Assembly: GCA_021776335.1 (NCBI GenBank)
Contig: JAJFGB010000009.1
Location: 62,001 to 126,000, forward strand
Length of the DNA stretch: 64,000 bases
Direction: 5' to 3'
Origin: Hyphococcus sp.
Lineage (GTDB): Bacteria; Pseudomonadota; Alphaproteobacteria; Caulobacterales; Parvularculaceae
In this document: in pieces, positions 1 to 64,000 of the stretch
How the letters are laid out: each line of letters opens with the position of its first letter
Numbering within the stretch: position 1 is the first letter of the stretch
Made by a program: the position numbers and the translations under genes
The notes under the pieces: generated by a model
What the model was told of the DNA's origin: nothing
Databases searched by the model: none
The model's input: only the letters and a program-made list of their open reading frames with translations

Positions 1-1077
1 GAGTGACTTTACCTTTGACCTGATCAGCGGAACGTCAGTCGCCCGTCTGTTATAGGCGTCAGCTGTGAACAAGCCGACGAAACGCTGCTCGCCGGTCAGT
101 TTTCCATCGAGTGAAAATGACTTAATGCCCACATAGTCCATATAAACACGGCGATGAACCAGCGACTTTGTATTCGCTTTGGCGACAATAATGGGTTCGC
201 TTGAATCCAGAAATGCGACAACTGCGGGTGAGAGTTCGCCGCTTTGCTGATATGTCGCATTCAAGACGCGCCGGTTTGGGTCTCTTAAAATGCCTAAATC
301 ATGCTCAGGGTCATGTTCGAATTGGATGGCGTCATCGCTTTTGGAATAACTGAACTGACGGACGCCAAGAAATGCAAAACGATTATCCCACAGCCATTTG
401 AGAAATTCGACAGCGTCTCTTCGCTCTTCGCCCCGGACGCCGGCCATTTGCGATTTTTCCAACTGCGTAATACACGCGGCGAGGCGTGCGCGCATTGGTT
501 CCCAGTCGGCGACGGCAATAGCGACATCATCGAGGACCGCCTCTAGTTCTGCGTAAAGAACGTCAAGCTCGCCGTCCCCTACAGGAGGGTCCATTTCTGC
601 ATGAATCATCGATTCGCGAATGTGGGTGGCCTCGCCCGTCGCGTCGCGTTTGCCCGTCGCGTTGCGAGCGACATCGACAACCACATTAGAGAAAAAAGAA
701 ACAGGTTTGCCGACATCCGAAAGCGCCGCAGACAATGAATCGACGAGGAAGGGTTTGTCTTCGGTGACGATATCAAGGACCAGCCGTTTTTCGGTCCAGT
801 CTTTTCCGTCCTCGATACGCAGATTTATTTTGCTTTCGCCGATTTTGCGGGATTGAGCGTTTTTCCAAGCATGTGCAGCGCGATTAAGCAGTGATTGTGG
901 CTCAGACCAGATTTTATCTTCGCCGGTGGCATAGAGCACCAATTGCTTTAGGTAGCTCGCATAGGCTTTCGCTGGCTCGCCCGTTTCGTCGAAATCGCCG
1001 CTTTTTTTCTTTTTCGCTAGATCGATAACCTGTTGCAGGACCTGATCGTCGATATGTGTCTGGAAGCCCTCTGGCAT
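1..1077 (-). CDS. NAD-specific glutamate dehydrogenase, large type, N-terminal part (cut by window edge)
   Basis: The reading frame is open from ATG at 1077 to the left edge (359 codons, no stop), so only the N-terminal quarter of the roughly 1600-residue bacterial NAD-GDH family is present. The enzyme deaminates glutamate to 2-oxoglutarate with NAD in the cytoplasm. Visible family features are the start MPEGFQTHIDDQVLQQVI, a DKPFLVDSLSAAL segment, the EFLKWLWDNRFAFLGVRQF block and the FVGLFTADAYNR segment; the catalytic dehydrogenase domain lies outside the window. An in-frame stop sits nine codons upstream of the ATG with no other start between, so the start is well fixed; GGGA lies just before it. 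Identification rests on remembered family motifs. Confidence 0.88.
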   Translation of the reverse strand, partial: MPEGFQTHIDDQVLQQVIDLAKKKKSGDFDETGEPAKAYASYLKQLVLYATGEDKIWSEPQSLLNRAAHAWKNAQSRKIGESKINLRIEDGKDWTEKRLVLDIVTEDKPFLVDSLSAALSDVGKPVSFFSNVVVDVARNATGKRDATGEATHIRESMIHAEMDPPVGDGELDVLYAELEAVLDDVAIAVADWEPMRARLAACITQLEKSQMAGVRGEERRDAVEFLKWLWDNRFAFLGVRQFSYSKSDDAIQFEHDPEHDLGILRDPNRRVLNATYQQSGELSPAVVAFLDSSEPIIVAKANTKSLVHRRVYMDYVGIKSFSLDGKLTGEQRFVGLFTADAYNRRATDVPLIRSKVKSL

Positions 1078-1306
1078 CTCATTCCCATCGCTACATTGGC
1101 TCTATTTCCGCCGTATTAGCGTGAAGGGTTTGACATTGTCTAATGAATTGCGGGCGAATTCGGCAAAATCCCTATGCCGGTCAAGTTGGGGACCGGTCCG
1201 ATGCCGCTAATCTAGAAGCTGGTTGGCGACGAATGTAACGAGGCCGTGGTCAAAAGCGACCAGATGCTCACATGGCCCTGAATACATAAAACAGCGAAAA
1301 CTTGTC

Positions 1307-2062
1307 CTAGAGCGCTGTCTTCGCAGAGATGCTGTGTGGTGCTCGGCTACCTGGATTATTGGCGCTGCGGCTGGAAATTTCGCGTCTCACAAAGGTCGTT
1401 CGCGGGTGCTGTCTTGCCGCTTTAGCCCGAACGAAATGGCTGACCGCGTAAACACTGGTCGTACATACCAGCGCCGCCGCAAGTCCCGCGGCAAACAGGG
1501 CTGCATCGCCTGACCGGACACCAGCTAAAACCGTAAAAATAGCGCCAGGCGCGGCGAATGCCGCGGCGCTTGCCATATGGGCAGTATGGAGCATCGCCGC
1601 GCCTGAGGCGGCGAGCAACGTCAAAACGGTGATTTGCAGGACCATCGGTTGCGGCGCTCCTGCGGGGGCGAGCAGGATGGGGCCGCTCGCCAGGATAACG
1701 CCGAGCACGCTCAGGCAGGACGTATAAGATGCGCGCCATCTGAACGGTCGAGAGGTAATTGCGTTGCCGGAACGGAACTGATTACGCAAATGTCGGCACA
1801 CCCACAGGGCGCAAAGCGACATGGCTGCCCACGCAGCAGCGCGTGCCGGATAGCCCCTGCCGACTGTGACGGCAAGATAGATGCTGACCCCGGCCACGAG
1901 AGCCAGACCGGTTGCGCTTTGGCGCGACAGCATATCGATCAAATGGAGCCTTGCGGCGCGTGAAAGTGGCCGGCGACGGTCACGATGCCGCGCATCAGGC
2001 GCCTCACGCGCTAATTGCTGCAATTCGCGGACGTTTTTTTCCTGGAGGGATAAGGACGACAT
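1307..2062 (-). CDS. Small multi-pass membrane protein, function unknown
   Basis: A 251-residue protein with a charged cytoplasmic head (about 45 residues, Arg-rich), then five or six hydrophobic segments, and an Arg/Ser-rich tail. There is no catalytic domain. The layout recalls the membrane input part of alphaproteobacterial sensor kinases or cyclases without the signalling output, which is a resemblance only. An ATG at 2107 would add 15 residues, but a CtrA-like palindrome lies four bases upstream of it and would overlap the promoter, so the ATG at 2062 is preferred (TTGGTT, 17 bp, TAAAGA fits a promoter before it). No clear Shine-Dalgarno at either start. Confidence 0.6.
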   Translation of the reverse strand: MSSLSLQEKNVRELQQLAREAPDARHRDRRRPLSRAARLHLIDMLSRQSATGLALVAGVSIYLAVTVGRGYPARAAAWAAMSLCALWVCRHLRNQFRSGNAITSRPFRWRASYTSCLSVLGVILASGPILLAPAGAPQPMVLQITVLTLLAASGAAMLHTAHMASAAAFAAPGAIFTVLAGVRSGDAALFAAGLAAALVCTTSVYAVSHFVRAKAARQHPRTTFVRREISSRSANNPGSRAPHSISAKTAL

Positions 2063-2109
2063 GAATCCGATTCTTTGCTGTGCTTCGGTCTTTATGGGAA
2101 GCCGCAATT

Positions 2110-2126
2110 GTTAACCAAAGGTTAAC
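2110..2126 (-). promoter_or_regulatory. CtrA-type binding box (TTAA-N7-TTAA)
   Basis: GTTAACCAAAGGTTAAC is a perfect 7-3-7 palindrome that contains TTAA-N7-TTAAC, the full consensus for the cell-cycle regulator CtrA in Caulobacter-like bacteria. It lies upstream of the membrane protein gene ending at 1307 and overlaps a possible -35 (TTGGTT) with TAAAGA 17 bp downstream on the minus strand. DivL, which acts upstream of CtrA, is encoded about 1.2 kb away. The match is seen; CtrA control is inference. Confidence 0.55.
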
Positions 2127-2598
2127 ACGATGGTTTCGGTTATTGGCTATTTGGGCGCAGCGATAATATGGGATCGCCGATCTGTTGCGGGCGAAACCGG
2201 CGATCCCGTGCGCGCTAAATTCTGCGCGCCAGGCGAAATGAAAAGGGGACCTAATTCATCTCGCCTGAAACCTCTGCTGAGGGCACATCTCCAGAAACCG
2301 TCAATATTTGAGACCTCTGGACTGAACTTTGTGGGGGAATTGTAATCTCTTCGGCTGCAATTGTCCGCTCGCTCGGCTTCACACTGTCGTGACCCGTCGG
2401 CGTGCCCGGAGCGGAAATTTGTAAAGAATTTCCTTGGCGTGAGGCAGGAAACGTCAAACGCACGGCAAATTATGTTCTGCAGCTGTGGCGCTAATTTGGC
2501 TTTAAAAGCACGTTCGGAAATTATTCAGATCGGCTGGTTTTTTTTGTTTTGAACTACATCGCGTGCTTGTCGGACGGGGAGGGAGCTTCAAACCTACC
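2127..2598. other. Intergenic stretch without a supportable gene
   Basis: About 470 bases between the CtrA-like box and the end of the TPR gene. Three short overlapping reading frames (2130-2345, 2251-2463, 2361-2552) are present, but none has a ribosome site, a recognisable motif or a plausible composition. A run of T follows 2530 (GGTTTTTTTTG) without a good stem. Nothing else is visible. Confidence 0.5.
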
Positions 2599-3279
2599 TT
2601 ACTGATTTGTCTCGTCGGGGCCGCCATAATAAACATCAATGACAATACCTGTTTGCTGCAAATCGCCACGCAGCAATAATGCTTCGATATTGGTTGGTGC
2701 GATCGACAGGGCGCTGACAACGTCCTGTGCTGCAGTTTCGTAATTACCAAACGAGTAATATGCCCGGCCGCGAAGTACGAAAGTCTCCGCCGAAACGATG
2801 CCAGCCTGCTCGGCAGCATCGACCGCGTTGATGACGTTTTGCCATCGCTCAAGTGCGGCATAAACTTTTGCAGCCGTTAATTGAAGCTCACCAGCGTCGG
2901 GCACGAGCACTAACGCCTCCTGGATAGTTCTTTCAGCATGAGATGTCTCTTCGGCCTTGAGCCATGCCTCGGCGGCCTGCGCTAAGACCCTGGCGCGAAC
3001 GAAATCGTCGCCAGCGTCTTTGCGCTGTGCGATTTCTTCAAGACGCGCTGCTGCAAGCCTTGGAAATCCACCCTCCAGGTCCGCCAATGCCAGACAATGT
3101 CGTGCGTCGGCGCCGCCGCCTTCGCTGACCCATTGTTGAGCGGCGCGTCGTCCGTCCTCAATGTCGACCTTTATCAGGGCTATGCATTCCTGATAATGCG
3201 AGGTTTCCGGCAATATGACGACAGATGGCTCAGCAGCTGTGCTGGCGGTAATTGCGGCGATGATTGAAATTATACTCAT
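2599..3279 (-). CDS. Secreted/periplasmic tetratricopeptide repeat protein
   Basis: 226 residues. A short hydrophobic start (MSIISIIAAITASTAAE) looks like a signal peptide cut after about residue 16. The rest is helical with TPR-like pairs: ARVLAQAAEAWLKAEE..A, AGELQLTAAKVYAALERW, and the clearest unit AETFVLRGRAYYSFGNYETA followed by APTNIEALLLRGDL. TPR arrays are protein-binding scaffolds; the partner is unknown. It lies 61 bp downstream of divL on the same strand and may be co-transcribed with it. No catalytic residues are seen. Confidence 0.75.
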   Translation of the reverse strand: MSIISIIAAITASTAAEPSVVILPETSHYQECIALIKVDIEDGRRAAQQWVSEGGGADARHCLALADLEGGFPRLAAARLEEIAQRKDAGDDFVRARVLAQAAEAWLKAEETSHAERTIQEALVLVPDAGELQLTAAKVYAALERWQNVINAVDAAEQAGIVSAETFVLRGRAYYSFGNYETAAQDVVSALSIAPTNIEALLLRGDLQQTGIVIDVYYGGPDETNQ

Positions 3280-3340
3280 TGACCGAGCTTATGCGGGAAC
3301 AAAGCGACTTTAAAGTGGCTCAATTTTCAAAAATTGAAAA

Positions 3341-6052
3341 TTATTCCGCCGCATGGGGGTGGCCAGCAGCGCCATTCCCCTTACCGTTTGCGGGCGTCGC
3401 TTTTTTGCGCCGCTTCTGGCGTTTGGGCGCCTCACCTTTTTTGCCTTCGCTGCCTGGTGATTTTGTCCCGGCTTTACGCGGTTTTCCTGGGGAGGGCGCT
3501 GGCGCCGGTTCGGCATTGTCAGGATATGTCTCCGGCAGGAAGCAGGTGACGCGAACGCCTTCACCTTCCCTGGAATCCATGCGGACCCATCCGTGATGCA
3601 GTTTAACGAACCGCTCGACCAATGACAGGCCGAGGCCTACGCCGGCGCTGGGGCCTCGGCTTTCAAAAGAGTCGAAAGCTTTGGCCTGATCAGCCGGGGA
3701 GATGCCTCTGCCGGTATCGCTGATCCAGATCTTGAGGGCGCCATTGTTGCGTTCCGCGCCGATCGTAACCGCGCCGCCAGCGCTCGTATAAGCAAATGCA
3801 TTGGACAAAAGATTGAAAAGGACTTGTTTGATCCGCCGTTCATCTATGTCCGCTGAGCCGATATCTTTTGGACAGTCCACTTTCAATTGGATTTGGGTGT
3901 CTTCAGCTTTTAACGCAGCAAAGGTCGCGGCGCTTTCCAGCAAGGACCGAATGTCTGTTGTCTTCCTTTCGAGTTCCATCTTGCCGGCGTCGATTGCTGC
4001 AAGGTCGATTATGTCATTGATCAAATCGCGCAGATGGTAGGATGCAGAAAGGACACTGGCGACATAGTCTTTTTGCCGGTCGTTCAAAACACCGAACATT
4101 TGACCGTCGAGCATCTCAGAAAAACCGATGATTGTCGAAAGCGGCGTACGAAGCTGATAAGAAACGTGATCGACGAATTTCGATTTCAGCCTGTCCGCAT
4201 TTTCCAGGATGGCGTTGCGTTCCTTCAACTCCTTTTCGCGTTCTTTGGAGTCGGTAATGTCCATGAAATGAGCCAGCGTAGCGCCATCGGGCAACGGCTC
4301 CGTTCCGAATGCCAGTGTGCGTCCGTCATCGATCGTAACGTCAATGGCATTGAGCGGCACACGATCTTCTGGCGACTTCGATGTTACACATCGGCGCAAG
4401 GCGGCAAGGTGGTCAGATGTATTTTCGGCTCTGTTTTGCAACTGTTCAACGATGACATCGATATGAGGTTTGCTATCGAGCATTTTCGCACGAAGGCGCC
4501 AGATCTTCTGAAATGCCTTGTTGTAAAGCCGCAGCGTTCCGTCCGCGGCAAATACAGCGACACCTTCGTTTAAGTTGTTCAGCGTCGCTTTTTGGACGCT
4601 TATCTGTGTGTTGAATTGCGACTCCAGCGATATTTTTTCGGTGATATCTTCGAACGCCGCCATGACGCCGCCCAAGGGATGGCGTTGCTTGGCGACCCGC
4701 AATGTGCGGCCGTCGGGTAAATGCCAAATTTCGTCCGGCGCACCGCCGTCGCGTTCTGATCCGGGTGCTGCGAGTTCTTCTGTGTAGAGCGCAAGCTGCA
4801 GCGTCTTCCAGGAATCGTAGTCTGCTGGTTCAGGCAGGCGACCTGTTAGACGGAGTTTGTCCAATATTTCGCCGTGATAGGCGCGTCCGCTCAAATCGGA
4901 ATCTTCCAGAGACCATAAAGTCTGAAAGGCGCGGTTGTGGTAGATAAGATTTTGGCTGGTGCCAAATATGGCGACGGCCGTTTGTATTTGGTCCAGCGTT
5001 CGCTGGTTAGCTTCAATATGCTGGCGAAGATCCGCCTTTGCTTTGTCCAGTCCGGTAGAGTCAATTGCATATCCGCCAAGGGCGGCATCGCCGGATCCAT
5101 GTAGCGGCGTTTCGATAACACGAAGCACACGTCGTTCGCCGCGCGAGTTTATGACCACCTTGTCGTCGTTCGGTTTGCGCTCCGAAGCTGCTGTTGCAGC
5201 AAGCTTCTTTATAGAATTATCAAGTTCAATTTGTTGTTTGATAACGTCGGCTGCACTCGGCGCCTCGACTATTTCAACATAGGCGCGGTTCACCCATACA
5301 AGCTTCAAATCGGCGTCACGTCGCCAGGCTGGTATGGGCGCTCGCTCCAGTAGCGCGTGCGATCCATGAAGGTCTGTTGTCTTTTCGCGGAATGCGCCAA
5401 TAATTGCGCCGTCCTCCGCCATGCGAACAGCAGGGTCGGTTATCCAGAGAGCGACCTGACCGCCAGCAACGCGACCGTCAATCTCGATTGATCGGCCATC
5501 AGCGGTTATGACATTGCCAGAAAATGCGATCCCGTGATTGCGCAGATCGTTGACTTTTGCTCGGAGCGTTTTTGGCTGTTCTGCTTCATCATCATGGAGC
5601 GGTAGTGCGCCTAGAGAATTTAACAATCGGTCCGCAGGAGCGACATCTGCGTCGCCGGCGCCGTGAGAAAAAGAAAGTAACGAAGCAAGCGCCGCCGGGC
5701 CGCCGAGAATTTTCGGATCGCCCCAGCCCGCCTTGAGGCTGTCACTGTCGTCTTCCCAGACCAGGACAAGGCCGGGATGCGCCGAGAGGACGCCATCGGC
5801 TTTTTCGAGCCGGGCCTCCATTTCCGCCAGCCGCCGTGACCAATGCACCGATTGATCTTTGGTAGCGGCTGATACGCGCATAGCCCAAAGAACAGCGGCG
5901 ACGGCGAGGGAAACAGCGCCGGCAGCACCGACAAGGAGCGGATCAAATGTCACCGCTTCCGTGCCGATTGTTTCGGACGTCTGAGCGAGTGCTGGCGCGG
6001 CCATGGCCGCGAGCGCGCTCGATCCCAACAAAAACTGTTTCGGCAGTCGCAT
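3341..6052 (-). CDS. divL: DivL-type multi-PAS histidine-kinase-like protein with tyrosine phospho-site
   Basis: 903 residues from the ATG at 6052, preceded by GAGGTG. A signal/anchor peptide ends near ALAQT, and a second membrane segment (LLVGAAGAVSLAVAAVLW) follows. Several PAS-like modules occupy roughly residues 230-600, linked by a coiled coil into a dimerisation domain reading HVSYQLRTPLSTIIGFSEML. Tyr632 stands where ordinary kinases have the phospho-His, the hallmark of Caulobacter DivL, which controls CckA and thereby CtrA during the cell cycle. The ATP domain is intact (LFNLLSNAFAYTSAGG, DTGRGI, GVGLGLSLV), and a Lys-rich tail ends the protein. DivL functions through protein contacts with DivK and CckA rather than classical kinase output. 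A longer start at 6145 lacks the ribosome site and the signal peptide at the N-terminus. Confidence 0.85.
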   Translation of the reverse strand: MRLPKQFLLGSSALAAMAAPALAQTSETIGTEAVTFDPLLVGAAGAVSLAVAAVLWAMRVSAATKDQSVHWSRRLAEMEARLEKADGVLSAHPGLVLVWEDDSDSLKAGWGDPKILGGPAALASLLSFSHGAGDADVAPADRLLNSLGALPLHDDEAEQPKTLRAKVNDLRNHGIAFSGNVITADGRSIEIDGRVAGGQVALWITDPAVRMAEDGAIIGAFREKTTDLHGSHALLERAPIPAWRRDADLKLVWVNRAYVEIVEAPSAADVIKQQIELDNSIKKLAATAASERKPNDDKVVINSRGERRVLRVIETPLHGSGDAALGGYAIDSTGLDKAKADLRQHIEANQRTLDQIQTAVAIFGTSQNLIYHNRAFQTLWSLEDSDLSGRAYHGEILDKLRLTGRLPEPADYDSWKTLQLALYTEELAAPGSERDGGAPDEIWHLPDGRTLRVAKQRHPLGGVMAAFEDITEKISLESQFNTQISVQKATLNNLNEGVAVFAADGTLRLYNKAFQKIWRLRAKMLDSKPHIDVIVEQLQNRAENTSDHLAALRRCVTSKSPEDRVPLNAIDVTIDDGRTLAFGTEPLPDGATLAHFMDITDSKEREKELKERNAILENADRLKSKFVDHVSYQLRTPLSTIIGFSEMLDGQMFGVLNDRQKDYVASVLSASYHLRDLINDIIDLAAIDAGKMELERKTTDIRSLLESAATFAALKAEDTQIQLKVDCPKDIGSADIDERRIKQVLFNLLSNAFAYTSAGGAVTIGAERNNGALKIWISDTGRGISPADQAKAFDSFESRGPSAGVGLGLSLVERFVKLHHGWVRMDSREGEGVRVTCFLPETYPDNAEPAPAPSPGKPRKAGTKSPGSEGKKGEAPKRQKRRKKATPANGKGNGAAGHPHAAE

Positions 6053-6241
6053 TTCTGCGCACCTCGACCACAAATACCAAGCCTCGCCCCACGCCCAAAA
6101 TACTGGGATTCGCCAATATTTTGTGCCGGGGCGGGCGAATTGCACAATATGTACTGTGTTTGCTGAGGTCTGCTAGGGGCACTATCGGCTTTTCTGGAGG
6201 GCGCCGGGTGAAGTTTTCAACAGGCCCGACGCCCCGATTGG

Positions 6242-6823
6242 CTAGTCCTCTAGCTGGAAATGAAAGACTTCGACGAGGCCATATCGCATGGTAGCGCGGC
6301 CACCTCTGGTAGATGGCGGATATTTCCACTTTGAGACCGTCGCGATGACCGTCCGATTAAAGCAGGAGTTCGCCGATTCGATTACGCGAGCATTGACGAC
6401 ACTGCCTTCCGGGGTGACGTCAAATTGCACGGTCACATAACCTTCGGCGTTCTTCGATCGGCAGTTCTCGGGATATTGCGGCGCGTATCTGATATCAGGG
6501 GGGGCAAATCGTTCTGTGTCGGGTCCCTCATCCGGGGGAGTGACCTCGGTGTCCGGCAAAACGTTACGCGGGCCGGGTACTTCAGTACGGTCTGGCAGAT
6601 CTATTTCAGTTTCCGGTAAATTGTCCGGTAAGCGGTCTGGTTTTGGGATTTCCGGATCAGGATCGGTGGGTCCGAGTTTAGAATGGATGGAAATGTCTGG
6701 CAGCTGCTTCGGGGGCTCAACATCAATTACATCTTGCCGGATAAGCCCTGCCATCATTGCGAAAAGACCTGCGGTAATGATCGCCGCCAACGGTAAGCCT
6801 ACAAACCATCTGAAAAACACCAT
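6242..6823 (-). CDS. TonB-family envelope protein
   Basis: 193 residues; the start is fixed by AAAGGAG seven bases before the ATG at 6823. One N-terminal membrane segment (about residues 8-28, LPLAAIITAGLFAMMAGLI) is followed by an Asp/Pro/Glu-rich periplasmic spacer of about 90 residues and a TonB C-terminal domain: YPENCRSKNAEGYVTVQFDV, then VVNARVIES and SKWKYPP. TonB proteins carry proton-motive energy from ExbBD to outer-membrane receptors. No exbB/exbD lies nearby, and a Cys pair (ENC, NSC) in the C-terminal domain suggests the small single-gene TonB-like class common in alphaproteobacteria. It sits between ahcY and divL on the same strand. Confidence 0.8.
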   Translation of the reverse strand: MVFFRWFVGLPLAAIITAGLFAMMAGLIRQDVIDVEPPKQLPDISIHSKLGPTDPDPEIPKPDRLPDNLPETEIDLPDRTEVPGPRNVLPDTEVTPPDEGPDTERFAPPDIRYAPQYPENCRSKNAEGYVTVQFDVTPEGSVVNARVIESANSCFNRTVIATVSKWKYPPSTRGGRATMRYGLVEVFHFQLED

Positions 6824-6990
6824 TACGCGCTCCTTTCGGGGCAAAGCCCCGGTGGGGTTGGCGCAGCACGGATGCGCTACATACAATTACAGATCTTCAG
6901 CACGCCCCGTGCTACAATAGTAGCATGGTAGGGTAATGCAAATCCTTATGCAAGGTTTTTTACGTCTGGCGGCGATGCCGATTTGTCATA

Positions 6991-7035
6991 AAAAAACGCC
7001 CGGGCCGGTTAAAATCCGGTCCGGGCGCCATTTTT
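6991..7035 (-). terminator. Rho-independent terminator of ahcY
   Basis: A 12-bp stem (6997-7008 against 7016-7027, one G-T pair) closes a 7-base loop. On the minus strand it is followed by a run of six or seven T. It lies 29 bp after the ahcY stop codon. The T/A runs on both sides would also allow function in the other direction. Confidence 0.9.
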
Positions 7036-7055
7036 TTTGTTTCAGATGCTGCTGC

Positions 7056-8462
7056 CTAGTAGCGGTACTGATCGGTTTTGAAAGGGCCCTCAAGCGGCAC
7101 ACCGATATAGTCTGCCTGCTCCTTGGTCAGTTGCGACAGATGCGCGTTGACTTTGTCGAGATGCAGTTTTGCGACTTTTTCGTCGAGATGCTTCGGCAGG
7201 ACGTAGACCTCGTTCTGGTATTCGTCACCTTTCGTGAAGAGCTCGATTTGCGCTAGCGTCTGGTTGGTGAAAGATGCTGACATCACAAAGCTTGGGTGGC
7301 CGGTTGCGTTGCCGAGGTTGAGCAACCGTCCCTGTGACAAGAGCAACATGCGCGTGCCGTCCGGGAACGCAATCATGTCCACCTGATCTTTGACATTCGT
7401 CCATGTGAAATTACGCAGGCCCTCGACCTGAATTTCATTGTCGAAATGGCCAATATTACCGACAATCGCCATGTCTTTCAGTGATCGCATGTGATCAACC
7501 GTCAACACGTCCTTGTTGCCGGTTGCCGTGATTACGATATCGGCGCGTTTGGCGCCTTCTTCCATAGTGACGACTTCATAACCGTCCATTGCCGCCTGCA
7601 GAGCGCAGATCGGATCAACTTCCGTCACCATAACGCGGGCGCCGGCGCCGCTCAGCGACAGCGCTGAGCCTTTGCCGACATCGCCATAACCGGCCACAAG
7701 CGCCAATTTACCAGCCATCATAACATCCGTGCCCCGACGAATGCCGTCAACCAGTGATTCTTTACAGCCATATTTATTGTCGAATTTCGACTTGGTGACT
7801 GAATCATTGACGTTGATTGCCGGAAAGGGGAGCGTGCCGTTCTTCTCGCGTTGATACAGCCGCAACACGCCGGTCGTTGTTTCTTCGGTGACGCCTTTGA
7901 TATTGGCTTTGACGGTTGAATACCAGTTTGGCTGTTTAGCAATGCGGCGTTTGATCGTTGCAAAAAGCGCTTCTTCTTCTTCGTTCGACGGTTTGTCGAG
8001 CAAAGAAGGATCTTTTTCAGCGTCGGCGCCCAACAGGATCAGCAATGTCGCGTCGCCGCCATCATCAAGGATCATGTTGGCGGTTTCGCCATTGGGCCAT
8101 TCAAAGATGCGATCGGCAAGGTCCCAATATTCTTCAAGCGACTCACCTTTGAACGCGAACACTGGCGTACCTGTCGCGGCGATGGCTGACGCGGCGTGGT
8201 CCTGGGTTGAGTAAATGTTGCACGAAGCCCAGCGCACATCTGCGCCCAACGCCTGCAATGTTTCAATCAACACCGCTGTCTGGATTGTCATATGTAGTGA
8301 GCCGGCGATCCGGGCGCCTTTTAATGGTTGGGCGCTGCCGTATTCCTCGCGGGTTGCCATCAAACCCGGCATCTCGGTTTCGGCGATTTCGATTTCTTGT
8401 CGGCCCCACTGGGCGAGTTCGAGATCCTTGACGACATAGTCATGGTGGCTGGGCGCGTTCAT
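7056..8462 (-). CDS. ahcY: Adenosylhomocysteinase (S-adenosylhomocysteine hydrolase)
   Basis: 468 residues, the normal length. It splits S-adenosylhomocysteine into adenosine and homocysteine, relieving product inhibition of methyltransferases and closing the methyl cycle in the cytoplasm. Diagnostic segments are [13 protein letters not shown], the NAD-binding loop [51 protein letters not shown] and the C-terminal DQYRY. The ATG at 8462 has AAGGA ten bases upstream; a TTG three codons earlier is possible but less likely. A terminator follows. Upstream lies a palindrome that may be its operator. Placement beside divL is common in alphaproteobacteria. Confidence 0.97.
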
Positions 8463-8534
8463 GGGGCTCAAATCCTTATAATTTCATGTGATGTGGCGCG
8501 GCATATACCAGCGCGCCGGAACAATGCCAAGAGA

Positions 8535-8556
8535 CATATAAAGATTTCTTTATGTG
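8535..8556. promoter_or_regulatory. Palindromic operator candidate upstream of ahcY
   Basis: ATAAAGA-TT-TCTTTAT (8538-8553) is a perfect 7-2-7 inverted repeat, extended by two further matching bases outside one mismatch. It lies 76 bp upstream of the ahcY start and about 100 bp before the divergent DUF6491 gene. Proteobacterial ahcY genes are often controlled by the ArsR-type, SAH-responsive regulator SahR through AT-rich palindromes; assigning this site to SahR is inference. Confidence 0.5.
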
Positions 8557-8654
8557 ATTGGATTTTGCGGCTCTCAGCGGGCTTTTTTGACGATTTTGCC
8601 GGTGATTGGCGTATAGATGGGCGGGGCCGGGCGTGAGAAAAGGGACTGAAGACC

Positions 8655-9098
8655 ATGAATATTCAATCCATTATAGCCGCGGCGGCGGCGCTGACGATGA
8701 TTTCGGCGCCAACCTTTGCGGCGGAGGATGAAAAGGAAAAGGTGGTTGATCAGCGAATTGGCGCTGAAGTCGATCGCATTTGCTTCCCGCGCAATATCAA
8801 TGGCTGGAAATCGGTGAAGGGCGAGGACAATGTTGTTTTGCTCAAGAAAAGCGCATCACGCTGGTATCGTGTGGAGGTTTCTGGCGCCTGCCCGGAACGC
8901 GTTTTCAGATTTGCTCATGTGATCGGACTTGATTCGCGCCCCGCCGGCGGTTGCCTCAGGCGCGGCGACACAATCCTGGTGGAGGACACTGGCGGTTTCA
9001 ATCGGCGCTGTTCCATCAATCGGATGTATAAATGGGATAAGAACGCCCCGGCGCCGGGCGAAGAGGAAGAAACCGAAGAAACGGAAAGCGACAGCTGA
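8655..9098 (+). CDS. Secreted small protein, DUF6491-like
   Basis: 147 residues. The signal peptide MNIQSIIAAAAALTMISAPTF is cut near FAA. The mature part has four Cys spaced as in the DUF6491 family: DRICFPRNINGWK, VSGACPERV, GGCLRRGDTILV and RRCSINRMYKW, consistent with two disulphides in the periplasm. The tail is a run of Glu/Thr. Function is unknown. It is transcribed away from ahcY across the palindrome at 8535-8556 and ends 6 bp before the convergent SDR gene. Family assignment is from the Cys pattern as remembered. Confidence 0.75.
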   Translation: MNIQSIIAAAAALTMISAPTFAAEDEKEKVVDQRIGAEVDRICFPRNINGWKSVKGEDNVVLLKKSASRWYRVEVSGACPERVFRFAHVIGLDSRPAGGCLRRGDTILVEDTGGFNRRCSINRMYKWDKNAPAPGEEEETEETESDS

Positions 9099-9103
9099 GC
9101 GTT

Positions 9104-9973
9104 TTACCGTTTTGCACTGAAGAGTGCGTCGAGCCCTTCGCGATAGGTTGGATATTGAAGCGTGATGCCAAGCGTCTCTTTCATGCGTGCATTTGAGATG
9201 CGCTTGTTGTCTTGATAAAAACTTTTTGCCATGTCCGAGAGGCCAGCTTCTTCAAACGAGGCCAATGGTGGCGGGTCAACATTCAAAAGCCTGCAGGCGT
9301 AATCGATGATGTCTTGCGGCGGCGCTGGCTCGTCGTCGGCAAGATTATAAAGATCGTGCGCGCGCGGGTTTTCAATGCTCGCTGCGAGCGCGGCGGCGAT
9401 GTCGTCCACATGCATGCGGTTGAAAACCTGGCCTTCCTTGATGATACGCCGCGCTTTGCCTGCGCGCACCGTGTCGAGCGCAGAACGCTCCGATCCGTAA
9501 ATGCCGGGCAGGCGAAATATTATCAGCGGTAATGACCATGCGACGCCAAGCCCTGCCCAGTCCGCTTCGGCGCTGATTCGGCGCCGGGCGCGATCTGATG
9601 TGGGACAAAGATCGCTTGTCTCGTCGACCCATGCGCCGCCGTGATCGCCATAAACGCCATTGGTGGATAAGTAGCCAATCCATTTTATCGCCGCATAGTG
9701 CGCTGTAATCGCGTCGTTCGCTGCGCGAAAGGCTGGACAACCTTTGTTGTCCGGCGGTGTGGAAACCAATATTGCTGTGACGTTATCGAGCCAGGTAAGG
9801 TCAAAGCCGCTGTTATTCCAAAGATGTGCCTCGACATTGCTCTCGCGCATAGCGGTTGCTTTATCTTCAGACGTTGTGGTGCCGGCAACATGCCAGCCAT
9901 CACCGCGTAATTGTCGAGCGAGCGCAGCGGCGGTGTAGCCATATCCCAAACAAAACAGCTTATTGTTGCTCAT
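9104..9973 (-). CDS. NAD(P)-dependent epimerase/SDR-like protein (YeeZ type)
   Basis: 289 residues, cytoplasmic. The Rossmann start LFCLGYGYTAAALARQL has the Gly-x-Gly-x-x-(Ala) pattern of YeeZ-like atypical SDRs. Further support is LVSTPPD, YLSTNGVYGDHGGAWVDE (the usual SDR 'S-T-x-V-Y-G' strand), IFRLPGIYG and VFNRMHVDDIAAAL. The usual Tyr-x3-Lys pair is not obvious, as in this subgroup, so the reaction cannot be named. It starts back to back with thpR (divergent, 84 bp). Confidence 0.82.
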   Translation of the reverse strand: MSNNKLFCLGYGYTAAALARQLRGDGWHVAGTTTSEDKATAMRESNVEAHLWNNSGFDLTWLDNVTAILVSTPPDNKGCPAFRAANDAITAHYAAIKWIGYLSTNGVYGDHGGAWVDETSDLCPTSDRARRRISAEADWAGLGVAWSLPLIIFRLPGIYGSERSALDTVRAGKARRIIKEGQVFNRMHVDDIAAALAASIENPRAHDLYNLADDEPAPPQDIIDYACRLLNVDPPPLASFEEAGLSDMAKSFYQDNKRISNARMKETLGITLQYPTYREGLDALFSAKR

Positions 9974-10057
9974 GGATTTTCGTCATTCCTCTTTTGTCGA
10001 CATAAACCGGAAACCGGCGTAAGCGACGACTTTAAACGTCGCAAGCCGTATCACTAT

Positions 10058-10600
10058 ATGCACCGGTTATTTGTTGCTCTTTCCATTCCCGAAAATGTCG
10101 CAGCAGCGCTGGCCACGCTCCAGAATGGTGTGGAGGGCGCGCGCTGGCGGCCCGTCGAGAATTTTCATTTGAGTCTTGCCTTTATTGGCGAAACTGATCG
10201 CCATGGGTTCAACGGCGTCATTGATGCCCTTGGGGAAATTGATGCGCCTGCTTTTGATCTCAAAATTTCGGGGCTGGGATTTTTTGGCGATAAAAAACCG
10301 CGCGCGCTTTGGGCGGGCGTTGATGATGCTGCGGCGTTGGCGCATCTGAAAAGCAAGATAGAGACGGCGCTGCGCCGCAAAGAATTCGATCTCGAGCGCC
10401 GAAAGTTTACGCCCCACGTAACGCTCGCTTATTTGAAAGGCGCGCGCCGGGACGAAATTGCGGCTTATTGCGCGGCAAACGGAGTATTTTCAGCGGAGAC
10501 ATTTCGCGTTCAGGCGTTTCATCTCTATTCGTCGCGCCTCGGCGGCCAGGCAAGTCAATATGAAATAGAGGCGAGCTACTCACTTTCATCTTCCAGATGA
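10058..10600 (+). CDS. thpR: RNA 2',3'-cyclic phosphodiesterase (2H family, 2'-5' RNA ligase-like)
   Basis: 180 residues. Two H-x-S/T motifs define the 2H fold: His37-Leu-Ser39 (HLSLAF) and His120-Val-Thr122 (HVTLAYL). The start MHRLFVALSIPENV and the AGVDD...L segment match ThpR. The enzyme hydrolyses 2',3'-cyclic phosphates on RNA ends; the physiological substrate is not settled. The ATG at 10058 gives the family N-terminus; in-frame sequence upstream is not family-like. Its last 25 bases overlap the convergent phosphatase gene. Confidence 0.9.
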   Translation: MHRLFVALSIPENVAAALATLQNGVEGARWRPVENFHLSLAFIGETDRHGFNGVIDALGEIDAPAFDLKISGLGFFGDKKPRALWAGVDDAAALAHLKSKIETALRRKEFDLERRKFTPHVTLAYLKGARRDEIAAYCAANGVFSAETFRVQAFHLYSSRLGGQASQYEIEASYSLSSSR

Positions 10601-11043
10601 TCCAGAAATCCCTCGGCGCCTTTTTCGATGAGGTCGAGCACCTGCGCAAAACCATCCACGCCGCCATAATAAGGGTCGGGGGTCTCGCGTTCCTCACCTT
10701 CCGCAAAATCCAGAAACAATCGAATGTCGCAGGTTCTCTTGGGTGGGCCAATGGAAAGAAGATCCGTCTGGTTTGCGAGGTCCATGGCGAGGAGGTAATC
10801 GAATGTGTGAAAATCGGAGAGTTCGACTTTCCGCGCGCGCTGGTGCGAGATGTCATAGCCGCGCTGCGCTGCCGCTTTGATCATCCGTGCATCCGGCGGG
10901 TCGCCCACATGCCAGGCGCCGGTGCCTGCGGATTCAATAAAAAGCTTCATGTCGCGTTCGCGCGATTTTGCGCGCAAAACGCCTTCTGCTGCCGGCGATC
11001 GGCAGATGTTGCCAAGACAAACAAAGAGAATGCTTTTTGTCAT
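10576..11043 (-). CDS. Low-molecular-weight protein-tyrosine phosphatase
   Basis: 155 residues, typical length. The P-loop is at the N-terminus: VCLGNICRSP with catalytic Cys9 and Arg15 (C-x5-R). The general-acid Asp lies in ETPDPYYGG. Other family features are SAGTGAWHVGDPPDARM and ISHQRARKVE. It removes phosphate from phosphotyrosine proteins in the cytoplasm; the target is unknown. The intergenic region upstream holds two repeated palindromes rather than a second gene. Confidence 0.93.
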   Translation of the reverse strand: MTKSILFVCLGNICRSPAAEGVLRAKSRERDMKLFIESAGTGAWHVGDPPDARMIKAAAQRGYDISHQRARKVELSDFHTFDYLLAMDLANQTDLLSIGPPKRTCDIRLFLDFAEGEERETPDPYYGGVDGFAQVLDLIEKGAEGFLDHLEDESE

Positions 11044-11064
11044 TTAAATCACAGCTCATCTAGA

Positions 11065-11097
11065 GCAAAATGCAGGTGACTTGAATCGGCATTTTGC
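11065..11097. repeat. Extragenic palindrome, GCAAAATGC type
   Basis: GCAAAATGC (11065-11073) and GCATTTTGC (11089-11097) form a perfect 9-bp stem around a 15-base loop, preceded by CTAGA. It matches, from memory, a short palindromic repeat scattered through intergenic regions of many alphaproteobacteria. It lies between divergent genes, so it is not a simple terminator. Confidence 0.55.
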
Positions 11098-11116
11098 CCT
11101 TTGTTATGGTGTTGTC

Positions 11117-11160
11117 GCATGATTTCGCGAAAAACCGGGGGCCACTTTTTCGCATCATGC
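11117..11160. repeat. Extragenic palindrome, GCATGAT...ATCATGC type
   Basis: An imperfect 44-base palindrome with arms GCATGATTTCGCGAAAAA and CTTTTTCGCATCATGC around a C/G-rich centre. The same motif (arms GCATGAT/ATCATGC with a CCGG-type core) is a well-known high-copy intergenic element of rhizobia and relatives. It sits 19 bp from the first palindrome, so the two may form one composite unit. Confidence 0.6.
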
Positions 11161-11247
11161 TCTTGGGCGGCGTCTGTTGTAACTCGCGTCTTACGTCTAA
11201 TATAGAGGCAGCGCCTGACTGCGGCGCGTTTTTTTGGGAATAAACAG

Positions 11248-11760
11248 ATGTCTTTTACGATTTCTACTATCGCTAACAGTTCCATTGATCAAATGTTCGG
11301 CGGCCTTACCGGCGTTCTTAAAAAGGGTGCGGCGCATGCGCAAGCCAACAGTATTGAGGAAGAGGTTTATCTCAATTGGCGCCTGGCGCCGGATATGTTT
11401 CCTTTTGTCCGGCAGGTAAGGATCGCTACCGAGCTGCCGGCGCGCGCATTGTCGCGACTGGCGGGTGCGGAGATGCCAAGCTTTGCTGATGATGAGACGA
11501 GTATTGCTGAACTGCATGAACGCATAAAGAAGGCGCATGACCACATAAAAAACCTCGATGCCGCGGCGCTCGACGCTGACCCCGATGGGCCGATTAGTTT
11601 TCCCGCCGGCGGCGATAATGAAATGACATTGCCGCGGCGGGCGTATCTTCAAAATATGCTCCTTCCCAATCTCTATTTTCATGTCACCGCGACTTACGCG
11701 ATTTTGCGCCATCTCGGCGTTGATATCGGCAAGCGCGATTTTCTGGCTGTACCCGGTTGA
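11248..11760 (+). CDS. DUF1993 family protein
   Basis: 170 residues, cytoplasmic, helical. Family features are IDQMFGGLTGVLKKGAAHA near the start, NWRLAPDMFPFVRQVRIA, a PSFADDETSIAELHERI segment and the closing YFHVTATYAILRHLGVDIGK. The fold is thought to be a DinB-like four-helix bundle with metal-binding His; the role is unknown. TTGA at its end is shared with the following deacylase start, so the two are translationally coupled. GGAATAA lies upstream of the ATG. Confidence 0.88.
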   Translation: MSFTISTIANSSIDQMFGGLTGVLKKGAAHAQANSIEEEVYLNWRLAPDMFPFVRQVRIATELPARALSRLAGAEMPSFADDETSIAELHERIKKAHDHIKNLDAAALDADPDGPISFPAGGDNEMTLPRRAYLQNMLLPNLYFHVTATYAILRHLGVDIGKRDFLAVPG

Positions 11761-12488
11761 GGGCGCCGCCACGAAACATAGTCGTCCTGACCGGTTCTGG
11801 CATTTCCGCTGAATCCGGCGTCGCCACTTTCCGCGACAAGGACGGGATATGGGCGAAAGTTGATTATCGAGAGGTGGCGACGCCTGAGGGCTTCGCCGCC
11901 AACCCGGCGCTGGTTCATGAGTTCTATAATGACCGGCGCCGCGCTCTTCCCGGTGTTGAACCAAATGCTGCCCACAGAGCGCTTGCAGAACTTGAGCGCG
12001 GTCTCGAAGAGCGTGACGGCCGGCTGACGCTGGTGACGCAAAATGTCGACGATCTGCATGAACGGGCTGGTTCTGCGAACCTGCTTCACATGCATGGCGA
12101 AATTCAAAAAGCGACCTGCGTCGCCTGCGGTGATGTCCGCGATTGTCGTGCGGATTTGAGTATAGAAACCGCATGCCCGGCATGTGATCGCGCCGGCGGT
12201 GTGCGCCCTTACGTTGTCTGGTTTGGGGAAATGCCACGGTTTATGGGCGAGACAATGGAAGCGATTACAGACGCCGATTTGTTCGTTTCCATCGGTACCT
12301 CTGGCTCAGTATATCCTGCTGCGGGTTTTGTCGCTGAAGCGCGCGCTTTGGGCATTGCGGCAACCGAACTCAATCTGGAGCCGTCTGAAAACGCCCACCA
12401 TTTTACTGATAGCCGCTACGGTCCGGCGACAAAGATTGTCTCGGAATGGGTGAGAGAGTTGTTGGGCGGGTCACAACCGACCGGGTAA
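11757..12488 (+). CDS. cobB: NAD-dependent protein deacylase (sirtuin, class III)
   Basis: 243 residues. It removes acyl groups from lysines using NAD. Visible motifs are TGSGISAESGVATFR (NAD loop), TQNVDDLHERAG, the catalytic His in LLHMHGE, two zinc Cys pairs (CVAC, CPAC) and VSIGTSGSVYPA. The EFYNDRR segment carries the Tyr and Arg that favour negatively charged acyl groups, as in E. coli CobB (EFYNARR), so desuccinylase activity is likely. The start is TTG at 11757 overlapping the preceding TGA; no ATG or GTG lies before the NAD loop. Confidence 0.93.
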   Translation: MRAPPRNIVVLTGSGISAESGVATFRDKDGIWAKVDYREVATPEGFAANPALVHEFYNDRRRALPGVEPNAAHRALAELERGLEERDGRLTLVTQNVDDLHERAGSANLLHMHGEIQKATCVACGDVRDCRADLSIETACPACDRAGGVRPYVVWFGEMPRFMGETMEAITDADLFVSIGTSGSVYPAAGFVAEARALGIAATELNLEPSENAHHFTDSRYGPATKIVSEWVRELLGGSQPTG

Positions 12489-12591
12489 ATCAACGAGATT
12501 CCAGCTTTTTATCACGCTAACAGTGCGAGGGTTGTAACGGGCCTCTGCACGGGCATAGGTTTGTGGCAACGAATCTCCAGGGGTATGATCC

Positions 12592-15500
12592 ATGAAACTG
12601 CCAATTATTGTTTTGGCCGCACTTGTTGCGTCGCCGCTTCCTGCTCTAGCGCAGGACAAAGAAGAAAAAGCTGAAAAATGGGATGTCGCTGCGCCGCCCC
12701 TACCGACCCGGAATGTTGCGATTGACGTTGATGAAGGGACGTGGATGAGCCTTGACGTCAGTCCGGACGGGCGCACCATCGCTTTCGATCTTCTCGGCGA
12801 TATTTATGTGATGCCTATTTCTGGCGGCGCGGCCCAGTCGATCGCCAGCGGCATGCCCTGGGAAATACAGCCGCGCTTTTCACCGGATGGGTCAAAGATC
12901 GCCTTCACGTCGGATCGCGGCGGCGGCGACAATATCTGGATCATGAACACCGATGGATCCGACAAGCGTCAGGTCACCAAGGAAAAATTCCGCCTCCTAA
13001 ATAACGCGACATGGTCCGCCGACGGCAATTACATTGCGGCGCGCAAACATTTTACGACGCAGCGTTCGCTTGGCGTCGGTGAAATCTGGCTCTATCACAT
13101 TTCCGGCGGCGACGGCGTGCAGCTTGTTAAACGGCCAAGCGAAGCGCACCAAAAAGAACTTGGCGAGCCAATGTTCTCCGCTGACGGAAGATATGTCTAT
13201 TATTCGCAAAACGTAACGTCGGGGTCGCGCTTCATCTATGCGCAGGATTCCAATAGCGATCTTTTCAATATCAAGCGTTATGAAATGGCGACCGGCGAAA
13301 TCGAAACCGCAGTTTCAGGGCAAGGGGGCTCAGTGCGGCCGGCGCCGTCTCCCGATGGCCGCTCGATTGCGTTTGTGCGGCGCGAGCGGATGCAATCAAC
13401 GCTTTACCTAAAAGATTTGCGGTCCGGCAAAGAACGTAAGATTTATGATGATCTGGATCGCGATTTGCAGGAAATCTGGGCGGTTCATGGGGTCTATCCG
13501 AATATGGACTGGACGCCGGATTCCAAATCCATTGTGTTTTGGGCAGGCGGCAAGATTCGCCAGCTGAATGTTGCGAGCGGTGTGGCGGAAGTCGTTCCAT
13601 TTCACGTGTCAGATACGCGCGCCGTGATCGATCCGCCACGCCCCGCGGTCGAAGTTGCACCGGCAACCTTTAAAACGACAATGCCGCGTTTTGCCAGCGT
13701 GTCGCCCAACGGGCGTCAGGCGGTATTTGAATCGCTTGGTAAGCTCTACATCAAGTCACTGCCTGATGGCGCGCCGCGTCGGGTTACAAGCGGACGCGAC
13801 GATTTTGAATTTTTCCCGTCATGGTCGCGTGACGGTCGGCGTATTGTCTTTGTTTCATGGAATGACAAAACGCTCGGCGCTATCCGAACAGTTTCCGCCA
13901 GTGGCGGCTCGGCGCGAACGATAACGCGCGAGCCCGGTCACTACCGACGTCCACGTTTTTCGCCGGACGGGCGCATGGTCGTTTATGAAAAAGGTGAGGG
14001 CGGATATCTGACTTCTGGCGAGTGGTCTGAGGCGCCGGGTGTTTACCGCGTTTCCGCCAGCGGAGGCGGTGCTCAGCGTATTGCGAAATCCGGCTCAGCG
14101 CCGCATTTCGGCGACGACAATGATCGCGTCTTCATGACAGCCTTTGAGGGCGATATGGCCTCGCTCGTCAGTGTCGATCTTGATGGCGACAATAGCCGCA
14201 CCCATGCTTCCGGCGATCTCATCACAGAATATCAGGTCGCGCCCTCAGGCGGCTATCTCAGCTTTGCCGAAAATTACAGCGCTTATGCGATGCCGATGAC
14301 GTCAGGCTCGCAGAAAATCAGCGCCGGGCGCAGCGCGTCCGCTGTGCCGGTCACAAAGGCGAGCGGCGCCGGCGCTGCTTACATGAATTGGTCCGGTAGG
14401 CGGCTGAATTGGACGCTGGGGCCGGTTCTCTATTCTGCAGGCATCGACGAGATGCTGCCCGCCGCGCCCGCGGGCGATGATGATGAGGCCTTTAAAGCGC
14501 CGCTAACAGGCGTCGATCTTTCGATCACCGTGTCAAGCGATAAGCCTTCGGGCATAACTGCGCTGACCGGCGCAAAAATTATTACCATGGCTGATGGCGA
14601 GGGCGGCGTCATCGATAATGGCGTAATCGTCATTGACGGCAACCGGATCACTGCGATCGGCGCTGCGGGCGATGTTTTAGTCCCGGCCAATGCGCGCCGC
14701 ATTGAGGTTGCCGGTAAGACAATTATGCCCGGACTGATCGACGCGCACGCGCATGGGCCGCAAGGCAGCGATGATATCATCCCGCAAACTAACTGGGCGG
14801 CGCTCGCCCATCTGGCATTAGGCGTTACGACCGTCCATGATCCTTCGAATGCGGCGAGCCATATTTTTGCAGCGTCCGAATACCAACGCGCGGGGCGCGT
14901 TCTGGGCCCTCGCACATATTCCACCGGTGAAATTGTTTATGGCGCGAAATCACCCAATCGTTATGCGGCGATCGACAGCGCTGATGATGCGCGTGATCAC
15001 GTGCGCCGCCTCAAAGTGCAGGGCGCCCATTCGATCAAGAATTACAATCAACCACGCCGTGATCAACGCCAGCAAGTGATTGCAGCTGCGCTGGAAGAAG
15101 ATCTCGCTGTTGTTGCTGAGGGCGGTTCACTTTTTCACATGGATATGGCGATGATCAGCGACGGCATTACGTCGATTGAGCACAATCTTCCGCAGGCGAT
15201 GCTCTATGAAGATGTGTTGAGTTTCTACAGCGCCACGAAAGTCGCCTATACGCCGACCCTCGTCGTCACTTTTGGCGGCCTTGGCGGCGATCCATACTGG
15301 CGCCAGGCGATGGATGTGTGGCGCCACCCAATTCTGTCGAAACACGCGCCACCGCGTATTCTGCAGGCAGGGTCGGTGCGCCGCGTGACTGCGCCGGAAG
15401 AAGATTTCTCAGATCAGGTGAGCGCGGCGACGGCAAAACTTCTTGCGGATCGCGGCGTGCGCGTTTCCATTGGAGCGCATGGTCAGCAACAAGGTCTCGC

Positions 15501-15789
15501 CGCGCATTGGGAAATGTGGTCTTTCGCGCGCGGCGGAATGAGTCCGCTGGAAGTCCTAAAGACCGCCACCACGGCGCCGGCGCAGCATTTGGGCTTTGAT
15601 GGCGATATTGGCTCGCTGGAAGTTGGCAAGCTCGCGGATCTTGTCGTTCTCAACGCCAATCCGCTGGATGACATATCGAATACAGATGATATTTCTCACG
15701 TGATGCTGAATGGCCGCCTCTATGACGCCGCGACCTTAAATGAGGAAGTCACCGGCGATCGACGGCGCGAATCCTACTGGTGGGAGTAG
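12592..15789 (+). CDS. Secreted amidohydrolase fused to a TolB-like beta-propeller
   Basis: 1065 residues. The signal peptide MKLPIIVLAALVASPLPALA is followed by about 620 residues of PD40/WD40-like propeller blades (repeats such as FSPDGSKIAFTSDRGGGDN, SPDGRSIAFVRRE, SRDGRRIVFVSWND). From about residue 655 an amidohydrolase domain begins (LTGAKIITMADGEGG) with the metal motif PGLIDAHAHGP, a probable Lys in HSIKNYNQ, His in IEHNLPQ and SIGAHGQ, and a final GSLEVGKLADLVVLN. The fusion is known in Bacteroidetes and marine alphaproteobacteria; such enzymes are usually called imidazolonepropionase-like, but the substrate is not known. The periplasmic location suggests turnover of an imported or envelope-derived amide or peptide. 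Confidence 0.9.
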   Translation: MKLPIIVLAALVASPLPALAQDKEEKAEKWDVAAPPLPTRNVAIDVDEGTWMSLDVSPDGRTIAFDLLGDIYVMPISGGAAQSIASGMPWEIQPRFSPDGSKIAFTSDRGGGDNIWIMNTDGSDKRQVTKEKFRLLNNATWSADGNYIAARKHFTTQRSLGVGEIWLYHISGGDGVQLVKRPSEAHQKELGEPMFSADGRYVYYSQNVTSGSRFIYAQDSNSDLFNIKRYEMATGEIETAVSGQGGSVRPAPSPDGRSIAFVRRERMQSTLYLKDLRSGKERKIYDDLDRDLQEIWAVHGVYPNMDWTPDSKSIVFWAGGKIRQLNVASGVAEVVPFHVSDTRAVIDPPRPAVEVAPATFKTTMPRFASVSPNGRQAVFESLGKLYIKSLPDGAPRRVTSGRDDFEFFPSWSRDGRRIVFVSWNDKTLGAIRTVSASGGSARTITREPGHYRRPRFSPDGRMVVYEKGEGGYLTSGEWSEAPGVYRVSASGGGAQRIAKSGSAPHFGDDNDRVFMTAFEGDMASLVSVDLDGDNSRTHASGDLITEYQVAPSGGYLSFAENYSAYAMPMTSGSQKISAGRSASAVPVTKASGAGAAYMNWSGRRLNWTLGPVLYSAGIDEMLPAAPAGDDDEAFKAPLTGVDLSITVSSDKPSGITALTGAKIITMADGEGGVIDNGVIVIDGNRITAIGAAGDVLVPANARRIEVAGKTIMPGLIDAHAHGPQGSDDIIPQTNWAALAHLALGVTTVHDPSNAASHIFAASEYQRAGRVLGPRTYSTGEIVYGAKSPNRYAAIDSADDARDHVRRLKVQGAHSIKNYNQPRRDQRQQVIAAALEEDLAVVAEGGSLFHMDMAMISDGITSIEHNLPQAMLYEDVLSFYSATKVAYTPTLVVTFGGLGGDPYWRQAMDVWRHPILSKHAPPRILQAGSVRRVTAPEEDFSDQVSAATAKLLADRGVRVSIGAHGQQQGLAAHWEMWSFARGGMSPLEVLKTATTAPAQHLGFDGDIGSLEVGKLADLVVLNANPLDDISNTDDISHVMLNGRLYDAATLNEEVTGDRRRESYWWE

Positions 15790-15876
15790 GAATTGCTGGA
15801 GATGCGTGCGCGTCAATATGCATTGATTGTGGTCAGGTTTCTTAAGTTGCGTTTTCTCACCGGATAGCGAGGCCGC

Positions 15877-16272
15877 TTATTCCGCGCATGCAACGGCTTC
15901 CACTTCCACGAGCCATGCTGAAGAGACAAGACCGGCGACAAATATTGTTGTGATCGCAGGACGCACGCCGTCCAGCAATTCTTTGCGCACGTCGACCAGC
16001 ATATCCATGTCTTCGCGTCGCACCAAAAAGAATGAGAGCTTTACAAGGTCGCTAAGTTCCATATCTGCGTCGCGTAGTACGGATGCTACATTCGATAGCG
16101 CTTGTACGCATTGTTCGCGAAATCCATCTGGTAGCTGACCCTCTGGCGATACGCCAACCTGTCCTGAAATGTGTAGTATTCTCGCTCCAGCGGGTGTTTC
16201 GACGCCATGAGCGTATATGCCATGATATGGAGCCTGAACGGGAAAGGGATCATGTCGCGTAGAGATGGGCAT
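15877..16272 (-). CDS. RidA family protein (enamine/imine deaminase-like)
   Basis: 131 residues, one RidA/YjgF/UK114 domain. Support comes from HGVETPAGARILHISGQVGV, EQCVQALSNVASVLRDADM and the closing LVSSAWLVEVEAVACAE. Canonical RidA has an Arg in the motif R-x-C/S near the C-terminus; here the corresponding strand reads RPAITTIFVAGLV, so the Arg appears kept. RidA hydrolyses reactive 2-aminoacrylate-type enamines in the cytoplasm. It is downstream of, but convergent with, the amidohydrolase. Confidence 0.88.
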   Translation of the reverse strand: MPISTRHDPFPVQAPYHGIYAHGVETPAGARILHISGQVGVSPEGQLPDGFREQCVQALSNVASVLRDADMELSDLVKLSFFLVRREDMDMLVDVRKELLDGVRPAITTIFVAGLVSSAWLVEVEAVACAE

Positions 16273-16478
16273 TGGTTCTCCGATGCAGTTCGTCGATCAG
16301 GACCCGGTGTGGGTTTGAGCTGGAGGACGATGACGTGAGGAGAGGGCGTATGGAATGGAGAATAAGGCGGGCAGCATATGAGAAAACTTCATAGGGCTTT
16401 TGATGCGCCCTGTGATTGCTGACGTCTTTCAGGAAACAGGCGGTAATTATTTCCGAGCCGGATACTTCGATGCACCGA

Positions 16479-18461
16479 TTATTTCCAAACGGCTGTGTCG
16501 TCCTTGCCGTTAATGCGGGCGGCGAAATGCTTGGGCCGCTCAGAACTCCGCGGTTGATCAACATCCACATAAACGGGGTGGTCGTTCTTTTTAGCATCGA
16601 ACTTGGCAACGACTGAGGCAGGCCCAGCTGGTTGAGCGGAGGATTTTGCCCTCAAACTGTTAAGCTTGCCGATCACGCCCGAAAGTTTCTGGAGGCTTAC
16701 GGGTTTGCTAATATAGTCCGTCATGCCGGCGTCCAGATAGGTTTCGCGATCACCCGCCATCGCGTTGGCAGTCACTGCAATAATCGGAATATCTTTTGCC
16801 TCACCCGGTAATGTGCGAATTTTCTTTGTCGCCGTCACGCCGTCCATCTCGGGCATTTGAACGTCCATTAAGACTAAATCATAACGGCAGCGCATTACCG
16901 CAGCGATAGCCTCCATGCCGTTATTCACCATGTCAACATGATGTCCGGTCTTTCCAAAAATGGCTTTCATAACCATCTGGTTGACATGATTGTCCTCTGC
17001 GACAAGAATTCGGAGACCATGCTCCGTCATGTTTCCCTCGACAGGATCGGTTCCACCAGCAGGCAACGTATCGTCAGTGACGGCGGCTGAATCACCCCGC
17101 GTGCAACGGATTGTAAACCAAAAAGTTGATCCTGATCCGGGCGTGCTTTCGACGCCAATCTTTCCGCCCATCAAAGCTGCCAGTTTTTTTGATATCGCAA
17201 GGCCGAGGCCAGTGCCGCCATATTTTCTTGTCACGGAACTGTCGGCCTGGGCGAATTTGTTAAATAGTTTGGATTGCGCTTTCTGGGTCAAACCGATGCC
17301 GGTGTCGGTTATGTCAAATCGCAATTCAAAGTCATCGCCTCTAGCTGCTTTGGCGGTGACAGCCACATTGACCCCGCCTGTTTCCGTAAATTTGAACGCG
17401 TTGCCAATTAAATTGAACAATATTTGGCGAATACGAGTGGGATCACTTCTCAGTACGTGAGGGGTTTCTGGCGATATTACAAAGGAAACACTCAAACCTT
17501 TGGCTTGAAATTGAGACGCCCAAAAGGCGTCCAGAGAATCGAATAACTTTTGTAGGTCGAAATCCAATATTTCGAGTGTGACGTGACCTGCTTCTATTTT
17601 TGACAAGTCGAGGATGTCATTCAGCAGTGAAAGCAGCATTTCACCCGAATGCTTGATGGTGGAGACCAGCTTACGTTGATCGATAGACAGGTCCGACGCC
17701 ATCAACACCCCCGCCATACCGAGAACGCCATTCATCGGCGTGCGTATTTCATGACTCATGGAGGCTAAGAAGTCAGACTTTGCTGAATTGGCGCGCTTCA
17801 GTTCCCGATTTAGAATCGCGAGGCGTGTTTGCTGGCTATATAACAAACGTACGATTATGCACCAAAGTACGATGACCGCCATGATTGCGATCAACGCAGC
17901 GAAAAGGGATAGTTCAACGTATCGGATGTCTTTTGCATTTTTCTCATCGAGGATGACATGGAGGTTTTCGACAAACGTGCTCATACCATCAGTGTAGAGT
18001 GTTTTTTGTGATTGATATTCTTCTGAACGCAGTAGAGCCAAGGCCGCATCATGGTGCCCTTGGCGAACCAAATCAAAAGCTCGTGCTTCCAGTGTGATTA
18101 GCTTTTGGTTGGCGTCGTTTGTCTGGGTGGCGCCAGAGGAGGCAATGGTGGCGCCGGCAGTCGACATGGCGCTGGCAATCGCGTGTTCCAAAATTGGGGC
18201 GTGTTCTTCATATCGCGCCTCCCAACTTGGATCGCCAGTTGTGGCCGCCAAGCGCGCTGAGCTTGTTAAGACTTCATCAAGATAATTTATTTCGCCTTTT
18301 AGAGCTTCGAACGCGACTGCGCGCGTCTTCACGCTTTCGCCTATCCTGATTGACTTCCAGCTTGCCCAAACGAGCCAGAAAGTAACCAAAACGGTAATCA
18401 CCCCTGCGGCCAAAAATAACAGCAGAAGTGCGCCCTGCAGGGATTTTTTCGATGGCCGCAT
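16479..18461 (-). CDS. Membrane hybrid histidine kinase with receiver domain
   Basis: 660 residues. Two membrane segments (about 10-32 and 183-205) flank a helical periplasmic domain rich in Ala, possibly a four-helix-bundle sensor. Then come the dimerisation domain ([15 protein letters not shown], phospho-His237), the ATPase domain ([37 protein letters not shown]) and a receiver ([12 protein letters not shown], phospho-Asp533 in [12 protein letters not shown], conserved Lys in ISKPV). No output DNA-binding or cyclase domain is attached, so phosphate must pass to a separate phosphotransfer protein. The signal is unknown and no partner regulator is adjacent. Confidence 0.92.
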
Positions 18462-18583
18462 CGGGTTGCCGAAAAATAAATGAACACGTATTGCGTGTAA
18501 ATTAGCGCCTTGCAGGTTAATTTTGGGTTGGGATGTTGGGTTTTCAGTGCTTTACCAACGTTGACCGAGCTTCTTTTCCACCG

Positions 18584-19675
18584 TTATGCCCATACGGTCT
18601 TGTGGTTGGCCCGTTTAACCGGGGCGGGCGTGTCGAGGCTGGCGAGAAAGCGACCGTCAACAGCATCCAGAAATTCCAGCGCTGTGGCATGAGCATCACC
18701 TGTCAGGCTGCTGAGGTAATCCAGTGCCCGTTGCAGCATCCATTGGGTGTAAGGCAGGAGGACGCGCTGGGCCGTCTGCCCCTCAACGGTGAATTCATGC
18801 ATTCCAATCATTCGTGGAATATCAGTATCGGGATTTTCTTTTCTCCAAGCGGCAAGCCGTACAGTGAGATCTGCGAGACAAGGGCCCTGTTCAGACATCA
18901 TACGGCGCAATATTGGCAACAGTGTCTCCGGCATTTCGTCGCCGTCAAGAAACGCGCCGGTTTTTGGGGCCGGGGGTGACTGCATTCGTGATACCCAGCG
19001 CGCGACATTCGGCGCCCGGGATTTCATTAACTCGCCTGATGCAGGGTCACGAAAAAGATGGGCGTATAGAGGACCTATCAAACCAAAGTCGCCAATTGAG
19101 GGCCGCGATCCAAAAAGATAGTCATGCGCTTGGAAATGTGCATTCAACTCGTCGAGGAGCGCTTCATAAGACGCTTCGATGGCAGGTGCCATTTCCGGCG
19201 TTGCGCCCAGAAATGGGACGGCGCCTTGAAACATTTCTGCTGCTTTTTTGCCGGCCTCGAACTGCGCGGCGCCCGAAAGATTTGGCGCAACGATCTTGCC
19301 AAATTCCCCATACGCAAAGTCGCTATTATAAGCCCAGCGATAATGCATTGCCGGGATGACCAGCCATTCATCGCCATAGAGCTCCAGCAAATGCGCGGCT
19401 AAACGCTGTTTTGGCCCCGATGGAAAAACCGATGGACTGGGTTCCAGCGCCTCGAAATGATCGATGATCTCGGTTGTATCCTGGATCGCCTGATCGTCCG
19501 GCGTGATCAGAAGCGGGATCATCGGATAACCGATGCGCGGTATGATGGTTGATGCATATATATCGCGGGTCGCCGGGCGCTCCTCATAGTCAACGCCTTT
19601 CCAATTGAGATAGGCGCGCGCCTTGCCGGTAAAATAGGATAGCTGGCCGCCATAGAGAATGTGCCCGGATGTCAT
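18584..19675 (-). CDS. Glutathione S-transferase family protein
   Basis: 363 residues, longer than a usual GST (about 200-230) because of an extended C-terminal region. The N-terminal thioredoxin-like domain reads LYGGQLSYFTGKARAYLNWKG with YPMIPLLIT and DTTEIIDHFE; the helical domain contains RPSIGDFGLIGPLYAHLF. The final 60 residues (MIGMHEFTVEGQ...YTQWMLQRALDYL) form a distinct conserved block. A truncated copy of just that block lies at 59283-59450, so a paralogous gene once existed. The substrate is unknown. Confidence 0.88.
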   Translation of the reverse strand: MTSGHILYGGQLSYFTGKARAYLNWKGVDYEERPATRDIYASTIIPRIGYPMIPLLITPDDQAIQDTTEIIDHFEALEPSPSVFPSGPKQRLAAHLLELYGDEWLVIPAMHYRWAYNSDFAYGEFGKIVAPNLSGAAQFEAGKKAAEMFQGAVPFLGATPEMAPAIEASYEALLDELNAHFQAHDYLFGSRPSIGDFGLIGPLYAHLFRDPASGELMKSRAPNVARWVSRMQSPPAPKTGAFLDGDEMPETLLPILRRMMSEQGPCLADLTVRLAAWRKENPDTDIPRMIGMHEFTVEGQTAQRVLLPYTQWMLQRALDYLSSLTGDAHATALEFLDAVDGRFLASLDTPAPVKRANHKTVWA

Positions 19676-19865
19676 TGAGAACGCCTTTCGATCATCGACG
19701 CACAGGCTCGCGCGGTGTGTGAGGTGAAGTCAATCAACGGACGCAGACCCCGCATTGAACATATCGTGAGGCTTGTGGTTTTGACGCGCATCATGCCGAA
19801 ACGGCACTGAGAGCTGATGGTCTATAGATGTTTTATGACGACGATCCGGATTTGAAAGGTGTTCA

Positions 19866-19888
19866 TTTGAGCGGCATGGCCGCTCAAA
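19866..19888 (-). terminator. Perfect hairpin directly after secA
   Basis: TTTGAGCGGC (19866-19875) and GCCGCTCAAA (19879-19888) form a perfect 10-bp stem with a 3-base loop, beginning two bases after the secA stop codon. No T-run follows on the minus strand, so it is not a standard Rho-independent terminator; it could protect the 3' end or assist termination. Confidence 0.5.
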
Positions 19889-19889
19889 C

Positions 19890-22748
19890 TCAAATCGATC
19901 CGTGACAATGCTTATATTTTTTGCCAGAGCCGCATGGGCAAGGGGCGTTTCGCGGCACCCGGCCCCAGGTTTCGGGGTTCTCGGCATCGACCTCGGTTCG
20001 CGCTGAAAGCGCACGCATGGTGGCTATACCACTCGACGCACGGTCGCGCGGTATAGGTGCGGCCATCTCATTTTCGCCGGTGAGCGGGTTTACATGCGTC
20101 TCCGTCATCGGAATATTCGGGCGTTCGGGTTCAGCGTCTTCCGGGCGACGCACTTGAACATGCATCAGCATGCGCGTCACGTCACGACGCAGCCCATCAA
20201 GCAGGCTTTCGAAAAGTCCAAAAGACTCGGTCTTGAATTCATTGACTGGGTCGCGCTGGCCGTGCCCTCTAAGCCAAATCACTGAGCGGAGGTGGTCAAG
20301 CTGCTGCAAATGTTCACGCCAGTTCGTATCGAGGACATTTAAGAGGATCGCTTTTTCAACGCGGCGCATTACATCGAGGCCTATATCGGCTGCGCGCGAA
20401 GCTGCCAGCTTGTCGGTTTCCTCTATTAAGCGTTCCGAAATCTCCGTATCGGCGACACCTTCTTCTTTTGCCCAGTCATCAACAGAAAACTCACGGCCAA
20501 AAATTTCCGTAAGGTCCTTTTTGAGCCCTTCAACATCCCATTGCTCAGCATAGGATTTGGATGGCACATGGGCGGCGACCACATCATCCACCAGCTGCGC
20601 GCGCATGTCTCCGATGATTTCGTCAACGGTATCAGAGGACATGAATTCAATGCGCTGTTCGAATATCGCTTTGCGTTGATCGTTAATGACATCGTCGAAT
20701 TTCAGTACGTTTTTGCGCATGTCAAAATTGCGCTGCTCGACTTTTTTCTGTGCGGTTTCGACAGCCTTGGTGAACCATGGGTGCTCAATGGATTCGTCAG
20801 GCTGGATGCCGAAACGGTTCAACATTTTTTCCATGCCACCGCCAAAGATCCGCATCAAATCGTCTTCGAGCGACAGGAAAAACTTTGTGGTGCCGGGATC
20901 ACCCTGTCGGCCAGAGCGGCCACGTAGTTGGTTGTCGATGCGTCGGCTTTCATGGCGCTCGGTGGCGAGTACGAACAAACCTCCAGCGGCAATTGCCTTG
21001 TCTTTTTCGATCTGAATTTTTGCTTCAATTTCGGTGCGCCGTTGCGCAATGACCGCTTCGTCGTCGTCTTCCTCAAGATGGTCGAGCACTTCCTTGTCGA
21101 CCGAACCGCCGAGCTGGATGTCGGTGCCGCGGCCCGCCATGTTTGTTGCTATAGTGACCGCGCCGGGCGCGCCGGCCTGGGCGACGATCTCAGCTTCCTG
21201 TTCATGATAGCGCGCATTCAGGACGTTGTGCGGAATGGGCATCTTTTTGTCGCCGAGCGAGGCGAGATAGGTTGCGCGTTCTTCCAGCTCTTCTTTTTGG
21301 TCTGCTTCCTTATCTTTTAAATCTTTTGCGCGCGCGCGAAGCGTTTTTGCGATGTCCTTAAAAAACGCCTTGTCGCTTAGTAGTTTTGACAAATGTTCCG
21401 ATTTTTCAATTGAGACTGTGCCGACCAACACTGGTTGGCCCAGTCTATAGCAATCAGCAATCTGCATACCGATGGCTTTAAATTTTTCCTCCGCCGTCAT
21501 ATAGAGCTCATCGTCCATATCGTCGCGATCGATTGGCTTGTTGGTGGGAATCTCAATGACGATCAGTTTGTAAATGTCGGCAAACTCTGCTTCTTCCGTC
21601 ATCGCCGTACCGGTCATGCCGCCAAGTTTTTCATAGAGGCGGAAATAGTTTTGGAACGTGATCGACGCGAGTGTCTGGTTTTCTGGTTGGATGGTCGTTT
21701 TTTCTTTTGCTTCCACAGCCTGGTGTAAGCCGTCAGACCAGCGTCGGCCTTCCATCATCCGCCCAGTAAACTCATCGATGATCACGACCTTGTCGTTGCG
21801 GACGATGTAGTCTTTATCTTTCTGGAACGTCTTGTGCGCCTTCAACGCTTGATTGACATGATGAACGATAGAGATGTTGGCCGAGTCATAAAGACTTTCG
21901 CCCTGCAGAAGGTCGGCCTCTTTTAACAGGTCTTCGGCTTTTTCGTTGCCCTCTTCGGTGAGAACGACCGAACGCTGTTTTTCATCAATTTCAAAGTCAT
22001 CGTCGTCAAGCTGCGACATGAACCCGTCGATGGTCATATACAGTTCCGACTTATCGTCGGTTGGACCGGAAATAATCAGCGGCGTTCGAGCTTCATCAAC
22101 AAGAATCGAATCTACTTCGTCGACAATGGCGAAGTGATGGCCACGCTGTACCATCTGGTCGAGGGACGATTTCATATTGTCCCTCAGATAATCGAAACCA
22201 AACTCGTTGTTGGTGCCATAGGTAATGTCAGCGGTGTAGGCAGCGCGGCGCTGTTCGTCGTCGAGTCCATGGACGATGCAACCCACGGTCAAGCCAAGAC
22301 GCTCATAGACGCGGCCCATCCACTCAGCATCACGGCTGGCGAGATAGTCATTGACAGTGACGACGTGAACGCCTTTCCCGGCGAGGGCGTTGAGGACCAC
22401 TGGCAGCGTCGCCACCAGAGTCTTACCTTCACCGGTCTTCATTTCGGCGATATCGCCTTCGTCGAGCACCATCCCGCCCAATAGCTGGACGTCGTAATGG
22501 CGCTGCCCCAGGGCGCGCTTGGCGGCCTCCCGCACGGTTGCAAAGGTCTCGACCAGCAAATCGTTAAGCTTTTCGCCGTCTTTATGGCGTTGTTTTAACT
22601 TTTCGGTTTGCTGGATCAGGCCATCATCAGTCAGCTTGGCGATCTCGTCTTCAAGACCGTTGATCGCCTCAACATGGCGCCATAAGGGCTTAATACGGCG
22701 GTCATTGGATGAACCGAAAATTTTCTTCGCGATACCGAGCAGCGCCAT
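19890..22748 (-). CDS. secA: Preprotein translocase motor subunit SecA
   Basis: 952 residues, standard length. The ATPase drives unfolded preproteins through SecYEG. Visible are [13 protein letters not shown] at the start, Walker A in [14 protein letters not shown], the [20 protein letters not shown] box, the second nucleotide domain ([28 protein letters not shown]) and the C-terminal zinc motif [16 protein letters not shown] that binds SecB and lipids. The ATG at 22748 gives the family N-terminus; an ATG 25 codons upstream adds non-family residues. It diverges from the parvulin gene, fitting a shared role in protein export. Confidence 0.98.
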
Positions 22749-22916
22749 GAGTAAGAAGCCTTCGTGGTGCGATGAACTGGCCGGAAGCGCCCTAAACACG
22801 TTAAAGCAGGGCGCGCCCTTCATCTTTGGGACTGGAAAACCGCCCCGAAGGGCCGCCGGAGAGATAGTGAGCGCCTATGGCGCTGTCAACGAATGGAGCG
22901 TGCGAACAGGAACGCG

Positions 22917-24179
22917 ATGACGGAGAGTGACGGAAACAAAAATCGGGCTGCCGCCGTGCTGAGACTGCTCAGCGGCTGGGCATGGGTCGCAACCCGGCTC
23001 ACGACGCGGGTCGTGGTCACGGGGCTGGTGACGCTGCTTCGCGGCGTTGGAAAGATAGTGATCACCACTTGGCGCATGGCGGCGGCGCTCGATTCTGCGC
23101 TTTGGCGGGCAACCAAGCTAATCGGGGGGAAACTCCTGGAAGGCGTGATTTACGCTGCGGGAATCCTTGCCCTTGCCTTTCGGGGGCTCTTGTTATGGCT
23201 GCCAACACGTTGGGGGCGCGCCTATAGCGCTATTTCAGGTGTCGTTCTGGTGATCACAAGCATGTGGATCGTGGATGAGTTGCGGTCAGGGCCGGATCTG
23301 ACCACCGCGAACGCGGCGGCGCAGCGCCCGCCGATTGATGAGGAGGATCCCATTTTAGCGCGTATAGAAGGTCGCTATGTGCATTTGTCGGAAATAGAAG
23401 CCACCGCGCTGGCGAGTGGCTTTTTGAGGCCGGGAGAGGCGCTGACGCCGGAAACCGCCTTTGACCGTGCTCTGGTCGAATCCTATGTGGAGCAGCGTCT
23501 TTTGGCGCGCGCGGCTCTTGATGACGGCCTGCACCGGACCCCATCTATTTCTCGCCGCGTCAATGCGGCGCGCGATCGGGTATTGGCGGCTTCTTTTGTC
23601 GATTTGCGTATCAACGAAGCCGTCACGCCGGAAAGTATAGAGAAATTCTACGCCGCTCAGGCTGGGGTCACCGCGCTCGGTGACGCTGTGCGAGCGCGTC
23701 ACATTCTTGTGGCGACCGAAGCTGAAGCCGAAGAGATACTCGCTCTTTTGACGGCCGGCAGCGAATTCGCAGATCTTGCGCGCGAGCGCTCTCTTGATCG
23801 CGCCACTTCATCACTGGGCGGTGATGTTGATTGGTTTACACATGCGATGATGGAGCCGGAATTTTCCAATGTGGCTTTCTCCACGAAACCAGGGGAGCGT
23901 GCGGCGCCGTTCGAAACGGAATTTGGCTGGCATATACTGGAAGTGACAGATCGACGGTCAACGCAGGCAGTGCCAATCGACGAGGTGCGGGAACGTATTG
24001 AAAAGTTCTTACGCTTGCGGACGATTGATACGCTCTTGAGCGAACTTGAGGCTGCGAGCCAGGTAATCTATTTCCGGCCGGAAGCGGAAGGAAGCGCTGA
24101 TCTGACGCCACCGCCTGATTTGTCACCGCCGCCTCTGCGCGAAGGCAATGATGCCGGTGGCGACACACCGCTTCGGTAA
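22917..24179 (+). CDS. Membrane-anchored parvulin-type peptidyl-prolyl isomerase
   Basis: 420 residues. The first 110 or so are basic and hydrophobic with one or two membrane segments (ILALAFRGLLLWLP; AISGVVLVITSMWIVDEL). A SurA/PrsA-like helical region follows (ALVESYVEQRLLARAALDDG), then a parvulin domain with VRARHILVATEAEAEEIL, SLGGDVDWFTHAMMEPEF and ETEFGWHILEVTDRR. The Pro-rich tail is probably disordered. It is probably an export-related foldase on the periplasmic face, in keeping with the divergent secA. The ATG at 22917 has AGGA just upstream. Confidence 0.88.
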   Translation: MTESDGNKNRAAAVLRLLSGWAWVATRLTTRVVVTGLVTLLRGVGKIVITTWRMAAALDSALWRATKLIGGKLLEGVIYAAGILALAFRGLLLWLPTRWGRAYSAISGVVLVITSMWIVDELRSGPDLTTANAAAQRPPIDEEDPILARIEGRYVHLSEIEATALASGFLRPGEALTPETAFDRALVESYVEQRLLARAALDDGLHRTPSISRRVNAARDRVLAASFVDLRINEAVTPESIEKFYAAQAGVTALGDAVRARHILVATEAEAEEILALLTAGSEFADLARERSLDRATSSLGGDVDWFTHAMMEPEFSNVAFSTKPGERAAPFETEFGWHILEVTDRRSTQAVPIDEVRERIEKFLRLRTIDTLLSELEAASQVIYFRPEAEGSADLTPPPDLSPPPLREGNDAGGDTPLR

Positions 24180-24281
24180 ACCAATGCTTAATCACAATTA
24201 CCTGCAACCGGATTAGTTCAAATTTTATCTGTCTCGGCAAGTATCTGGAAACATGGGTCGAGTATCAATTAAGGCAGGATT

Positions 24282-24683
24282 ATGGCAAAGCTGTTGCTCG
24301 TTGCGGCATGTGCGTTGGTTGACCGAGATGGAAGGGTTCTTCTGGCGCGCCGTCCCCCACACAAACCCTTTGCGGGTTTGTGGGAGTTTCCGGGGGGCAA
24401 ACTCGCTGAAGGCGAGACGCCGGAACAAGCGCTGATCCGCGAGCTAAGGGAAGAGCTCGGGGTTGATACAGAAGAGTCATGTCTTGCGCCGATCGCTTTC
24501 GCGTCACGCGAGTCGGAGGGGTTTCATCTTTTGATGCCGCTCTATGTGTGCCGCAAATGGAAGGGAATGCCGCGCCCCATCGAGGCAGATGAATTGCGAT
24601 GGGTTCGGCCAGAGGCGTTGCTTGGTTTTGATATGCCGCCCGCGGATAAACCGCTTGCGGCGCAGTTGAGGGACTTTTTATGA
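24282..24683 (+). CDS. mutT: MutT-type Nudix hydrolase (8-oxo-dGTP diphosphatase)
   Basis: 133 residues, standard MutT size. The full Nudix box starts with GGKLAEGETPEQALIRE and ends with LREELG (G-x5-E-x7-R-E-x2-E-E-x-G). The N-terminal RRPPHKPFAGLWEFPGG and ELRWVRPEAL are typical of MutT. It cleans oxidised guanine nucleotides from the pool. ATGA at its end is shared with the pilin-like gene, so the two are translationally coupled. AGGA lies upstream of the start. Confidence 0.92.
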   Translation: MAKLLLVAACALVDRDGRVLLARRPPHKPFAGLWEFPGGKLAEGETPEQALIRELREELGVDTEESCLAPIAFASRESEGFHLLMPLYVCRKWKGMPRPIEADELRWVRPEALLGFDMPPADKPLAAQLRDFL

Positions 24684-24901
24684 TGGGCATGACAGCAAAA
24701 ATCGCAACGGGCCGTCGGCGTTTAGAGCGCCTTACCGAAGAATTTCGAGCCGATGACAACGGCGCAACCGCAATCGAATATAGTCTAATTGTATCGCTGA
24801 TCTTTCTCGCCATTATGGCTGCGGTCAGAAGTGTTTCGGCCACCACTAGCGACAATTACGATACGATTACGACCACACTCAGCGGCGCTACTTCTCCGTG
24901 A
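24680..24901 (+). CDS. Flp-family type IVb pilin-like protein
   Basis: 73 residues (70 if the second ATG at 24689 is used). A charged leader ends in Gly28, followed by ATAIEYSLIVSLIFLAIMAA. The G-[ATAIEY] junction with Glu five residues after the cut is the prepilin peptidase site of Flp/Fap pilins, which build Tad pili. The mature part is about 45 residues, ending in a Ser/Thr-rich stretch. No tad assembly genes are in the window, so it may be an orphan pilin or pseudopilin. The four-base overlap with mutT is unusual. Its end overlaps the convergent methyltransferase gene by 14 bases. Confidence 0.85.
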   Translation: MMGMTAKIATGRRRLERLTEEFRADDNGATAIEYSLIVSLIFLAIMAAVRSVSATTSDNYDTITTTLSGATSP

Positions 24902-25754
24902 TTGGAGACCTCAACGCGCTCTCCAGCGAGGTTTGTGCGGTTCCAGGTTTTAACGGTTTCTGCTGGCTTTCGTGTGGAGCCCAGCCAGTCAGATAGACTA
25001 TATCAAATTGTTCTTCGCTGCCTCGCTCGGTAAAAATTTGCATAGCGCGTTGAAAGACGGCGTGTGGCAGCAACTTTCCGCGACCTGCAAGGGGGGCAGT
25101 TTCACCCATGCCCTGCAAATCGGTGACGAGCTTTGAGGGCGTCTCATAGCGCACGCGAATTTTGTCAATATCAACGACGGGCAGTGCGAAACCGGCGCGG
25201 GTCATTGCCGCGCCAAAACTTTGAATGGCGGCGAATGGCGCCACGCGCGCGCTAACCCCGCCAGTTAATTCGGCCTCAGCTTGATAGAGTGCGTGGCGTA
25301 GCGACGCTAATGTTTCCTCGCCGAAGATCGCGGCAATGAAGAGTCCATCGGGTTTTAGAGCAAACCGAGCCTGCCCCAGGGCGGCGATCAGATCATTGGC
25401 GGAATGTAGCGTCAAAAGGCTGACAACAAGATCAACACTTTCGCAGGCAAGTGGTGACGCTTCTTCTTCGCCGACTGCTGCCAACGATCTCATTCTTGGC
25501 AGCCGACCTGATGCGCAATCCAGGCTGAAGATTTGATCGACGCCGCAAGCAGGCGTCAACATGGAGGTCAACTCGCCGGCGCCGGCAAAAACGGCGCGAG
25601 GAAAACTACGTGTTACAGTTTCCAGGCGATCAACGATATCAGCCATTGAACGGCGATGGATAAAGTCGTGGGTATCAAAGAGCTTTGTTGAGCGCTCACG
25701 CCGCAATCGTACGCGGCGGCGGTCAAAAATATGTGGCGGCGCTGTTTCCTTCAT
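24888..25754 (-). CDS. SAM-dependent methyltransferase-fold protein, NDUFAF5/BioC-like
   Basis: 288 residues from the ATG at 25754 (GGAAGAG just upstream); an ATG four codons earlier is also possible. The pattern IFDRRRVRLRRERS near the start, DLVVSLLTLHSANDLIAALG, ALKPDGLFIAAIFG and LQGMGETAPL matches the alphaproteobacterial/mitochondrial NDUFAF5 group. In mitochondria this protein hydroxylates an arginine of a complex I subunit. The usual Gly-rich SAM loop is degenerate here (VFAGAGELTSML). It is divergent from comF with a 54-bp gap, a conserved pairing in alphaproteobacteria. Confidence 0.8.
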   Translation of the reverse strand: MKETAPPHIFDRRRVRLRRERSTKLFDTHDFIHRRSMADIVDRLETVTRSFPRAVFAGAGELTSMLTPACGVDQIFSLDCASGRLPRMRSLAAVGEEEASPLACESVDLVVSLLTLHSANDLIAALGQARFALKPDGLFIAAIFGEETLASLRHALYQAEAELTGGVSARVAPFAAIQSFGAAMTRAGFALPVVDIDKIRVRYETPSKLVTDLQGMGETAPLAGRGKLLPHAVFQRAMQIFTERGSEEQFDIVYLTGWAPHESQQKPLKPGTAQTSLESALRSPITEK

Positions 25755-25808
25755 GCTCTCTTCCATCGGGTTGGAGAGTTCGTTAATCTACACGGCGTGA
25801 AATCTCAA

Positions 25809-26570
25809 ATGTACCGCCAGACACGTCTCGTTGGGAGCGCCGCCATTCGGCAGGTGCTGAACGCTCTGATGCCCCCGATTTGCCCCGTTTCCAATGAGGA
25901 GATTTCTACATCTGGCGCTGTCGGGCCCGCAGGGTGGTCGGCTTTGCATTTTGTTGAGACGCCATATTGTCAGCGCTGCGGGATTCCCTTTGCGGCGGAA
26001 TATGGAAGTGAGGTTGAGTGTGCACCATGCATCGCGGGGCCGCCTGACTTCGATACGGCGCGGGCCGCAGTGGTTTATGATGAGGCCAGTCACAATCTGA
26101 TTGTTGGTTTTAAACATTCCGACCGTACCGAGTTGGCGCCGATGTTTGGTCAATGGATGACCCGCGCAGGCCGTGATCTGATCAAATCAACATCGATCCT
26201 GGCGCCGGTGCCCCTTCACCGGCGTCGCCTCGCATCGCGGCGCTATAATCAATCTTTACTGCTTGCCTCAGAGATCGCAAGAAATACCAATGCGCGACTT
26301 GCGGTGGGCGATCTCACACGTACACGCGCAACGCCGTCTCAAAAGGACCTTTCGGCGGATGCACGACGTCGCAATCTGGCGGGTGCATTTAGGGTTCGAC
26401 CGGGTGCTCTGAAGACAATCAAAGATGCTCACGTCATTTTGATTGACGATGTGCTGACGACGGGCGCGACATTATCGTCGGCAGCGCGAACTCTAAAGCG
26501 AGCGGGCGCAAAGCAAGTTGATGCGCTTGTTCTGGCGCGGGTTGTCAAAGGCGGAATTGGCGCCATATAG
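25809..26570 (+). CDS. comF: ComF family phosphoribosyltransferase-like protein
   Basis: 253 residues. An N-terminal double zinc-ribbon (ICPVSNEEI; CQRCGIPF with CAPC) is followed by a type I PRTase domain with VPLHRRRLASRRYNQSLLL and the PRPP loop VILIDDVLTTGATLSS. ComF proteins assist DNA uptake or recombination; the reaction is not established. The start at 25809 leaves a short N-terminus; upstream in-frame codons run into the divergent gene. It heads the comF-grxC-nit-DUF1178 operon. Confidence 0.9.
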   Translation: MYRQTRLVGSAAIRQVLNALMPPICPVSNEEISTSGAVGPAGWSALHFVETPYCQRCGIPFAAEYGSEVECAPCIAGPPDFDTARAAVVYDEASHNLIVGFKHSDRTELAPMFGQWMTRAGRDLIKSTSILAPVPLHRRRLASRRYNQSLLLASEIARNTNARLAVGDLTRTRATPSQKDLSADARRRNLAGAFRVRPGALKTIKDAHVILIDDVLTTGATLSSAARTLKRAGAKQVDALVLARVVKGGIGAI

Positions 26571-26601
26571 CGCGGTCAGGCGTTGATACGGGAAATATGA
26601 G

Positions 26602-26859
26602 ATGCAGGAAGTCACGATATATACAAGACCAATGTGCGGATATTGCTCCCGCGCACTGTCGCTTCTGAACAAGAAGGGCGTCAAAGTGACGGAGATCTCC
26701 GCTGCTTTCGATCGTGAAAAGCGCGAGGAGATGCTGGCGAAGTCCAATGGGATGAATACCTATCCGCAAATTTTTATCGGCGACACCCATGTGGGCGGCA
26801 GCGATGAGTTGGCGGTGCTCGAAAGGTCTGGCGAGCTTGACGCACTCTTAAATGGTTGA
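26602..26859 (+). CDS. grxC: Glutaredoxin 3
   Basis: 85 residues. The dithiol site is Cys12-Gly-Tyr-Cys15 (RPMCGYCSRAL), with TYPQIFIGDTHVGGSDEL providing the cis-Pro and the glutathione-binding GG-D. It reduces disulphides and deglutathionylates proteins in the cytoplasm using glutathione. It overlaps the next gene by 8 bases. Pairing with a Nit1-like amidase fits glutathione homeostasis. Confidence 0.96.
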   Translation: MQEVTIYTRPMCGYCSRALSLLNKKGVKVTEISAAFDREKREEMLAKSNGMNTYPQIFIGDTHVGGSDELAVLERSGELDALLNG

Positions 26860-27697
26860 TGCTGTTACATATCGCGCAGCTTGTGTGCAGATGCGCTCCG
26901 GGTTGGACCGGGCTCAGAACGCCAGAGATGCGCTGGCCCTGATCGTCGAGGCAGCGAAAAGCGGCGCAAAATTTGTTGCAACGCCGGAAATGACCAACGT
27001 TGTCGATCGCAAGCCGGGCCGACTTTTTGACGGGTTACCGGAAGAAGCAAACCTTGAAGAGATCGGGCTGTTCAGCACGGCTGCGAGAGAACATGGACTA
27101 TGGCTGTTGATCGGCTCCCTGGCGGTTAAGGTCGGCGAACGGCGCGCTGCCAATCGTAGCTTTCTGTTTGCGCCCAGTGGCGAAATTGCAGCGCGATACG
27201 ACAAGTTGCACATGTTTGATGTTGACCTGCCCGGTGGTGAGAGCTGGAAGGAATCAAATGTCTATGAGGCCGGCAATGCGGCCATACTTGTTGACACGCC
27301 CCTCGCGAAAGTTGGACTAACTATCTGTTATGATGTTCGCTTCCCAAATCTATATCGGGCGTTGTCACAGGCCGGCGCCGAGGTCCTCTGCGTACCCGCA
27401 GCGTTCACGCGACAAACAGGCGAGGCCCATTGGAAAACACTGTTAACAGCCAGAGCGATCGAAAATGGCGCTTTTGTGATAGCGCCTGCCCAGGGTGGAA
27501 CCCATGAGGATGGGCGCGAAACCTATGGACATTCGTTGATTATAGGCCCCTGGGGCGAGGTCCTTGCCGAATCGTCGAATGATGCGCCCGGCGTTATTTT
27601 TGCAGATATTGACCCTCGTTTGGCTCATCAGGCGCGCTGCAGAATTCCTAATCTTGCTCTTGAACAAAAATTGAAAGTCTCCATTCTAGGGCCATGA
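26852..27697 (+). CDS. Carbon-nitrogen hydrolase, Nit1-like (probable deaminated glutathione amidase)
   Basis: 281 residues. The nitrilase-superfamily triad is visible: Glu in ATPEMTN, Lys in YDKLHMFDV and Cys in TICYDVRFP. The HMFDVDLP and DVRFPNLYR segments are typical of Nit1/NIT1-type amidases, which break down the side product deaminated glutathione. Location right after grxC supports the glutathione link. It ends with ATGA shared with the next start. Confidence 0.88.
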   Translation: MVDAVTYRAACVQMRSGLDRAQNARDALALIVEAAKSGAKFVATPEMTNVVDRKPGRLFDGLPEEANLEEIGLFSTAAREHGLWLLIGSLAVKVGERRAANRSFLFAPSGEIAARYDKLHMFDVDLPGGESWKESNVYEAGNAAILVDTPLAKVGLTICYDVRFPNLYRALSQAGAEVLCVPAAFTRQTGEAHWKTLLTARAIENGAFVIAPAQGGTHEDGRETYGHSLIIGPWGEVLAESSNDAPGVIFADIDPRLAHQARCRIPNLALEQKLKVSILGP

Positions 27698-28164
27698 TCA
27701 AGTACCAGTTATTGTGTGATACTGACCACGAGTTTGAAGGCTGGTTTCGCGATAGCGCCGATTATGATGCGCAATCCGAAGGCGGACTGATTGAATGTCC
27801 GGCTTGCGGGTCCGAGACTGTGCGCAAAGCGGTCATGGCGCCGTCAATTTCTCGCCGTTTGGGCGGCGCTCGCGAAACGCGCCTTGCCGAGGTCGCAAGA
27901 GATATGACTAAGGCGGCAGAGCGGGCGCGCAACTATGTCGAGAAAAACTTTGACTATGTTGGCGAAAAGTTTCCCGAAGAAGCACGCAAAATTCATTATG
28001 GCGAGGAAAAAGAGCGAAGCATCTTCGGAGAAGCGACCGGCAAGGAAGTGAAAGAGATGCTTGATGAGGGCGTTCAGATTGCTCCATTGCCAGGCGTCTC
28101 GAAAAAGCCTGACAAATCCGGCAAACCAAAAATCTCCCCGTCGACCTCCAAGAAGCTGAACTAG
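27694..28164 (+). CDS. DUF1178 family protein
   Basis: 156 residues, cytoplasmic. The start MIKYQLLCDTDHEFEGWFRD and the zinc-knuckle-like IECPACGSETVRKAVMAPSI match DUF1178; the middle has EEARKIHYGEEKERSIFGEA and the end is a Lys/Ser-rich tail. Function is unknown, but its position after the nit gene is conserved in alphaproteobacteria. It is translationally coupled by a four-base overlap and closes the operon. Confidence 0.93.
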   Translation: MIKYQLLCDTDHEFEGWFRDSADYDAQSEGGLIECPACGSETVRKAVMAPSISRRLGGARETRLAEVARDMTKAAERARNYVEKNFDYVGEKFPEEARKIHYGEEKERSIFGEATGKEVKEMLDEGVQIAPLPGVSKKPDKSGKPKISPSTSKKLN

Positions 28165-28306
28165 ATCGCTGCGCCAGTCTGCCGTTCGATATGACCGGGT
28201 GTGCACTATCTGTACCTACATGAAGCAACAATCTGGTCAACTCGCCGGGTGGGCGTTCTCTTGAACATTATAGCGTGCGCACCCGAACTCCTTTACGGTG
28301 GCGGTC

Positions 28307-30052
28307 ATGGATGCGGTACGCGATCGCCTGTTGGAATTTTCGTTTTTTGCCGGGCTGGATCCCGAGGCGTTGGATTCCATTGCCGCGCGCGGCGTTTGGC
28401 AATCATTGGCGGGCGGCTGGGAGCTTTTCGCTGAGGGCGCGGCCTCGGATGCATTACATTTTAATTTATCGGGACGGCTGATCATTGTTCGGTGCGGCGA
28501 GGCGGGTGACGAGGTCATCGGTTATGTGCGCGCAGGTGAACCCGTGGGCGAGATGTCGCTACTTTCCGGTGAGGCGCATTCGGCGTCGGTTTACGCTTTG
28601 CGCGACACGGAGGTTTTAACTCTTTCTCGCGGTGATGTTGAAGAGCTGATCCATGATCACGGCGACTTTGCGGGCGCGCTGGCCCGTGCGGTGCTGGGTC
28701 GGGCGCGCCACCCAAAAGCGAGTTTTCAACAATCGGCGCCACGCATTTTTGCACTGATCGCTTCGTCACCGTCCATAGATGTTGATATGCGTGCGAAAGG
28801 GCTTGCTGATCGGATTGCCCGTTATGGCGTAAATGTGGATTGGATGCCGGTGAGCGAAAACGCCCCGGACAGCCGCACCTTTGATCGGGCCGAAGAAGCG
28901 CAGGATGTATTGTTGCTTGCTGCGCGTGTTGATGACAGTCCGTGGTATCGATTTGTCATCCGGCACGCAGATCGATTTTTAGTAATGGCGCGCAGGGATG
29001 CGAAACCGCCGCGGCCGTTCCCGATGACCACAGCTGCCGGTGAACGGGCGCGAAAGTTCCGTTTGGTTGATCTCATCATGTATCATGAGGGCGCGCCAGC
29101 TTGTCCGGTTACAGAATGGATGGACGCTGTCGGCGCGGCGCGCGTAATCAATTGTCACGGTAGCGCCTGTGACGAACGTCTGGCGCGCATTGTATGCGGC
29201 AAATCGGTTGGCCTTGTTTTATCCGGCGGCGGCGCCCGTGCATACGCGCATATAGGTGCTGTCATGGCGTTGCGTGAGGCAGGCGTACCGATTGATTTTG
29301 TTTGCGGCGCTTCCATGGGCGCCGTGATAGCGGCGTGCATTGCCATGGGTTGGGATGACGAAGAAATAGAGGAGCGGGTTCGTGATGCTTTTGTCCGTTC
29401 GAATCCTTTGGGTGATCACGTATTGCCGGTTGTGGCGCTGACAAAAGGCATTCGAGTTGAAGAACGGCTGGAAAAGCATTTCGGTGGTGCGCTGATTGAG
29501 GAGCTTGAAATTCCCTTTTTCTGCGTTTCATCGGATATCTCCGAGGGCGTCGCGCGCATACATCGTCGCGGTGTGTTGTGCAAAGCATTGCGGGCGTCTA
29601 TCGCGCTGCCCGGTATTCTGCCGCCCGTGATTGATGGGGATGCGCTGCTTGTCGACGGTGCGGTTATCAATAATTTCCCAACAGACATAATGGCGAATGT
29701 CCATCGCGGCTTGACAATCGGCATTGATGTTGCGCGGCGTGGTGCGATCGACATCGAAGCATTTCGCGATCCGCCGGGTTTTTTTGCTTGGATCGCGCAG
29801 CGCGGGGCCAAATCGGCGCCGCCAATCGTTTCGTTGTTGATGCGTACAGCGACAGCGCGTCATGAACGGATTCTCAAAATACACCCAGCCGACATTATGA
29901 TTGCGCCACCGGTTCCCGGCGTAGAACTACGTGATTGGGAGGAGTATGATGAGGCGGTTTCAAACGGCTACCACGTTGCCAGGGCGGCAATCGACGAGCA
30001 CTGGGACTCGCTTGGCGGCATTGCTGCGACCGCGCGCAAGGCGGGTCCATGA
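28307..30052 (+). CDS. Patatin-like phospholipase with cyclic-nucleotide-binding domain (NTE type)
   Basis: 581 residues from the ATG at 28307; a GTG three codons upstream is equally close. Residues 10-125 form a cNMP-binding-like barrel (GELFAEGAASDALHF-like start, GEPVGEMSLLSGEAHSASV core). A middle linker (about 130-300) is followed by a patatin domain: oxyanion loop SGGGARAYAHIGAV, nucleophile Ser336 in GASMG and catalytic Asp in DGAVINNFP. The pair Ser/Asp acts as lipase or lysophospholipase at the inner membrane. The glutamate and arginine of classic cAMP-binding sites are not both obvious, so ligand binding is uncertain. It stands alone between two conserved operons. Confidence 0.9.
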   Translation: MDAVRDRLLEFSFFAGLDPEALDSIAARGVWQSLAGGWELFAEGAASDALHFNLSGRLIIVRCGEAGDEVIGYVRAGEPVGEMSLLSGEAHSASVYALRDTEVLTLSRGDVEELIHDHGDFAGALARAVLGRARHPKASFQQSAPRIFALIASSPSIDVDMRAKGLADRIARYGVNVDWMPVSENAPDSRTFDRAEEAQDVLLLAARVDDSPWYRFVIRHADRFLVMARRDAKPPRPFPMTTAAGERARKFRLVDLIMYHEGAPACPVTEWMDAVGAARVINCHGSACDERLARIVCGKSVGLVLSGGGARAYAHIGAVMALREAGVPIDFVCGASMGAVIAACIAMGWDDEEIEERVRDAFVRSNPLGDHVLPVVALTKGIRVEERLEKHFGGALIEELEIPFFCVSSDISEGVARIHRRGVLCKALRASIALPGILPPVIDGDALLVDGAVINNFPTDIMANVHRGLTIGIDVARRGAIDIEAFRDPPGFFAWIAQRGAKSAPPIVSLLMRTATARHERILKIHPADIMIAPPVPGVELRDWEEYDEAVSNGYHVARAAIDEHWDSLGGIAATARKAGP

Positions 30053-30070
30053 CGCCAAGTGCATTCGCGA

Positions 30071-30877
30071 TCAATGCTTGGTATAGTGAAAGGCGTGAAG
30101 CATCTCGCCCGCAGTATTTTTGACGATCTCGCATTGCATCTGCGACAGGCTAGTCCGCCAACGCCCAACACGCTCCGTGCTTAGGGGGTGGCGGAGATGC
30201 GAGCGGCTCTCTTGCTCGACGCCGACAAGGGGAATGTCGGTTTCATAAAACCGTATGACGCGGTTGTCGAAGGGCTCTTCGAGAAAACCGAACAATGCCT
30301 GCAGTGTTTTCTTTGGATTGCTGACCAAGGCCTCATAGTGAAGGACATGAAAACGCTTCGGATTGTTAATTGCTTGCGCAGCCTGGAACCCAATACCGGT
30401 AAGGCCGCCCCAATAGGCGGCCGCAGCAGTTGTGTCCGTCACATGGGGAAAGGGCTTGCCGCTCGTTGGATTGCACCAGTCGCGCTGCAGAAGTGACGCG
30501 ACGACATCGCGTCCGTCGCGGACAACGTGAATGAACTTCGCGTTTGGAAATAAAATCGCAAGGTCTTGGAATGCCAGGACATTAAGCGGTGTTTTTTCAA
30601 CAATCAGTCGGCTCTGCGATGTAGCGGGCGCCTTCGCCAATAATTTCCAAAGTGCGGTTGAAAAATTTTTATTTACCGCTTGGGGAGCAAGGGCGAAGTG
30701 GGCTTCGTGCAATTCTCCGAGCTGTGATGAAAATGCTCGCCATTGCAACGCCAGTCCAGGCAGGATGCCGGTGTCGGGGCCACAAAAAATATGCGGGTGC
30801 GCGCTGAGGATAGCGCGCAGCAGTGTTAAGCCGGATCGCGGCGCCCCTCCGGCGAAGACGAGCCCCTTACCAGTCAT
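30071..30877 (-). CDS. Sulfotransferase resembling tyrosylprotein sulfotransferase (second of pair)
   Basis: 268 residues from the ATG at 30877, overlapping the preceding gene by 11 bases; an ATG at 30889 is the alternative. The PAPS 5'-phosphate loop is GGAPRSGLTLLRAIL and the 3'-phosphate strand is FIHVVRDGRDVVASLL; EKTPLNVLAF supplies the conserved Lys. The spacing and the block CGPDTGILP resemble animal TPST and the gene upstream. Asp35 replaces the glutamate, and Gly37 replaces the arginine, that I recall as active-site residues in TPST, so its substrate or activity may differ from its neighbour. Cytoplasmic by sequence: no signal peptide. Confidence 0.85.
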   Translation of the reverse strand: MTGKGLVFAGGAPRSGLTLLRAILSAHPHIFCGPDTGILPGLALQWRAFSSQLGELHEAHFALAPQAVNKNFSTALWKLLAKAPATSQSRLIVEKTPLNVLAFQDLAILFPNAKFIHVVRDGRDVVASLLQRDWCNPTSGKPFPHVTDTTAAAAYWGGLTGIGFQAAQAINNPKRFHVLHYEALVSNPKKTLQALFGFLEEPFDNRVIRFYETDIPLVGVEQESRSHLRHPLSTERVGRWRTSLSQMQCEIVKNTAGEMLHAFHYTKH

Positions 30878-31670
30878 TGTCGCGTGCATATTCGAGTTTC
30901 ATCAAGAGGGCGCCGGCTTGTCCTTTGATCGCCGCTTTTGTCTCTTCGGAAAAGTCTTGCCGCCAGCGGCCAACGGACTGGGTATATAACGGCTTTGCGA
31001 TCTGACCCTCGCTGGCTTCCGCGACGCCGGTTCGAATTTTATCGCCTAGGTGAAATGACAGCGTTTGGTCGCTCCAGGGCTCATCCAAAAAGCCAAAAAG
31101 GCGGCCTAGCGCTTCGCGCGGATTTGCAACAAGATTTTCATAACGAATTTCAAAGACTCGAATGCCGGCATCTCTGGCATTGAGGCCAGTGGTGACGTGA
31201 TGCGCCCAGGTCGCCGCTGCGATCGCCGGATTACGCGTCATCTCCATGGGTTTGCCGGTTCGGGTGTCCGTCCAGTCCATAGTGAGAAGGGAGGCGACGA
31301 CATCACGGCCATCGCGAATGACATGTACGAAGTCGGCGTCTGGAAAGAGCTCGTTGAGTTCAGTGAAATGCAGCACATTTGCCGGGGTCTTCTCCGCGAT
31401 TCGATCCTTACCCCGCAAAATGAGATAGGGCTCAAGGAAAGAACCTATAAGATCGTGAAAGGCCTCCTTAAGATGCTCGGGCGTCAGGCCGTAATATGTT
31501 TCCAGCGTATCGCCGCATAATTGACGGGTCTGGGCAGAAAAACCTGCCAATGCCGGGATCACGCGCAATTCCGGTCCGCACGCAATATTCGGGTGCCGGT
31601 CAATCATGGCGCGTATAAGTGTTGTGCCGGATCGCGGCATGCCGCCGATAAATATGGGCCGCGAAATCAT
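30867..31670 (-). CDS. Sulfotransferase resembling tyrosylprotein sulfotransferase (first of pair)
   Basis: 267 residues from the ATG at 31670. The start RPIFIGGMPRSGTTLIRAM is strikingly like metazoan TPST (IFIGGVPRSGTTLMRAML in memory), as is ACGPELRVIP (TPST: CGEETRVIP) with Glu34 and Arg36 at the catalytic positions. EKTPANVLHF, FVHVIRDGRDVVASLL and FEIRYENLVANPREAL complete the PAPS-binding fold. The C-terminal SVGRWRQDF block is common to both sulfotransferases here. It starts 7 bases after the 2OG oxygenase stop and overlaps the next gene, so the three are one operon. Protein or peptide tyrosine sulfation is an inference; a small-molecule acceptor is possible. Confidence 0.88.
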   Translation of the reverse strand: MISRPIFIGGMPRSGTTLIRAMIDRHPNIACGPELRVIPALAGFSAQTRQLCGDTLETYYGLTPEHLKEAFHDLIGSFLEPYLILRGKDRIAEKTPANVLHFTELNELFPDADFVHVIRDGRDVVASLLTMDWTDTRTGKPMEMTRNPAIAAATWAHHVTTGLNARDAGIRVFEIRYENLVANPREALGRLFGFLDEPWSDQTLSFHLGDKIRTGVAEASEGQIAKPLYTQSVGRWRQDFSEETKAAIKGQAGALLMKLEYARDNDW

Positions 31671-31677
31671 GTTATCA

Positions 31678-32493
31678 TCAACTTTGTGCGCCGGGCGCCC
31701 GATTGGGATCGGCGCCGGACCGCAGCCAACCGGTGATTGAATAACGCGACGCGCCCGCAAATGGCGCCACCGCGCTTACAGAGTGTTTTTGAGGAACGCG
31801 GAAAATGTTGAGCGCATTGAATTTTGGCGTGAAGGCTTCGATGACATGGCCGTTGGCGCCATAAAACTGCAGCAACCCGCCCCAATCAGCACGCCATTCC
31901 CTGGTCAAATTTAGGACATAGGCGCAACACCGGTTCTTGCCGGAGATATTGTCATCATGAACGGTCAGAAAATGGCCAGGCTCGTATTTCGTCGCTTGTG
32001 CGTCCGCGAATTTGATCGTGTTGTCGCCAGTAACGGCGCGAACAAACGCCAGGAAAGACGGGCTGTTGAGGAATTCGAAGGCCTGGCGCAGTAGCCCCTT
32101 TGACAGGCGACCGCTGAAATAGGAATCGTAAATAGGGTAGTTTGCAAAAAGATATTGAAAGTGGGAGCGGGCTTGACTGTGAACAGCGTCGGCAAATTTG
32201 ATCTGATCATCGTTTGAAAGCCCCGCTATTCCAGATGCATCGAGGTCCAAATGACGGCCATTGCTGTTTGTGACGATATTCCAGTGCGTATCTTTCTTCA
32301 TCGTGTTGACTATGTTTTCCGCGCTCTGAGCCGCCAGGATGTCAGGGATGTGGACCCGGCCCGACGATTCAAAGCGGTTGCGCAAGTCAGTCAAATCGTT
32401 TCGTTTTGCCAAACAAAGATCGTCGCATCGCGTTAACGATTGTCCGATCGTTGCGTGATCGTTCGACGTGTTTGTAAGATTCGATGTGCTCAT
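31678..32493 (-). CDS. 2OG-Fe(II) oxygenase, prolyl-hydroxylase-like (OGFOD1/PHD type)
   Basis: 271 residues. The iron triad is His179-x-Asp181 (FLTVHDDNISG) and His237 (VPQKHSVSAV), and the 2-oxoglutarate Arg is Arg250 in SRYSITGWLRS. The order YVLNLTREWRADWGGLLQF, FTPKFNALNIFRV, then RYSITGW closely follows Tpa1/OGFOD1 and PHD2-type prolyl hydroxylases, which act on protein prolines. It opens the operon with two TPST-like sulfotransferases. The product could be a hydroxylated and sulfated protein. No signal peptide. The N-terminal 40 residues are not conserved in my memory of the family. Confidence 0.87.
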   Translation of the reverse strand: MSTSNLTNTSNDHATIGQSLTRCDDLCLAKRNDLTDLRNRFESSGRVHIPDILAAQSAENIVNTMKKDTHWNIVTNSNGRHLDLDASGIAGLSNDDQIKFADAVHSQARSHFQYLFANYPIYDSYFSGRLSKGLLRQAFEFLNSPSFLAFVRAVTGDNTIKFADAQATKYEPGHFLTVHDDNISGKNRCCAYVLNLTREWRADWGGLLQFYGANGHVIEAFTPKFNALNIFRVPQKHSVSAVAPFAGASRYSITGWLRSGADPNRAPGAQS

Positions 32494-32704
32494 GAGCCAA
32501 AACTATGCGTTCCGTTCCGCTAAATCCTGAGGTCGTGGTGAGGAAAATGTGAGGGATGAACGGTTCGGCGAGCCGAGAGAACGCATCGTCGAAAAACAAT
32601 ATTCTGCGATTGAGCTTGAGGCCGATAGCGCGGTTAATCGGCAGGAACGGTAGCGGAATTCTTGGCGCGCAAATGTGAGTCGGATGAATTGAAGGGTGGC
32701 GTCT

Positions 32705-33190
32705 GTGAATCTCCAGGAGACAGAAGCCTATTTACTTTACGAATTTACCGTCTATCCGCGCCGCAATGTAATCGTAGGCCCGATCCAGACGCATCAGATC
32801 GAACCAAAGGTAATGGACGTGTTGTGCGCCCTGATGGTGCGCCACGGAGATGTCTTGTCGCGCGATCAACTGATCGCGACGGTATGGGGTGGTAGCGTAG
32901 GCGGTGATGAACGGCTCACAAGGGCAATTTCTCAGCTGCGAAAAGCGTTTATAGATGACGCGAAATCGCCGCGGTTCATTGAGACGGTGTCAAAGCGCGG
33001 TTATCGGCTCGTTTGTCCTGTTGCGGTCGAACAGAGTGGCCAGATCGATAAAAGCGGCGAAAAAACACCCTTTGATTCAGTCGCTTTTGAGCCGACCACA
33101 GATTTCGACCGCCGCGCGGCGATTATGGTCACCGGGCTGGCGGTTGGCGTCTTGGTAATCTTGGCAGTTGCGCTGCTCTCGCTGTCCTAA
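32705..33190 (+). CDS. ToxR/CadC-like membrane transcription regulator (short)
   Basis: 161 residues from GTG at 32705 (GAAGG nine bases upstream); a GTG at 32696 is possible. The N-terminal winged helix is of OmpR/PhoB type: LCALMVRHGDVLSRDQLIA, DERLTRAISQLRKAF and FIETVSKRGYRLV. After a 30-residue linker a single membrane segment (IMVTGLAVGVLVILAVALLSL) ends the protein, leaving almost no periplasmic part. CadC-type proteins sense at the membrane while bound to DNA; here the sensing part may be a partner. It is divergent from the oxygenase-sulfotransferase operon across 211 bp and is its most likely regulator. Confidence 0.85.
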   Translation: MNLQETEAYLLYEFTVYPRRNVIVGPIQTHQIEPKVMDVLCALMVRHGDVLSRDQLIATVWGGSVGGDERLTRAISQLRKAFIDDAKSPRFIETVSKRGYRLVCPVAVEQSGQIDKSGEKTPFDSVAFEPTTDFDRRAAIMVTGLAVGVLVILAVALLSLS

Positions 33191-33201
33191 TACTCGCACA
33201 A

Positions 33202-33972
33202 TCAGCGATTGATGGCGGTGAGCATATAATTGACATCGGTATCTTCACTGATACGCCAGATATCCATGAGCGGATTATACGAAACGCCGGCCTCGGCAGT
33301 AATGAAGAGGCCCGCATGCGTTAGCGCGGCCTTCGCCTCATCCGGTTTTACGAATTTGCGGGGGTCATGGGTGCCGGCGGGCAACCAGCGCAATATATAT
33401 TCGGCGCCTATCTTCGCCAACGCTACAGCTTTTAGCGTTCGGTTGATTGTCGCAAGCACCATCACGCCGCCTGGCTTTAGCAGTTTTACTGAAGCTTCCA
33501 GAAAAAGCGGAACATCGGCCACATGTTCAACGACTTCCAAATTAAGAACAACGTCAAATGGCGCCTCATTTTCCGCGACAAGCGCTTCGACTGTTGTCGT
33601 GCGATAATCTATATCGAGGCCGAGCGGCGAAGCATGCGCCAGGGCGGTTTTGATGTTGCGTTCGGCAGCATCGATTGCAACGACTTCAGCGCCGAGGCGG
33701 CGCATGGGTTCAGCAACGAGACCACCGCCGCATCCTATATCTATCAGGCGCAAACCCTCCATCGGTTTTTTGGCGCGCCGGTCACGGCCAAAATGGGCGC
33801 AGACGCCGTCGCGAATATAGGCCAGGCGTACAGGGTTGAATTTGTGAAGCGGCCTGAATTTCCCAAATGGATCCCACCACTCATCGGCGATGGCCGCGAA
33901 TTTTTCGATCTCCGCCGGGTTGACGGTGGTTTCGCCCGTCGAAGGCGTCGAAACTGTCTCAAATTGCGTCAT
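33202..33972 (-). CDS. ubiG: Ubiquinone biosynthesis O-methyltransferase
   Basis: 256 residues, typical for alphaproteobacterial UbiG. It adds both O-methyl groups in ubiquinone synthesis. Features are [28 protein letters not shown] loop [33 protein letters not shown], and [13 protein letters not shown] with GVSYNPL near the end. It is divergent from lysC, a pairing conserved in rhizobia and relatives. Confidence 0.97.
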
Positions 33973-34087
33973 GCTTACCTGATCCTCGCTTGCGTCGTCT
34001 TGGCCAGCTGCCTACAGATACGCGCGAGATTTACGTTCCCGATCACCATATACAAGACGGCAAGAATTCGCAGGTCATAATTCCCCC

Positions 34088-35353
34088 ATGTCTCGGATTG
34101 TCATGAAATTCGGCGGCACGTCAGTCGCCAGTCTGGAACGCATCCGTGCGGTGGCGGCGATCGTGCGCCGGGAGGCGGATGCGGGGCATTCGGTCGCTGT
34201 GGTGGTTTCAGCCATGGCTGGGGAAACCAACCGGCTGGTGGAGCTATGTTCGGAGGTTGGCGATCCCGCTCCAGCGCTTGATGCGCGAAATGTAGAATAT
34301 GATGCAGTGGTCGCCACGGGCGAGCAGGCGAGCGCCGGCCTTGTGGCGTTGGTAATGCAGAATCTCGGCTATCGCGCTCGATCATGGCAGGGATGGCAGA
34401 TTCCGCTCAAAACCGATCGCGCTCATGGCAAGGCGCGAATCACAGACATAGATCAGAGTGATATCGGCGAGTCGATCGACAATGGCGAGATAGCGATTGT
34501 CGCGGGTTTTCAGGGCGTTGCTGATGGCGGACGAATTGCCACGCTGGGCCGTGGTGGATCAGATACTTCAGCAGTGGCGCTTGCGGCGGCAATCAAAGCA
34601 GAGCGCTGCGATATCTATACAGATGTCGACGGCGTTTATACAACCGATCCTCGGTTGACCAAACAAGCGCGCCGGATACCGAAGATTTCCTATGAAGAGA
34701 TGCTTGAAATGGCGTCGGTTGGCGCCAAGGTTCTGCAAACGCGCTCGGTTGAATTGGCGATGGCCTATCATGTGCCGCTGCGCGTGCTATCAAGTTTCGA
34801 TCCCCCGGACGCGCCCGGACCCGGCACCATTATCTGCGACGAGGAAGATATCGTGGAACAAAATATTGTAACGACCGTCACGCCGGATTTCGATGAGGCT
34901 GCGGTCACAATCCTTGCTGTTCCCGATGAACCGGGACGTGCGGCTGGAATTTTTATAGCGCTGGCCGACGCCAATATTAATATTGATATGATTGTGCAGA
35001 GCGCTTCGCGTGAGCCGGGCTTTGCAAATATTTCCTTTACAACCAAAGAAGGTGATGTTGAGCGCGCTATCACGCTTTTGGCGGGAGAGCAGGAGAAAAT
35101 CGGATTTAAGACACTTCAATCCGACAGGAATGTCGCTAAGGTTTCTGTCATTGGTGTTGGTATGAAAAGCCACGCTGGCGTAGCGGCAACTATGTTCAAA
35201 ACGTTGGCTGACAAAGGCATTAACATTCAGAATATTTCGACTTCTGAAATTAAAATCAGCGTTCTGATTAACGCTGATGCGGCAGAGTACGCCGTGCGTG
35301 TTCTACATGAAGCTTATGGTCTCGACAAAAAGCAGCAACCGGCGCCGGTCTGA
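34088..35353 (+). CDS. lysC: Aspartate kinase
   Basis: 421 residues. It phosphorylates aspartate, the first step towards lysine, threonine and methionine. Motifs: VMKFGGTSVAS at the N-terminus, VVVSAMAGETNRLV, TLGRGGSDTSAVALAAA and IYTDVDGVYTTDPR; two ACT domains follow (ILAVPDEPGRAAGIF; SVIGVGMKSHAGVAATMF), which normally give feedback inhibition by lysine/threonine. It is 9 bp upstream of ptsP and likely co-transcribed. Confidence 0.97.
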   Translation: MSRIVMKFGGTSVASLERIRAVAAIVRREADAGHSVAVVVSAMAGETNRLVELCSEVGDPAPALDARNVEYDAVVATGEQASAGLVALVMQNLGYRARSWQGWQIPLKTDRAHGKARITDIDQSDIGESIDNGEIAIVAGFQGVADGGRIATLGRGGSDTSAVALAAAIKAERCDIYTDVDGVYTTDPRLTKQARRIPKISYEEMLEMASVGAKVLQTRSVELAMAYHVPLRVLSSFDPPDAPGPGTIICDEEDIVEQNIVTTVTPDFDEAAVTILAVPDEPGRAAGIFIALADANINIDMIVQSASREPGFANISFTTKEGDVERAITLLAGEQEKIGFKTLQSDRNVAKVSVIGVGMKSHAGVAATMFKTLADKGINIQNISTSEIKISVLINADAAEYAVRVLHEAYGLDKKQQPAPV

Positions 35354-35362
35354 CGAGTTGCA

Positions 35363-37654
35363 ATGAGCATTGAAAACACCCGCCCGCCTCATGGCGGCCA
35401 TGGCGATCGCGGCATTACCGTTTTGTTGCGGCGGATGCATGATGCTGTCGCGCAGGAAGGCAGCGTTCAGGAGCGGCTCGATCAGCTGACAAGCGTGATC
35501 GCCAGTCACGTGGTTGCAGATGTCTGTTCAATTTATTTGCGCCGGCCGGACGATGATCTTGAGCTATATTCAACTGAAGGCCTTAACCGTGAGGCGGTAC
35601 ACAAAACTCGCCTGAAATGGGGTGAAGGTCTCGTTGGGCTTGTGGCGGAAGGCCACCGGCCGCTTGTAACCGCGGATGCCCCATTGCATCCGGCTTTTGC
35701 CTATCGTCCGGAAACCGGTGAAGACCCTCTGCACTCGTTTCTGGGTGTGCCGCTGCTTCGTTCCGGCAAAACTCTTGGCGTTCTCGTGGTCCAGAACAAA
35801 GCGGCCCGTGTTTATTCCGATGACGAAGTGGGGGCTGCACAGGCGGTGGCGACACTGCTTGCCGAGATTGCTGCCTCGGGCGAGCTTCTCAGCCAGGAAG
35901 AAACCGACGTTGTCGGCGAGATGCTGCACCGCCCGGAGCGGCTAAAAGGGTTCGGAATTGTATCCGGCGTTGCCTCTGGCCGTGCCGTTTTCCTCCAGCC
36001 GCCTGCGCCGAAACACAAAGTCTTTGCTGATGACACTGCAGCCGAAGCTGCGCGGTTGGAAGATGGATTGAACCGGTTGCGCGCTTCGGTCGATGAAATG
36101 CTTGCAACGAATGCGTCGCTTAGCGGGGTGTCGCGGGAAGTGCTCGAGACCTATCGATTGTTTGCTTATGATCGTGGTTGGAAGGACCGGCTGCGTGCGG
36201 CTGTCTTTTCAGGGCTAACCGCTGAATCTGCTGTCGAACAAGTTAAGTCGGAAAATCGTGCGCGGCTGTTGCAGTCACGCGATTCCTATTTGCGCGAGCG
36301 TTTGCACGATCTCGACGATCTCTCGCATCGACTATTGCGGTTGATGGCGGGCGATAAGAATGGCGGACGTCGCAAGGTCTATGATGAAACTGTCCTTGTG
36401 GCATCGACGATGGGCCCGGCTGAGCTTTTGGAGTATGATCGCAAGTCATTGAAAGGCCTTGTGCTGGGTGAAGTTTCTGCAACTTCGCATGTGGCGATTG
36501 TCGCGCGGGCGCTGAAAATTCCCATGGTCACGGGCGTCCATGACGCGATTGATCGCGCCGATGAAGGCGACCAGATTGTTATTGATGGCGATGCGGGTGA
36601 AATACACATCCGCCCGGCGCCCGATGTGGTTGAAACTTTCAGGGCAAAGCAACAACGTCACAGTGAACGCCAGGCAGTCTATGCCAGTGAGCGGGGTAAT
36701 CCGTCAGAGACAAAAGACGGCATAAAGATTTCAATCTTGATGAATGCCGGTCTTGCACTCGACCTGCCGTATCTGGAGGAAACCGGTGCGCATGGTGTCG
36801 GGCTATTCCGCACGGAATTACAGTTCCTGATCGGCACGCAGCTGCCAAGTGTGAGCACGCAGGAAGCGCTATATAGTGAGGCGTTGGATCTGGCGAAAGG
36901 CAAACCCGTTATTTTTCGCACCGCGGATATCGGCGGTGACAAAACCGCCGCCTATATGGATCACGGAGCAGAAGTGAACCCGGCGATGGGATGGCGCGGA
37001 TTGCGAATGGCTGTTGATCGCCCAGGCATGATACGCCCGCAATTGCGCGCTTTATTGTCGGCTGCCGCAGGGCGCGAGCTTCATGTCATGTTTCCTCTCG
37101 TGACGCTTTCTTCGGAACTCGATGACGCACGCGCACTTCTTGACCGTGAAGTTGAGCGCGCAAAAAAAAGCGGCCGCGAATTGCCACGAGCGATCAATAT
37201 TGGCGCAATGATCGAAACGCCGGCCGCTGCATGGCAGGCAGACAAGATTGCCGAAAAAGTCGATTTTCTTTCAATTGGGGGAAATGACCTTGCGCAGTTT
37301 TATTTTGCTGCCGATCGCGATTCGGAACGCGTACAGCGAAGGTATGATCCCATGAATCCGGGTTTTTTGAGCTTTCTACAGATGACCATTCAAAAAACCC
37401 AGAAAGCCAAAGCGCCCCTGTCATATTGCGGTGAGCAGGCCGTGGACCCGGTTATGGCGGCGGCGTTGATAGGCCTTGGCGTTAGGCAGTTTTCATTGCC
37501 GGCAGGTTCTGTCGGGCCGTTCCGCCGCCTTGTGCGCTCCCTGAGTGCTAAAGAATTGGCGGCCTGGCTCGCCACAGAGATGCAAAAGCGCCATTTGACC
37601 CTGCGCGAAGATTATGCCCGGTTCCTAAAGGATAAAGGCGCCGCGCTCGAATAA
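35363..37654 (+). CDS. ptsP: PTS-Ntr enzyme I (PEP-protein phosphotransferase with GAF domain)
   Basis: 763 residues. A GAF domain (about 25-170; VCSIYLRRPDDDLELYST, GEGLVGLVAE, SFLGVPLLRSGKTLGVLVVQ) precedes the PTS EI part: HPr-binding helices, phospho-His domain (EVSATSHVAIVARALKIPMV, His near residue 377) and the PEP-binding barrel (GLFRTELQF, FRTADIGGDK, GGNDLAQFYFAADR, CGEQAVDP). It starts the nitrogen PTS phosphorelay to NPr and EIIA-Ntr, linking PEP and glutamine levels to regulation. Adjacent to lysC as in rhizobia. Confidence 0.97.
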   Translation: MSIENTRPPHGGHGDRGITVLLRRMHDAVAQEGSVQERLDQLTSVIASHVVADVCSIYLRRPDDDLELYSTEGLNREAVHKTRLKWGEGLVGLVAEGHRPLVTADAPLHPAFAYRPETGEDPLHSFLGVPLLRSGKTLGVLVVQNKAARVYSDDEVGAAQAVATLLAEIAASGELLSQEETDVVGEMLHRPERLKGFGIVSGVASGRAVFLQPPAPKHKVFADDTAAEAARLEDGLNRLRASVDEMLATNASLSGVSREVLETYRLFAYDRGWKDRLRAAVFSGLTAESAVEQVKSENRARLLQSRDSYLRERLHDLDDLSHRLLRLMAGDKNGGRRKVYDETVLVASTMGPAELLEYDRKSLKGLVLGEVSATSHVAIVARALKIPMVTGVHDAIDRADEGDQIVIDGDAGEIHIRPAPDVVETFRAKQQRHSERQAVYASERGNPSETKDGIKISILMNAGLALDLPYLEETGAHGVGLFRTELQFLIGTQLPSVSTQEALYSEALDLAKGKPVIFRTADIGGDKTAAYMDHGAEVNPAMGWRGLRMAVDRPGMIRPQLRALLSAAAGRELHVMFPLVTLSSELDDARALLDREVERAKKSGRELPRAINIGAMIETPAAAWQADKIAEKVDFLSIGGNDLAQFYFAADRDSERVQRRYDPMNPGFLSFLQMTIQKTQKAKAPLSYCGEQAVDPVMAAALIGLGVRQFSLPAGSVGPFRRLVRSLSAKELAAWLATEMQKRHLTLREDYARFLKDKGAALE

Positions 37655-37767
37655 AGCCGTGGTTAATATATTCCTGCTTCAACTAAGAAAGGGCGCCATT
37701 GTCCGGTTATAGCGAGGATCGTTTTCCGCTATACTGCGCGCGCCAGAGATTCTTTGTGGGACGTAGC

Positions 37768-38592
37768 GTGGCAATCAATAACGGGTCAGCTGAAATTGTC
37801 GATATGGAGGACGCGCGGGCGCGTCGTCGGGGTGAGGATTATTCAAGCGCCGGCGCCCAATTGGCTGACGCGCGGGAATTAATGGGCATGACCCTGACCG
37901 AAGCGTCGACAAAAACCCACATCAAAGAAAGTCATCTTGCAGCGATTGAGAGTGTCGATGTTGCGGCGTTGCCGCCGCGTCCATACGCCATCGGATTTGT
38001 AAGAGCGTATGCTGAGTTCCTGGAGCTTGATCCGGCCCCGGTCGTCGCGCGATTTAAGGAAGACACAGGCTATTCTGTGTCGACGCCTATCCATGTTGAA
38101 AAATTTGAGGCGGCTGAGGTCGCTCACGATGCGCTTACCAAGGATATGTCGCTTTGGGCATTTGCCGCCGTTTTGGCGTTCATTCTGTGGTGCGCCTGGC
38201 AGCTAACTGTTTCTTTGCCTTACAGGGCCATGCAATCAGAGAATGCCGCCTTGGCTTCACCGACCAGCGCGGGCGGCGTTGCAGCAGACCCTGCTTTGCT
38301 GGAGTCGCTTGAAGACATCGTTGAGGCGAGTGTTATTGACCAGAGCACACCAGTCTATCCTCGTCGTTGCGCTGCGTCGGCGCAAAGCTCTGAAACAGTT
38401 GTCGTGACATTTAATATTTCCGCAGGGGGCCGCGTCGGCGGCGAGCGGGTTTTTGAATCAACGAATGGTTGTTTCGACGGCGCCGCACTCAATGCAATCA
38501 GGCGCTGGCGATATGCACCACGCACCGTAGATGGCGTTGCACGCCCCGCCTTTGATCAAAAATACAGTTTTTCCTTTCAAAGACCGCTCTAA
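37768..38592 (+). CDS. RodZ-type HTH, membrane segment and TonB C-terminal domain fusion
   Basis: About 274 residues from a GTG at 37768 (GGGA upstream); TTG at 37699 and ATG at 37804 are alternatives, so the start is uncertain. The HTH_25 domain is RodZ-like: GAQLADARELMGMTLTEAS, THIKESHLAAIE, LPPRPYAIGFVRAYAEFL. One membrane segment follows (LWAFAAVLAFILWCAWQLTV). The outer part is not the RodZ C-terminal domain but a TonB-like fold: VVVTFNISAGGRVGGERVFE, NAIRRWRYAPRTVDG. RodZ links MreB to the wall; whether this protein does so or moves energy like TonB is unknown. It lies between ptsP and ispG, where many alphaproteobacteria carry a plain HTH protein. Confidence 0.8.
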   Translation: MAINNGSAEIVDMEDARARRRGEDYSSAGAQLADARELMGMTLTEASTKTHIKESHLAAIESVDVAALPPRPYAIGFVRAYAEFLELDPAPVVARFKEDTGYSVSTPIHVEKFEAAEVAHDALTKDMSLWAFAAVLAFILWCAWQLTVSLPYRAMQSENAALASPTSAGGVAADPALLESLEDIVEASVIDQSTPVYPRRCAASAQSSETVVVTFNISAGGRVGGERVFESTNGCFDGAALNAIRRWRYAPRTVDGVARPAFDQKYSFSFQRPL

Positions 38593-38725
38593 AACCTTAC
38601 ATAAGCCGTTGAAATGCGCTTGATTTGAGTGGATTAGGGGCGTTTTCCGGCTGGGCTTGACTTCAGCGGGGAGCGCGTAATCTTGGCGCTGAAAATACGC
38701 TGTTTTTAAAAGTAAGGCCTTAAAG

Positions 38726-39856
38726 ATGTCGATACGTCCGTGGCGCGATATTGAACGCAGGAAATCCCGGCAAATCATGGTCGGTGATGTACCCGTTGGC
38801 GGCGATGCCCCGATTGCGGTGCAATCGATGACGAATACGCTGACCTCGGATGCACAGGCGACCATTCGCCAGATCAACGAGATCGCGGAAGCGGGCGCTG
38901 ATATCGTTCGAGTGTCTTGTCCGGATCAGGATTCAACCAAAGCGCTAAAAGAGATTGCCAAGGCATCGCCGGTGCCGATCGTTGCGGATATCCATTTTCA
39001 TTATAAGCGCGGCATTGAATCGGCGGAAGCGGGGGCGGCGTGTTTACGCATCAATCCCGGTAATATTGGGTCAGAGGAACGCGTGTGCGAAGTAATCAAG
39101 GCGGCCAAAGATTATGGCTGTTCAATGCGTATTGGCGTTAATGGCGGATCGCTGGAAAAAGACCTGCTTGAAAAATATGGCGAGCCATGCCCCGAAGCGA
39201 TGGTGGAAAGCGCCCTTGATCACGCGAAAATTCTTCAGGACAATGATTTTCACGAATTCAAGATCTCGGTAAAAGCGTCAGACGTGTTTCTGACCGTTGC
39301 TGCTTATCATGCACTTGCCGAAGCTATTGACTGCCCGTTGCATCTTGGCGTCACCGAGGCTGGCGGCCTGCGGATCGGATCGGTTAAATCTGCAATCGGG
39401 ATGGGCAACCTTTTATGGGCCGGCATTGGCGATACAATCCGCGTCTCACTGTCTGCGGATCCGGTTGAGGAAATCAAGGCTGGATTTGATATTCTGAAAT
39501 CACTGAATTTGCGCCATCGCGGCGTTAATGTGATTTCCTGCCCGTCCTGCGCCCGTCAGGGTTTTCAGGTGATCGATACCGTCGAATCACTGGAGGAACG
39601 GCTTGCCCATATCACCACGCCGATGACGTTGTCGGTGATTGGCTGCGTTGTGAATGGTCCAGGTGAAGCGCGGGAGACGGACATCGGCTTTACCGGCGGC
39701 GGCGCAGGTAAAGAACATGGTATGATCTACCTTAATGGCGAGGTTGATCATCGCATTGATAATGCTGAAATCGTTGACCATCTGGTTGAGCTGGTTGAAA
39801 AACGCGCGGCTGAAATTCAGGCAGAAGAAGCAAAACAGTCTGTCGCGGCGGAATAG
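38726..39856 (+). CDS. ispG: 4-hydroxy-3-methylbut-2-enyl-diphosphate synthase (flavodoxin)
   Basis: 376 residues. It converts MEcPP to HMBPP in the non-mevalonate isoprenoid pathway with a 4Fe-4S cluster. Features: [53 protein letters not shown] and the cluster Cys in [11 protein letters not shown] and [13 protein letters not shown] good hairpin terminator follows. Confidence 0.97.
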
Positions 39857-39877
39857 CTTTGCTCAATCAATTTAATG

Positions 39878-39907
39878 CGCGCGGGCGTTTCGGCTCCGCG
39901 CGTTTTT
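39878..39907 (+). terminator. Rho-independent terminator after ispG
   Basis: CGCGCGG (39878-39884) pairs with CCGCGCG (39896-39902) around an 11-base loop, followed by TTTTT. It lies 21 bases past the ispG stop and just before the next ribosome site (GAAGGAGG). Confidence 0.85.
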
Positions 39908-39928
39908 CGTTTTATGAAGGAGGTTCGA

Positions 39929-40321
39929 ATGCGCAAAATCGGATTCATTCATGCAGCAAGTTGCTTGCTGGTATTATTCATCGCGAGCTGCAATGCGCCA
40001 CCGGCAATTTCTGAGGACGTAATGGAAAAGTCATCATCTGCCCATCTTATTATACGATTTAATGTGAAGAGTGATCGCCTGGGTGATTTTCTGCCAATCA
40101 TGGAAGGCGTAAGTTCTGACATGGCAAGTGAAAATGGGTTTGTGGCTGCGCGCGTCTATCGCGACGTTGACGACCCGCTTTCTTTCACGCTGATTGAAGA
40201 GTGGGCGAGCCGCGACGATCACCAGGAACATTTCAAGGCGATCAACGGTTCCGGGGATTGGGATAATATCCTTGGTATGCTCACGCGCGATCCTGACATG
40301 AGTTACAATGATATTCTTTGA
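39929..40321 (+). CDS. Lipoprotein with antibiotic-biosynthesis-monooxygenase (ABM) domain
   Basis: 130 residues. The start at 39929 is set by GAAGGAGG six bases upstream. The signal ends in a lipobox LFIAS-Cys, so the protein is lipid-anchored. The rest is one ABM-type ferredoxin fold: AHLIIRFNVKSDRLGDFLP, NGFVAARVYRDVDDPLSFTLIEEWASRDDHQEH. Cytoplasmic members are quinol monooxygenases or heme-degrading enzymes; an exported, lipidated form is uncommon and its role unknown. Confidence 0.82.
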   Translation: MRKIGFIHAASCLLVLFIASCNAPPAISEDVMEKSSSAHLIIRFNVKSDRLGDFLPIMEGVSSDMASENGFVAARVYRDVDDPLSFTLIEEWASRDDHQEHFKAINGSGDWDNILGMLTRDPDMSYNDIL

Positions 40322-40357
40322 AACACACGCTGCAGCGCTGAACACAAAAGTCGACCC

Positions 40358-41434
40358 ATGATCCCTCAGGAAAAAATTGAAGCGCTGATCGCTCGGTTTG
40401 AAAAGATCGAGGCGGAAATGTCGAGCGCCACGGTGACGGAAGATATTATTCGTCTGTCAAAGGAGCACGGCGAATTAAAAGACGTCGTTGAAAAGGCGCG
40501 GGAGCTTTCATCGGCAAGGACTCAGATAGATGAACTGACCGAACTTGCTGGGGGTGATGATGCTGAAATGGCGGCCCTTGCCCGTGACGAGCTTGCGGAG
40601 CTTAAAGAGAATATGCCTGCGCTTGAAAGCGGTCTGCAGGTGATGCTGTTGCCGAAAGACAAGGCTGACGATTCCAGCGTTATTCTGGAGGTGCGTGCCG
40701 GTACGGGCGGCGATGAAGCCGCGATATTCGCTGGCGATCTTTTCCGGATGTATCAACGCTATGTTTCCCTGATGGGTTGGAAACTGGAAGTTCTTTCGGC
40801 GTCTGAGGCTGAAATGGGCGGATTCAAGGAAATCCAGGCGAGCGTTGCCGGGGATGGCGTGTTTGCGCGTATGAAATTCGAATCAGGCGTTCATCGCGTG
40901 CAACGCGTGCCGGACACAGAAACCCAGGGGCGTGTCCACACTTCCGCCGCCACTGTCGCGGTTTTACCTGAACCGGAAGAGGTCGACATAGATATCAGTG
41001 ATGGCGATTTGCGCATTGACGTTTTCCGCGCTTCCGGTCCCGGCGGCCAGTCGGTCAACACCACAGATTCGGCCGTGCGCATAACGCATATCCCGACCGG
41101 TGTGGTCGTTATTCAGCAGGATGAAAAATCTCAACATAAGAACAAAGCGAAAGCCATGAAAGTTCTGCGCGCGCGCCTCTATGAAGCCGAACGCGCCCGC
41201 GCCGACGCTGAACGCGCCGCTGCGCGCAAAGGCATGGTTGGATCCGGCGACCGCTCCGAACGCATTCGCACGTATAATTATCCGCAGAGCCGCGTTACTG
41301 ATCACCGCATCAATCTGACGCTCTATAAATTGAGCGAAATCGTTGCTGGCGACGCGCTTGATGAAATTGTCGAGGCGCTGATTACACAAAATCGCGCCGA
41401 CAGGCTTGCTGAAATGCAGGGCGATGTCGCCTGA
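40358..41434 (+). CDS. prfA: Peptide chain release factor 1
   Basis: 358 residues. It ends translation at UAA and UAG. Landmarks: [46 protein letters not shown], the GGQ loop in [20 protein letters not shown], and the [17 protein letters not shown] block. The gene runs into prmC (11-base overlap), which methylates its GGQ glutamine. Confidence 0.98.
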
Positions 41435-42314
41435 TACGAAACCAGGCCGCACGTTCGCTCAGGTGCTGCGGGACGGCGCTGGTCTGCTGACAGCATCCTC
41501 TTCGCCGCTGCTGGATGCGCGCGTCCTGTTGAAATTCACGACGGGCGTTGATGACGTTGAGCTGATCACGCGCGGTGATCAGCCATTGGCAGAAGAAAGC
41601 GCATTGGATTTTGATGCACTTATTGCCCGACGTGCCCGCGGCGAACCGATTGCTTACATTGTCGGAGAGAAGGAATTCTGGAGCCTACCCTTCAAGGTCA
41701 CACCGGATGTCTTAATCCCGCGGGATGATTCTGAGTGCTTAATTGAAGCGGTGTTGGCGCGTCGGCGGCCTGAAGGGGCGCTGAATATTTTGGATCTCGG
41801 AGCCGGATCGGGATGCCTGCTATGCGCTCTCCTGTCAGAATTCCCCAACAGTTTCGGGGTCGGGCTCGATCAATCCGAAAACGCGTTGAAGGTCGCACGC
41901 TCGAACGCCTCAGCCCTTGGATTTGCTGATCGATCGATTTTTGTGGCCGGTGATTGGCTGGCGGCAGTGGGTGGCGCATTTGATATCATCATCGCCAATC
42001 CACCTTATATTTCTGATGGTGAGCGGTCGGGACTGCCTGTGGATGTTGCGGAATTTGAGCCGGGAAGGGCGCTGTTTGCCGGTCCCGACGGAATGGACGA
42101 TTATCGGTCGATTCTGACTGGCTTGGCGGCGTCGCCTTACATATTGGGAGAAATGGGTTTGTTGGTCTTTGAAGCAGGACACCAGCAAGCTGGCGGCCTG
42201 CGGAAAATGGTTAAGGAAACCCTGTCGCCCGCCGAAGTCGCTGTTATCATTGACCTGAAGGGCCGTCAGCGCGGGGTTGTTGCTGATTTTCACCTAAGCA
42301 AAAAAAGGGATTGA
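41424..42314 (+). CDS. prmC: Release factor glutamine methyltransferase
   Basis: 296 residues. It methylates the GGQ glutamine of release factors. Features: [44 protein letters not shown], the SAM loop [16 protein letters not shown] and the catalytic NPPY in IIANPPYIS. The ATG at 41424 overlaps the prfA end. An in-frame start six codons upstream is less likely. Confidence 0.96.
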
Positions 42315-42585
42315 ATTGCGCCGCGAGGCGGTTATCATACGACCCAAGACAGGGGAATTCGCCACTAATAATAGAGATTGCGGCGGGCCTGTCCTAAATC
42401 CAACATCAGTCTGGCTTCTAACTAGCTTGGCTCATGGTCTGCAGCAAGGCTGCGAGAACAGAACAAGATAACTGCATGACGATGCTGGCGCGTTTGAACC
42501 GCCGATAAAACATCAAGGATTTTCGAATGCGATCTGCTGGCGGTGCGCCGGTTTTTCGCGAAGGGGCATTACACAGGAAACTATT

Positions 42586-43173
42586 ATGAAGCGTGGTCGC
42601 AACCAACGCCGCCGTCCAGGAGGAAACCCTAATCGGGCACTCGATTCCAACGGACCCGAAGTCCGCATTCGCGGTACCGCCAATCAGGTCTACGACAAAT
42701 ATGTAGCACTGGCGCGTGATGCGACCTCTGCAGGCGACCGCATCAAGGCTGAAAATTATCTTCAGCATGCCGAACACTATTTCCGAGTGCTCCGCGCATC
42801 GCAGCCGGCTCAGACACCGCGTCCGGCCAATGGTGACGGTGAGGGCGACGACGACCAGCCACCCGTTAATGACCGGAATGACCGAGGCAATAATCGACGC
42901 AACGATCAGGAACGACATCAGAGCCAGCGTCAGGAGACCGATGCTGCGGGGGCGAGCGAAGAAAAATCAGAGCCACAAAAAGAAAAACCGGAACCACAAG
43001 TAGAATCGCCCACCGAAGCATCAGTCGAACCTGACGCCGCAGCGGCCAGTGAAGAAGAGCCTGAGAAAAAACCCCGACGCCGCCGAACGCGGCGCCCTGC
43101 TAAAAGTGCTGAAAACGGGGATGGCGATGCGGCAGAGAGTGCTGACGCCGAAACGCCCGCCGCTGCAGAGTAG
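42586..43173 (+). CDS. DUF4167 protein, disordered acidic/basic tail
   Basis: 195 residues. The first 70 form the conserved DUF4167 region: MKRGRNQRRRPGGNPNRALD, GTANQVYDKYVALARDATSAG, RIKAENYLQHAEHYFRVL. The remainder is low-complexity Glu/Pro/Gln/Arg with a basic patch KKPRRRRTRRPAKS, probably disordered and nucleic-acid binding. The family always follows prfA-prmC in alphaproteobacteria; a link with ribosome or RNA work is inferred from that. The 271-base region before it holds no gene; AGGAAA lies before its ATG. Confidence 0.92.
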   Translation: MKRGRNQRRRPGGNPNRALDSNGPEVRIRGTANQVYDKYVALARDATSAGDRIKAENYLQHAEHYFRVLRASQPAQTPRPANGDGEGDDDQPPVNDRNDRGNNRRNDQERHQSQRQETDAAGASEEKSEPQKEKPEPQVESPTEASVEPDAAAASEEEPEKKPRRRRTRRPAKSAENGDGDAAESADAETPAAAE

Positions 43174-43259
43174 CTTTTTCGCGCGGACTGCTGTTCGTCA
43201 TTTTGAATGTGGAGATCATCGCCTAAACTCCTGTTTCGTCTGACAGGAGGTTTGCGCCG

Positions 43260-44051
43260 ATGACCAGCGGCCCATCGCTTTTCGACCTTTCCGGTAAAAC
43301 GGCCATTATTACCGGCGCCTCGCGCGGTATTGGTGAAGCGATTGCACGGCGCTTCGCTCAAGCCGGCGCCAATGTTGTCGTTTCGAGCCGTAAGCTAGAT
43401 GCATGCGAAGCAGTTGTTGGCGCCATCAATGACGCGGAGGGGCGCGACGCAGCGTATGCGGTCACGTGTAATATTTCACGCAAGGAAGACCTGCAGCGCC
43501 TCGTTGACGAAACCAAATCAAAGTGGGGTCCGGCGGATATTCTCGTTTCCAATGCTGCGGTTAATCCCTATTTTGGTCCATCCTCTGGCATGTCGGATGA
43601 GCAGTTCGACAAGATATTAACCTGCAATGTGAAAGCATCGCACTGGCTGTCGCATATGGTGCTGCCGGATATGCGCGCAAAAAAAGACGGCGCCATTATT
43701 GTTGTTTCATCAATCGGCGGATTTGTCGGGTCCGATATGCTCGGCGCTTATAATATTTCAAAAGCGGCCGACCTGCAGCTTGCCCGCAACCTCGCCGTGG
43801 AATGTGGGTCGGACAATGTGCGCGTTAATTGTATCTGCCCTGGCGTGGTCAAAACCTATTTTGCGGAGGCGTTGTGGAAGGATCCGAAGGTTGAAAAAAT
43901 GATGACGCAGAAATTACCGTTGCGTCGCTTCGGTGAGCCAGACGATATTGCAGGCGCCGCAGTGTTTTTAGCGTCTCCTGCGGGGCGCTGGATGACCGGT
44001 CAGAACATGATCATTGATGGCGGCGCGATGGTCAGTTTGGGTGGGCTTTAA
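43260..44051 (+). CDS. Short-chain dehydrogenase/reductase
   Basis: 263 residues, classical SDR. NAD(P) loop TGASRGIGEAIARRF, structural motif LVSNAAVNP (usual NNAG is replaced by SNAA), catalytic Ser in VVSSIGG and Tyr-x3-Lys in AYNISKAA, then ICPGVVKTYF and GQNMIIDGG. The nearest relatives in memory are SDRs annotated as acyl/3-oxo reductases; the substrate is not known. AGGAGG stands nine bases before the start. Confidence 0.92.
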   Translation: MTSGPSLFDLSGKTAIITGASRGIGEAIARRFAQAGANVVVSSRKLDACEAVVGAINDAEGRDAAYAVTCNISRKEDLQRLVDETKSKWGPADILVSNAAVNPYFGPSSGMSDEQFDKILTCNVKASHWLSHMVLPDMRAKKDGAIIVVSSIGGFVGSDMLGAYNISKAADLQLARNLAVECGSDNVRVNCICPGVVKTYFAEALWKDPKVEKMMTQKLPLRRFGEPDDIAGAAVFLASPAGRWMTGQNMIIDGGAMVSLGGL

Positions 44052-44131
44052 AGAATAGCGCCAAGTCATGGGCGCAATGAATTGCACGAGAGATGATCAG
44101 CGCTGTCGCCAATTCTAATCACGAACAAGCA

Positions 44132-45949
44132 CTAAATCTCCCTTGTGGCGTTTTCGAACCAGGCCTTGATCTCAGCGGGTAACAGGGACGCGAGCTTTTC
44201 GCGCACGCGGGCATGGTAATCGCTGAGCCACTGGCGCTCGTCGTCAGTTAGTAATCCGGGGAGAACAAGGTCGAGATTAATCGGCGCCAATGTGATTGTT
44301 TCAAATCCCATCATCTCCCGTTCACCACCCGGCACTGTTTTTGGTTGTGTCACGATAATCAGGTTTTCAATACGAATGCCGAATTCCTCTGCTTTATAAA
44401 ATCCGGGTTCGTTTGAAAGGATCATGCCAGGTATCAGCGCCTGTGAATTTGGCGCTTTGGCGATACGTTGCGGACCTTCATGGACGCCAAGAAAAGACCC
44501 GACCCCGTGACCTGTGCCGTGATCATAGTCGAGCCCGGCGTCCCAGAGTGGTTTGCGCGCCATGGCGTCAAGCTGATGGCCAGTAGTGCCCGCCGGAAAT
44601 TTCATGGTGGCGAGTGCGATATGGCCTTTCAAAACGCGGGTGAATCGATCGCGCATCTCTTCTGTAGCCGCGCCGATGGGGGTTGTGCGCGTGATGTCAG
44701 TGGTGCCGTCGGGATATTGTCCGCCGGAATCGACCAGATAAAGCGTACCCTTTTCGAGTTTGGTGTTGGTCGTTGTTGATACTTTGTAGTGACACAGAGC
44801 GCCGTTGGAACCGGCGCCGGAGATCGTGTCAAAGCTGATATCACGCAGATCACTTGAGTGAGCGCGGAATTCTTCGAGTTTTTTGGCAGCAGCAATCTCA
44901 TCCACATTGCCGTCCTGCGCTTCGGTTTCAATCCAATGAAGGAAGCGTGTTACGGCGACGCCGTCTCGAACATGTGCTGAGCGCGCGCCATCAAGTTCTG
45001 TTTCATTCTTGGTCGCACGCGGCAGCGCACATGGATCGGTCAATTCAACGATCTTTGCGCCTGCCATGCGCAGCGTCTCGACAAACCCCGATGGCGCCAG
45101 CGCAGGGTCAATTGCGATTTTGACGCCGCTTGCCCCTAGCTTTTCAAGCGCTGTGCGCACATCCGCTTCGGCGCGAATATCGACATCGTCGCCGAGAAAT
45201 TCCGGTAGTTGGTTGTCAATTTTTTCCGGTGCGAGAAACAGCGTCGCTGAACCGTCCTTGTTCAAGAGCGCGCGGCTGAGGGGCAGGGGGGTGCGATCCA
45301 CGTCGCTACCACGAATGTTAAACAACCAGGCGACTGACGGCGGCGCGGTGATGAGTGCGATATCGGCGCCGGCTTTTTCAACTGCGGCGGCGATTTCACG
45401 GCGCTTGTCAGCAGATGCTTTGCCCGCGAATTTTATATCATGTGCTTTAACGGGGCTGAGTGGAACCGATGGTTGGTCCTTCCATGCGGCGTCTATCGGG
45501 TTTTCTGTCACGGCAACCAGTGTGAACCCGGCTTTTTTTTCTGCTGCTTGCAATCGTTTTACACCCGCCATGGTGTGGAGCATGGGATCATAACCGATGC
45601 GTGCGCCAGCGCTTACATTTTTGGCAAGCCACTGGTCTGGCGGCGTCTCGATCAAATCTTCATAGGCGAAAAATTCGCTATCGACTTGTTGGCGTACTTG
45701 CAATGTATAGCGCCCGTCTGTGAACATGACCGCCTGATCAATCATGACGATTGCAGCGCCAGCGGAGCCTGAAAACCCTGACGGCCACATCAGCCGTTCG
45801 GCATAGGCCGGAATGTACTCGTTTTGATACTCATCATCATGGGGGATGACAAAACCATCGAGGCTTTGCTTTTTTATTTCTGCGCGCAAGAGCGGCAAAT
45901 GCTTGCCGGCAAAACTACGATCGGAAACGGGCTCATAGGTCTGAAACAT
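44132..45949 (-). CDS. Xaa-Pro aminopeptidase P family (M24B)
   Basis: 605 residues, the long three-domain type found in eukaryotic APP1 and alphaproteobacteria. Two creatinase-like N-terminal domains (LDGFVIPHDDEYQNEY; MFTDGRYTLQVRQQV) precede the pita-bread fold with metal ligands in LVDSGGQYPDGTTDITRT (two Asp), GHIAL, YDHGTGHGVGSFLGVHEGP (His), SNEPGFY (Glu) and FETITLAP (Glu). It cleaves the first residue before proline in the cytoplasm. Divergent from the propeller lipoprotein. Confidence 0.95.
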   Translation of the reverse strand: MFQTYEPVSDRSFAGKHLPLLRAEIKKQSLDGFVIPHDDEYQNEYIPAYAERLMWPSGFSGSAGAAIVMIDQAVMFTDGRYTLQVRQQVDSEFFAYEDLIETPPDQWLAKNVSAGARIGYDPMLHTMAGVKRLQAAEKKAGFTLVAVTENPIDAAWKDQPSVPLSPVKAHDIKFAGKASADKRREIAAAVEKAGADIALITAPPSVAWLFNIRGSDVDRTPLPLSRALLNKDGSATLFLAPEKIDNQLPEFLGDDVDIRAEADVRTALEKLGASGVKIAIDPALAPSGFVETLRMAGAKIVELTDPCALPRATKNETELDGARSAHVRDGVAVTRFLHWIETEAQDGNVDEIAAAKKLEEFRAHSSDLRDISFDTISGAGSNGALCHYKVSTTTNTKLEKGTLYLVDSGGQYPDGTTDITRTTPIGAATEEMRDRFTRVLKGHIALATMKFPAGTTGHQLDAMARKPLWDAGLDYDHGTGHGVGSFLGVHEGPQRIAKAPNSQALIPGMILSNEPGFYKAEEFGIRIENLIIVTQPKTVPGGEREMMGFETITLAPINLDLVLPGLLTDDERQWLSDYHARVREKLASLLPAEIKAWFENATREI

Positions 45950-46087
45950 TGGTTGTTAATCCTCGTTGTCCGGCGCGAAAGCGGGCTTGATGTGCGCCCA
46001 TTTGGACGAGCCAAATATTGGCGCCATGTGCGTATATTGTCGAGGGCTGAAACCGTGTTAAAAACCTACAGTCAAAAAGGTTTTGTT

Positions 46088-47752
46088 ATGCACCGTGAAT
46101 CCTTGGCGATTGGCGCCGTTCTTCTTATTTCTTTTCTTTTGGTGGGCTGCCGTAATCCAGACGGACAGCCCTCTCGTGTAAAAATTGGCAATATTGTAAT
46201 CGAAATCCCGCAACGCAACCGGATCGCGTCACTAAGTCCGGACGGCGCGCTGTTGGCATATGATATATTTGAAAACGGCCAGGATTTGGTCAAAATCAGA
46301 AATCTCAACACCGAACAAGAGAAAGTTCTTTCCCTTGAGGGGATGAATTTGAAAGCGCCAAAATGGTCGCCCGACGGCGGCAGCATACTGATGCATGGTA
46401 TAACACAGGATGCTGTGCAGCTCGTTCAATATATTCCTTCAACCGGAAAATTCGTATCTCTAACAAGGTTGGAGCAAAGCGCATCTCGCGGGGATTGGCA
46501 TCCGGATGGGCGCAAGATCGCCTATGTTAGCGACGTAAGCGGCAGTTATGATATTTTTGTTTTGGATCTGGAAACGCAGCGTCACAGCAAAATTACAACA
46601 AATCCCGGTAATGAATACTGGCCGCGCTGGTCGCCTGATGGCGCAAAAATAGCATTTTATCATACATGGAATGAATGGACCAATCTCGCCATCGTCACCG
46701 TTGCGACTGGGCGTGTTGAAGGGTTGACCGATAATGAGCACGAAGATTATCGACCGATATTCTCAATGGATGGCGGCGCGCTCTATTTCCTATCTGATCG
46801 ATGGAATGATGGCGGCATTGGATATTATGATCTTGAGACCGATGAAGTCGCGAATATTGGCCCTGGCATCCAGGATGCGGATTACATCATTCCGTTATCG
46901 GATGGTTCAGGACTTTTTCACGCTCTGCAAATCATAAGAAACACTTACGAAATTTCTCGGCACGGAACGAGGTCGGAAATCCAGTCCGGAGAGGGTGATC
47001 GATCAGGAATTGCGTTGACCCCGAACGGCGATCGGCTGGTCTATGCGGCTTGGCATGAGAATTCTCGGCAAATCTTCTCCATGAATTTGGATGGCAGCGA
47101 TATCAAGCGTCACACGGACACACGCCATCATTATGCGAGTCCATTTTACACGCAGGACGGTGCTTTGTGGGTGTTGCGCAGCGGCGGTGACTACCAGCAT
47201 TCGCGCCTGGGCGTGCTGGACCTCGATAGCGGCGAATATGTTGAAAAAGACGATTCGCCTTCGACACGCATGCCAGCCGCCTGTGGCGACCACATTTATT
47301 TTCTTTCCTCAAATGTTGCCTACCAGAGCACGATGACATTGTTCGAGTTAGATTATCGAACCGGGGCAAAGCGACGGGTGACCGATCGTTCGATCGAGGT
47401 AGGGGGCATTGACTGTGCGCCCGACGGGCGAATTTTGGCGGCGATTGATTTCGACGGAGACGTGGATTTGGCGATGATCGAACCAAAAAGCGGAAACGTT
47501 ACACGCTTTTTGGAATTAGAAGGCACGCAGATCGATCCGGCGGTGTCTCCCGACGGAGGTCGAATAGCTTTTGCGACGCGTGATGGAAATTATTTTCAGG
47601 TTGCCGTCGTCGACCGCGCATCTCCTGACAGTGTGAGCAATATTTCCGCAGACGCCGGTCAGCACCGCCATCCCGTTTGGCTGTCCGATGATGCGTTGAT
47701 ATGGGTAAAGGAGCAGGCCTCAACGCGCTGGGTCATATCAACCTTTGAGTAA
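46088..47752 (+). CDS. PD40/TolB-like beta-propeller lipoprotein
   Basis: 554 residues from the ATG at 46088 (AAAAGG upstream). The lipoprotein signal is LISFLLVG-Cys. The rest consists of blade repeats with the PD40 pattern SPDG..I: KWSPDGGSILMHG, WHPDGRKIAYVSD, RWSPDGAKIAFYHT, IFSMDGGALYFLSD, ALTPNGDRLVYAA, AVSPDGGRIAFATRD. No peptidase or other catalytic domain follows, so it is probably a binding or scaffold protein on the periplasmic side. An upstream in-frame extension has no signal peptide at its end and is discarded. Confidence 0.85.
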   Translation: MHRESLAIGAVLLISFLLVGCRNPDGQPSRVKIGNIVIEIPQRNRIASLSPDGALLAYDIFENGQDLVKIRNLNTEQEKVLSLEGMNLKAPKWSPDGGSILMHGITQDAVQLVQYIPSTGKFVSLTRLEQSASRGDWHPDGRKIAYVSDVSGSYDIFVLDLETQRHSKITTNPGNEYWPRWSPDGAKIAFYHTWNEWTNLAIVTVATGRVEGLTDNEHEDYRPIFSMDGGALYFLSDRWNDGGIGYYDLETDEVANIGPGIQDADYIIPLSDGSGLFHALQIIRNTYEISRHGTRSEIQSGEGDRSGIALTPNGDRLVYAAWHENSRQIFSMNLDGSDIKRHTDTRHHYASPFYTQDGALWVLRSGGDYQHSRLGVLDLDSGEYVEKDDSPSTRMPAACGDHIYFLSSNVAYQSTMTLFELDYRTGAKRRVTDRSIEVGGIDCAPDGRILAAIDFDGDVDLAMIEPKSGNVTRFLELEGTQIDPAVSPDGGRIAFATRDGNYFQVAVVDRASPDSVSNISADAGQHRHPVWLSDDALIWVKEQASTRWVISTFE

Positions 47753-47801
47753 ACCGATCAAATCAAGGGGTGTGCGCGGTGGGATTGTTTTTTGAACGAC
47801 C

Positions 47802-48686
47802 TCAGGTTTTTACAAACAGTAAAACCGGCCAAGTCGGCTGATCGAGCCGGTTGATGAGACGAAATCCGGCGGCTTCGTATGCGTCGGTCACGCCGGCTTC
47901 CTGCTCACTCATCAGCCCGGCCAGCATGACACGACCATTCTTTGCGACATGATCGGCCATCCCGGGAGCCAATTCCGAGAGCGGCCCGGCAAGTATATTG
48001 GCAAAGACAAAATCGAAGGGCGCCGCTGCAGCGATGTCGGGATGATCGAAACCGGCGGCTGTGACGGTTTTGATATTATCGCCGACGTCATTCATGGCCG
48101 CATTTTCTGCTGCGATGGAAGTTGAATTTTCATCGATGTCGCTGGCCAGTAACGTACGGCCCCATAATTTCGCCGCCGCGACGGAAAGGACCGCGGAGCC
48201 ACATCCAAGATCTAATATTGATTTTGGTGCAAAACCAGCAAATCGATCGAGGAGGGTCAGGCACCCAGCCGTTGTCGGATGATGGCCGGTGCCGAAAGCC
48301 TGATTAGCATCGATCCGGATGGGAATGTCGCCGTCCGCGTTTGGCAATTTGTCCGCATCGTGAACGCCATAAAGAACAAATCGTCCGGCGCGGACAATGC
48401 CAAGTCCTTCGAGCGAATGCGCGACCCAATCAACGTCCGGCAGTTCTTCCATATCGCCAGGATCAAACCCACCATGTTCGCTGACCAGCGCGTTGATCGC
48501 ATCCATATCCGGAGCGGCTTCAAAATACGCTTCAAGACACCAGGCGCTGTCGCCATCCTCGACTGTTGCATCGTTTTTGGTCAGGCTAACGGCGCCTGCC
48601 GGCGGCCAAAGAAATTCGTGCAAGGCGTCGCCCGCGGCTTCGAGGCGCGCGCGGTCGCCGCGCCATGTGATTTTGCAAGACGGCAT
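47802..48686 (-). CDS. prmA: Ribosomal protein L11 methyltransferase
   Basis: 294 residues. It trimethylates L11. Support: IRIDANQAFGTGHHPTTAGCL (PrmA signature), SILDLGCGSAVLSVAAAKL (SAM loop), NILAGPLSELAP and GLMSEQEAGV. It ends 50 bp from the convergent propeller gene and starts 15 bp after the AhpD-like gene, with which it is probably co-transcribed. Confidence 0.95.
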   Translation of the reverse strand: MPSCKITWRGDRARLEAAGDALHEFLWPPAGAVSLTKNDATVEDGDSAWCLEAYFEAAPDMDAINALVSEHGGFDPGDMEELPDVDWVAHSLEGLGIVRAGRFVLYGVHDADKLPNADGDIPIRIDANQAFGTGHHPTTAGCLTLLDRFAGFAPKSILDLGCGSAVLSVAAAKLWGRTLLASDIDENSTSIAAENAAMNDVGDNIKTVTAAGFDHPDIAAAAPFDFVFANILAGPLSELAPGMADHVAKNGRVMLAGLMSEQEAGVTDAYEAAGFRLINRLDQPTWPVLLFVKT

Positions 48687-48700
48687 TTATGATTTGTCCG

Positions 48701-49180
48701 TCATTGATGGCCCCAGTCATCTTCATCGTTATTGTTGTTGGGCGACAGGCCAAGTTGATCACCTTCGGTTGTGACGCCGAGCCCTAATACCGTACGGTTA
48801 GCGTAACAGAAATAAGCAGCGACCTGGTTGATCTCAAGAATTTCGCCATCATTCCAGCCTGCGGTGCGCAATTGATCAATATCGTTCGCGCCAATCGATG
48901 CCGGCGCAGCGGTTAACATGGCGGCATAATGCAATGCGGAGATTTCCTTCGGCGAAAGCGACGGCGTTTCGACCGAGCTGCTGTCGAGCGCATCTGTCAA
49001 CGCTGACTTGATCGCGATGGCTTTGTCATCGTCGTTCAAAAGTTTGCGCAGGCCTTCAAAATGATGGGCTACGCAATAATCACATCGATTAATCAGGCTT
49101 ACATAAACACCGATGGTTTCAAGCAACCATTTTGGTGTAGTGTTGGCGCGATGATGCAGGACATTTTTATAAAGCGACAT
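48701..49180 (-). CDS. AhpD/carboxymuconolactone-decarboxylase-like peroxidase-related protein
   Basis: 159 residues from the first canonical start (ATG at 49180). The site is Cys-Asp-Tyr-Cys in NRCDYCVAHHFEG, with the His pair of AhpD-like proteins, and a second domain part AGWNDGEILEINQVAAYFCYANR. Such proteins reduce peroxides through the Cys pair. The reading frame continues upstream without a stop to at least 49330 and encodes family-like sequence (RISTITF at its head, then RLKSIYARIKGPDGR and NILTAHSLRP), but no ATG, GTG or TTG occurs there. Either an unusual start (ATC at 49330 or nearby) is used, or the start codon was lost. uvrD ends at 49342. Confidence 0.8.
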   Translation of the reverse strand: MSLYKNVLHHRANTTPKWLLETIGVYVSLINRCDYCVAHHFEGLRKLLNDDDKAIAIKSALTDALDSSSVETPSLSPKEISALHYAAMLTAAPASIGANDIDQLRTAGWNDGEILEINQVAAYFCYANRTVLGLGVTTEGDQLGLSPNNNNDEDDWGHQ

Positions 49181-49341
49181 ATGCCCTTCGAGCGACGCCG
49201 GGCGCAGGCTGTGAGCGGTCAGGATGTTGTCGATGCGGCCATCGGGTCCTTTGATGCGCGCGTAAATTGATTTGAGCCGCCCCTCGGCGCTGTCAGGTAA
49301 TATGGTTTTGATAAAAGTGATGGTGCTGATCCTGTTGCTGG

Positions 49342-51684
49342 TTACGTTGCTTCGACAAATGTATCGATTACTTTTTTCGGGCCGGAATGTTCAAAGTCAA
49401 CCGTGAGCTTCTGGCCTTCGACAGAGGAAATTTTTCCGTAACCAAATTTCTGGTGAAAGACGCGGGCGCCAACTTTAAATTTGGATATTCCCGGCGCGCT
49501 GACGGATATCGTATTGGCGCGACCTTCGATCAATGGCGCCGCAGAGGCGGCGCGATTGTTCGCTGCACGCGCGCGGCGCCAGCCGGGATTGTCGTAATAG
49601 GCGTCTTCCTTCAGTTTTGCGCCATCGAAGGATGAATGGCTTGCAAGACTTTCCGCTGTATTGCCGTAAAGGCCTGGTTCAGAAGCGACTTCCACATATT
49701 CCTCGGGCAGCTCGTCGATAAACCGTGACGGGATGGCGGTTTGCCATCGCCCGTAAATCTGGCGGTTTGCGGCAAAGGAGATACGGCAGCTTTCTTCGGC
49801 GCGGGTGATGCCTACATAGCCGAGGCGGCGTTCTTCTTCGAGGGCGACGGCGCCTTTTTCGTCGAGTGAGCGTTGGGACGGAAAAATACCTTCTTCCCAT
49901 CCCGGCAGGAATACGACGGGAAATTCCAGTCCCTTTGCAGCGTGAAGCGTCATCAGCCAGACTTGGCCTTCGCCCGTGTCTTCGTTGAGTTCGGACACCA
50001 GGGCGACATGGTCGAGATACCCTTCGAGCGTATCAAATTCCGATACCGCCTGGATCAGTTCCTTAAGGTTGTCGAGTTTGCCCGGCGCTGTGGGCGATTT
50101 TGAATTCTTCCACATATCAATATAGCCGGATTCTTCGAGCACGAGTTCGGCAAGGTCCGCCGGCGCCATGTCTTTGGCGTCACGCGCCCAGCGATCTATC
50201 GTGTCGACAAAATTCACAAGTGATCGGCGCGCAGCCGCGCGTAGTTCATCGCTTTCCAGCGCATGGCGTGCGGCGATCATCAATGGAACATTTTTGGCGC
50301 GCGCAAGCTTGTGTAAAACCTGCAACGCCTTGTCGCCAAGCCCACGGCGCGGTTTATTGATGATCCGGTCAAAGGCAAGGTCGTTATCCTGGCTGCGGAG
50401 CAGCCGCAGATAAGCAAGGGCGTCGCGGTTCTCCTCACGCTCATAAAAACGAGGACCGCCCACAACGCGATAGGCGAGGCCAAGCATGTTAAAGCGCTCT
50501 TCAAAAGCGCGCATTTGAAATGATGCGCGCACCAGCACGGCCATGTCGTTGAGCGATCGGCCTTTGCTCTGTTCCGCTTCGATATCATCGCCAATAAGGC
50601 GCGCTTCTTCCTCGCCGTCCCAGACACCGCGGATTTTGACGTTTTCGCCTTCATCGAGATCGGTCCACAGGGTTTTGCCAAGGCGATCCTTGTTCGCGGC
50701 GATCAGCCCTGAAGCGGCGCCAAGAATAGACGGGGTTGAGCGATAATTGCGCTCAAGGCGAATAACTTGCGCGCCGGGAAAATCTTTTTCAAAGCGTAGA
50801 ATATTTTCCACCTCGGCGCCGCGCCAGCCATAAATCGACTGATCATCGTCGCCAACGCAGCAGATATTTTTATGGCTTTGCGCGAGCAGGCGCAGCCAAA
50901 GATATTGCGCGACATTGGTGTCCTGATATTCGTCGACCAGCATATAGGAAAAGCGCCGCTGATACTCGGCGAGCACATCTGCATTATTTTGAAAGATCGT
51001 TAGGTTGTGCACCAGAAGGTCACCGAAATCAGCGGCGTTTAACGTCGTGAGGCGCGCCTGATAGGCTTTGTAAAGATCGATCCCTTTGCCGTCGGCGAAA
51101 TGATACGCCTCATTGGTCGGCACCTTGTCGGGCATGAGGCCCCGGTTTTTCCATCCGTCAATCACCGTCGCAAGGCCGCGTCCGGTCCAGCGTTTTTCGT
51201 CAAGGCCTGCCGCTTCGATAACCTGTTTTGCCAGCCGCGTCTGGTCATCGGCGTCGAGGATGGTGAATGAAGATTTCAGGCCGACGAGCTCAGCGTGACG
51301 GCGCAGTATTTGTGCGGCGATGGAGTGAAACGTGCCGAGCCACTTCATGCCCTCGACACGGTCGCCCACAAGCTTTTCAATCCGCGCCTTCATCTCCCGG
51401 GCGGCCTTGTTGGTGAATGTAACGGCCAGGATCTGCCAGGGCTGGGCGCGGCCGGTAAAAAGCAGATGAGCGAGGCGGGTCGTCAAGGCGCGGGTCTTGC
51501 CGGTGCCGGCCCCGGCGAGCATTAGCACCGGTCCTTCTGTTGCGAGCACAGCGGCGCGCTGTTCGTCGTTCAGATCATCAAGATAAGGCGTTGATCCAGC
51601 TTGGCTTTCACCACGCGCGCCGGCCCGCGCTACGGCCATGGCGCGCTCGGAAATGGACAGCTTGTGATCTGGTTCGGCGCTCAT
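49342..51684 (-). CDS. uvrD: UvrD/PcrA-type DNA helicase II
   Basis: 780 residues. SF1A helicase for nucleotide-excision and mismatch repair. Motifs: LNDEQRAAVLATEGPVLMLAGAGTGKT (Q and Walker A, quoted in part), VTFTNKAAREMKAR, FGDLLVHNL, LVDEYQDTN (II), VGDDDQSIYGWRGA (III), RLERNYRST (IV), TLHAAKGLEFPVVFLPG (V), YVGITRA (VI). The C-terminal 70 residues carry the PcrA-type Tudor-like end (FHQKFGYGKISSVEG), which binds RNA polymerase in homologues. It has a 40-residue extra N-terminus. Confidence 0.96.
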   Translation of the reverse strand: MSAEPDHKLSISERAMAVARAGARGESQAGSTPYLDDLNDEQRAAVLATEGPVLMLAGAGTGKTRALTTRLAHLLFTGRAQPWQILAVTFTNKAAREMKARIEKLVGDRVEGMKWLGTFHSIAAQILRRHAELVGLKSSFTILDADDQTRLAKQVIEAAGLDEKRWTGRGLATVIDGWKNRGLMPDKVPTNEAYHFADGKGIDLYKAYQARLTTLNAADFGDLLVHNLTIFQNNADVLAEYQRRFSYMLVDEYQDTNVAQYLWLRLLAQSHKNICCVGDDDQSIYGWRGAEVENILRFEKDFPGAQVIRLERNYRSTPSILGAASGLIAANKDRLGKTLWTDLDEGENVKIRGVWDGEEEARLIGDDIEAEQSKGRSLNDMAVLVRASFQMRAFEERFNMLGLAYRVVGGPRFYEREENRDALAYLRLLRSQDNDLAFDRIINKPRRGLGDKALQVLHKLARAKNVPLMIAARHALESDELRAAARRSLVNFVDTIDRWARDAKDMAPADLAELVLEESGYIDMWKNSKSPTAPGKLDNLKELIQAVSEFDTLEGYLDHVALVSELNEDTGEGQVWLMTLHAAKGLEFPVVFLPGWEEGIFPSQRSLDEKGAVALEEERRLGYVGITRAEESCRISFAANRQIYGRWQTAIPSRFIDELPEEYVEVASEPGLYGNTAESLASHSSFDGAKLKEDAYYDNPGWRRARAANNRAASAAPLIEGRANTISVSAPGISKFKVGARVFHQKFGYGKISSVEGQKLTVDFEHSGPKKVIDTFVEAT

Positions 51685-51824
51685 GCCTGCATCCTACTTA
51701 AATGAGAACGATTCTGGAACATCCTGACATATTGGGTATCGTGGAATTTGCAATATGGCTCAAAATAAGGGTTATAAGGGTGCTGTAGGGAGAGTGGGTA
51801 ATTTTAGGGAAAGGAGACAACCGG

Positions 51825-52160
51825 ATGGCCGGTAAATTTGAACTCTACAAGGATAAAGCAGGCGAATTCCGCTTTCGCTTGAAGGCGGGCAATGGCGAGA
51901 ACATTCTTGCCAGCGAGGGCTATAAGGAAAAAGACAGTGCTGAAAACGGCATTGCGTCGGTCAGGAAAAACGCCGCTGATGAAGCGCGTTTTGAGATCAA
52001 AGAGTCCACAAGCGGCAAGCCTTATTTTGTGTTGAAGGCGGGGAACCACCAGGTGATTGGGCAGTCGCAGATGTATGATTCAGAAGGCGGCGCCAAAAGC
52101 GGTGTTCAGTCGGTGATGAATGCAGCGCCGGATGCATCATTGGATGATCAGACAGCGTAA
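51825..52160 (+). CDS. YegP-like protein, two DUF1508 repeats
   Basis: 111 residues. Two copies of the DUF1508 unit: GKFELYKDKAGEFRFRLKA..NILASEGYKEK and ARFEIKESTSGKPYFVLKAGN..VIGQSQMYDSE, each followed by a helix with GI.SVRKNA/GVQSVMNAA. Function is unknown. AAGGAG sits before the ATG. A terminator follows 29 bases after the stop. Confidence 0.93.
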   Translation: MAGKFELYKDKAGEFRFRLKAGNGENILASEGYKEKDSAENGIASVRKNAADEARFEIKESTSGKPYFVLKAGNHQVIGQSQMYDSEGGAKSGVQSVMNAAPDASLDDQTA

Positions 52161-52188
52161 ACCCATAACAATTATCGCATAACAAGAA

Positions 52189-52220
52189 AACGCCGCCTTG
52201 TGTTGAGGGCGGCGTTTTTT
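52189..52220 (+). terminator. Rho-independent terminator after the YegP-like gene
   Basis: AACGCCGCC (52189-52197) pairs with GGCGGCGTT (52208-52216) around a 10-base loop, and the T-run extends to 52220. It stands between the YegP-like gene and the acetyltransferase gene. Confidence 0.9.
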
Positions 52221-52253
52221 GCGTTTCAGCGCGAAGAGAGCCTATTACTACGT

Positions 52254-52805
52254 ATGGCAAATTCTGTTTTCACTCATCGTTTGGCGCAAACATCGGATAC
52301 GCCCGCCATCATTAGCCTGATGCAGGCGTCGATCGCGGAGAATATGAAAGACTTTTTATCGGCAGAGGAAATCAAAGCCGCCCAGGAAACCATGGGGCTC
52401 GATACGACCCTCATAGAAGACCAGACCTATATCATTATTGAGACCATTCACGAGGGTGAGACGATCGTGGTCGGTTGCGGCGGGTGGGGCAAACGCCGAA
52501 CGCTTTATGGCGGCAATCATACCAAGGGCCGCGATGACAGCTTTGCCGACCCGGCCATGGACGCCGCTCGCATTCGTGCCATGTACACACATCCCGACTG
52601 GACAAGACGCGGAATTGGCGCGCTGTTGCTTGATCTCGGTGAGGAAGCGGCGCGTGAGGCTGGTTTCAAGAAGATTGAGCTTGGCTCGACCTTGCCCGGG
52701 GAGCCGCTTTATCGTGCGCGAGGCTATGTGGAATTTGATCGCGAAGTCCAGACCGCAGCAAATGGATCGATCAATACGATCATCTCGATGCGCAAAGCAC
52801 TCTAA
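52254..52805 (+). CDS. GNAT-family N-acetyltransferase
   Basis: 183 residues. The acetyl-CoA loop is in THPDWTRRGIGALLLDLGEE (R-x-x-G-x-G/A pattern), with GFKKIELGSTLPGEPLYRARGYVEF as the closing GNAT strand. Acceptor unknown. The ATG at 52254 is chosen because codons upstream overlap the terminator. Its last four bases overlap the convergent DUF4286 gene. Confidence 0.9.
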   Translation: MANSVFTHRLAQTSDTPAIISLMQASIAENMKDFLSAEEIKAAQETMGLDTTLIEDQTYIIIETIHEGETIVVGCGGWGKRRTLYGGNHTKGRDDSFADPAMDAARIRAMYTHPDWTRRGIGALLLDLGEEAAREAGFKKIELGSTLPGEPLYRARGYVEFDREVQTAANGSINTIISMRKAL

Positions 52806-53119
52806 GTCCCGCTTCTGTTTTGCACGAGCAAAATTCGGCGCATCGCTTTGATCTTGTCGCCAAACCGCTTGACGCCATCAGCGCGCATTTCCTGCGCAGG
52901 CCCTGCAAGGTAAGCGTTCATCGCTGTCATGTCGCGCAGGCGATAATGGCAGGTAATTTCGTTTTCATCTTCGGTATTGAAAAACCAATCGGCTGAATGG
53001 AACCCGTCGAAAGCCAGCATCGCATCCATATGGGGGGCGAGCCATGTCAGATAGTCTTCGCGCACTTCCGGTGCGACGGCGATGATGACTTCGTAGAGGA
53101 TTTTTCCATTTGTGCTCAC
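52802..53119 (-). CDS. DUF4286 family protein
   Basis: 105 residues if GTG at 53119 is the start; an ATG at 53158 would overlap the gene upstream. The ferredoxin-like fold of DUF4286 shows as ILYEVIIAVAPEVREDYLTWLAPHMDAMLA (in part), FHSADWFFN, ITCHYRLRDMTAMNAYL and a basic end. Function is unknown. It follows the secreted protein gene on the same strand. Confidence 0.82.
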   Translation of the reverse strand: MSTNGKILYEVIIAVAPEVREDYLTWLAPHMDAMLAFDGFHSADWFFNTEDENEITCHYRLRDMTAMNAYLAGPAQEMRADGVKRFGDKIKAMRRILLVQNRSGT

Positions 53120-53132
53120 GACAATTTCTCGA

Positions 53133-53945
53133 TTATGGCGCCTGCGCATCATCGCCATCGCTGGACGGCTCGGTAAAGTCTTTCAACGCTTCCTCGCAGC
53201 GATCATCGACAAAAGCGACATCGTCAATCAGGAACCGCAAAATCTTTCTTGCTTCCGCGCCGTCCTTGCTACGCATGCCGATGGAAATCTTGCTGGCGCG
53301 TTCGCCCAGATAATAAGCGCCTGCCATATGGCGCCAGCGTATCGTGTCCTTCGTCCATTCAAAATCGACCTTTGCCGGCGCCAGCTTTACGCCAGCCGCT
53401 GTCCAGCCATTGATGGTGAGTTCAAACGGTTCGCCTTCTTTACCGCCGGTTGGATAAATCGCCATGGCGACGACGCAGATTGGTTTGGCAAACTCGATCA
53501 CCAGCGGCTTGTTTAGATAGTCCAGATAACCGGCGGAAAACCTGCCACTTGGCGCTGCTTCATAGGTGCACATGGAATCATATTGAAAATGGCGCTGGCC
53601 TTCACAGATCTGGCGCGTCAGCCCGGCGGCGAATGTCACGCCAAATTCGTCTTTGTAAGCTGTGCTGATTTCATCGCCATGAGCCCCTGGCGGCGTCTCG
53701 AATGTGACAACTGCATAGGGAGGGTCGTCTGCGGCTTTCGCAGCGTCACCCACTAATGAAATTGCACCGGTTGTCGTTGCCGGGTTTGTGTCGCGATCAG
53801 GATCAGCGCCGATACCATTTTCGTGCACCTGATCGCTGCTGTGATCATGGCCGCCTGCGGGCCCTTCTTCATGCGGATGAGCGATAGCACTTGCCCCTGC
53901 CAGGAAAGCAGCGCTTAAAACCGGATAGATAATATTGCGGTTCAT
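53133..53945 (-). CDS. Secreted protein with His-rich N-terminus, function unknown
   Basis: 270 residues from the ATG at 53945 (GGGGAC upstream). The signal peptide ends near AIA; the mature N-terminus is HPHEEGPAGGHDHSSDQVHE, a metal-binding-like His cluster. The rest appears beta-rich with two Cys (ICEGQRHFQYDSMC) and IEFAKPICVVAMAIYPTGG, then FDFEWT-like and FLIDDVAFVDDRCEE. The second half resembles carbohydrate-binding-like secreted domains seen in marine alphaproteobacteria (weak). No family is recognised with confidence. Confidence 0.75.
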   Translation of the reverse strand: MNRNIIYPVLSAAFLAGASAIAHPHEEGPAGGHDHSSDQVHENGIGADPDRDTNPATTTGAISLVGDAAKAADDPPYAVVTFETPPGAHGDEISTAYKDEFGVTFAAGLTRQICEGQRHFQYDSMCTYEAAPSGRFSAGYLDYLNKPLVIEFAKPICVVAMAIYPTGGKEGEPFELTINGWTAAGVKLAPAKVDFEWTKDTIRWRHMAGAYYLGERASKISIGMRSKDGAEARKILRFLIDDVAFVDDRCEEALKDFTEPSSDGDDAQAP

Positions 53946-54163
53946 GATTTTGTCCCCGGTGCAATGATACACCGGCTTGGCGGTGCCTCCAACTCTGTGA
54001 GCCATCAGGGAAGCGTTTGTTTTCTTTCAGTAATTCGCGTGCAGGGAGATTTTTCCAAAAACTGACTGGATTTCCCACGAGCAGAAGGTTTCACGCGACG
54101 AACCGCAGTTGACGATGCTTGAGGCGACAGTGCTAACTCGCGCGAGCAAAACAGGGGCTATTT

Positions 54164-55831
54164 ATGATGATGCGAAGCAGCGTCCTTCTGGTGGGCGGAT
54201 ATCTGGCGCTTTCAGCGTGTGGAAATGTTGATGCGCAGATTGATCCCGCGGCGACAGCAGCAGCGGCGATTGCCTCAGGGGAGGCGACAGTTGCAGCCCG
54301 CATTGAAGCGGATGTTGTTTATCTCGCGGATGATGCGCGCGAGGGCCGCGAGGCAGGGACATCGGGTTATGAAAGTGCAGCGCAATACGTCGCTGCACGA
54401 CTGGCGACGATGGGTCTTGAACCCGCGGGCGATGATGGTTGGTTTCAACAGGTTCCGCTGCGTGCAGCGACGCCTGTGCTGGAAGCGGCGGCGATATCGA
54501 TGACGGGCGCCGACGGGGTGACAACGATGCTCGCGCATCTTGATGATTTCCGTGTTTTTCCATCTCTTGATGCGACGTCCTTCGACATTACAGCGCCCAC
54601 TGTTTTTGTCGGCTTTGGCGTTCACGCGCCCGACGCCGGGCATGATGACTATGAGGGTCTCGATCTCAACGGAAAGGTTGCTGTTTATTTTCAAGGCGCG
54701 CCGGATTTCTTCGACAGCGAACAGCGCGCTCATTACGGTTCGGGTTCGTCCAAATCAAAAGAGGCGGCTGCACGCGGCGCGGTGGGGACGATCTCACTGA
54801 TGACGACCGAGCGTCAGACCCGCACACCGTGGGCGCAGTTTATCTCAAATCCGTCGCGGGTTTCCATGACTTGGGTTGGGCCTGACGGACAGGCGGATAT
54901 TTCGGGGCCTGGTCTCAAAGGCAGCGCAACGCTGCACCCTGACAAAGCGGCGATGTTGTTTGAGGGCGCTGCGGGATCTTATGCAGAAGCATTGGCTGAA
55001 GCCGATGCAGAAGGTGTTGCGCCGAAAGGGTTTGATCTTGCTGCGACTGTTTCAATTGCGGGTGGGGTTTCTTTTGAAGATGTTGATAGTCCCAACGTTG
55101 CCGGGATGATCCCTGGCGCTGATCCGGCATTGAAAGCTGAATATGTGGTTCTGAGCGCCCATCTCGATCACACCGGCATTAATCAAAGTCTGGTGGAGGA
55201 AGGAAAAGACGGTCTTAACAATGGCGCCATGGACAACGCCCTCGGCGTTGCAACAATGCTGGAAGTCGCGAGCCGGCTGATGGAAGGTGCGCCGCCTTCA
55301 CGCAGTGTGATTGTTCTGGCGGTGACGGCAGAAGAAAAAGGCCTTCTCGGTGCTGATTATTTTGCGCATTTCCCAACTGTCGCCAAGGAAGCGATTGTAG
55401 CCAATGTTAATCTCGACATGCCGGTGATGTTGCATTCCTTCAGCGATGTCATCGCCTTTGGCGCGGAACATTCGTCGCTCGGTCCGATTACAAATGCGGC
55501 GGTCGCCGAAGCCGGGTTGGCGCTGGCGCCGGATCCATTCCCGCATCTTGGGGTCTTCACGCGTTCCGATCATTATAGATTTGTCGAGCAAGGCGTACCG
55601 GCGGTTTATTTGTTTCCCGGTTTTGCCAATGGCGGGGAGGAAAAATTCGGCAGCTTTATGGCTGAACATTATCACAAGCCGAGCGATGATCTTTCCCTGC
55701 CGATCCTTTACGAGGATGCGGCGCGGTTTGCGGATGTGAATTACCATATCGCATTGGACATCGCACAAAGCCCGGTGCGGCCGCATTGGAATGAAGGTGA
55801 CTTTTTCGGCGATCTTTTCGCTGACGATTGA
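54164..55831 (+). CDS. M28-family metallopeptidase lipoprotein with PA domain
   Basis: 555 residues. The lipoprotein signal GGYLALSA-Cys anchors it. A PA (protease-associated) insert lies near residues 140-260. The peptidase has the M28 metal ligands in order: VVLSAHLDHTG (His, Asp-type), NGAMDNALG (Asp), LAVTAEEKGLLG (catalytic Glu pair), VNLDMP (Asp) and EHYHKPSDD (His). It is an aminopeptidase-like zinc enzyme on the periplasmic side. Its 3' end is convergent with the SIMPL gene. Confidence 0.93.
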   Translation: MMMRSSVLLVGGYLALSACGNVDAQIDPAATAAAAIASGEATVAARIEADVVYLADDAREGREAGTSGYESAAQYVAARLATMGLEPAGDDGWFQQVPLRAATPVLEAAAISMTGADGVTTMLAHLDDFRVFPSLDATSFDITAPTVFVGFGVHAPDAGHDDYEGLDLNGKVAVYFQGAPDFFDSEQRAHYGSGSSKSKEAAARGAVGTISLMTTERQTRTPWAQFISNPSRVSMTWVGPDGQADISGPGLKGSATLHPDKAAMLFEGAAGSYAEALAEADAEGVAPKGFDLAATVSIAGGVSFEDVDSPNVAGMIPGADPALKAEYVVLSAHLDHTGINQSLVEEGKDGLNNGAMDNALGVATMLEVASRLMEGAPPSRSVIVLAVTAEEKGLLGADYFAHFPTVAKEAIVANVNLDMPVMLHSFSDVIAFGAEHSSLGPITNAAVAEAGLALAPDPFPHLGVFTRSDHYRFVEQGVPAVYLFPGFANGGEEKFGSFMAEHYHKPSDDLSLPILYEDAARFADVNYHIALDIAQSPVRPHWNEGDFFGDLFADD

Positions 55832-55837
55832 ACCGCA

Positions 55838-55868
55838 GAAAAAAATGGCGGGCCGTTTCGGGCCCGCC
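55838..55868 (-). terminator. Rho-independent terminator of the SIMPL gene
   Basis: GGCGGGCC (55847-55854) pairs with GGCCCGCC (55861-55868) around a 6-base loop. On the minus strand it is followed by seven T, ten bases after the SIMPL stop. The plus strand lacks a T-run after the stem, so it mainly serves the minus gene. Confidence 0.88.
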
Positions 55869-55877
55869 AATTCAGGC

Positions 55878-56591
55878 TTAGTTTATTTCGTAAATGATAG
55901 TCACGCTCGCGCTGATAACCGATTCGCCGGCCTGAAGCGGAACGGCTGAGTCCGAAGCGGCTTCCATGCGCATCATTCTCGGCTGTGGCGATGGCGTCGC
56001 GGCGTAACCGTCATTGATCGTCAGCACTGATCCCAGGCGGACACCGGCAGCCTCTGTCAGCAGCTTCGCCTTGGCGCGCGCCCTCGCGACGGCGTCCTTG
56101 CGGGCGTCATCCTGTAAGGGTTTCGGATCAGCAAAAGTAAAGGAGATGCCGCCGAGAGAATTGGCGCCGGACGAGACGGCCTGATCGATAACTTCGCCGG
56201 CGTGCGAAAGATCGCGTAATTTAACGGTGAGGGAGTTTGACGCCGTATAGCCGATCAACGGCGGGTTGGATCGGTTGCGCTCATAGTCATAGCGCGGGTT
56301 GATCGACAGCGCGGAGGTTTGGATGTCCCGGTTCTCGACGCCCAGGTCTTTCAATTTTGCAATTGTTTCCGTCATTGCTGCGGAATTGCCCTGCAGCGCT
56401 TCGGCAGCGGTTCTCCCGTCGGTTCGAACGCCGATGGAGAGCACGGCCATATCGGGCGCGGCGACGGCTTCGCCCTGGCCGGTCACGGTAATCGTGCGCA
56501 AAGCGACTTCGTTTTGGGCGCTCGCCTGCGGCATCGTGCAGGCGGTCATCGCCATGGCGGCGGCGAGTATCAATGTCTGCTGGATTCTCAT
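55878..56591 (-). CDS. SIMPL-domain (DUF541) exported protein
   Basis: 237 residues; GGGAGGA lies six bases before the ATG at 56591. The N-terminus has a signal peptide (LILAAAMAMTACTMPQASAQ), and a Cys at TAC could act as a lipobox. One SIMPL domain follows: TITVTGQGEAVAAPDMAVLSIGV, AKLKDLGVENRDIQTSAL, RARAKAKLLTEAAGV, and SASVTIIYEI. SIMPL proteins are oligomeric envelope proteins of unclear role. A terminator follows. Confidence 0.93.
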   Translation of the reverse strand: MRIQQTLILAAAMAMTACTMPQASAQNEVALRTITVTGQGEAVAAPDMAVLSIGVRTDGRTAAEALQGNSAAMTETIAKLKDLGVENRDIQTSALSINPRYDYERNRSNPPLIGYTASNSLTVKLRDLSHAGEVIDQAVSSGANSLGGISFTFADPKPLQDDARKDAVARARAKAKLLTEAAGVRLGSVLTINDGYAATPSPQPRMMRMEAASDSAVPLQAGESVISASVTIIYEIN

Positions 56592-56779
56592 AATTCCTCC
56601 CTTGTCCATCCTGAACCAAACGCAGCAAGGCGACAAAATCAAGGCATATTCATGAAGGTCGAAGGGCGCCGCCAGCAAAGCGTCAAAAATCGCAAGGCCA
56701 AAAATCGCGAAGGTAAGGGTTCATCCCCCTGACAATTGCTGATAAGAGGGCGCTCCCTTGAGGGCCCCTGGCTCCGGAA

Positions 56780-56856
56780 GGGCCTGTAGCTCAGTTGGTT
56801 AGAGCCGGCCGCTCATAACGGTCTGGTCGCTGGTTCGAGTCCAGCCGGGCCCACCA
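56780..56856 (+). tRNA. tRNA-Ile2 (anticodon CAT, lysidine type)
   Basis: 77 bases with CCA encoded. Acceptor GGGCCTG/CGGGCCC, D arm GCTC...GAGC, anticodon arm GGCCG-CTCATAA-CGGTC (anticodon CAT) and T arm GCTGG-TTCGAGT-CCAGC all pair. The variable/T region TGGTCGCTGG matches E. coli ileX rather than elongator tRNA-Met, so it most likely reads AUA after lysidine modification. tRNA-Met is the alternative. Confidence 0.93.
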
Positions 56857-57139
56857 CGGATTTTATGGAAACAATTTCAGGACAGCACAGCCCATTTTAT
56901 GAACTGGGGTGATACTCAATATTTTTAAAAACTTCCGGCATATCAAAACAGTCATTCATCGAACGGAAATTTTTCGCCAATCACGGTCATTCCCGGTGTA
57001 ATTCTGAATGGCCGATTTGCAGTATGTTTCCACCTTGGCCTTCAGCGGATTACATGGGGTGATCTTAAGCCGCGAAATCGCATCTGGAAGCGACCTATTT
57101 TGCCATTCCCTTTAAAGCAATTAAGCGGAAATTTCTCCG

Positions 57140-57787
57140 TTATGTTTGGTGCATCTTTTTCCCAACTACAAAATAACTCGATGCTCCTGCAAATATTTTT
57201 TCGGAATCAGTGATCTGAAAAGCCCCATTTCCCATCAAATCATCTAGATCAGTGCTTTTGAGTCTTCTGATAGGGACAGGAATTACGCCAACCCGACACA
57301 ATACCTGAACAAGCTTAATCTGCATGCCGACCAGAAATGACAACTTGTCCCGCAAGCAAGGCGTGACAGTTATAACCAATCCTTCGGGTTTCAGGAGCTC
57401 GTGTATTCTTTGCATAACAGTCTGGGGATCAGGAACTGTGTGCAACATATTGAAGGCCAGGATGGTATCGAAAGATTCTGCTTTGTATCCTTCATCAAAG
57501 ATGTCCCCTTGCGCGAAACTTACATTTTCGATGTTGGCGGCAGCTGCTTTCTCCTTTGCGAGTTCAATCATCTTTGATGATAAATCAATCGCGTGAATCT
57601 GTTTCACCTCGTTGGAAAGTTCGCAGGCCGTCGTTCCGGTTCCACATCCATAATCCAAAACGATATCGCTACTCTCGAGGTGTTTTCTAGCGTTCTGCCT
57701 GCTTCTGCTATGGATAGATTCAAAGCGTTCCTCAGTTTTATCATAATTGCTTGCAGAGCTATCCCAGAACGCCTCCGATTTATCCAT
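57140..57787 (-). CDS. Class I SAM-dependent methyltransferase, atypical composition
   Basis: 215 residues. Features: AFWDSSASNYDKTEER at the N-terminus, SAM loop VLDYGCGTGTTACELSNEV, IHAIDLSSKMIELAKEKA, FDTILAFNMLHTVPDP and LLKPEGLVITVTPCL. The acceptor is unknown; UbiE/COQ5-like fold. Codons and surrounding bases are visibly richer in A+T than the neighbours, and the gene lies 283 bp after a tRNA, so recent transfer is likely. AAGGA precedes the ATG. No partner genes are intact around it. Confidence 0.88.
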   Translation of the reverse strand: MDKSEAFWDSSASNYDKTEERFESIHSRSRQNARKHLESSDIVLDYGCGTGTTACELSNEVKQIHAIDLSSKMIELAKEKAAAANIENVSFAQGDIFDEGYKAESFDTILAFNMLHTVPDPQTVMQRIHELLKPEGLVITVTPCLRDKLSFLVGMQIKLVQVLCRVGVIPVPIRRLKSTDLDDLMGNGAFQITDSEKIFAGASSYFVVGKKMHQT

Positions 57788-58057
57788 TTCTTGATTCCTT
57801 ACTTTGTTGGCGGCACATTTTATTCAGTTGATTCGATGCTTGCCCCACACCCCAATCGGCAAGACACTCCACCAGCTCAACGAGTTTCGAAGAATGGTGG
57901 CAAGAAATAGGCACAGATTGCCTCAACGACCGTTTTAAGACATTTGAGTCGCTGACTTGTGGCAAAAGTCAGTCAGTTTTCAGACATTCCTCTCGCCATA
58001 CTGAATGTCGCCTTTGGGCAATCCGCGTTATATCCCCCCAAGGTGTGCCTGCTGCGC
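57788..58057. other. Low-GC intergenic stretch, no supportable gene
   Basis: About 270 bases upstream of the methyltransferase. A short minus-strand frame (57780-57965) overlaps the methyltransferase start and has no recognisable domain. A GGAATGTC/GACATTC-type inverted motif lies near 57983-58009. No transposase remnant is identified. Confidence 0.4.
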
Positions 58058-58180
58058 TTATGGTGGCGGTTCCAGAAGATTAGAAGCATCATGAAGGTCG
58101 ATTTCCCAGTCCTGTAATATCTCAAAAATCTGGTTCGAGGTTTGTTCCTCGAGGCCCACCATCAGTTTTAGAATCTGCAC
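58058..58180 (-). pseudogene. Possible C-terminal gene fragment
   Basis: A minus-strand frame from about 58201 (in-frame stop just upstream) to TAA at 58058 encodes some 45 residues with protein-like composition: VQILKLMVGLEEQTSNQ and FEILQDWEIDLHDASNLL. GTG at 58180 or ATG at 58162 could be starts, but the length and the abrupt upstream end suggest a truncated gene. No family is recognised. Confidence 0.3.
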
Positions 58181-58198
58181 TTGTCCAGCGGACCAGCG

Positions 58199-58596
58199 AT
58201 GAACCCGTCACCCGATGAAGAAACCCTGATCATCGACGCCGGAACGTCGGGGTTGGTGCTTGCTCACGAATTGATCAAGCAAGGCCTGCGTCCGTGCATT
58301 CTGGAGGCCGCGGCGCGTTTCCGTCGCGAGATGATTTCATCAGCTATATCGAAATCTATGAACGCGCGCTGGCCGCTGACATCGACCGTGGTGTGCGGGT
58401 TCATCGCATCACATGTCAAGAAAACCGATGGGTCGCCGAAACCTCCGCCGGCCTCATGGTCGAACGTGATCCCGTTATCGCGACCTGGCCCGACAATGTT
58501 CCGGTCATACCGGACTGGTCGGGCATGAAAACATTTCCGGGGCCGATCATTCATGCGGCTGATTTTGGCAGGGTGGAGGATTGCGTTAGCTTTTAA
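58199..58596 (+). pseudogene. Decayed flavin-containing monooxygenase (FAD/NAD(P) type)
   Basis: Two frames carry pieces of one flavin monooxygenase. From ATG 58199 the first reads EETLIIDAGTSGLVLAHELI..GLRPCILEAA, an FAD-binding Rossmann start with Gly-x-Gly partly lost (DAGTSG). Near 58320 the homology jumps to another frame: FPSRDDFISYIEIYERAL, GVRVHRITC, then WPDNVPVIPDW, FPGPIIHAADFG, ending at TAA 58596. Some 60 residues between the pieces and the whole C-terminal half (300 or more residues) are missing. It lies directly against the YqhA gene. Confidence 0.75.
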
Positions 58597-59120
58597 TGTC
58601 CGTTGCCGCCGTTCTTCTTGCTTGCGATTAACTCGGTGAGCGCGAAAACAACGCCGGACATCACAAACGCTGTATGGATAATAACTTTCCAGAACAAGAC
58701 GCTCTCGTCGGCGCCTTCGTCGCCTTCAAAGCCGACAAAAGTTTTTAAGAGTTCAATAGCGGAAATCGCAACGATCGCGCTGATAACCTTCAGCTTCAGG
58801 CCGCCGAAATCGACTTTGCCCATCCAGTCCGGCTTGTCTTCATTGTCGCTTACGTCAATCTTGGAAACGAAGATTTCATAGCCCGAGAAAATGATCATCA
58901 ACATGAGGCATCCCACCAGCGTCATATCGACGAGCGAGAGAACGCCGACGACAAGCTCGGATTCCTTCATCTGCGTAACATGAAGGACGAGATGGGTCAG
59001 TTCTTGAACAAACTTTGTGAGCAAAAGTGTGATGGAGAGGATAAGACCTATAAAGAAAGGCGCTAACAGCCAGCGGCTGTTAAAGATAATGCCTTCAATG
59101 ATGGTTTCCGCTTTTTTCAT
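58593..59120 (-). CDS. YqhA-family (UPF0114) inner membrane protein
   Basis: 175 residues. Four membrane segments: LLAPFFIGLILSITLLLTKF, LVDMTLVGCLMLMIIFSGYE, LKVISAIVAISAIELLKTF and VIIHTAFVMSGVVFALTELI. The loop FVSKIDVSDNEDKPDWMGKVDF with the DFGGLKLK motif is typical of YqhA/TIGR00645. Function is unknown. Its stop codon abuts the monooxygenase remnant. Confidence 0.92.
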   Translation of the reverse strand: MKKAETIIEGIIFNSRWLLAPFFIGLILSITLLLTKFVQELTHLVLHVTQMKESELVVGVLSLVDMTLVGCLMLMIIFSGYEIFVSKIDVSDNEDKPDWMGKVDFGGLKLKVISAIVAISAIELLKTFVGFEGDEGADESVLFWKVIIHTAFVMSGVVFALTELIASKKNGGNGH

Positions 59121-59282
59121 CAGCCGTTCCTCACTACGAGCGGCCCATGTTTGGCGACAAACCTCTTTATTTACCGTAAATTGTCCTGTTTTTACTTGTG
59201 TTTTTTAGCTTGCGGCGTGTCGTTTGCGCCCAGACAAGCTTATAGTTTTCGCGTTTGCCCGGCGCGGAGATGCCGATATCGG

Positions 59283-59450
59283 CTAGAATCCGTCGCCGAC
59301 ACGTCCTAAAAGTTCAAGCGCTGCATTGCGACTTTCGCGGTTAAGGCTATGTAAGTAATTAAGCGCGCGCTGCAGCATCCACTGCGTATACGGAGTGATA
59401 ATCCGCTGTCCAGTCTGACTTTCGATGGTGAACTCGTGTGCATTGATCAT
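59283..59450 (-). pseudogene. C-terminal remnant of a GST paralogous to the gene at 18584-19675
   Basis: From ATG 59450 to TAG 59283, 55 residues, nearly all matching the last 60 residues of the GST at 18584-19675: MINAHEFTIESQT against MIGMHEFTVEGQT, and TPYTQWMLQRALNYLHSL against LPYTQWMLQRALDYLSSL. Nothing upstream resembles the GST N-terminal domain. The frame is still open, so loss was by truncation rather than by point mutation. It lies downstream of the VOC gene on the same strand. Confidence 0.8.
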
Positions 59451-59566
59451 GCGCTGACGCAGAACAAGCCGGTGAGGCCGCCAAATGCCATCGCAAAATG
59501 TGTGGTCGTATTTAACGCGTTTTGCTATAGAGTGCAGACTTGGTTGATGTGTACCCCATCAGCGTT

Positions 59567-59941
59567 TTATTCTAACGATGCGCCGTCTGGCTCCCAGGTG
59601 ATTTCGATGCGCAGCCCGTCAGGGTCGGGCAGAAAAAGACATAAGGTGCCGTCTATTTTTTGTGTGTCGGGGACCGGCGTTTCGTGGGCGTTAAGGGCGC
59701 GGATGGTTTGATCGAATGCTGCGCGGCTCGGCGCTGTAAAGCCGAAATGATTGAGACCGGCGCCATATCGATCATAAGGAGTATCTGAACGCGCGGCTCT
59801 TAGGTCAACGGCGAAGCCGTCGTCATTCGCCCAAACCCAATCCCGTGTTTTACGGAAGCCGATCGCCCCCAGCACACGGTCATAAAAATCGGCGCTTTCC
59901 GGCAGGTTGGATGCGTAAACTACAATGTGATCAAGTTTCAT
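59567..59941 (-). CDS. VOC-family (glyoxalase/dioxygenase superfamily) protein
   Basis: 124 residues, one pair of beta-alpha-beta3 modules. Metal or substrate residues: MKLDHIVVYASNLPESADFYDRVL at the first strand, LNHFGFTAPSRAAFDQTI, and LPDPDGLRIEITWEP with the closing Glu. The substrate is unknown. It is on the same strand as the nitric-oxide-response genes upstream and may be the last gene of that operon. Confidence 0.9.
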   Translation of the reverse strand: MKLDHIVVYASNLPESADFYDRVLGAIGFRKTRDWVWANDDGFAVDLRAARSDTPYDRYGAGLNHFGFTAPSRAAFDQTIRALNAHETPVPDTQKIDGTLCLFLPDPDGLRIEITWEPDGASLE

Positions 59942-60000
59942 GGCGATGTCCGAAAGAATTCGAACAGATTTTAAGCCAGCCTGTCACGCATGCAACCAAA

Positions 60001-60285
60001 TCATTTATGAAACGCGACATAAAAGGCTGCATTGTCGGAGAGCTGAACATAGTGGCGTTCTTCCGGCAGAATGACGAATGGCGCGCCTTCATTGAGAATG
60101 GCTGTTGGTTCTTTGTCGTCCTCCACAAAAAATCGCACCGTCCCTTTCTCAACATGCAGTAATCCCCATGTGCCGGATTTTAGATCATGATGGGACAGGA
60201 GCCTGGACGGCACAGTGTCTGCGGTGAAAACCGGCGTTTTGGCGTATGGCTGCACATGCGCTGGAAGAACTCGTTTTTCAGTCAT
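60001..60285 (-). CDS. DUF1971 (TehB N-terminal-like cupin) protein
   Basis: 94 residues. The small beta-barrel reads LPAHVQPYAKTPVFTADTVPSRLL, SGTWGLLHVEKGTVRFFV and FVILPEERHYVQLSDNAAFYVAF. The domain is also found at the N-terminus of some TehB proteins and next to NsrR-controlled genes. Its location here downstream of an NsrR-type site agrees. Biochemical role is unknown. Confidence 0.9.
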   Translation of the reverse strand: MTEKRVLPAHVQPYAKTPVFTADTVPSRLLSHHDLKSGTWGLLHVEKGTVRFFVEDDKEPTAILNEGAPFVILPEERHYVQLSDNAAFYVAFHK

Positions 60286-60351
60286 GATTTTGCTTTTCTA
60301 ACACCGCAGCGGCGCCATTTGCTGGCCGCAGCATATGTCGGTCGATACGTC

Positions 60352-60819
60352 TTAACCTGCAAGCGCAATAATACTGCCCATACCAATAGTGGCGACCAGG
60401 ATTGCCGTTGGAATTAAGAGAACTTGCGTCAGGGCCTCTCGGCCGGTGATGACGCCTGTCCAGGTCTCGAAGGGTTCATTGAGGAATTTCAGGAAGGGCG
60501 TGGTCTGTGGCGCGTCAGCATTGCCAATGCGGGTCATCACATAAGGTGTGCCCAGATAGGCGGCCAGATAGACCGCGCTGATTGCAACCATGAACAACGC
60601 CTCTCCATCACCGCGAAAAGTCCACCAGAAAACGCCGAGGATCGATGCGTTGATTGCCGCGAACGCCTTGAACACACCAGGGTGAAGGCTGGTGTTCAGT
60701 TTGGCCGCCGGCCCGCCTTCGATCAGCGTCAAATGCGGCGCTGGCTGGTATGTGCGCGCCGCCTCCAGTTCACTCTCAAGGACTGTAGTTTCGATCGTTT
60801 GTGCGAGGAGGGCGGTCAT
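60352..60819 (-). CDS. Small membrane protein of the NO-response locus, function unknown
   Basis: 155 residues from the ATG at 60819, which has GGAG seven bases upstream; an ATG at 60831 would lie against the operator with no ribosome site. A cytoplasmic N-terminus of about 55 residues is followed by three hydrophobic segments (VFKAFAAINASILGVFWWTF; ALFMVAISAVYLAAYL; ALTQVLLIPTAILVATIGMG). No family is recognised. It is the first gene after the NsrR-type operator and 66 bp before DUF1971, so it is probably induced by nitric oxide. Confidence 0.75.
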   Translation of the reverse strand: MTALLAQTIETTVLESELEAARTYQPAPHLTLIEGGPAAKLNTSLHPGVFKAFAAINASILGVFWWTFRGDGEALFMVAISAVYLAAYLGTPYVMTRIGNADAPQTTPFLKFLNEPFETWTGVITGREALTQVLLIPTAILVATIGMGSIIALAG

Positions 60820-60830
60820 GTCATTCTCCA

Positions 60831-60855
60831 TAAGATGTATTTCATATGCATCTTA
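60831..60855. promoter_or_regulatory. NsrR-type operator
   Basis: Two 11-base halves, AAGATGTATTT (60832-60842) and ATATGCATCTT (60844-60854), with one spacer base, make an inverted repeat with two mismatches. This fits the NsrR consensus AAGATGYATTT-N-AAATRCATCTT. A second strong half-site (AAATGCATCTT, 60889-60899) lies just before nsrR. The site lies between the divergent nsrR and membrane protein genes, allowing control of both. Confidence 0.85.
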
Positions 60856-60912
60856 TCTATTGCATCCTCGAACAAAATGCAATATATAAAATGCATCTTT
60901 TGAGGATGCGCT

Positions 60913-61353
60913 ATGAGATTGAATTTACAAACAGATTATGCCCTGAGGCTGTTGATGCATCTGGCTGTGCATGAGGAACAGCTATGCATAATTGCCGACA
61001 TCGCCAGCCAGTACCGAATCTCAAAAAACCATCTAATGAAGGTCGCCCATGCGTTGGGGAAGGCAGATGTGATCGAAACCGTTCGCGGCCGAACCGGCGG
61101 TTTGCGCCTCGCGCGCCCCGCCGACAAAATCATCATCGGTGAGATTGTGAGATTGATGGAGGCAGATCTTGCACTGGTTGAATGTTTTCAGGGCGGCAAT
61201 GGCGATTGCGTGATTACACCGGCCTGTCGATTGAAGGGTGTGTTGGGTGAAGCTGTGGATGCTTTCCTGAGCGTACTCGATCAATACACCATTGATCATC
61301 TTGTTCGCCGAAATGCGAAATTGCGCGCGTTGCTCCAGGTGGAGGCTGCGTAA
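60913..61353 (+). CDS. nsrR: Nitric-oxide-sensing Rrf2-family repressor NsrR
   Basis: 146 residues. The Rrf2 start MRLNLQTDYALRLLMHLAVH, the winged-helix RISKNHLMKVAHAL and GRTGGLRLARP wing are present. Three cysteines for the Fe-S cluster are Cys91, Cys99 and Cys105 (CFQGGNGDCVITPACRLKG), the NsrR spacing. NO destroys the cluster and releases repression. GAGGA stands before the ATG. Its stop TAA overlaps the haemoglobin ATG by one base. An NsrR-type site lies upstream. Confidence 0.94.
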   Translation: MRLNLQTDYALRLLMHLAVHEEQLCIIADIASQYRISKNHLMKVAHALGKADVIETVRGRTGGLRLARPADKIIIGEIVRLMEADLALVECFQGGNGDCVITPACRLKGVLGEAVDAFLSVLDQYTIDHLVRRNAKLRALLQVEAA

Positions 61354-61778
61354 TGGAAGGTTTTGTCCAGGCCGCAAATCAGCGGCGCGAGCAACTGCAG
61401 GCCGAAGCAACGGCGATGGGCATTGATGATGACTATATCTCCCTTCTTGTTGATACGTTTTATACGCGCGTGCGACAGGATTCGGTTCTGGGACCGATTT
61501 TTGAGAAGGCGATCGGAGACAATTGGGGGACGCATCTCGCCAAAATGAAAGATTTCTGGGCGTCAGTTGCATTTAACGCCGGCCGCTATACGGGAAAGCC
61601 TGTGCCGAAACATCAAAAGCTAAATGATGTGACGCCGCAACATTTCACACTCTGGCTCTCTCTTTTCCGGCAGACACTCGAAGAAACTGCGCCGTCCGAT
61701 GAAGTCGTTACATATTTTATGGAGCGGGCGGAGCGCATCGCTAAAAGCCTCCAGCTTGCGATGTTTTATAAGCCTTGA
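61353..61778 (+). CDS. Group III truncated haemoglobin
   Basis: 141 residues. The 2-on-2 globin is recognised by LVDTFYTRVRQDSVLGPIFE, NWGTHLAKMKDFWASVAF, GRYTGKPVPKHQKL (His87, probable heme ligand) and FTLWLSLFRQTLEET. Group III members bind NO and oxygen; with nsrR in the same transcript, a role in NO detoxification is likely. The start overlaps the nsrR stop codon. Confidence 0.92.
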   Translation: MEGFVQAANQRREQLQAEATAMGIDDDYISLLVDTFYTRVRQDSVLGPIFEKAIGDNWGTHLAKMKDFWASVAFNAGRYTGKPVPKHQKLNDVTPQHFTLWLSLFRQTLEETAPSDEVVTYFMERAERIAKSLQLAMFYKP

Positions 61779-62026
61779 TTCATCCCATTGGCGGTTAGTT
61801 TCGGAGGGTTGTGCATCCAGCTGAGGCTAGTTTTCACTCGAGCGGTTGCCAATTTATGCAGAGTGCAGTTTGTGTGTAACCGACACCGTTCACACAATGC
61901 ACTGCAATCCCCAATAAGTAGCAATAATCCTTACGTCACTACTGGAGATCGGTATATTTATGCGTGCTATGATGTGGTATAGCTAACATTGCGTATAAAT
62001 ACTCCGTGGGCATTTTTGGGGGTTCC

Positions 62027-63169
62027 ATGAAGTCGTTTTTCCAACGCGCTTGCTTGCGAGTGCGATCGTTCGGATTCCTGTTGACGCTGATTGTGTTATC
62101 GGCATGCGCGCAAATTCCTGATCAAATGCAGATCGACACCGGTAACGATCCGTTCAATGCGGACAAGGATGTCCGGTTCCGCACCACTTATTATTTCAGG
62201 GTCTATGATTATTGTTATGACGCAGATACGACGACCGCGCTGCGGCCGCAGACAGACTCTCTTTATCGTTTTGTGATGACGGGCAAGGCAAACGCCTATG
62301 CCAACAAAGTCCGGTTTGAATCCGGCACGCTCCTCGCAAGCGAGATTGACCCTTTTGGCGCCACCATCGAGCGCGACGATGAGACCAATCGCGTGCGATT
62401 TGTTTCTCAAAAAGAAGTCGAAGATACGGCCATTCGAAATCAGGGCTTTGCTGAAATCGACAGGCTCTTGGACCTGCGTGCGCGATTGGCGAAAATGAGC
62501 GGCGCCAATGGGGAACAGGCAGTCAATAGCGACGTTACGGTAGTGATCGACCAAAAAATCAAAGAGATTTTAGACGCGGGCGTGTTCGTCGGCCGGGCAA
62601 GAGATACTGGCAATGACAGCAGCAGCGGGAGCAGTGAGGCATCGTCGGCCGAAAATTGTCCCCCTGGTACGCAAACTCAGCGCGGGTTTCAAATTATGGG
62701 GCCGCAAGGCGTCAAAACATATAATCAGGAAGACCGGCTGATTATGGCGATGACGTCAGACGCGTCACCCTTGATCGCCAGCCTCGAAGAAGTCTCCGGT
62801 CGCATGTTGAAAGCTGAGGAAAAGAAATTTTCGTCCGATGCAGCATTGCTTGCGCTCATCAAAGAACAGCTGCGCGTCAGCGAACTTAACGGCATGGTGC
62901 TGAGTGCTGGCGATGATTTCAAACCAAAGGATTTGGTGAAGGAAATACAAACACGCCTGGTCGAAGGTGACGATCAGGATGCGTTGGAGGCAGCAAAAGC
63001 AAAACTTCCGGATCCGGCCCCGCCAACGCCGAATCCTGTGTCGGCGCCAGCGCCAGCCCCTGCGCCAGCTCCAAACTCCACGCCAGCGCCAAACCCGTCC
63101 CCAGCGCCAGCTCCGATCCCCGTGCCGGCGCCTTCAGTCGAAACACCAACTGAAGCTGAGGGATCATAA
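62027..63169 (+). CDS. Lipoprotein with Pro/Ala-rich tail, function unknown
   Basis: 380 residues from the ATG at 62027. The signal ends LIVLSA-Cys. The first half (to about residue 180) includes FRTTYYFRVYDYCYD, YRFVMTGKANAYANKVRFE and KSGTL-like strands; the middle is Ser/Gly-rich and helical (LLALIKEQLRVSELNG). The last 60 residues are a repetitive PAPAPAPAPNS..PAPNPSPAPAP linker, likely extended across the envelope. It is immediately followed by another lipoprotein. No family is recognised. The 248 bases before the start hold no other gene. Confidence 0.75.
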   Translation: MKSFFQRACLRVRSFGFLLTLIVLSACAQIPDQMQIDTGNDPFNADKDVRFRTTYYFRVYDYCYDADTTTALRPQTDSLYRFVMTGKANAYANKVRFESGTLLASEIDPFGATIERDDETNRVRFVSQKEVEDTAIRNQGFAEIDRLLDLRARLAKMSGANGEQAVNSDVTVVIDQKIKEILDAGVFVGRARDTGNDSSSGSSEASSAENCPPGTQTQRGFQIMGPQGVKTYNQEDRLIMAMTSDASPLIASLEEVSGRMLKAEEKKFSSDAALLALIKEQLRVSELNGMVLSAGDDFKPKDLVKEIQTRLVEGDDQDALEAAKAKLPDPAPPTPNPVSAPAPAPAPAPNSTPAPNPSPAPAPIPVPAPSVETPTEAEGS

Positions 63170-63170
63170 A

Positions 63171-64000
63171 ATGAATTTGTTCCGAACCCTTTTTCGCCTC
63201 TGTATTTGCGTGCTCATGCCGTTCGGTCTTTTGATTGGTTGCAACAGTTCAAGCTTTTTGTCCGGCGCGTCGTCTATGCGCATCGAAGTCGATGTTTACA
63301 AAGGGCCGCTTGCCAACACCAAAACAATTCAAGAGGGTCAACTCGACGCTTTGGTTAAGACGGCTGTGCCGGGGCTGCGCGATATAGATGGTCAGCTGGT
63401 TGCCTCGATGTGCCGTATTGGCTGCGTGCAGCGCAATGAGCCGCCGCAGTTCAATTTTGATGCATATGTGTTGCCGCTGAGCCGAAATGAGTGGGGTAGG
63501 CAGGGCAATATCACACCCTCGGGCAGTTTCTCCCCCTCCAAGTATGACAGGTCTATTGATCCTCTCCCCGACAACGCGGCGTTCAGGAGTTTTACGCCAA
63601 GCGTTGCGCAATGTGAGCGGATCAATATTCCACAACGGCGCGCGCTGAAATATGGGGCCTGGTTCGGAAAGACATATCAGCCAGAAGTGAGAAGCAGTGA
63701 CGATGATCGAAACCTCGCAGAGAGCGCCGGGGCGCTGCACGCGGACTTTCCGGTCAGCGTAAAGCGCAGGAACCCGACGCCCGGAGAAATCGAAGCGCAA
63801 ATCGCCAGTAATCGCAGAAACACCCAAAGCAGTTGGGCGCGGTTTCCGGAAACAAACGATAACGCACGCCATGTTTGTCCGTCATATATTCGCATGCGCA
63901 CCCAGGCGGTGGGCATGCGAATGCAATTCGCCGCTGCGTGGACCAATATAGAAAAATTTGGCGATATAGTTGACCAGACTGATGCAATTGCTTCCATCGA
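63171..64000 (+). CDS. Lipoprotein of unknown function, partial (cut by right edge)
   Basis: Open from ATG 63171, one base after the previous stop, to the right edge (276 full codons, no stop). The signal ends GLLIG-Cys. The mature start SSMRIEVDVYKGPLANTKTI is distinctive; CRIGCVQRNE, CERINIPQRR and HVCPSYIRMR contain further Cys. No family is recognised with certainty. It is co-transcribed with the preceding lipoprotein, so the two probably act together at the envelope. Confidence 0.8.
   Translation, partial: MNLFRTLFRLCICVLMPFGLLIGCNSSSFLSGASSMRIEVDVYKGPLANTKTIQEGQLDALVKTAVPGLRDIDGQLVASMCRIGCVQRNEPPQFNFDAYVLPLSRNEWGRQGNITPSGSFSPSKYDRSIDPLPDNAAFRSFTPSVAQCERINIPQRRALKYGAWFGKTYQPEVRSSDDDRNLAESAGALHADFPVSVKRRNPTPGEIEAQIASNRRNTQSSWARFPETNDNARHVCPSYIRMRTQAVGMRMQFAAAWTNIEKFGDIVDQTDAIASI

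What the first reader, a model, noticed from the sequence alone, without database searches (positions are those of the whole stretch)
30071..32493. Operon of a prolyl-hydroxylase-like oxygenase and two TPST-like sulfotransferases
Seen: a 2OG-Fe(II) oxygenase with intact triad (His179, Asp181, His237, Arg250), 7 bp before a sulfotransferase whose GGMPRSGTTLIRAM and CGPELRVIP blocks mirror animal tyrosylprotein sulfotransferase, overlapping a second similar gene. Known: TPST-like RaxST sulfates the RaxX peptide in Xanthomonas; OGFOD1/PHD-type enzymes hydroxylate protein prolines. Inference: a bacterial proline-hydroxylation plus tyrosine-sulfation module for a protein or peptide.
Basis: partly seen in the sequence, partly recalled or inferred. 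Interest (0 to 1): 0.72.

Follow-up and report, generated by a model that had tools for sequence, protein, structure and literature searches.

The report
Bacterial protein hydroxylase–sulfotransferase operon
A bacterium carries a three-gene unit, one enzyme that probably hydroxylates proline in proteins and two that resemble the animal enzymes which add sulfate to tyrosine; similar enzyme pairs sit side by side in other bacterial families, which hints at a little-studied way of chemically marking proteins.

Summary
On the minus strand lie a 2OG-Fe(II) oxygenase (OX), 7 bp later a tyrosylprotein-sulfotransferase-like protein (ST1), then an overlapping second one (ST2), all under purifying selection. 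ST1 matches solved TPSTs at 3e-28; a TPR-sulfotransferase domain of the same genome only at 0.002. ST1 keeps four TPST catalytic residues in 18 of 18 aligned sequences; ST2 does not. OX matches OGFOD1/Tpa1 best and has their prolyl-3-hydroxylase leucine, not the prolyl-4-hydroxylase tyrosine. The enzyme types are linked: 17 of 17 order genomes with ST1 have OX (82 of 249 overall), and in 113 OX loci every sulfotransferase found (13 loci) is the next gene, none further off in the fetched flanks. After collapse to lineages this support is modest (p 0.025 and 0.015). Elsewhere OX sits beside TPR-sulfotransferases, TPR-2OG oxygenases, TonB-dependent receptors, EF-Tu and ribosome-modification genes. 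No conserved small peptide or exporter was found at this locus. Best reading: a cytosolic two-step protein modification (hydroxylation plus sulfation); residue and target are unknown.

The parts
31678..32493 (-). OX: single-domain 2OG-Fe(II) oxygenase, prolyl-3-hydroxylase-like (HxD...H, Arg250; Leu176 and Arg188 at the P3H positions)
30867..31670 (-). ST1: TPST-like PAPS-dependent sulfotransferase with all four TPST catalytic residues (R13, E34, K94, S220); the ORF can be extended to TTG 31760
30071..30889 (-). ST2: diverged TPST-like partner (Glu to D39, Arg to G41, first Thr of the PAPS loop to Leu); overlaps ST1 by 23 bp; alternative start ATG 30877
32494..32695 (.). 202-bp gap between OX and the divergent regulator; conserved in G010 without codon bias, so probably regulatory
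32696..33190 (+). divergent winged-helix (Trans_reg_C) protein with a C-terminal hydrophobic stretch; a homologue is also beside this operon in G010 and beside ST1 in G243; candidate regulator

Best explanation
The operon encodes a cytosolic two-step protein-modification module. OX, which resembles the catalytic domain of OGFOD1, hydroxylates a proline in a protein. ST1, probably in a heterodimer with the diverged ST2 (TPSTs are dimers), transfers sulfate from PAPS to the same protein, either to a tyrosine or to the hydroxyl that OX makes. The target is a protein encoded elsewhere, not a small peptide of this locus; the best candidates by genomic association are TonB-dependent receptors and the translation machinery (EF-Tu, uS12). 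Shown here: homologies, conserved catalytic residues, operon structure, purifying selection, co-occurrence and recurrent adjacency. Inferred: protein rather than small-molecule substrate, heterodimer, order of steps, target.
For: ST1 vs TPST chains 3.3e-28, ST2 4.7e-22; control TPR-ST domain of the same genome 0.0019. TPST1 catalytic residues R79/E100/K159/S286 (PMC5562738, passages) = R13/E34/K94/S220, 18 of 18. ST1 model: Foldseek ranks 1-13 all TPSTs, TMq 0.69-0.73, next family 0.53. OX: OGFOD1 is the best PDB match by sequence, Tpa1/OGFOD1 by fold; Leu176 in 31 of 32 and Arg188 in 31 of 32 fit the P3H pattern of PMC4396695. 17 of 17 ST1 genomes have OX, against 82 of 249 overall; within the genus the 4 ST1 genomes are all among the 5 OX genomes of 21 (p 8e-4). 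13 of 113 OX loci have a sulfotransferase, always the adjacent gene, and 0 lie in 1.03 Mb of flank beyond 2.5 kb. APS kinase, hence PAPS, is present.
Against: No substrate or activity is known. OX-ST1-ST2 contiguity occurs in only 4 of the 17 ST1 genomes. Genomes and loci share ancestry: by genus the co-occurrence p is 0.025, by lineage the adjacency p is 0.015. The OX threshold (1e-10) counts both OX paralogues. G301 (87% complete) has an ST1-like gene and no OX match. CurM/Ols-type sulfotransferases, which act on small molecules (recalled), are the next-best match, nearer for ST2 (1.4e-13) than for ST1 (3.9e-12). The OX model is weak (pLDDT 54). Some OX loci neighbour metabolic genes (PrnB by Pfam; acyl-CoA dehydrogenase and PhhA-like by reading). 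The window operon itself has neither a TonB receptor nor a translation gene beside it.
Confidence: 0.5

Rival explanations
1. Small-molecule, lipid or glycan tailoring: OX hydroxylates a metabolite and ST1/ST2 sulfate the new hydroxyl.
For: Many PF13469 enzymes and many 2OG oxygenases act on small molecules (recalled); NoeE and CurM-type sulfotransferases are secondary matches of ST1/ST2. Some OX loci neighbour amino-acid catabolism (by reading) and PrnB. In G189 the ST pair lies near polysaccharide and type I secretion genes (by reading).
Against: ST1 is far closer to TPST than to the CurM type (3.3e-28 vs 3.9e-12; TMq 0.7 vs 0.53). No biosynthetic cluster is among the neighbours read at the window operon. 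OX is closest to protein prolyl hydroxylases.
Confidence: 0.25
2. One reading: tyrosine sulfation plus proline hydroxylation of a small secreted peptide, like RaxX or plant PSY peptides.
For: TPST-like catalytic set in ST1; RaxST shows that bacteria can sulfate tyrosine before export (PMC6637879, passages). Type I secretion genes lie beside OX in L043, four genes from OX in L047 and near the ST pair in L113.
Against: Comparison of all ORFs of 20 aa or more in 29851-33400 with G010 gave no convincing small gene; the conserved stretch upstream of OX has codon-position differences 9/7/8 and no match in G223 or G094. The 111- and 98-aa ORFs directly upstream of OX in G094 and G084 have 0 and 1 Tyr, no Pfam match and no counterpart in the loci compared. 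A substrate gene elsewhere in the genome was not searched for.
Confidence: 0.12
3. OX and the sulfotransferases are functionally separate genes that merely share an operon.
For: Most OX loci lack a sulfotransferase (100 of 113) and the ST1-ST2 genes are not next to OX in 13 of 17 genomes.
Against: Co-occurrence 17 of 17 and repeated adjacency with two different sulfotransferase architectures.
Confidence: 0.13

Closest known systems
Human/animal tyrosylprotein sulfotransferases TPST1/TPST2 (PDB 5wri, 3ap1, 8w5z)
   Same: Overall fold, PRSGTT PAPS loop, CGxE(x)RVIP block, catalytic Arg/Glu/Lys/Ser all present in ST1
   Different: No transmembrane anchor; the position of the next TPST1 Arg (106 by my count) is Ala/Ser/Thr/Met; encoded as an ST1-ST2 pair with one diverged member
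RaxST of Xanthomonas (sulfates RaxX)
   Same: Bacterial; modelled on TPST2 in PMC6637879
   Different: No RaxX-like small gene or RaxAB-like exporter seen beside the operon; RaxST, RaxX and RaxAB sequences were not compared or searched for
OGFOD1/Tpa1 uS12 prolyl-3-hydroxylases
   Same: Best matches of OX; metal triad; Leu and Arg at the P3H positions
   Different: OX is a single domain; OGFOD1 has tandem DSBH domains and is described as found only in eukaryotes (PMC4396695)
Pseudomonas EF-Tu prolyl hydroxylase PPHD (PDB 4iw3/4j25)
   Same: Single-domain bacterial protein prolyl hydroxylase; OX paralogues lie within 0.5 kb of the EF-Tu gene in 6 of 113 loci
   Different: P4Hs share a Tyr where OX has Leu; weaker match (0.0029)
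TPR-Sulfotransfer_3 and TPR-2OG-FeII_Oxy_5 proteins near TonB-dependent receptors
   Same: Neighbours of OX paralogues in several lineages
   Different: TPR architecture; function not known to me, and none of the rows listed is about them

Membership tests
TPST family (ST1) | Arg, Glu, Lys, Ser catalytic set (TPST1 R79, E100, K159, S286) | tested here: met
   18 of 18 rows of A1, window included
TPST family (ST2) | same catalytic set | tested here: not met
   Glu position is Asp in 14 of 15 and Glu in 1; R102 position is Gly in 14 of 15; the Ser nearest to S286 (placed by eye) is Ser in 13 of 15
TPST family | sequence and fold closer to TPST than to other sulfotransferases | tested here: met
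   (ST1 model pLDDT 69, pTM 0.74; ST2 by sequence only)
TPST family | type II membrane protein of the Golgi | tested here: not met
   highest 19-residue hydropathy 0.89 (ST1) and 1.23 (ST2); bacterial
TPST family | sulfates protein tyrosine | not testable with these tools
   needs assay
RaxX-RaxSTAB system | RaxX-like precursor and RaxAB exporter in the same cluster | tested here: not met
   by reading the neighbours and by the small-ORF comparison; no search with RaxX or RaxAB sequences
RaxST | sequence similarity to RaxST | not tested
   no RaxST sequence was fetched or typed
OGFOD1/Tpa1 subfamily | metal triad plus 2OG Arg, P3H Leu and substrate Arg | tested here: met
   H179 and D181 32 of 32, H237 31 of 32, R250 32 of 32, L176 31 of 32, R188 31 of 32; all present in the window protein
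OGFOD1/Tpa1 subfamily | tandem DSBH domains | tested here: not met
   271 aa; only a sub-threshold Ofd1_CTDD match, 24.5 vs 27 bits
Prolyl-4-hydroxylases (PHD2, PPHD) | Tyr at PHD2 position 310 | tested here: not met
   Leu in 31 of 32, Ile in 1
Any prolyl hydroxylase | hydroxylates peptidyl proline | not testable with these tools
   needs assay

The most novel reading that the evidence does not exclude
A general bacterial hydroxylation-dependent sulfation system: the oxygenase installs a hydroxyl (3-hydroxyproline) on a protein and the partner sulfotransferase sulfates it, or a tyrosine beside it, on large targets such as TonB-dependent receptors or EF-Tu/uS12. OX often occurs without ST1, but a close ST1 relative was found without OX in only one genome (G301), as expected if sulfation needs the hydroxylase. 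Two sulfotransferase architectures (paired TPST-like, TPR-fused) would have been recruited to the same oxygenase family.
Probability: 0.2. Interest if true: 0.87.

Novelty: new variant of a known kind. Interest (0 to 1): 0.62.

Why it matters
Protein sulfation in bacteria is known to me only from RaxX, and OGFOD1-type prolyl-3-hydroxylases have been described as eukaryotic only (PMC4396695). A module that joins both enzyme types, recurs in several families and in a second class of the phylum, and lies near EF-Tu, ribosomal operons or TonB receptors would give bacterial protein sulfation a testable system and would suggest a single-domain bacterial relative of the eukaryotic ribosomal oxygenases.

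Tried and rejected
Small secreted substrate: all ORFs of 20 aa or more in 29851-33400 were compared with the G010 locus. Apart from the genes themselves, mainly shadow ORFs and short stretches in the upstream gap recur; the best of those (99 nt, 75 identical) has position differences 9/7/8 and no match in G223 or G094. The 98-aa ORF before OX in G084 and the 111-aa ORF before OX in G094 have no Pfam match, were not kept by my codon-usage caller and have no good match in each other's locus or the other loci compared (one 36-residue match at 0.002 to L113).

RaxSTAB-like type I secretion: such genes lie beside OX in L043, four genes away in L047 and near the ST pair in L113, but not next to the operon in the window or in L039, L040, L042 (by clustering and reading).

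Translation-machinery reading on its own: I held it first because of RlmN, RsmB, RF-1 (ArfB-like), MetRS, IF-3, EF-P, EF-Tu, KsgA and an S10-operon insertion. 30 of 113 OX loci have one of ten such families within 0.5 kb (34 hits near, 10 at 2.5 kb or more, with nine times more far flank). But the families and their seed sequences came from these same loci, and shared ancestry is heavy. TonB-receptor/TPR-sulfotransferase clusters then appeared. I keep both as candidate targets.

TPR neighbours of OX in L058, L140 and L182 looked like TPR-sulfotransferases by length; Pfam showed TPR-2OG oxygenases. The 419-aa gene beside OX in L235 could not be classed and is not counted as a sulfotransferase. 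In 11 of the 60 extra OX loci my gene caller missed OX; tblastn found it in all 11, and one search counts all 113.

Not run: a tree of the sulfotransferases, a second structural alignment (VIA), a genome-wide phylogenetic profile, a search for RaxX/RaxST relatives.
Full report
Observation. OX has the stated His179, Asp181, His237 and Arg250. The ST1 ORF can start at TTG 31760 inside OX, but ATG 31670, 7 bp after the OX stop, fits the shared start MISRPIF of its G010 orthologue. ST2 overlaps ST1 by 23 bp. The genome is an assembly of 4.18 Mb in 11 contigs; its closest named relative found is a Marinicaulis MAG with 76% identical ST1 (the taxonomy lists this genus as Hyphococcus, Parvularculaceae, Alphaproteobacteria). 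Third codon positions differ 2.4 to 4 times more often than first and second ones between window and G010 in all three genes.

Sulfotransferases. By phmmer ST1 matches TPST chains at 3.3e-28 (8w5z) to 4.8e-23 (3ap1, 3ap3) and the CurM/olefin-synthase domains at 5.3e-12 and 3.9e-12. ST2 matches TPST1 at 4.7e-22 and CurM at 1.4e-13. As a control, the sulfotransferase domain of one TPR protein of the same genome (one of 16 PF13469 places, ST1 and ST2 included) matches TPSTs at 0.0019 at best. The TPST1 paper (PMC5562738, passages) names R79, E100, K159 and S286 as catalytic and describes homodimers. By alignment these are R13, E34, K94 and S220 of ST1, invariant in 18 of 18 rows; the R102 position is Arg in 17 of 18 (the role of R102 is recalled). 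ST2 keeps Arg and Lys but has Asp for Glu (14 of 15), Gly at R102 (14 of 15) and Leu for the first Thr of the PAPS loop (13 of 13 rows with letters). So ST1 is the likely catalyst and ST2 a partner; a heterodimer is inference. Of the 17 ST1 genomes of the order search, ST2 lies directly downstream in 16; in G243 the contig ends first. The AlphaFold2 model of ST1 (five-row alignment, pLDDT 69, pTM 0.74) has TPSTs at Foldseek ranks 1-13, TMq 0.69-0.73; the next family is at 0.53. No membrane stretch was seen by hydropathy. One APS kinase gene is present.

Oxygenase. OX's best PDB match is OGFOD1 (1.2e-7 for the whole sequence, 3.7e-6 for the best domain), then EGLN1/2 (from 2.5e-5) and the P. 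putida P4H (0.0029). The model is weak (pLDDT 54), but Foldseek puts Tpa1 and OGFOD1 at ranks 1-8, then P. putida P4H and PHD2. [quoted passage not shown] OX has Arg188 (31 of 32 rows) and Leu176 (31 of 32, one Ile) at these positions; the alignment has no gap between Leu176 and His179. [quoted passage not shown] OX is thus a single-domain, P3H-like enzyme; activity is untested.

Coupling. In 249 genomes of the order, OX (either paralogue, E<=1e-10) is in 82 and ST1 (E<=1e-30) in 17; all 17 have OX. The chance by genome is 2e-9, by genus (5 of 5 within 24 of 48) 0.025, and within the window's genus (4 ST1 genomes, all among the 5 OX genomes of 21) 8e-4; none is corrected for ancestry. In the class sample ST1-like matches at E<=1e-20 occur in 9 of 367 genomes besides G000; only one is close (G301, 45% identity, 87% complete), and it has no OX at 1e-15. 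In the phylum sample (349 genomes) ST1 at 1e-30 is found only in G000, OX at 1e-25 in 13. The samples overlap in part.

Adjacency. I fetched 113 OX loci (plus the window) out of the 137 places listed, 15 and 20, which overlap; the rest were not fetched. A sulfotransferase is present in 13, always as the adjacent gene; none lies in the 1.03 Mb of fetched flank beyond 2.5 kb, where about 4 would be expected at the density of the window's genome. By locus p is 1e-6; collapsed to four lineages it is 0.015. The 13 are the four OX-ST1-ST2 loci (window, L039, L040, L042), six OX-TPR-sulfotransferase loci of one family (L213, L214, L216-L218, L220) and three from two other families (L238, L239, L245), of which L238 and L239 belong to another class. 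Pfam confirmed the sulfotransferase domain in the window, L213, L214, L218, L220, L238, L239 and L245; the others rest on my HMM.

Targets. In L213, L216, L217, L218 and L220 the order is EF-Tu, OX, TPR-sulfotransferase. A TPR-2OG oxygenase-like gene follows in L213 and L216-L218 by reading (Pfam for the homologue in L214), and a TonB-dependent receptor lies further on by HMM. In L153 the oxygenase sits between tuf and rpsJ in the ribosomal operon. L245 has receptor, TPR-sulfotransferase, OX and TPR-2OG oxygenase; L238 has an ExbD gene by Pfam and L239 the same arrangement by reading. The receptor subfamily (E<=1e-60, up to 6 kb away) is in 16 of 113 OX loci (some seeds came from these loci, no control). 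One of ten translation families lies within 0.5 kb in 30 of 113 (chosen after the fact). ST1-ST2 pairs without OX lie within three called genes of an RsmB-like gene in nine loci of one genus (Pfam for L106 only) and beside IF-3 in L114. The window operon itself has no such neighbour: its flanks are a patatin/cNMP protein, the divergent winged-helix protein whose homologue also flanks the operon in G010 and ST1 in G243, and ubiG-, lysC- and ptsP-like genes (by reading). Both target classes are inference by association.

Peptide model. No convincing small gene was found beside the operon, and no exporter is among the neighbours read. The upstream gap is conserved with G010 evenly over codon positions, as for regulatory DNA. 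A substrate elsewhere in the genome was not searched for.

Literature. I saw the listed rows of searches (15 of 355; 15 of 40; 8 of 70; 12 of 30; 0; 10 of 10; 10 of 76; 10 of 35; 6 of 6). None of these rows is about an oxygenase-sulfotransferase operon or about sulfated EF-Tu or ribosomal proteins; unlisted rows were not seen and most subscription papers are not held. PMC4682802 (passages) describes EF-Tu switch-I hydroxylation in Pseudomonas; PMC6637879 (passages) describes RaxST and its dispersed homologues.

Verdict. A protein hydroxylation-plus-sulfation module is the best reading (0.5); the residue, the order of steps and the target are open.

Noticed in passing
L245 (G897), L238 (G889), L239 (G906), L242 (G857): Clusters of TonB-dependent receptor and/or ExbD-type genes with OX and TPR-2OG oxygenase (plus TPR-sulfotransferase except in L242) in other families of the phylum; function not known to me.
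   Followed up: partly
L213, L216, L217, L218, L220: EF-Tu gene, OX paralogue and TPR-sulfotransferase gene in a row, the last two overlapping or within 50 bp.
   Followed up: partly
L153:5318-10945: An OX paralogue inserted between tuf and rpsJ inside a ribosomal-protein operon (rpsL-rpsG-fusA-tuf-OX-rpsJ; rpsL, tuf and rpsJ by Pfam, the rest by reading).
   Followed up: partly
L059:9555-11482 (own genome G000:C8): Second OX of the window's genome overlaps a PrnB-family gene (PF08933, 1.6e-169); the same pair is in G010 (L146).
   Followed up: no
L060:7312-12828 (own genome G000:C10): Four TPR-sulfotransferase genes in tandem, divergent from an RsmB-like gene (the latter by reading only).
   Followed up: no
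L115:9308-11482: Three OX genes in tandem in G111; tandem pairs also in L138, L144, L238 and L239.
   Followed up: no
L235:7464-8723: 419-aa gene directly after OX and before rlmN, with a GSGKTGTSS motif and a C-terminal TPR match; no sulfotransferase model matches it.
   Followed up: partly
L039:1-4176: In G010 a large predicted secreted protein (by reading) lies downstream of ST2, where the window has the patatin/cNMP gene.
   Followed up: no
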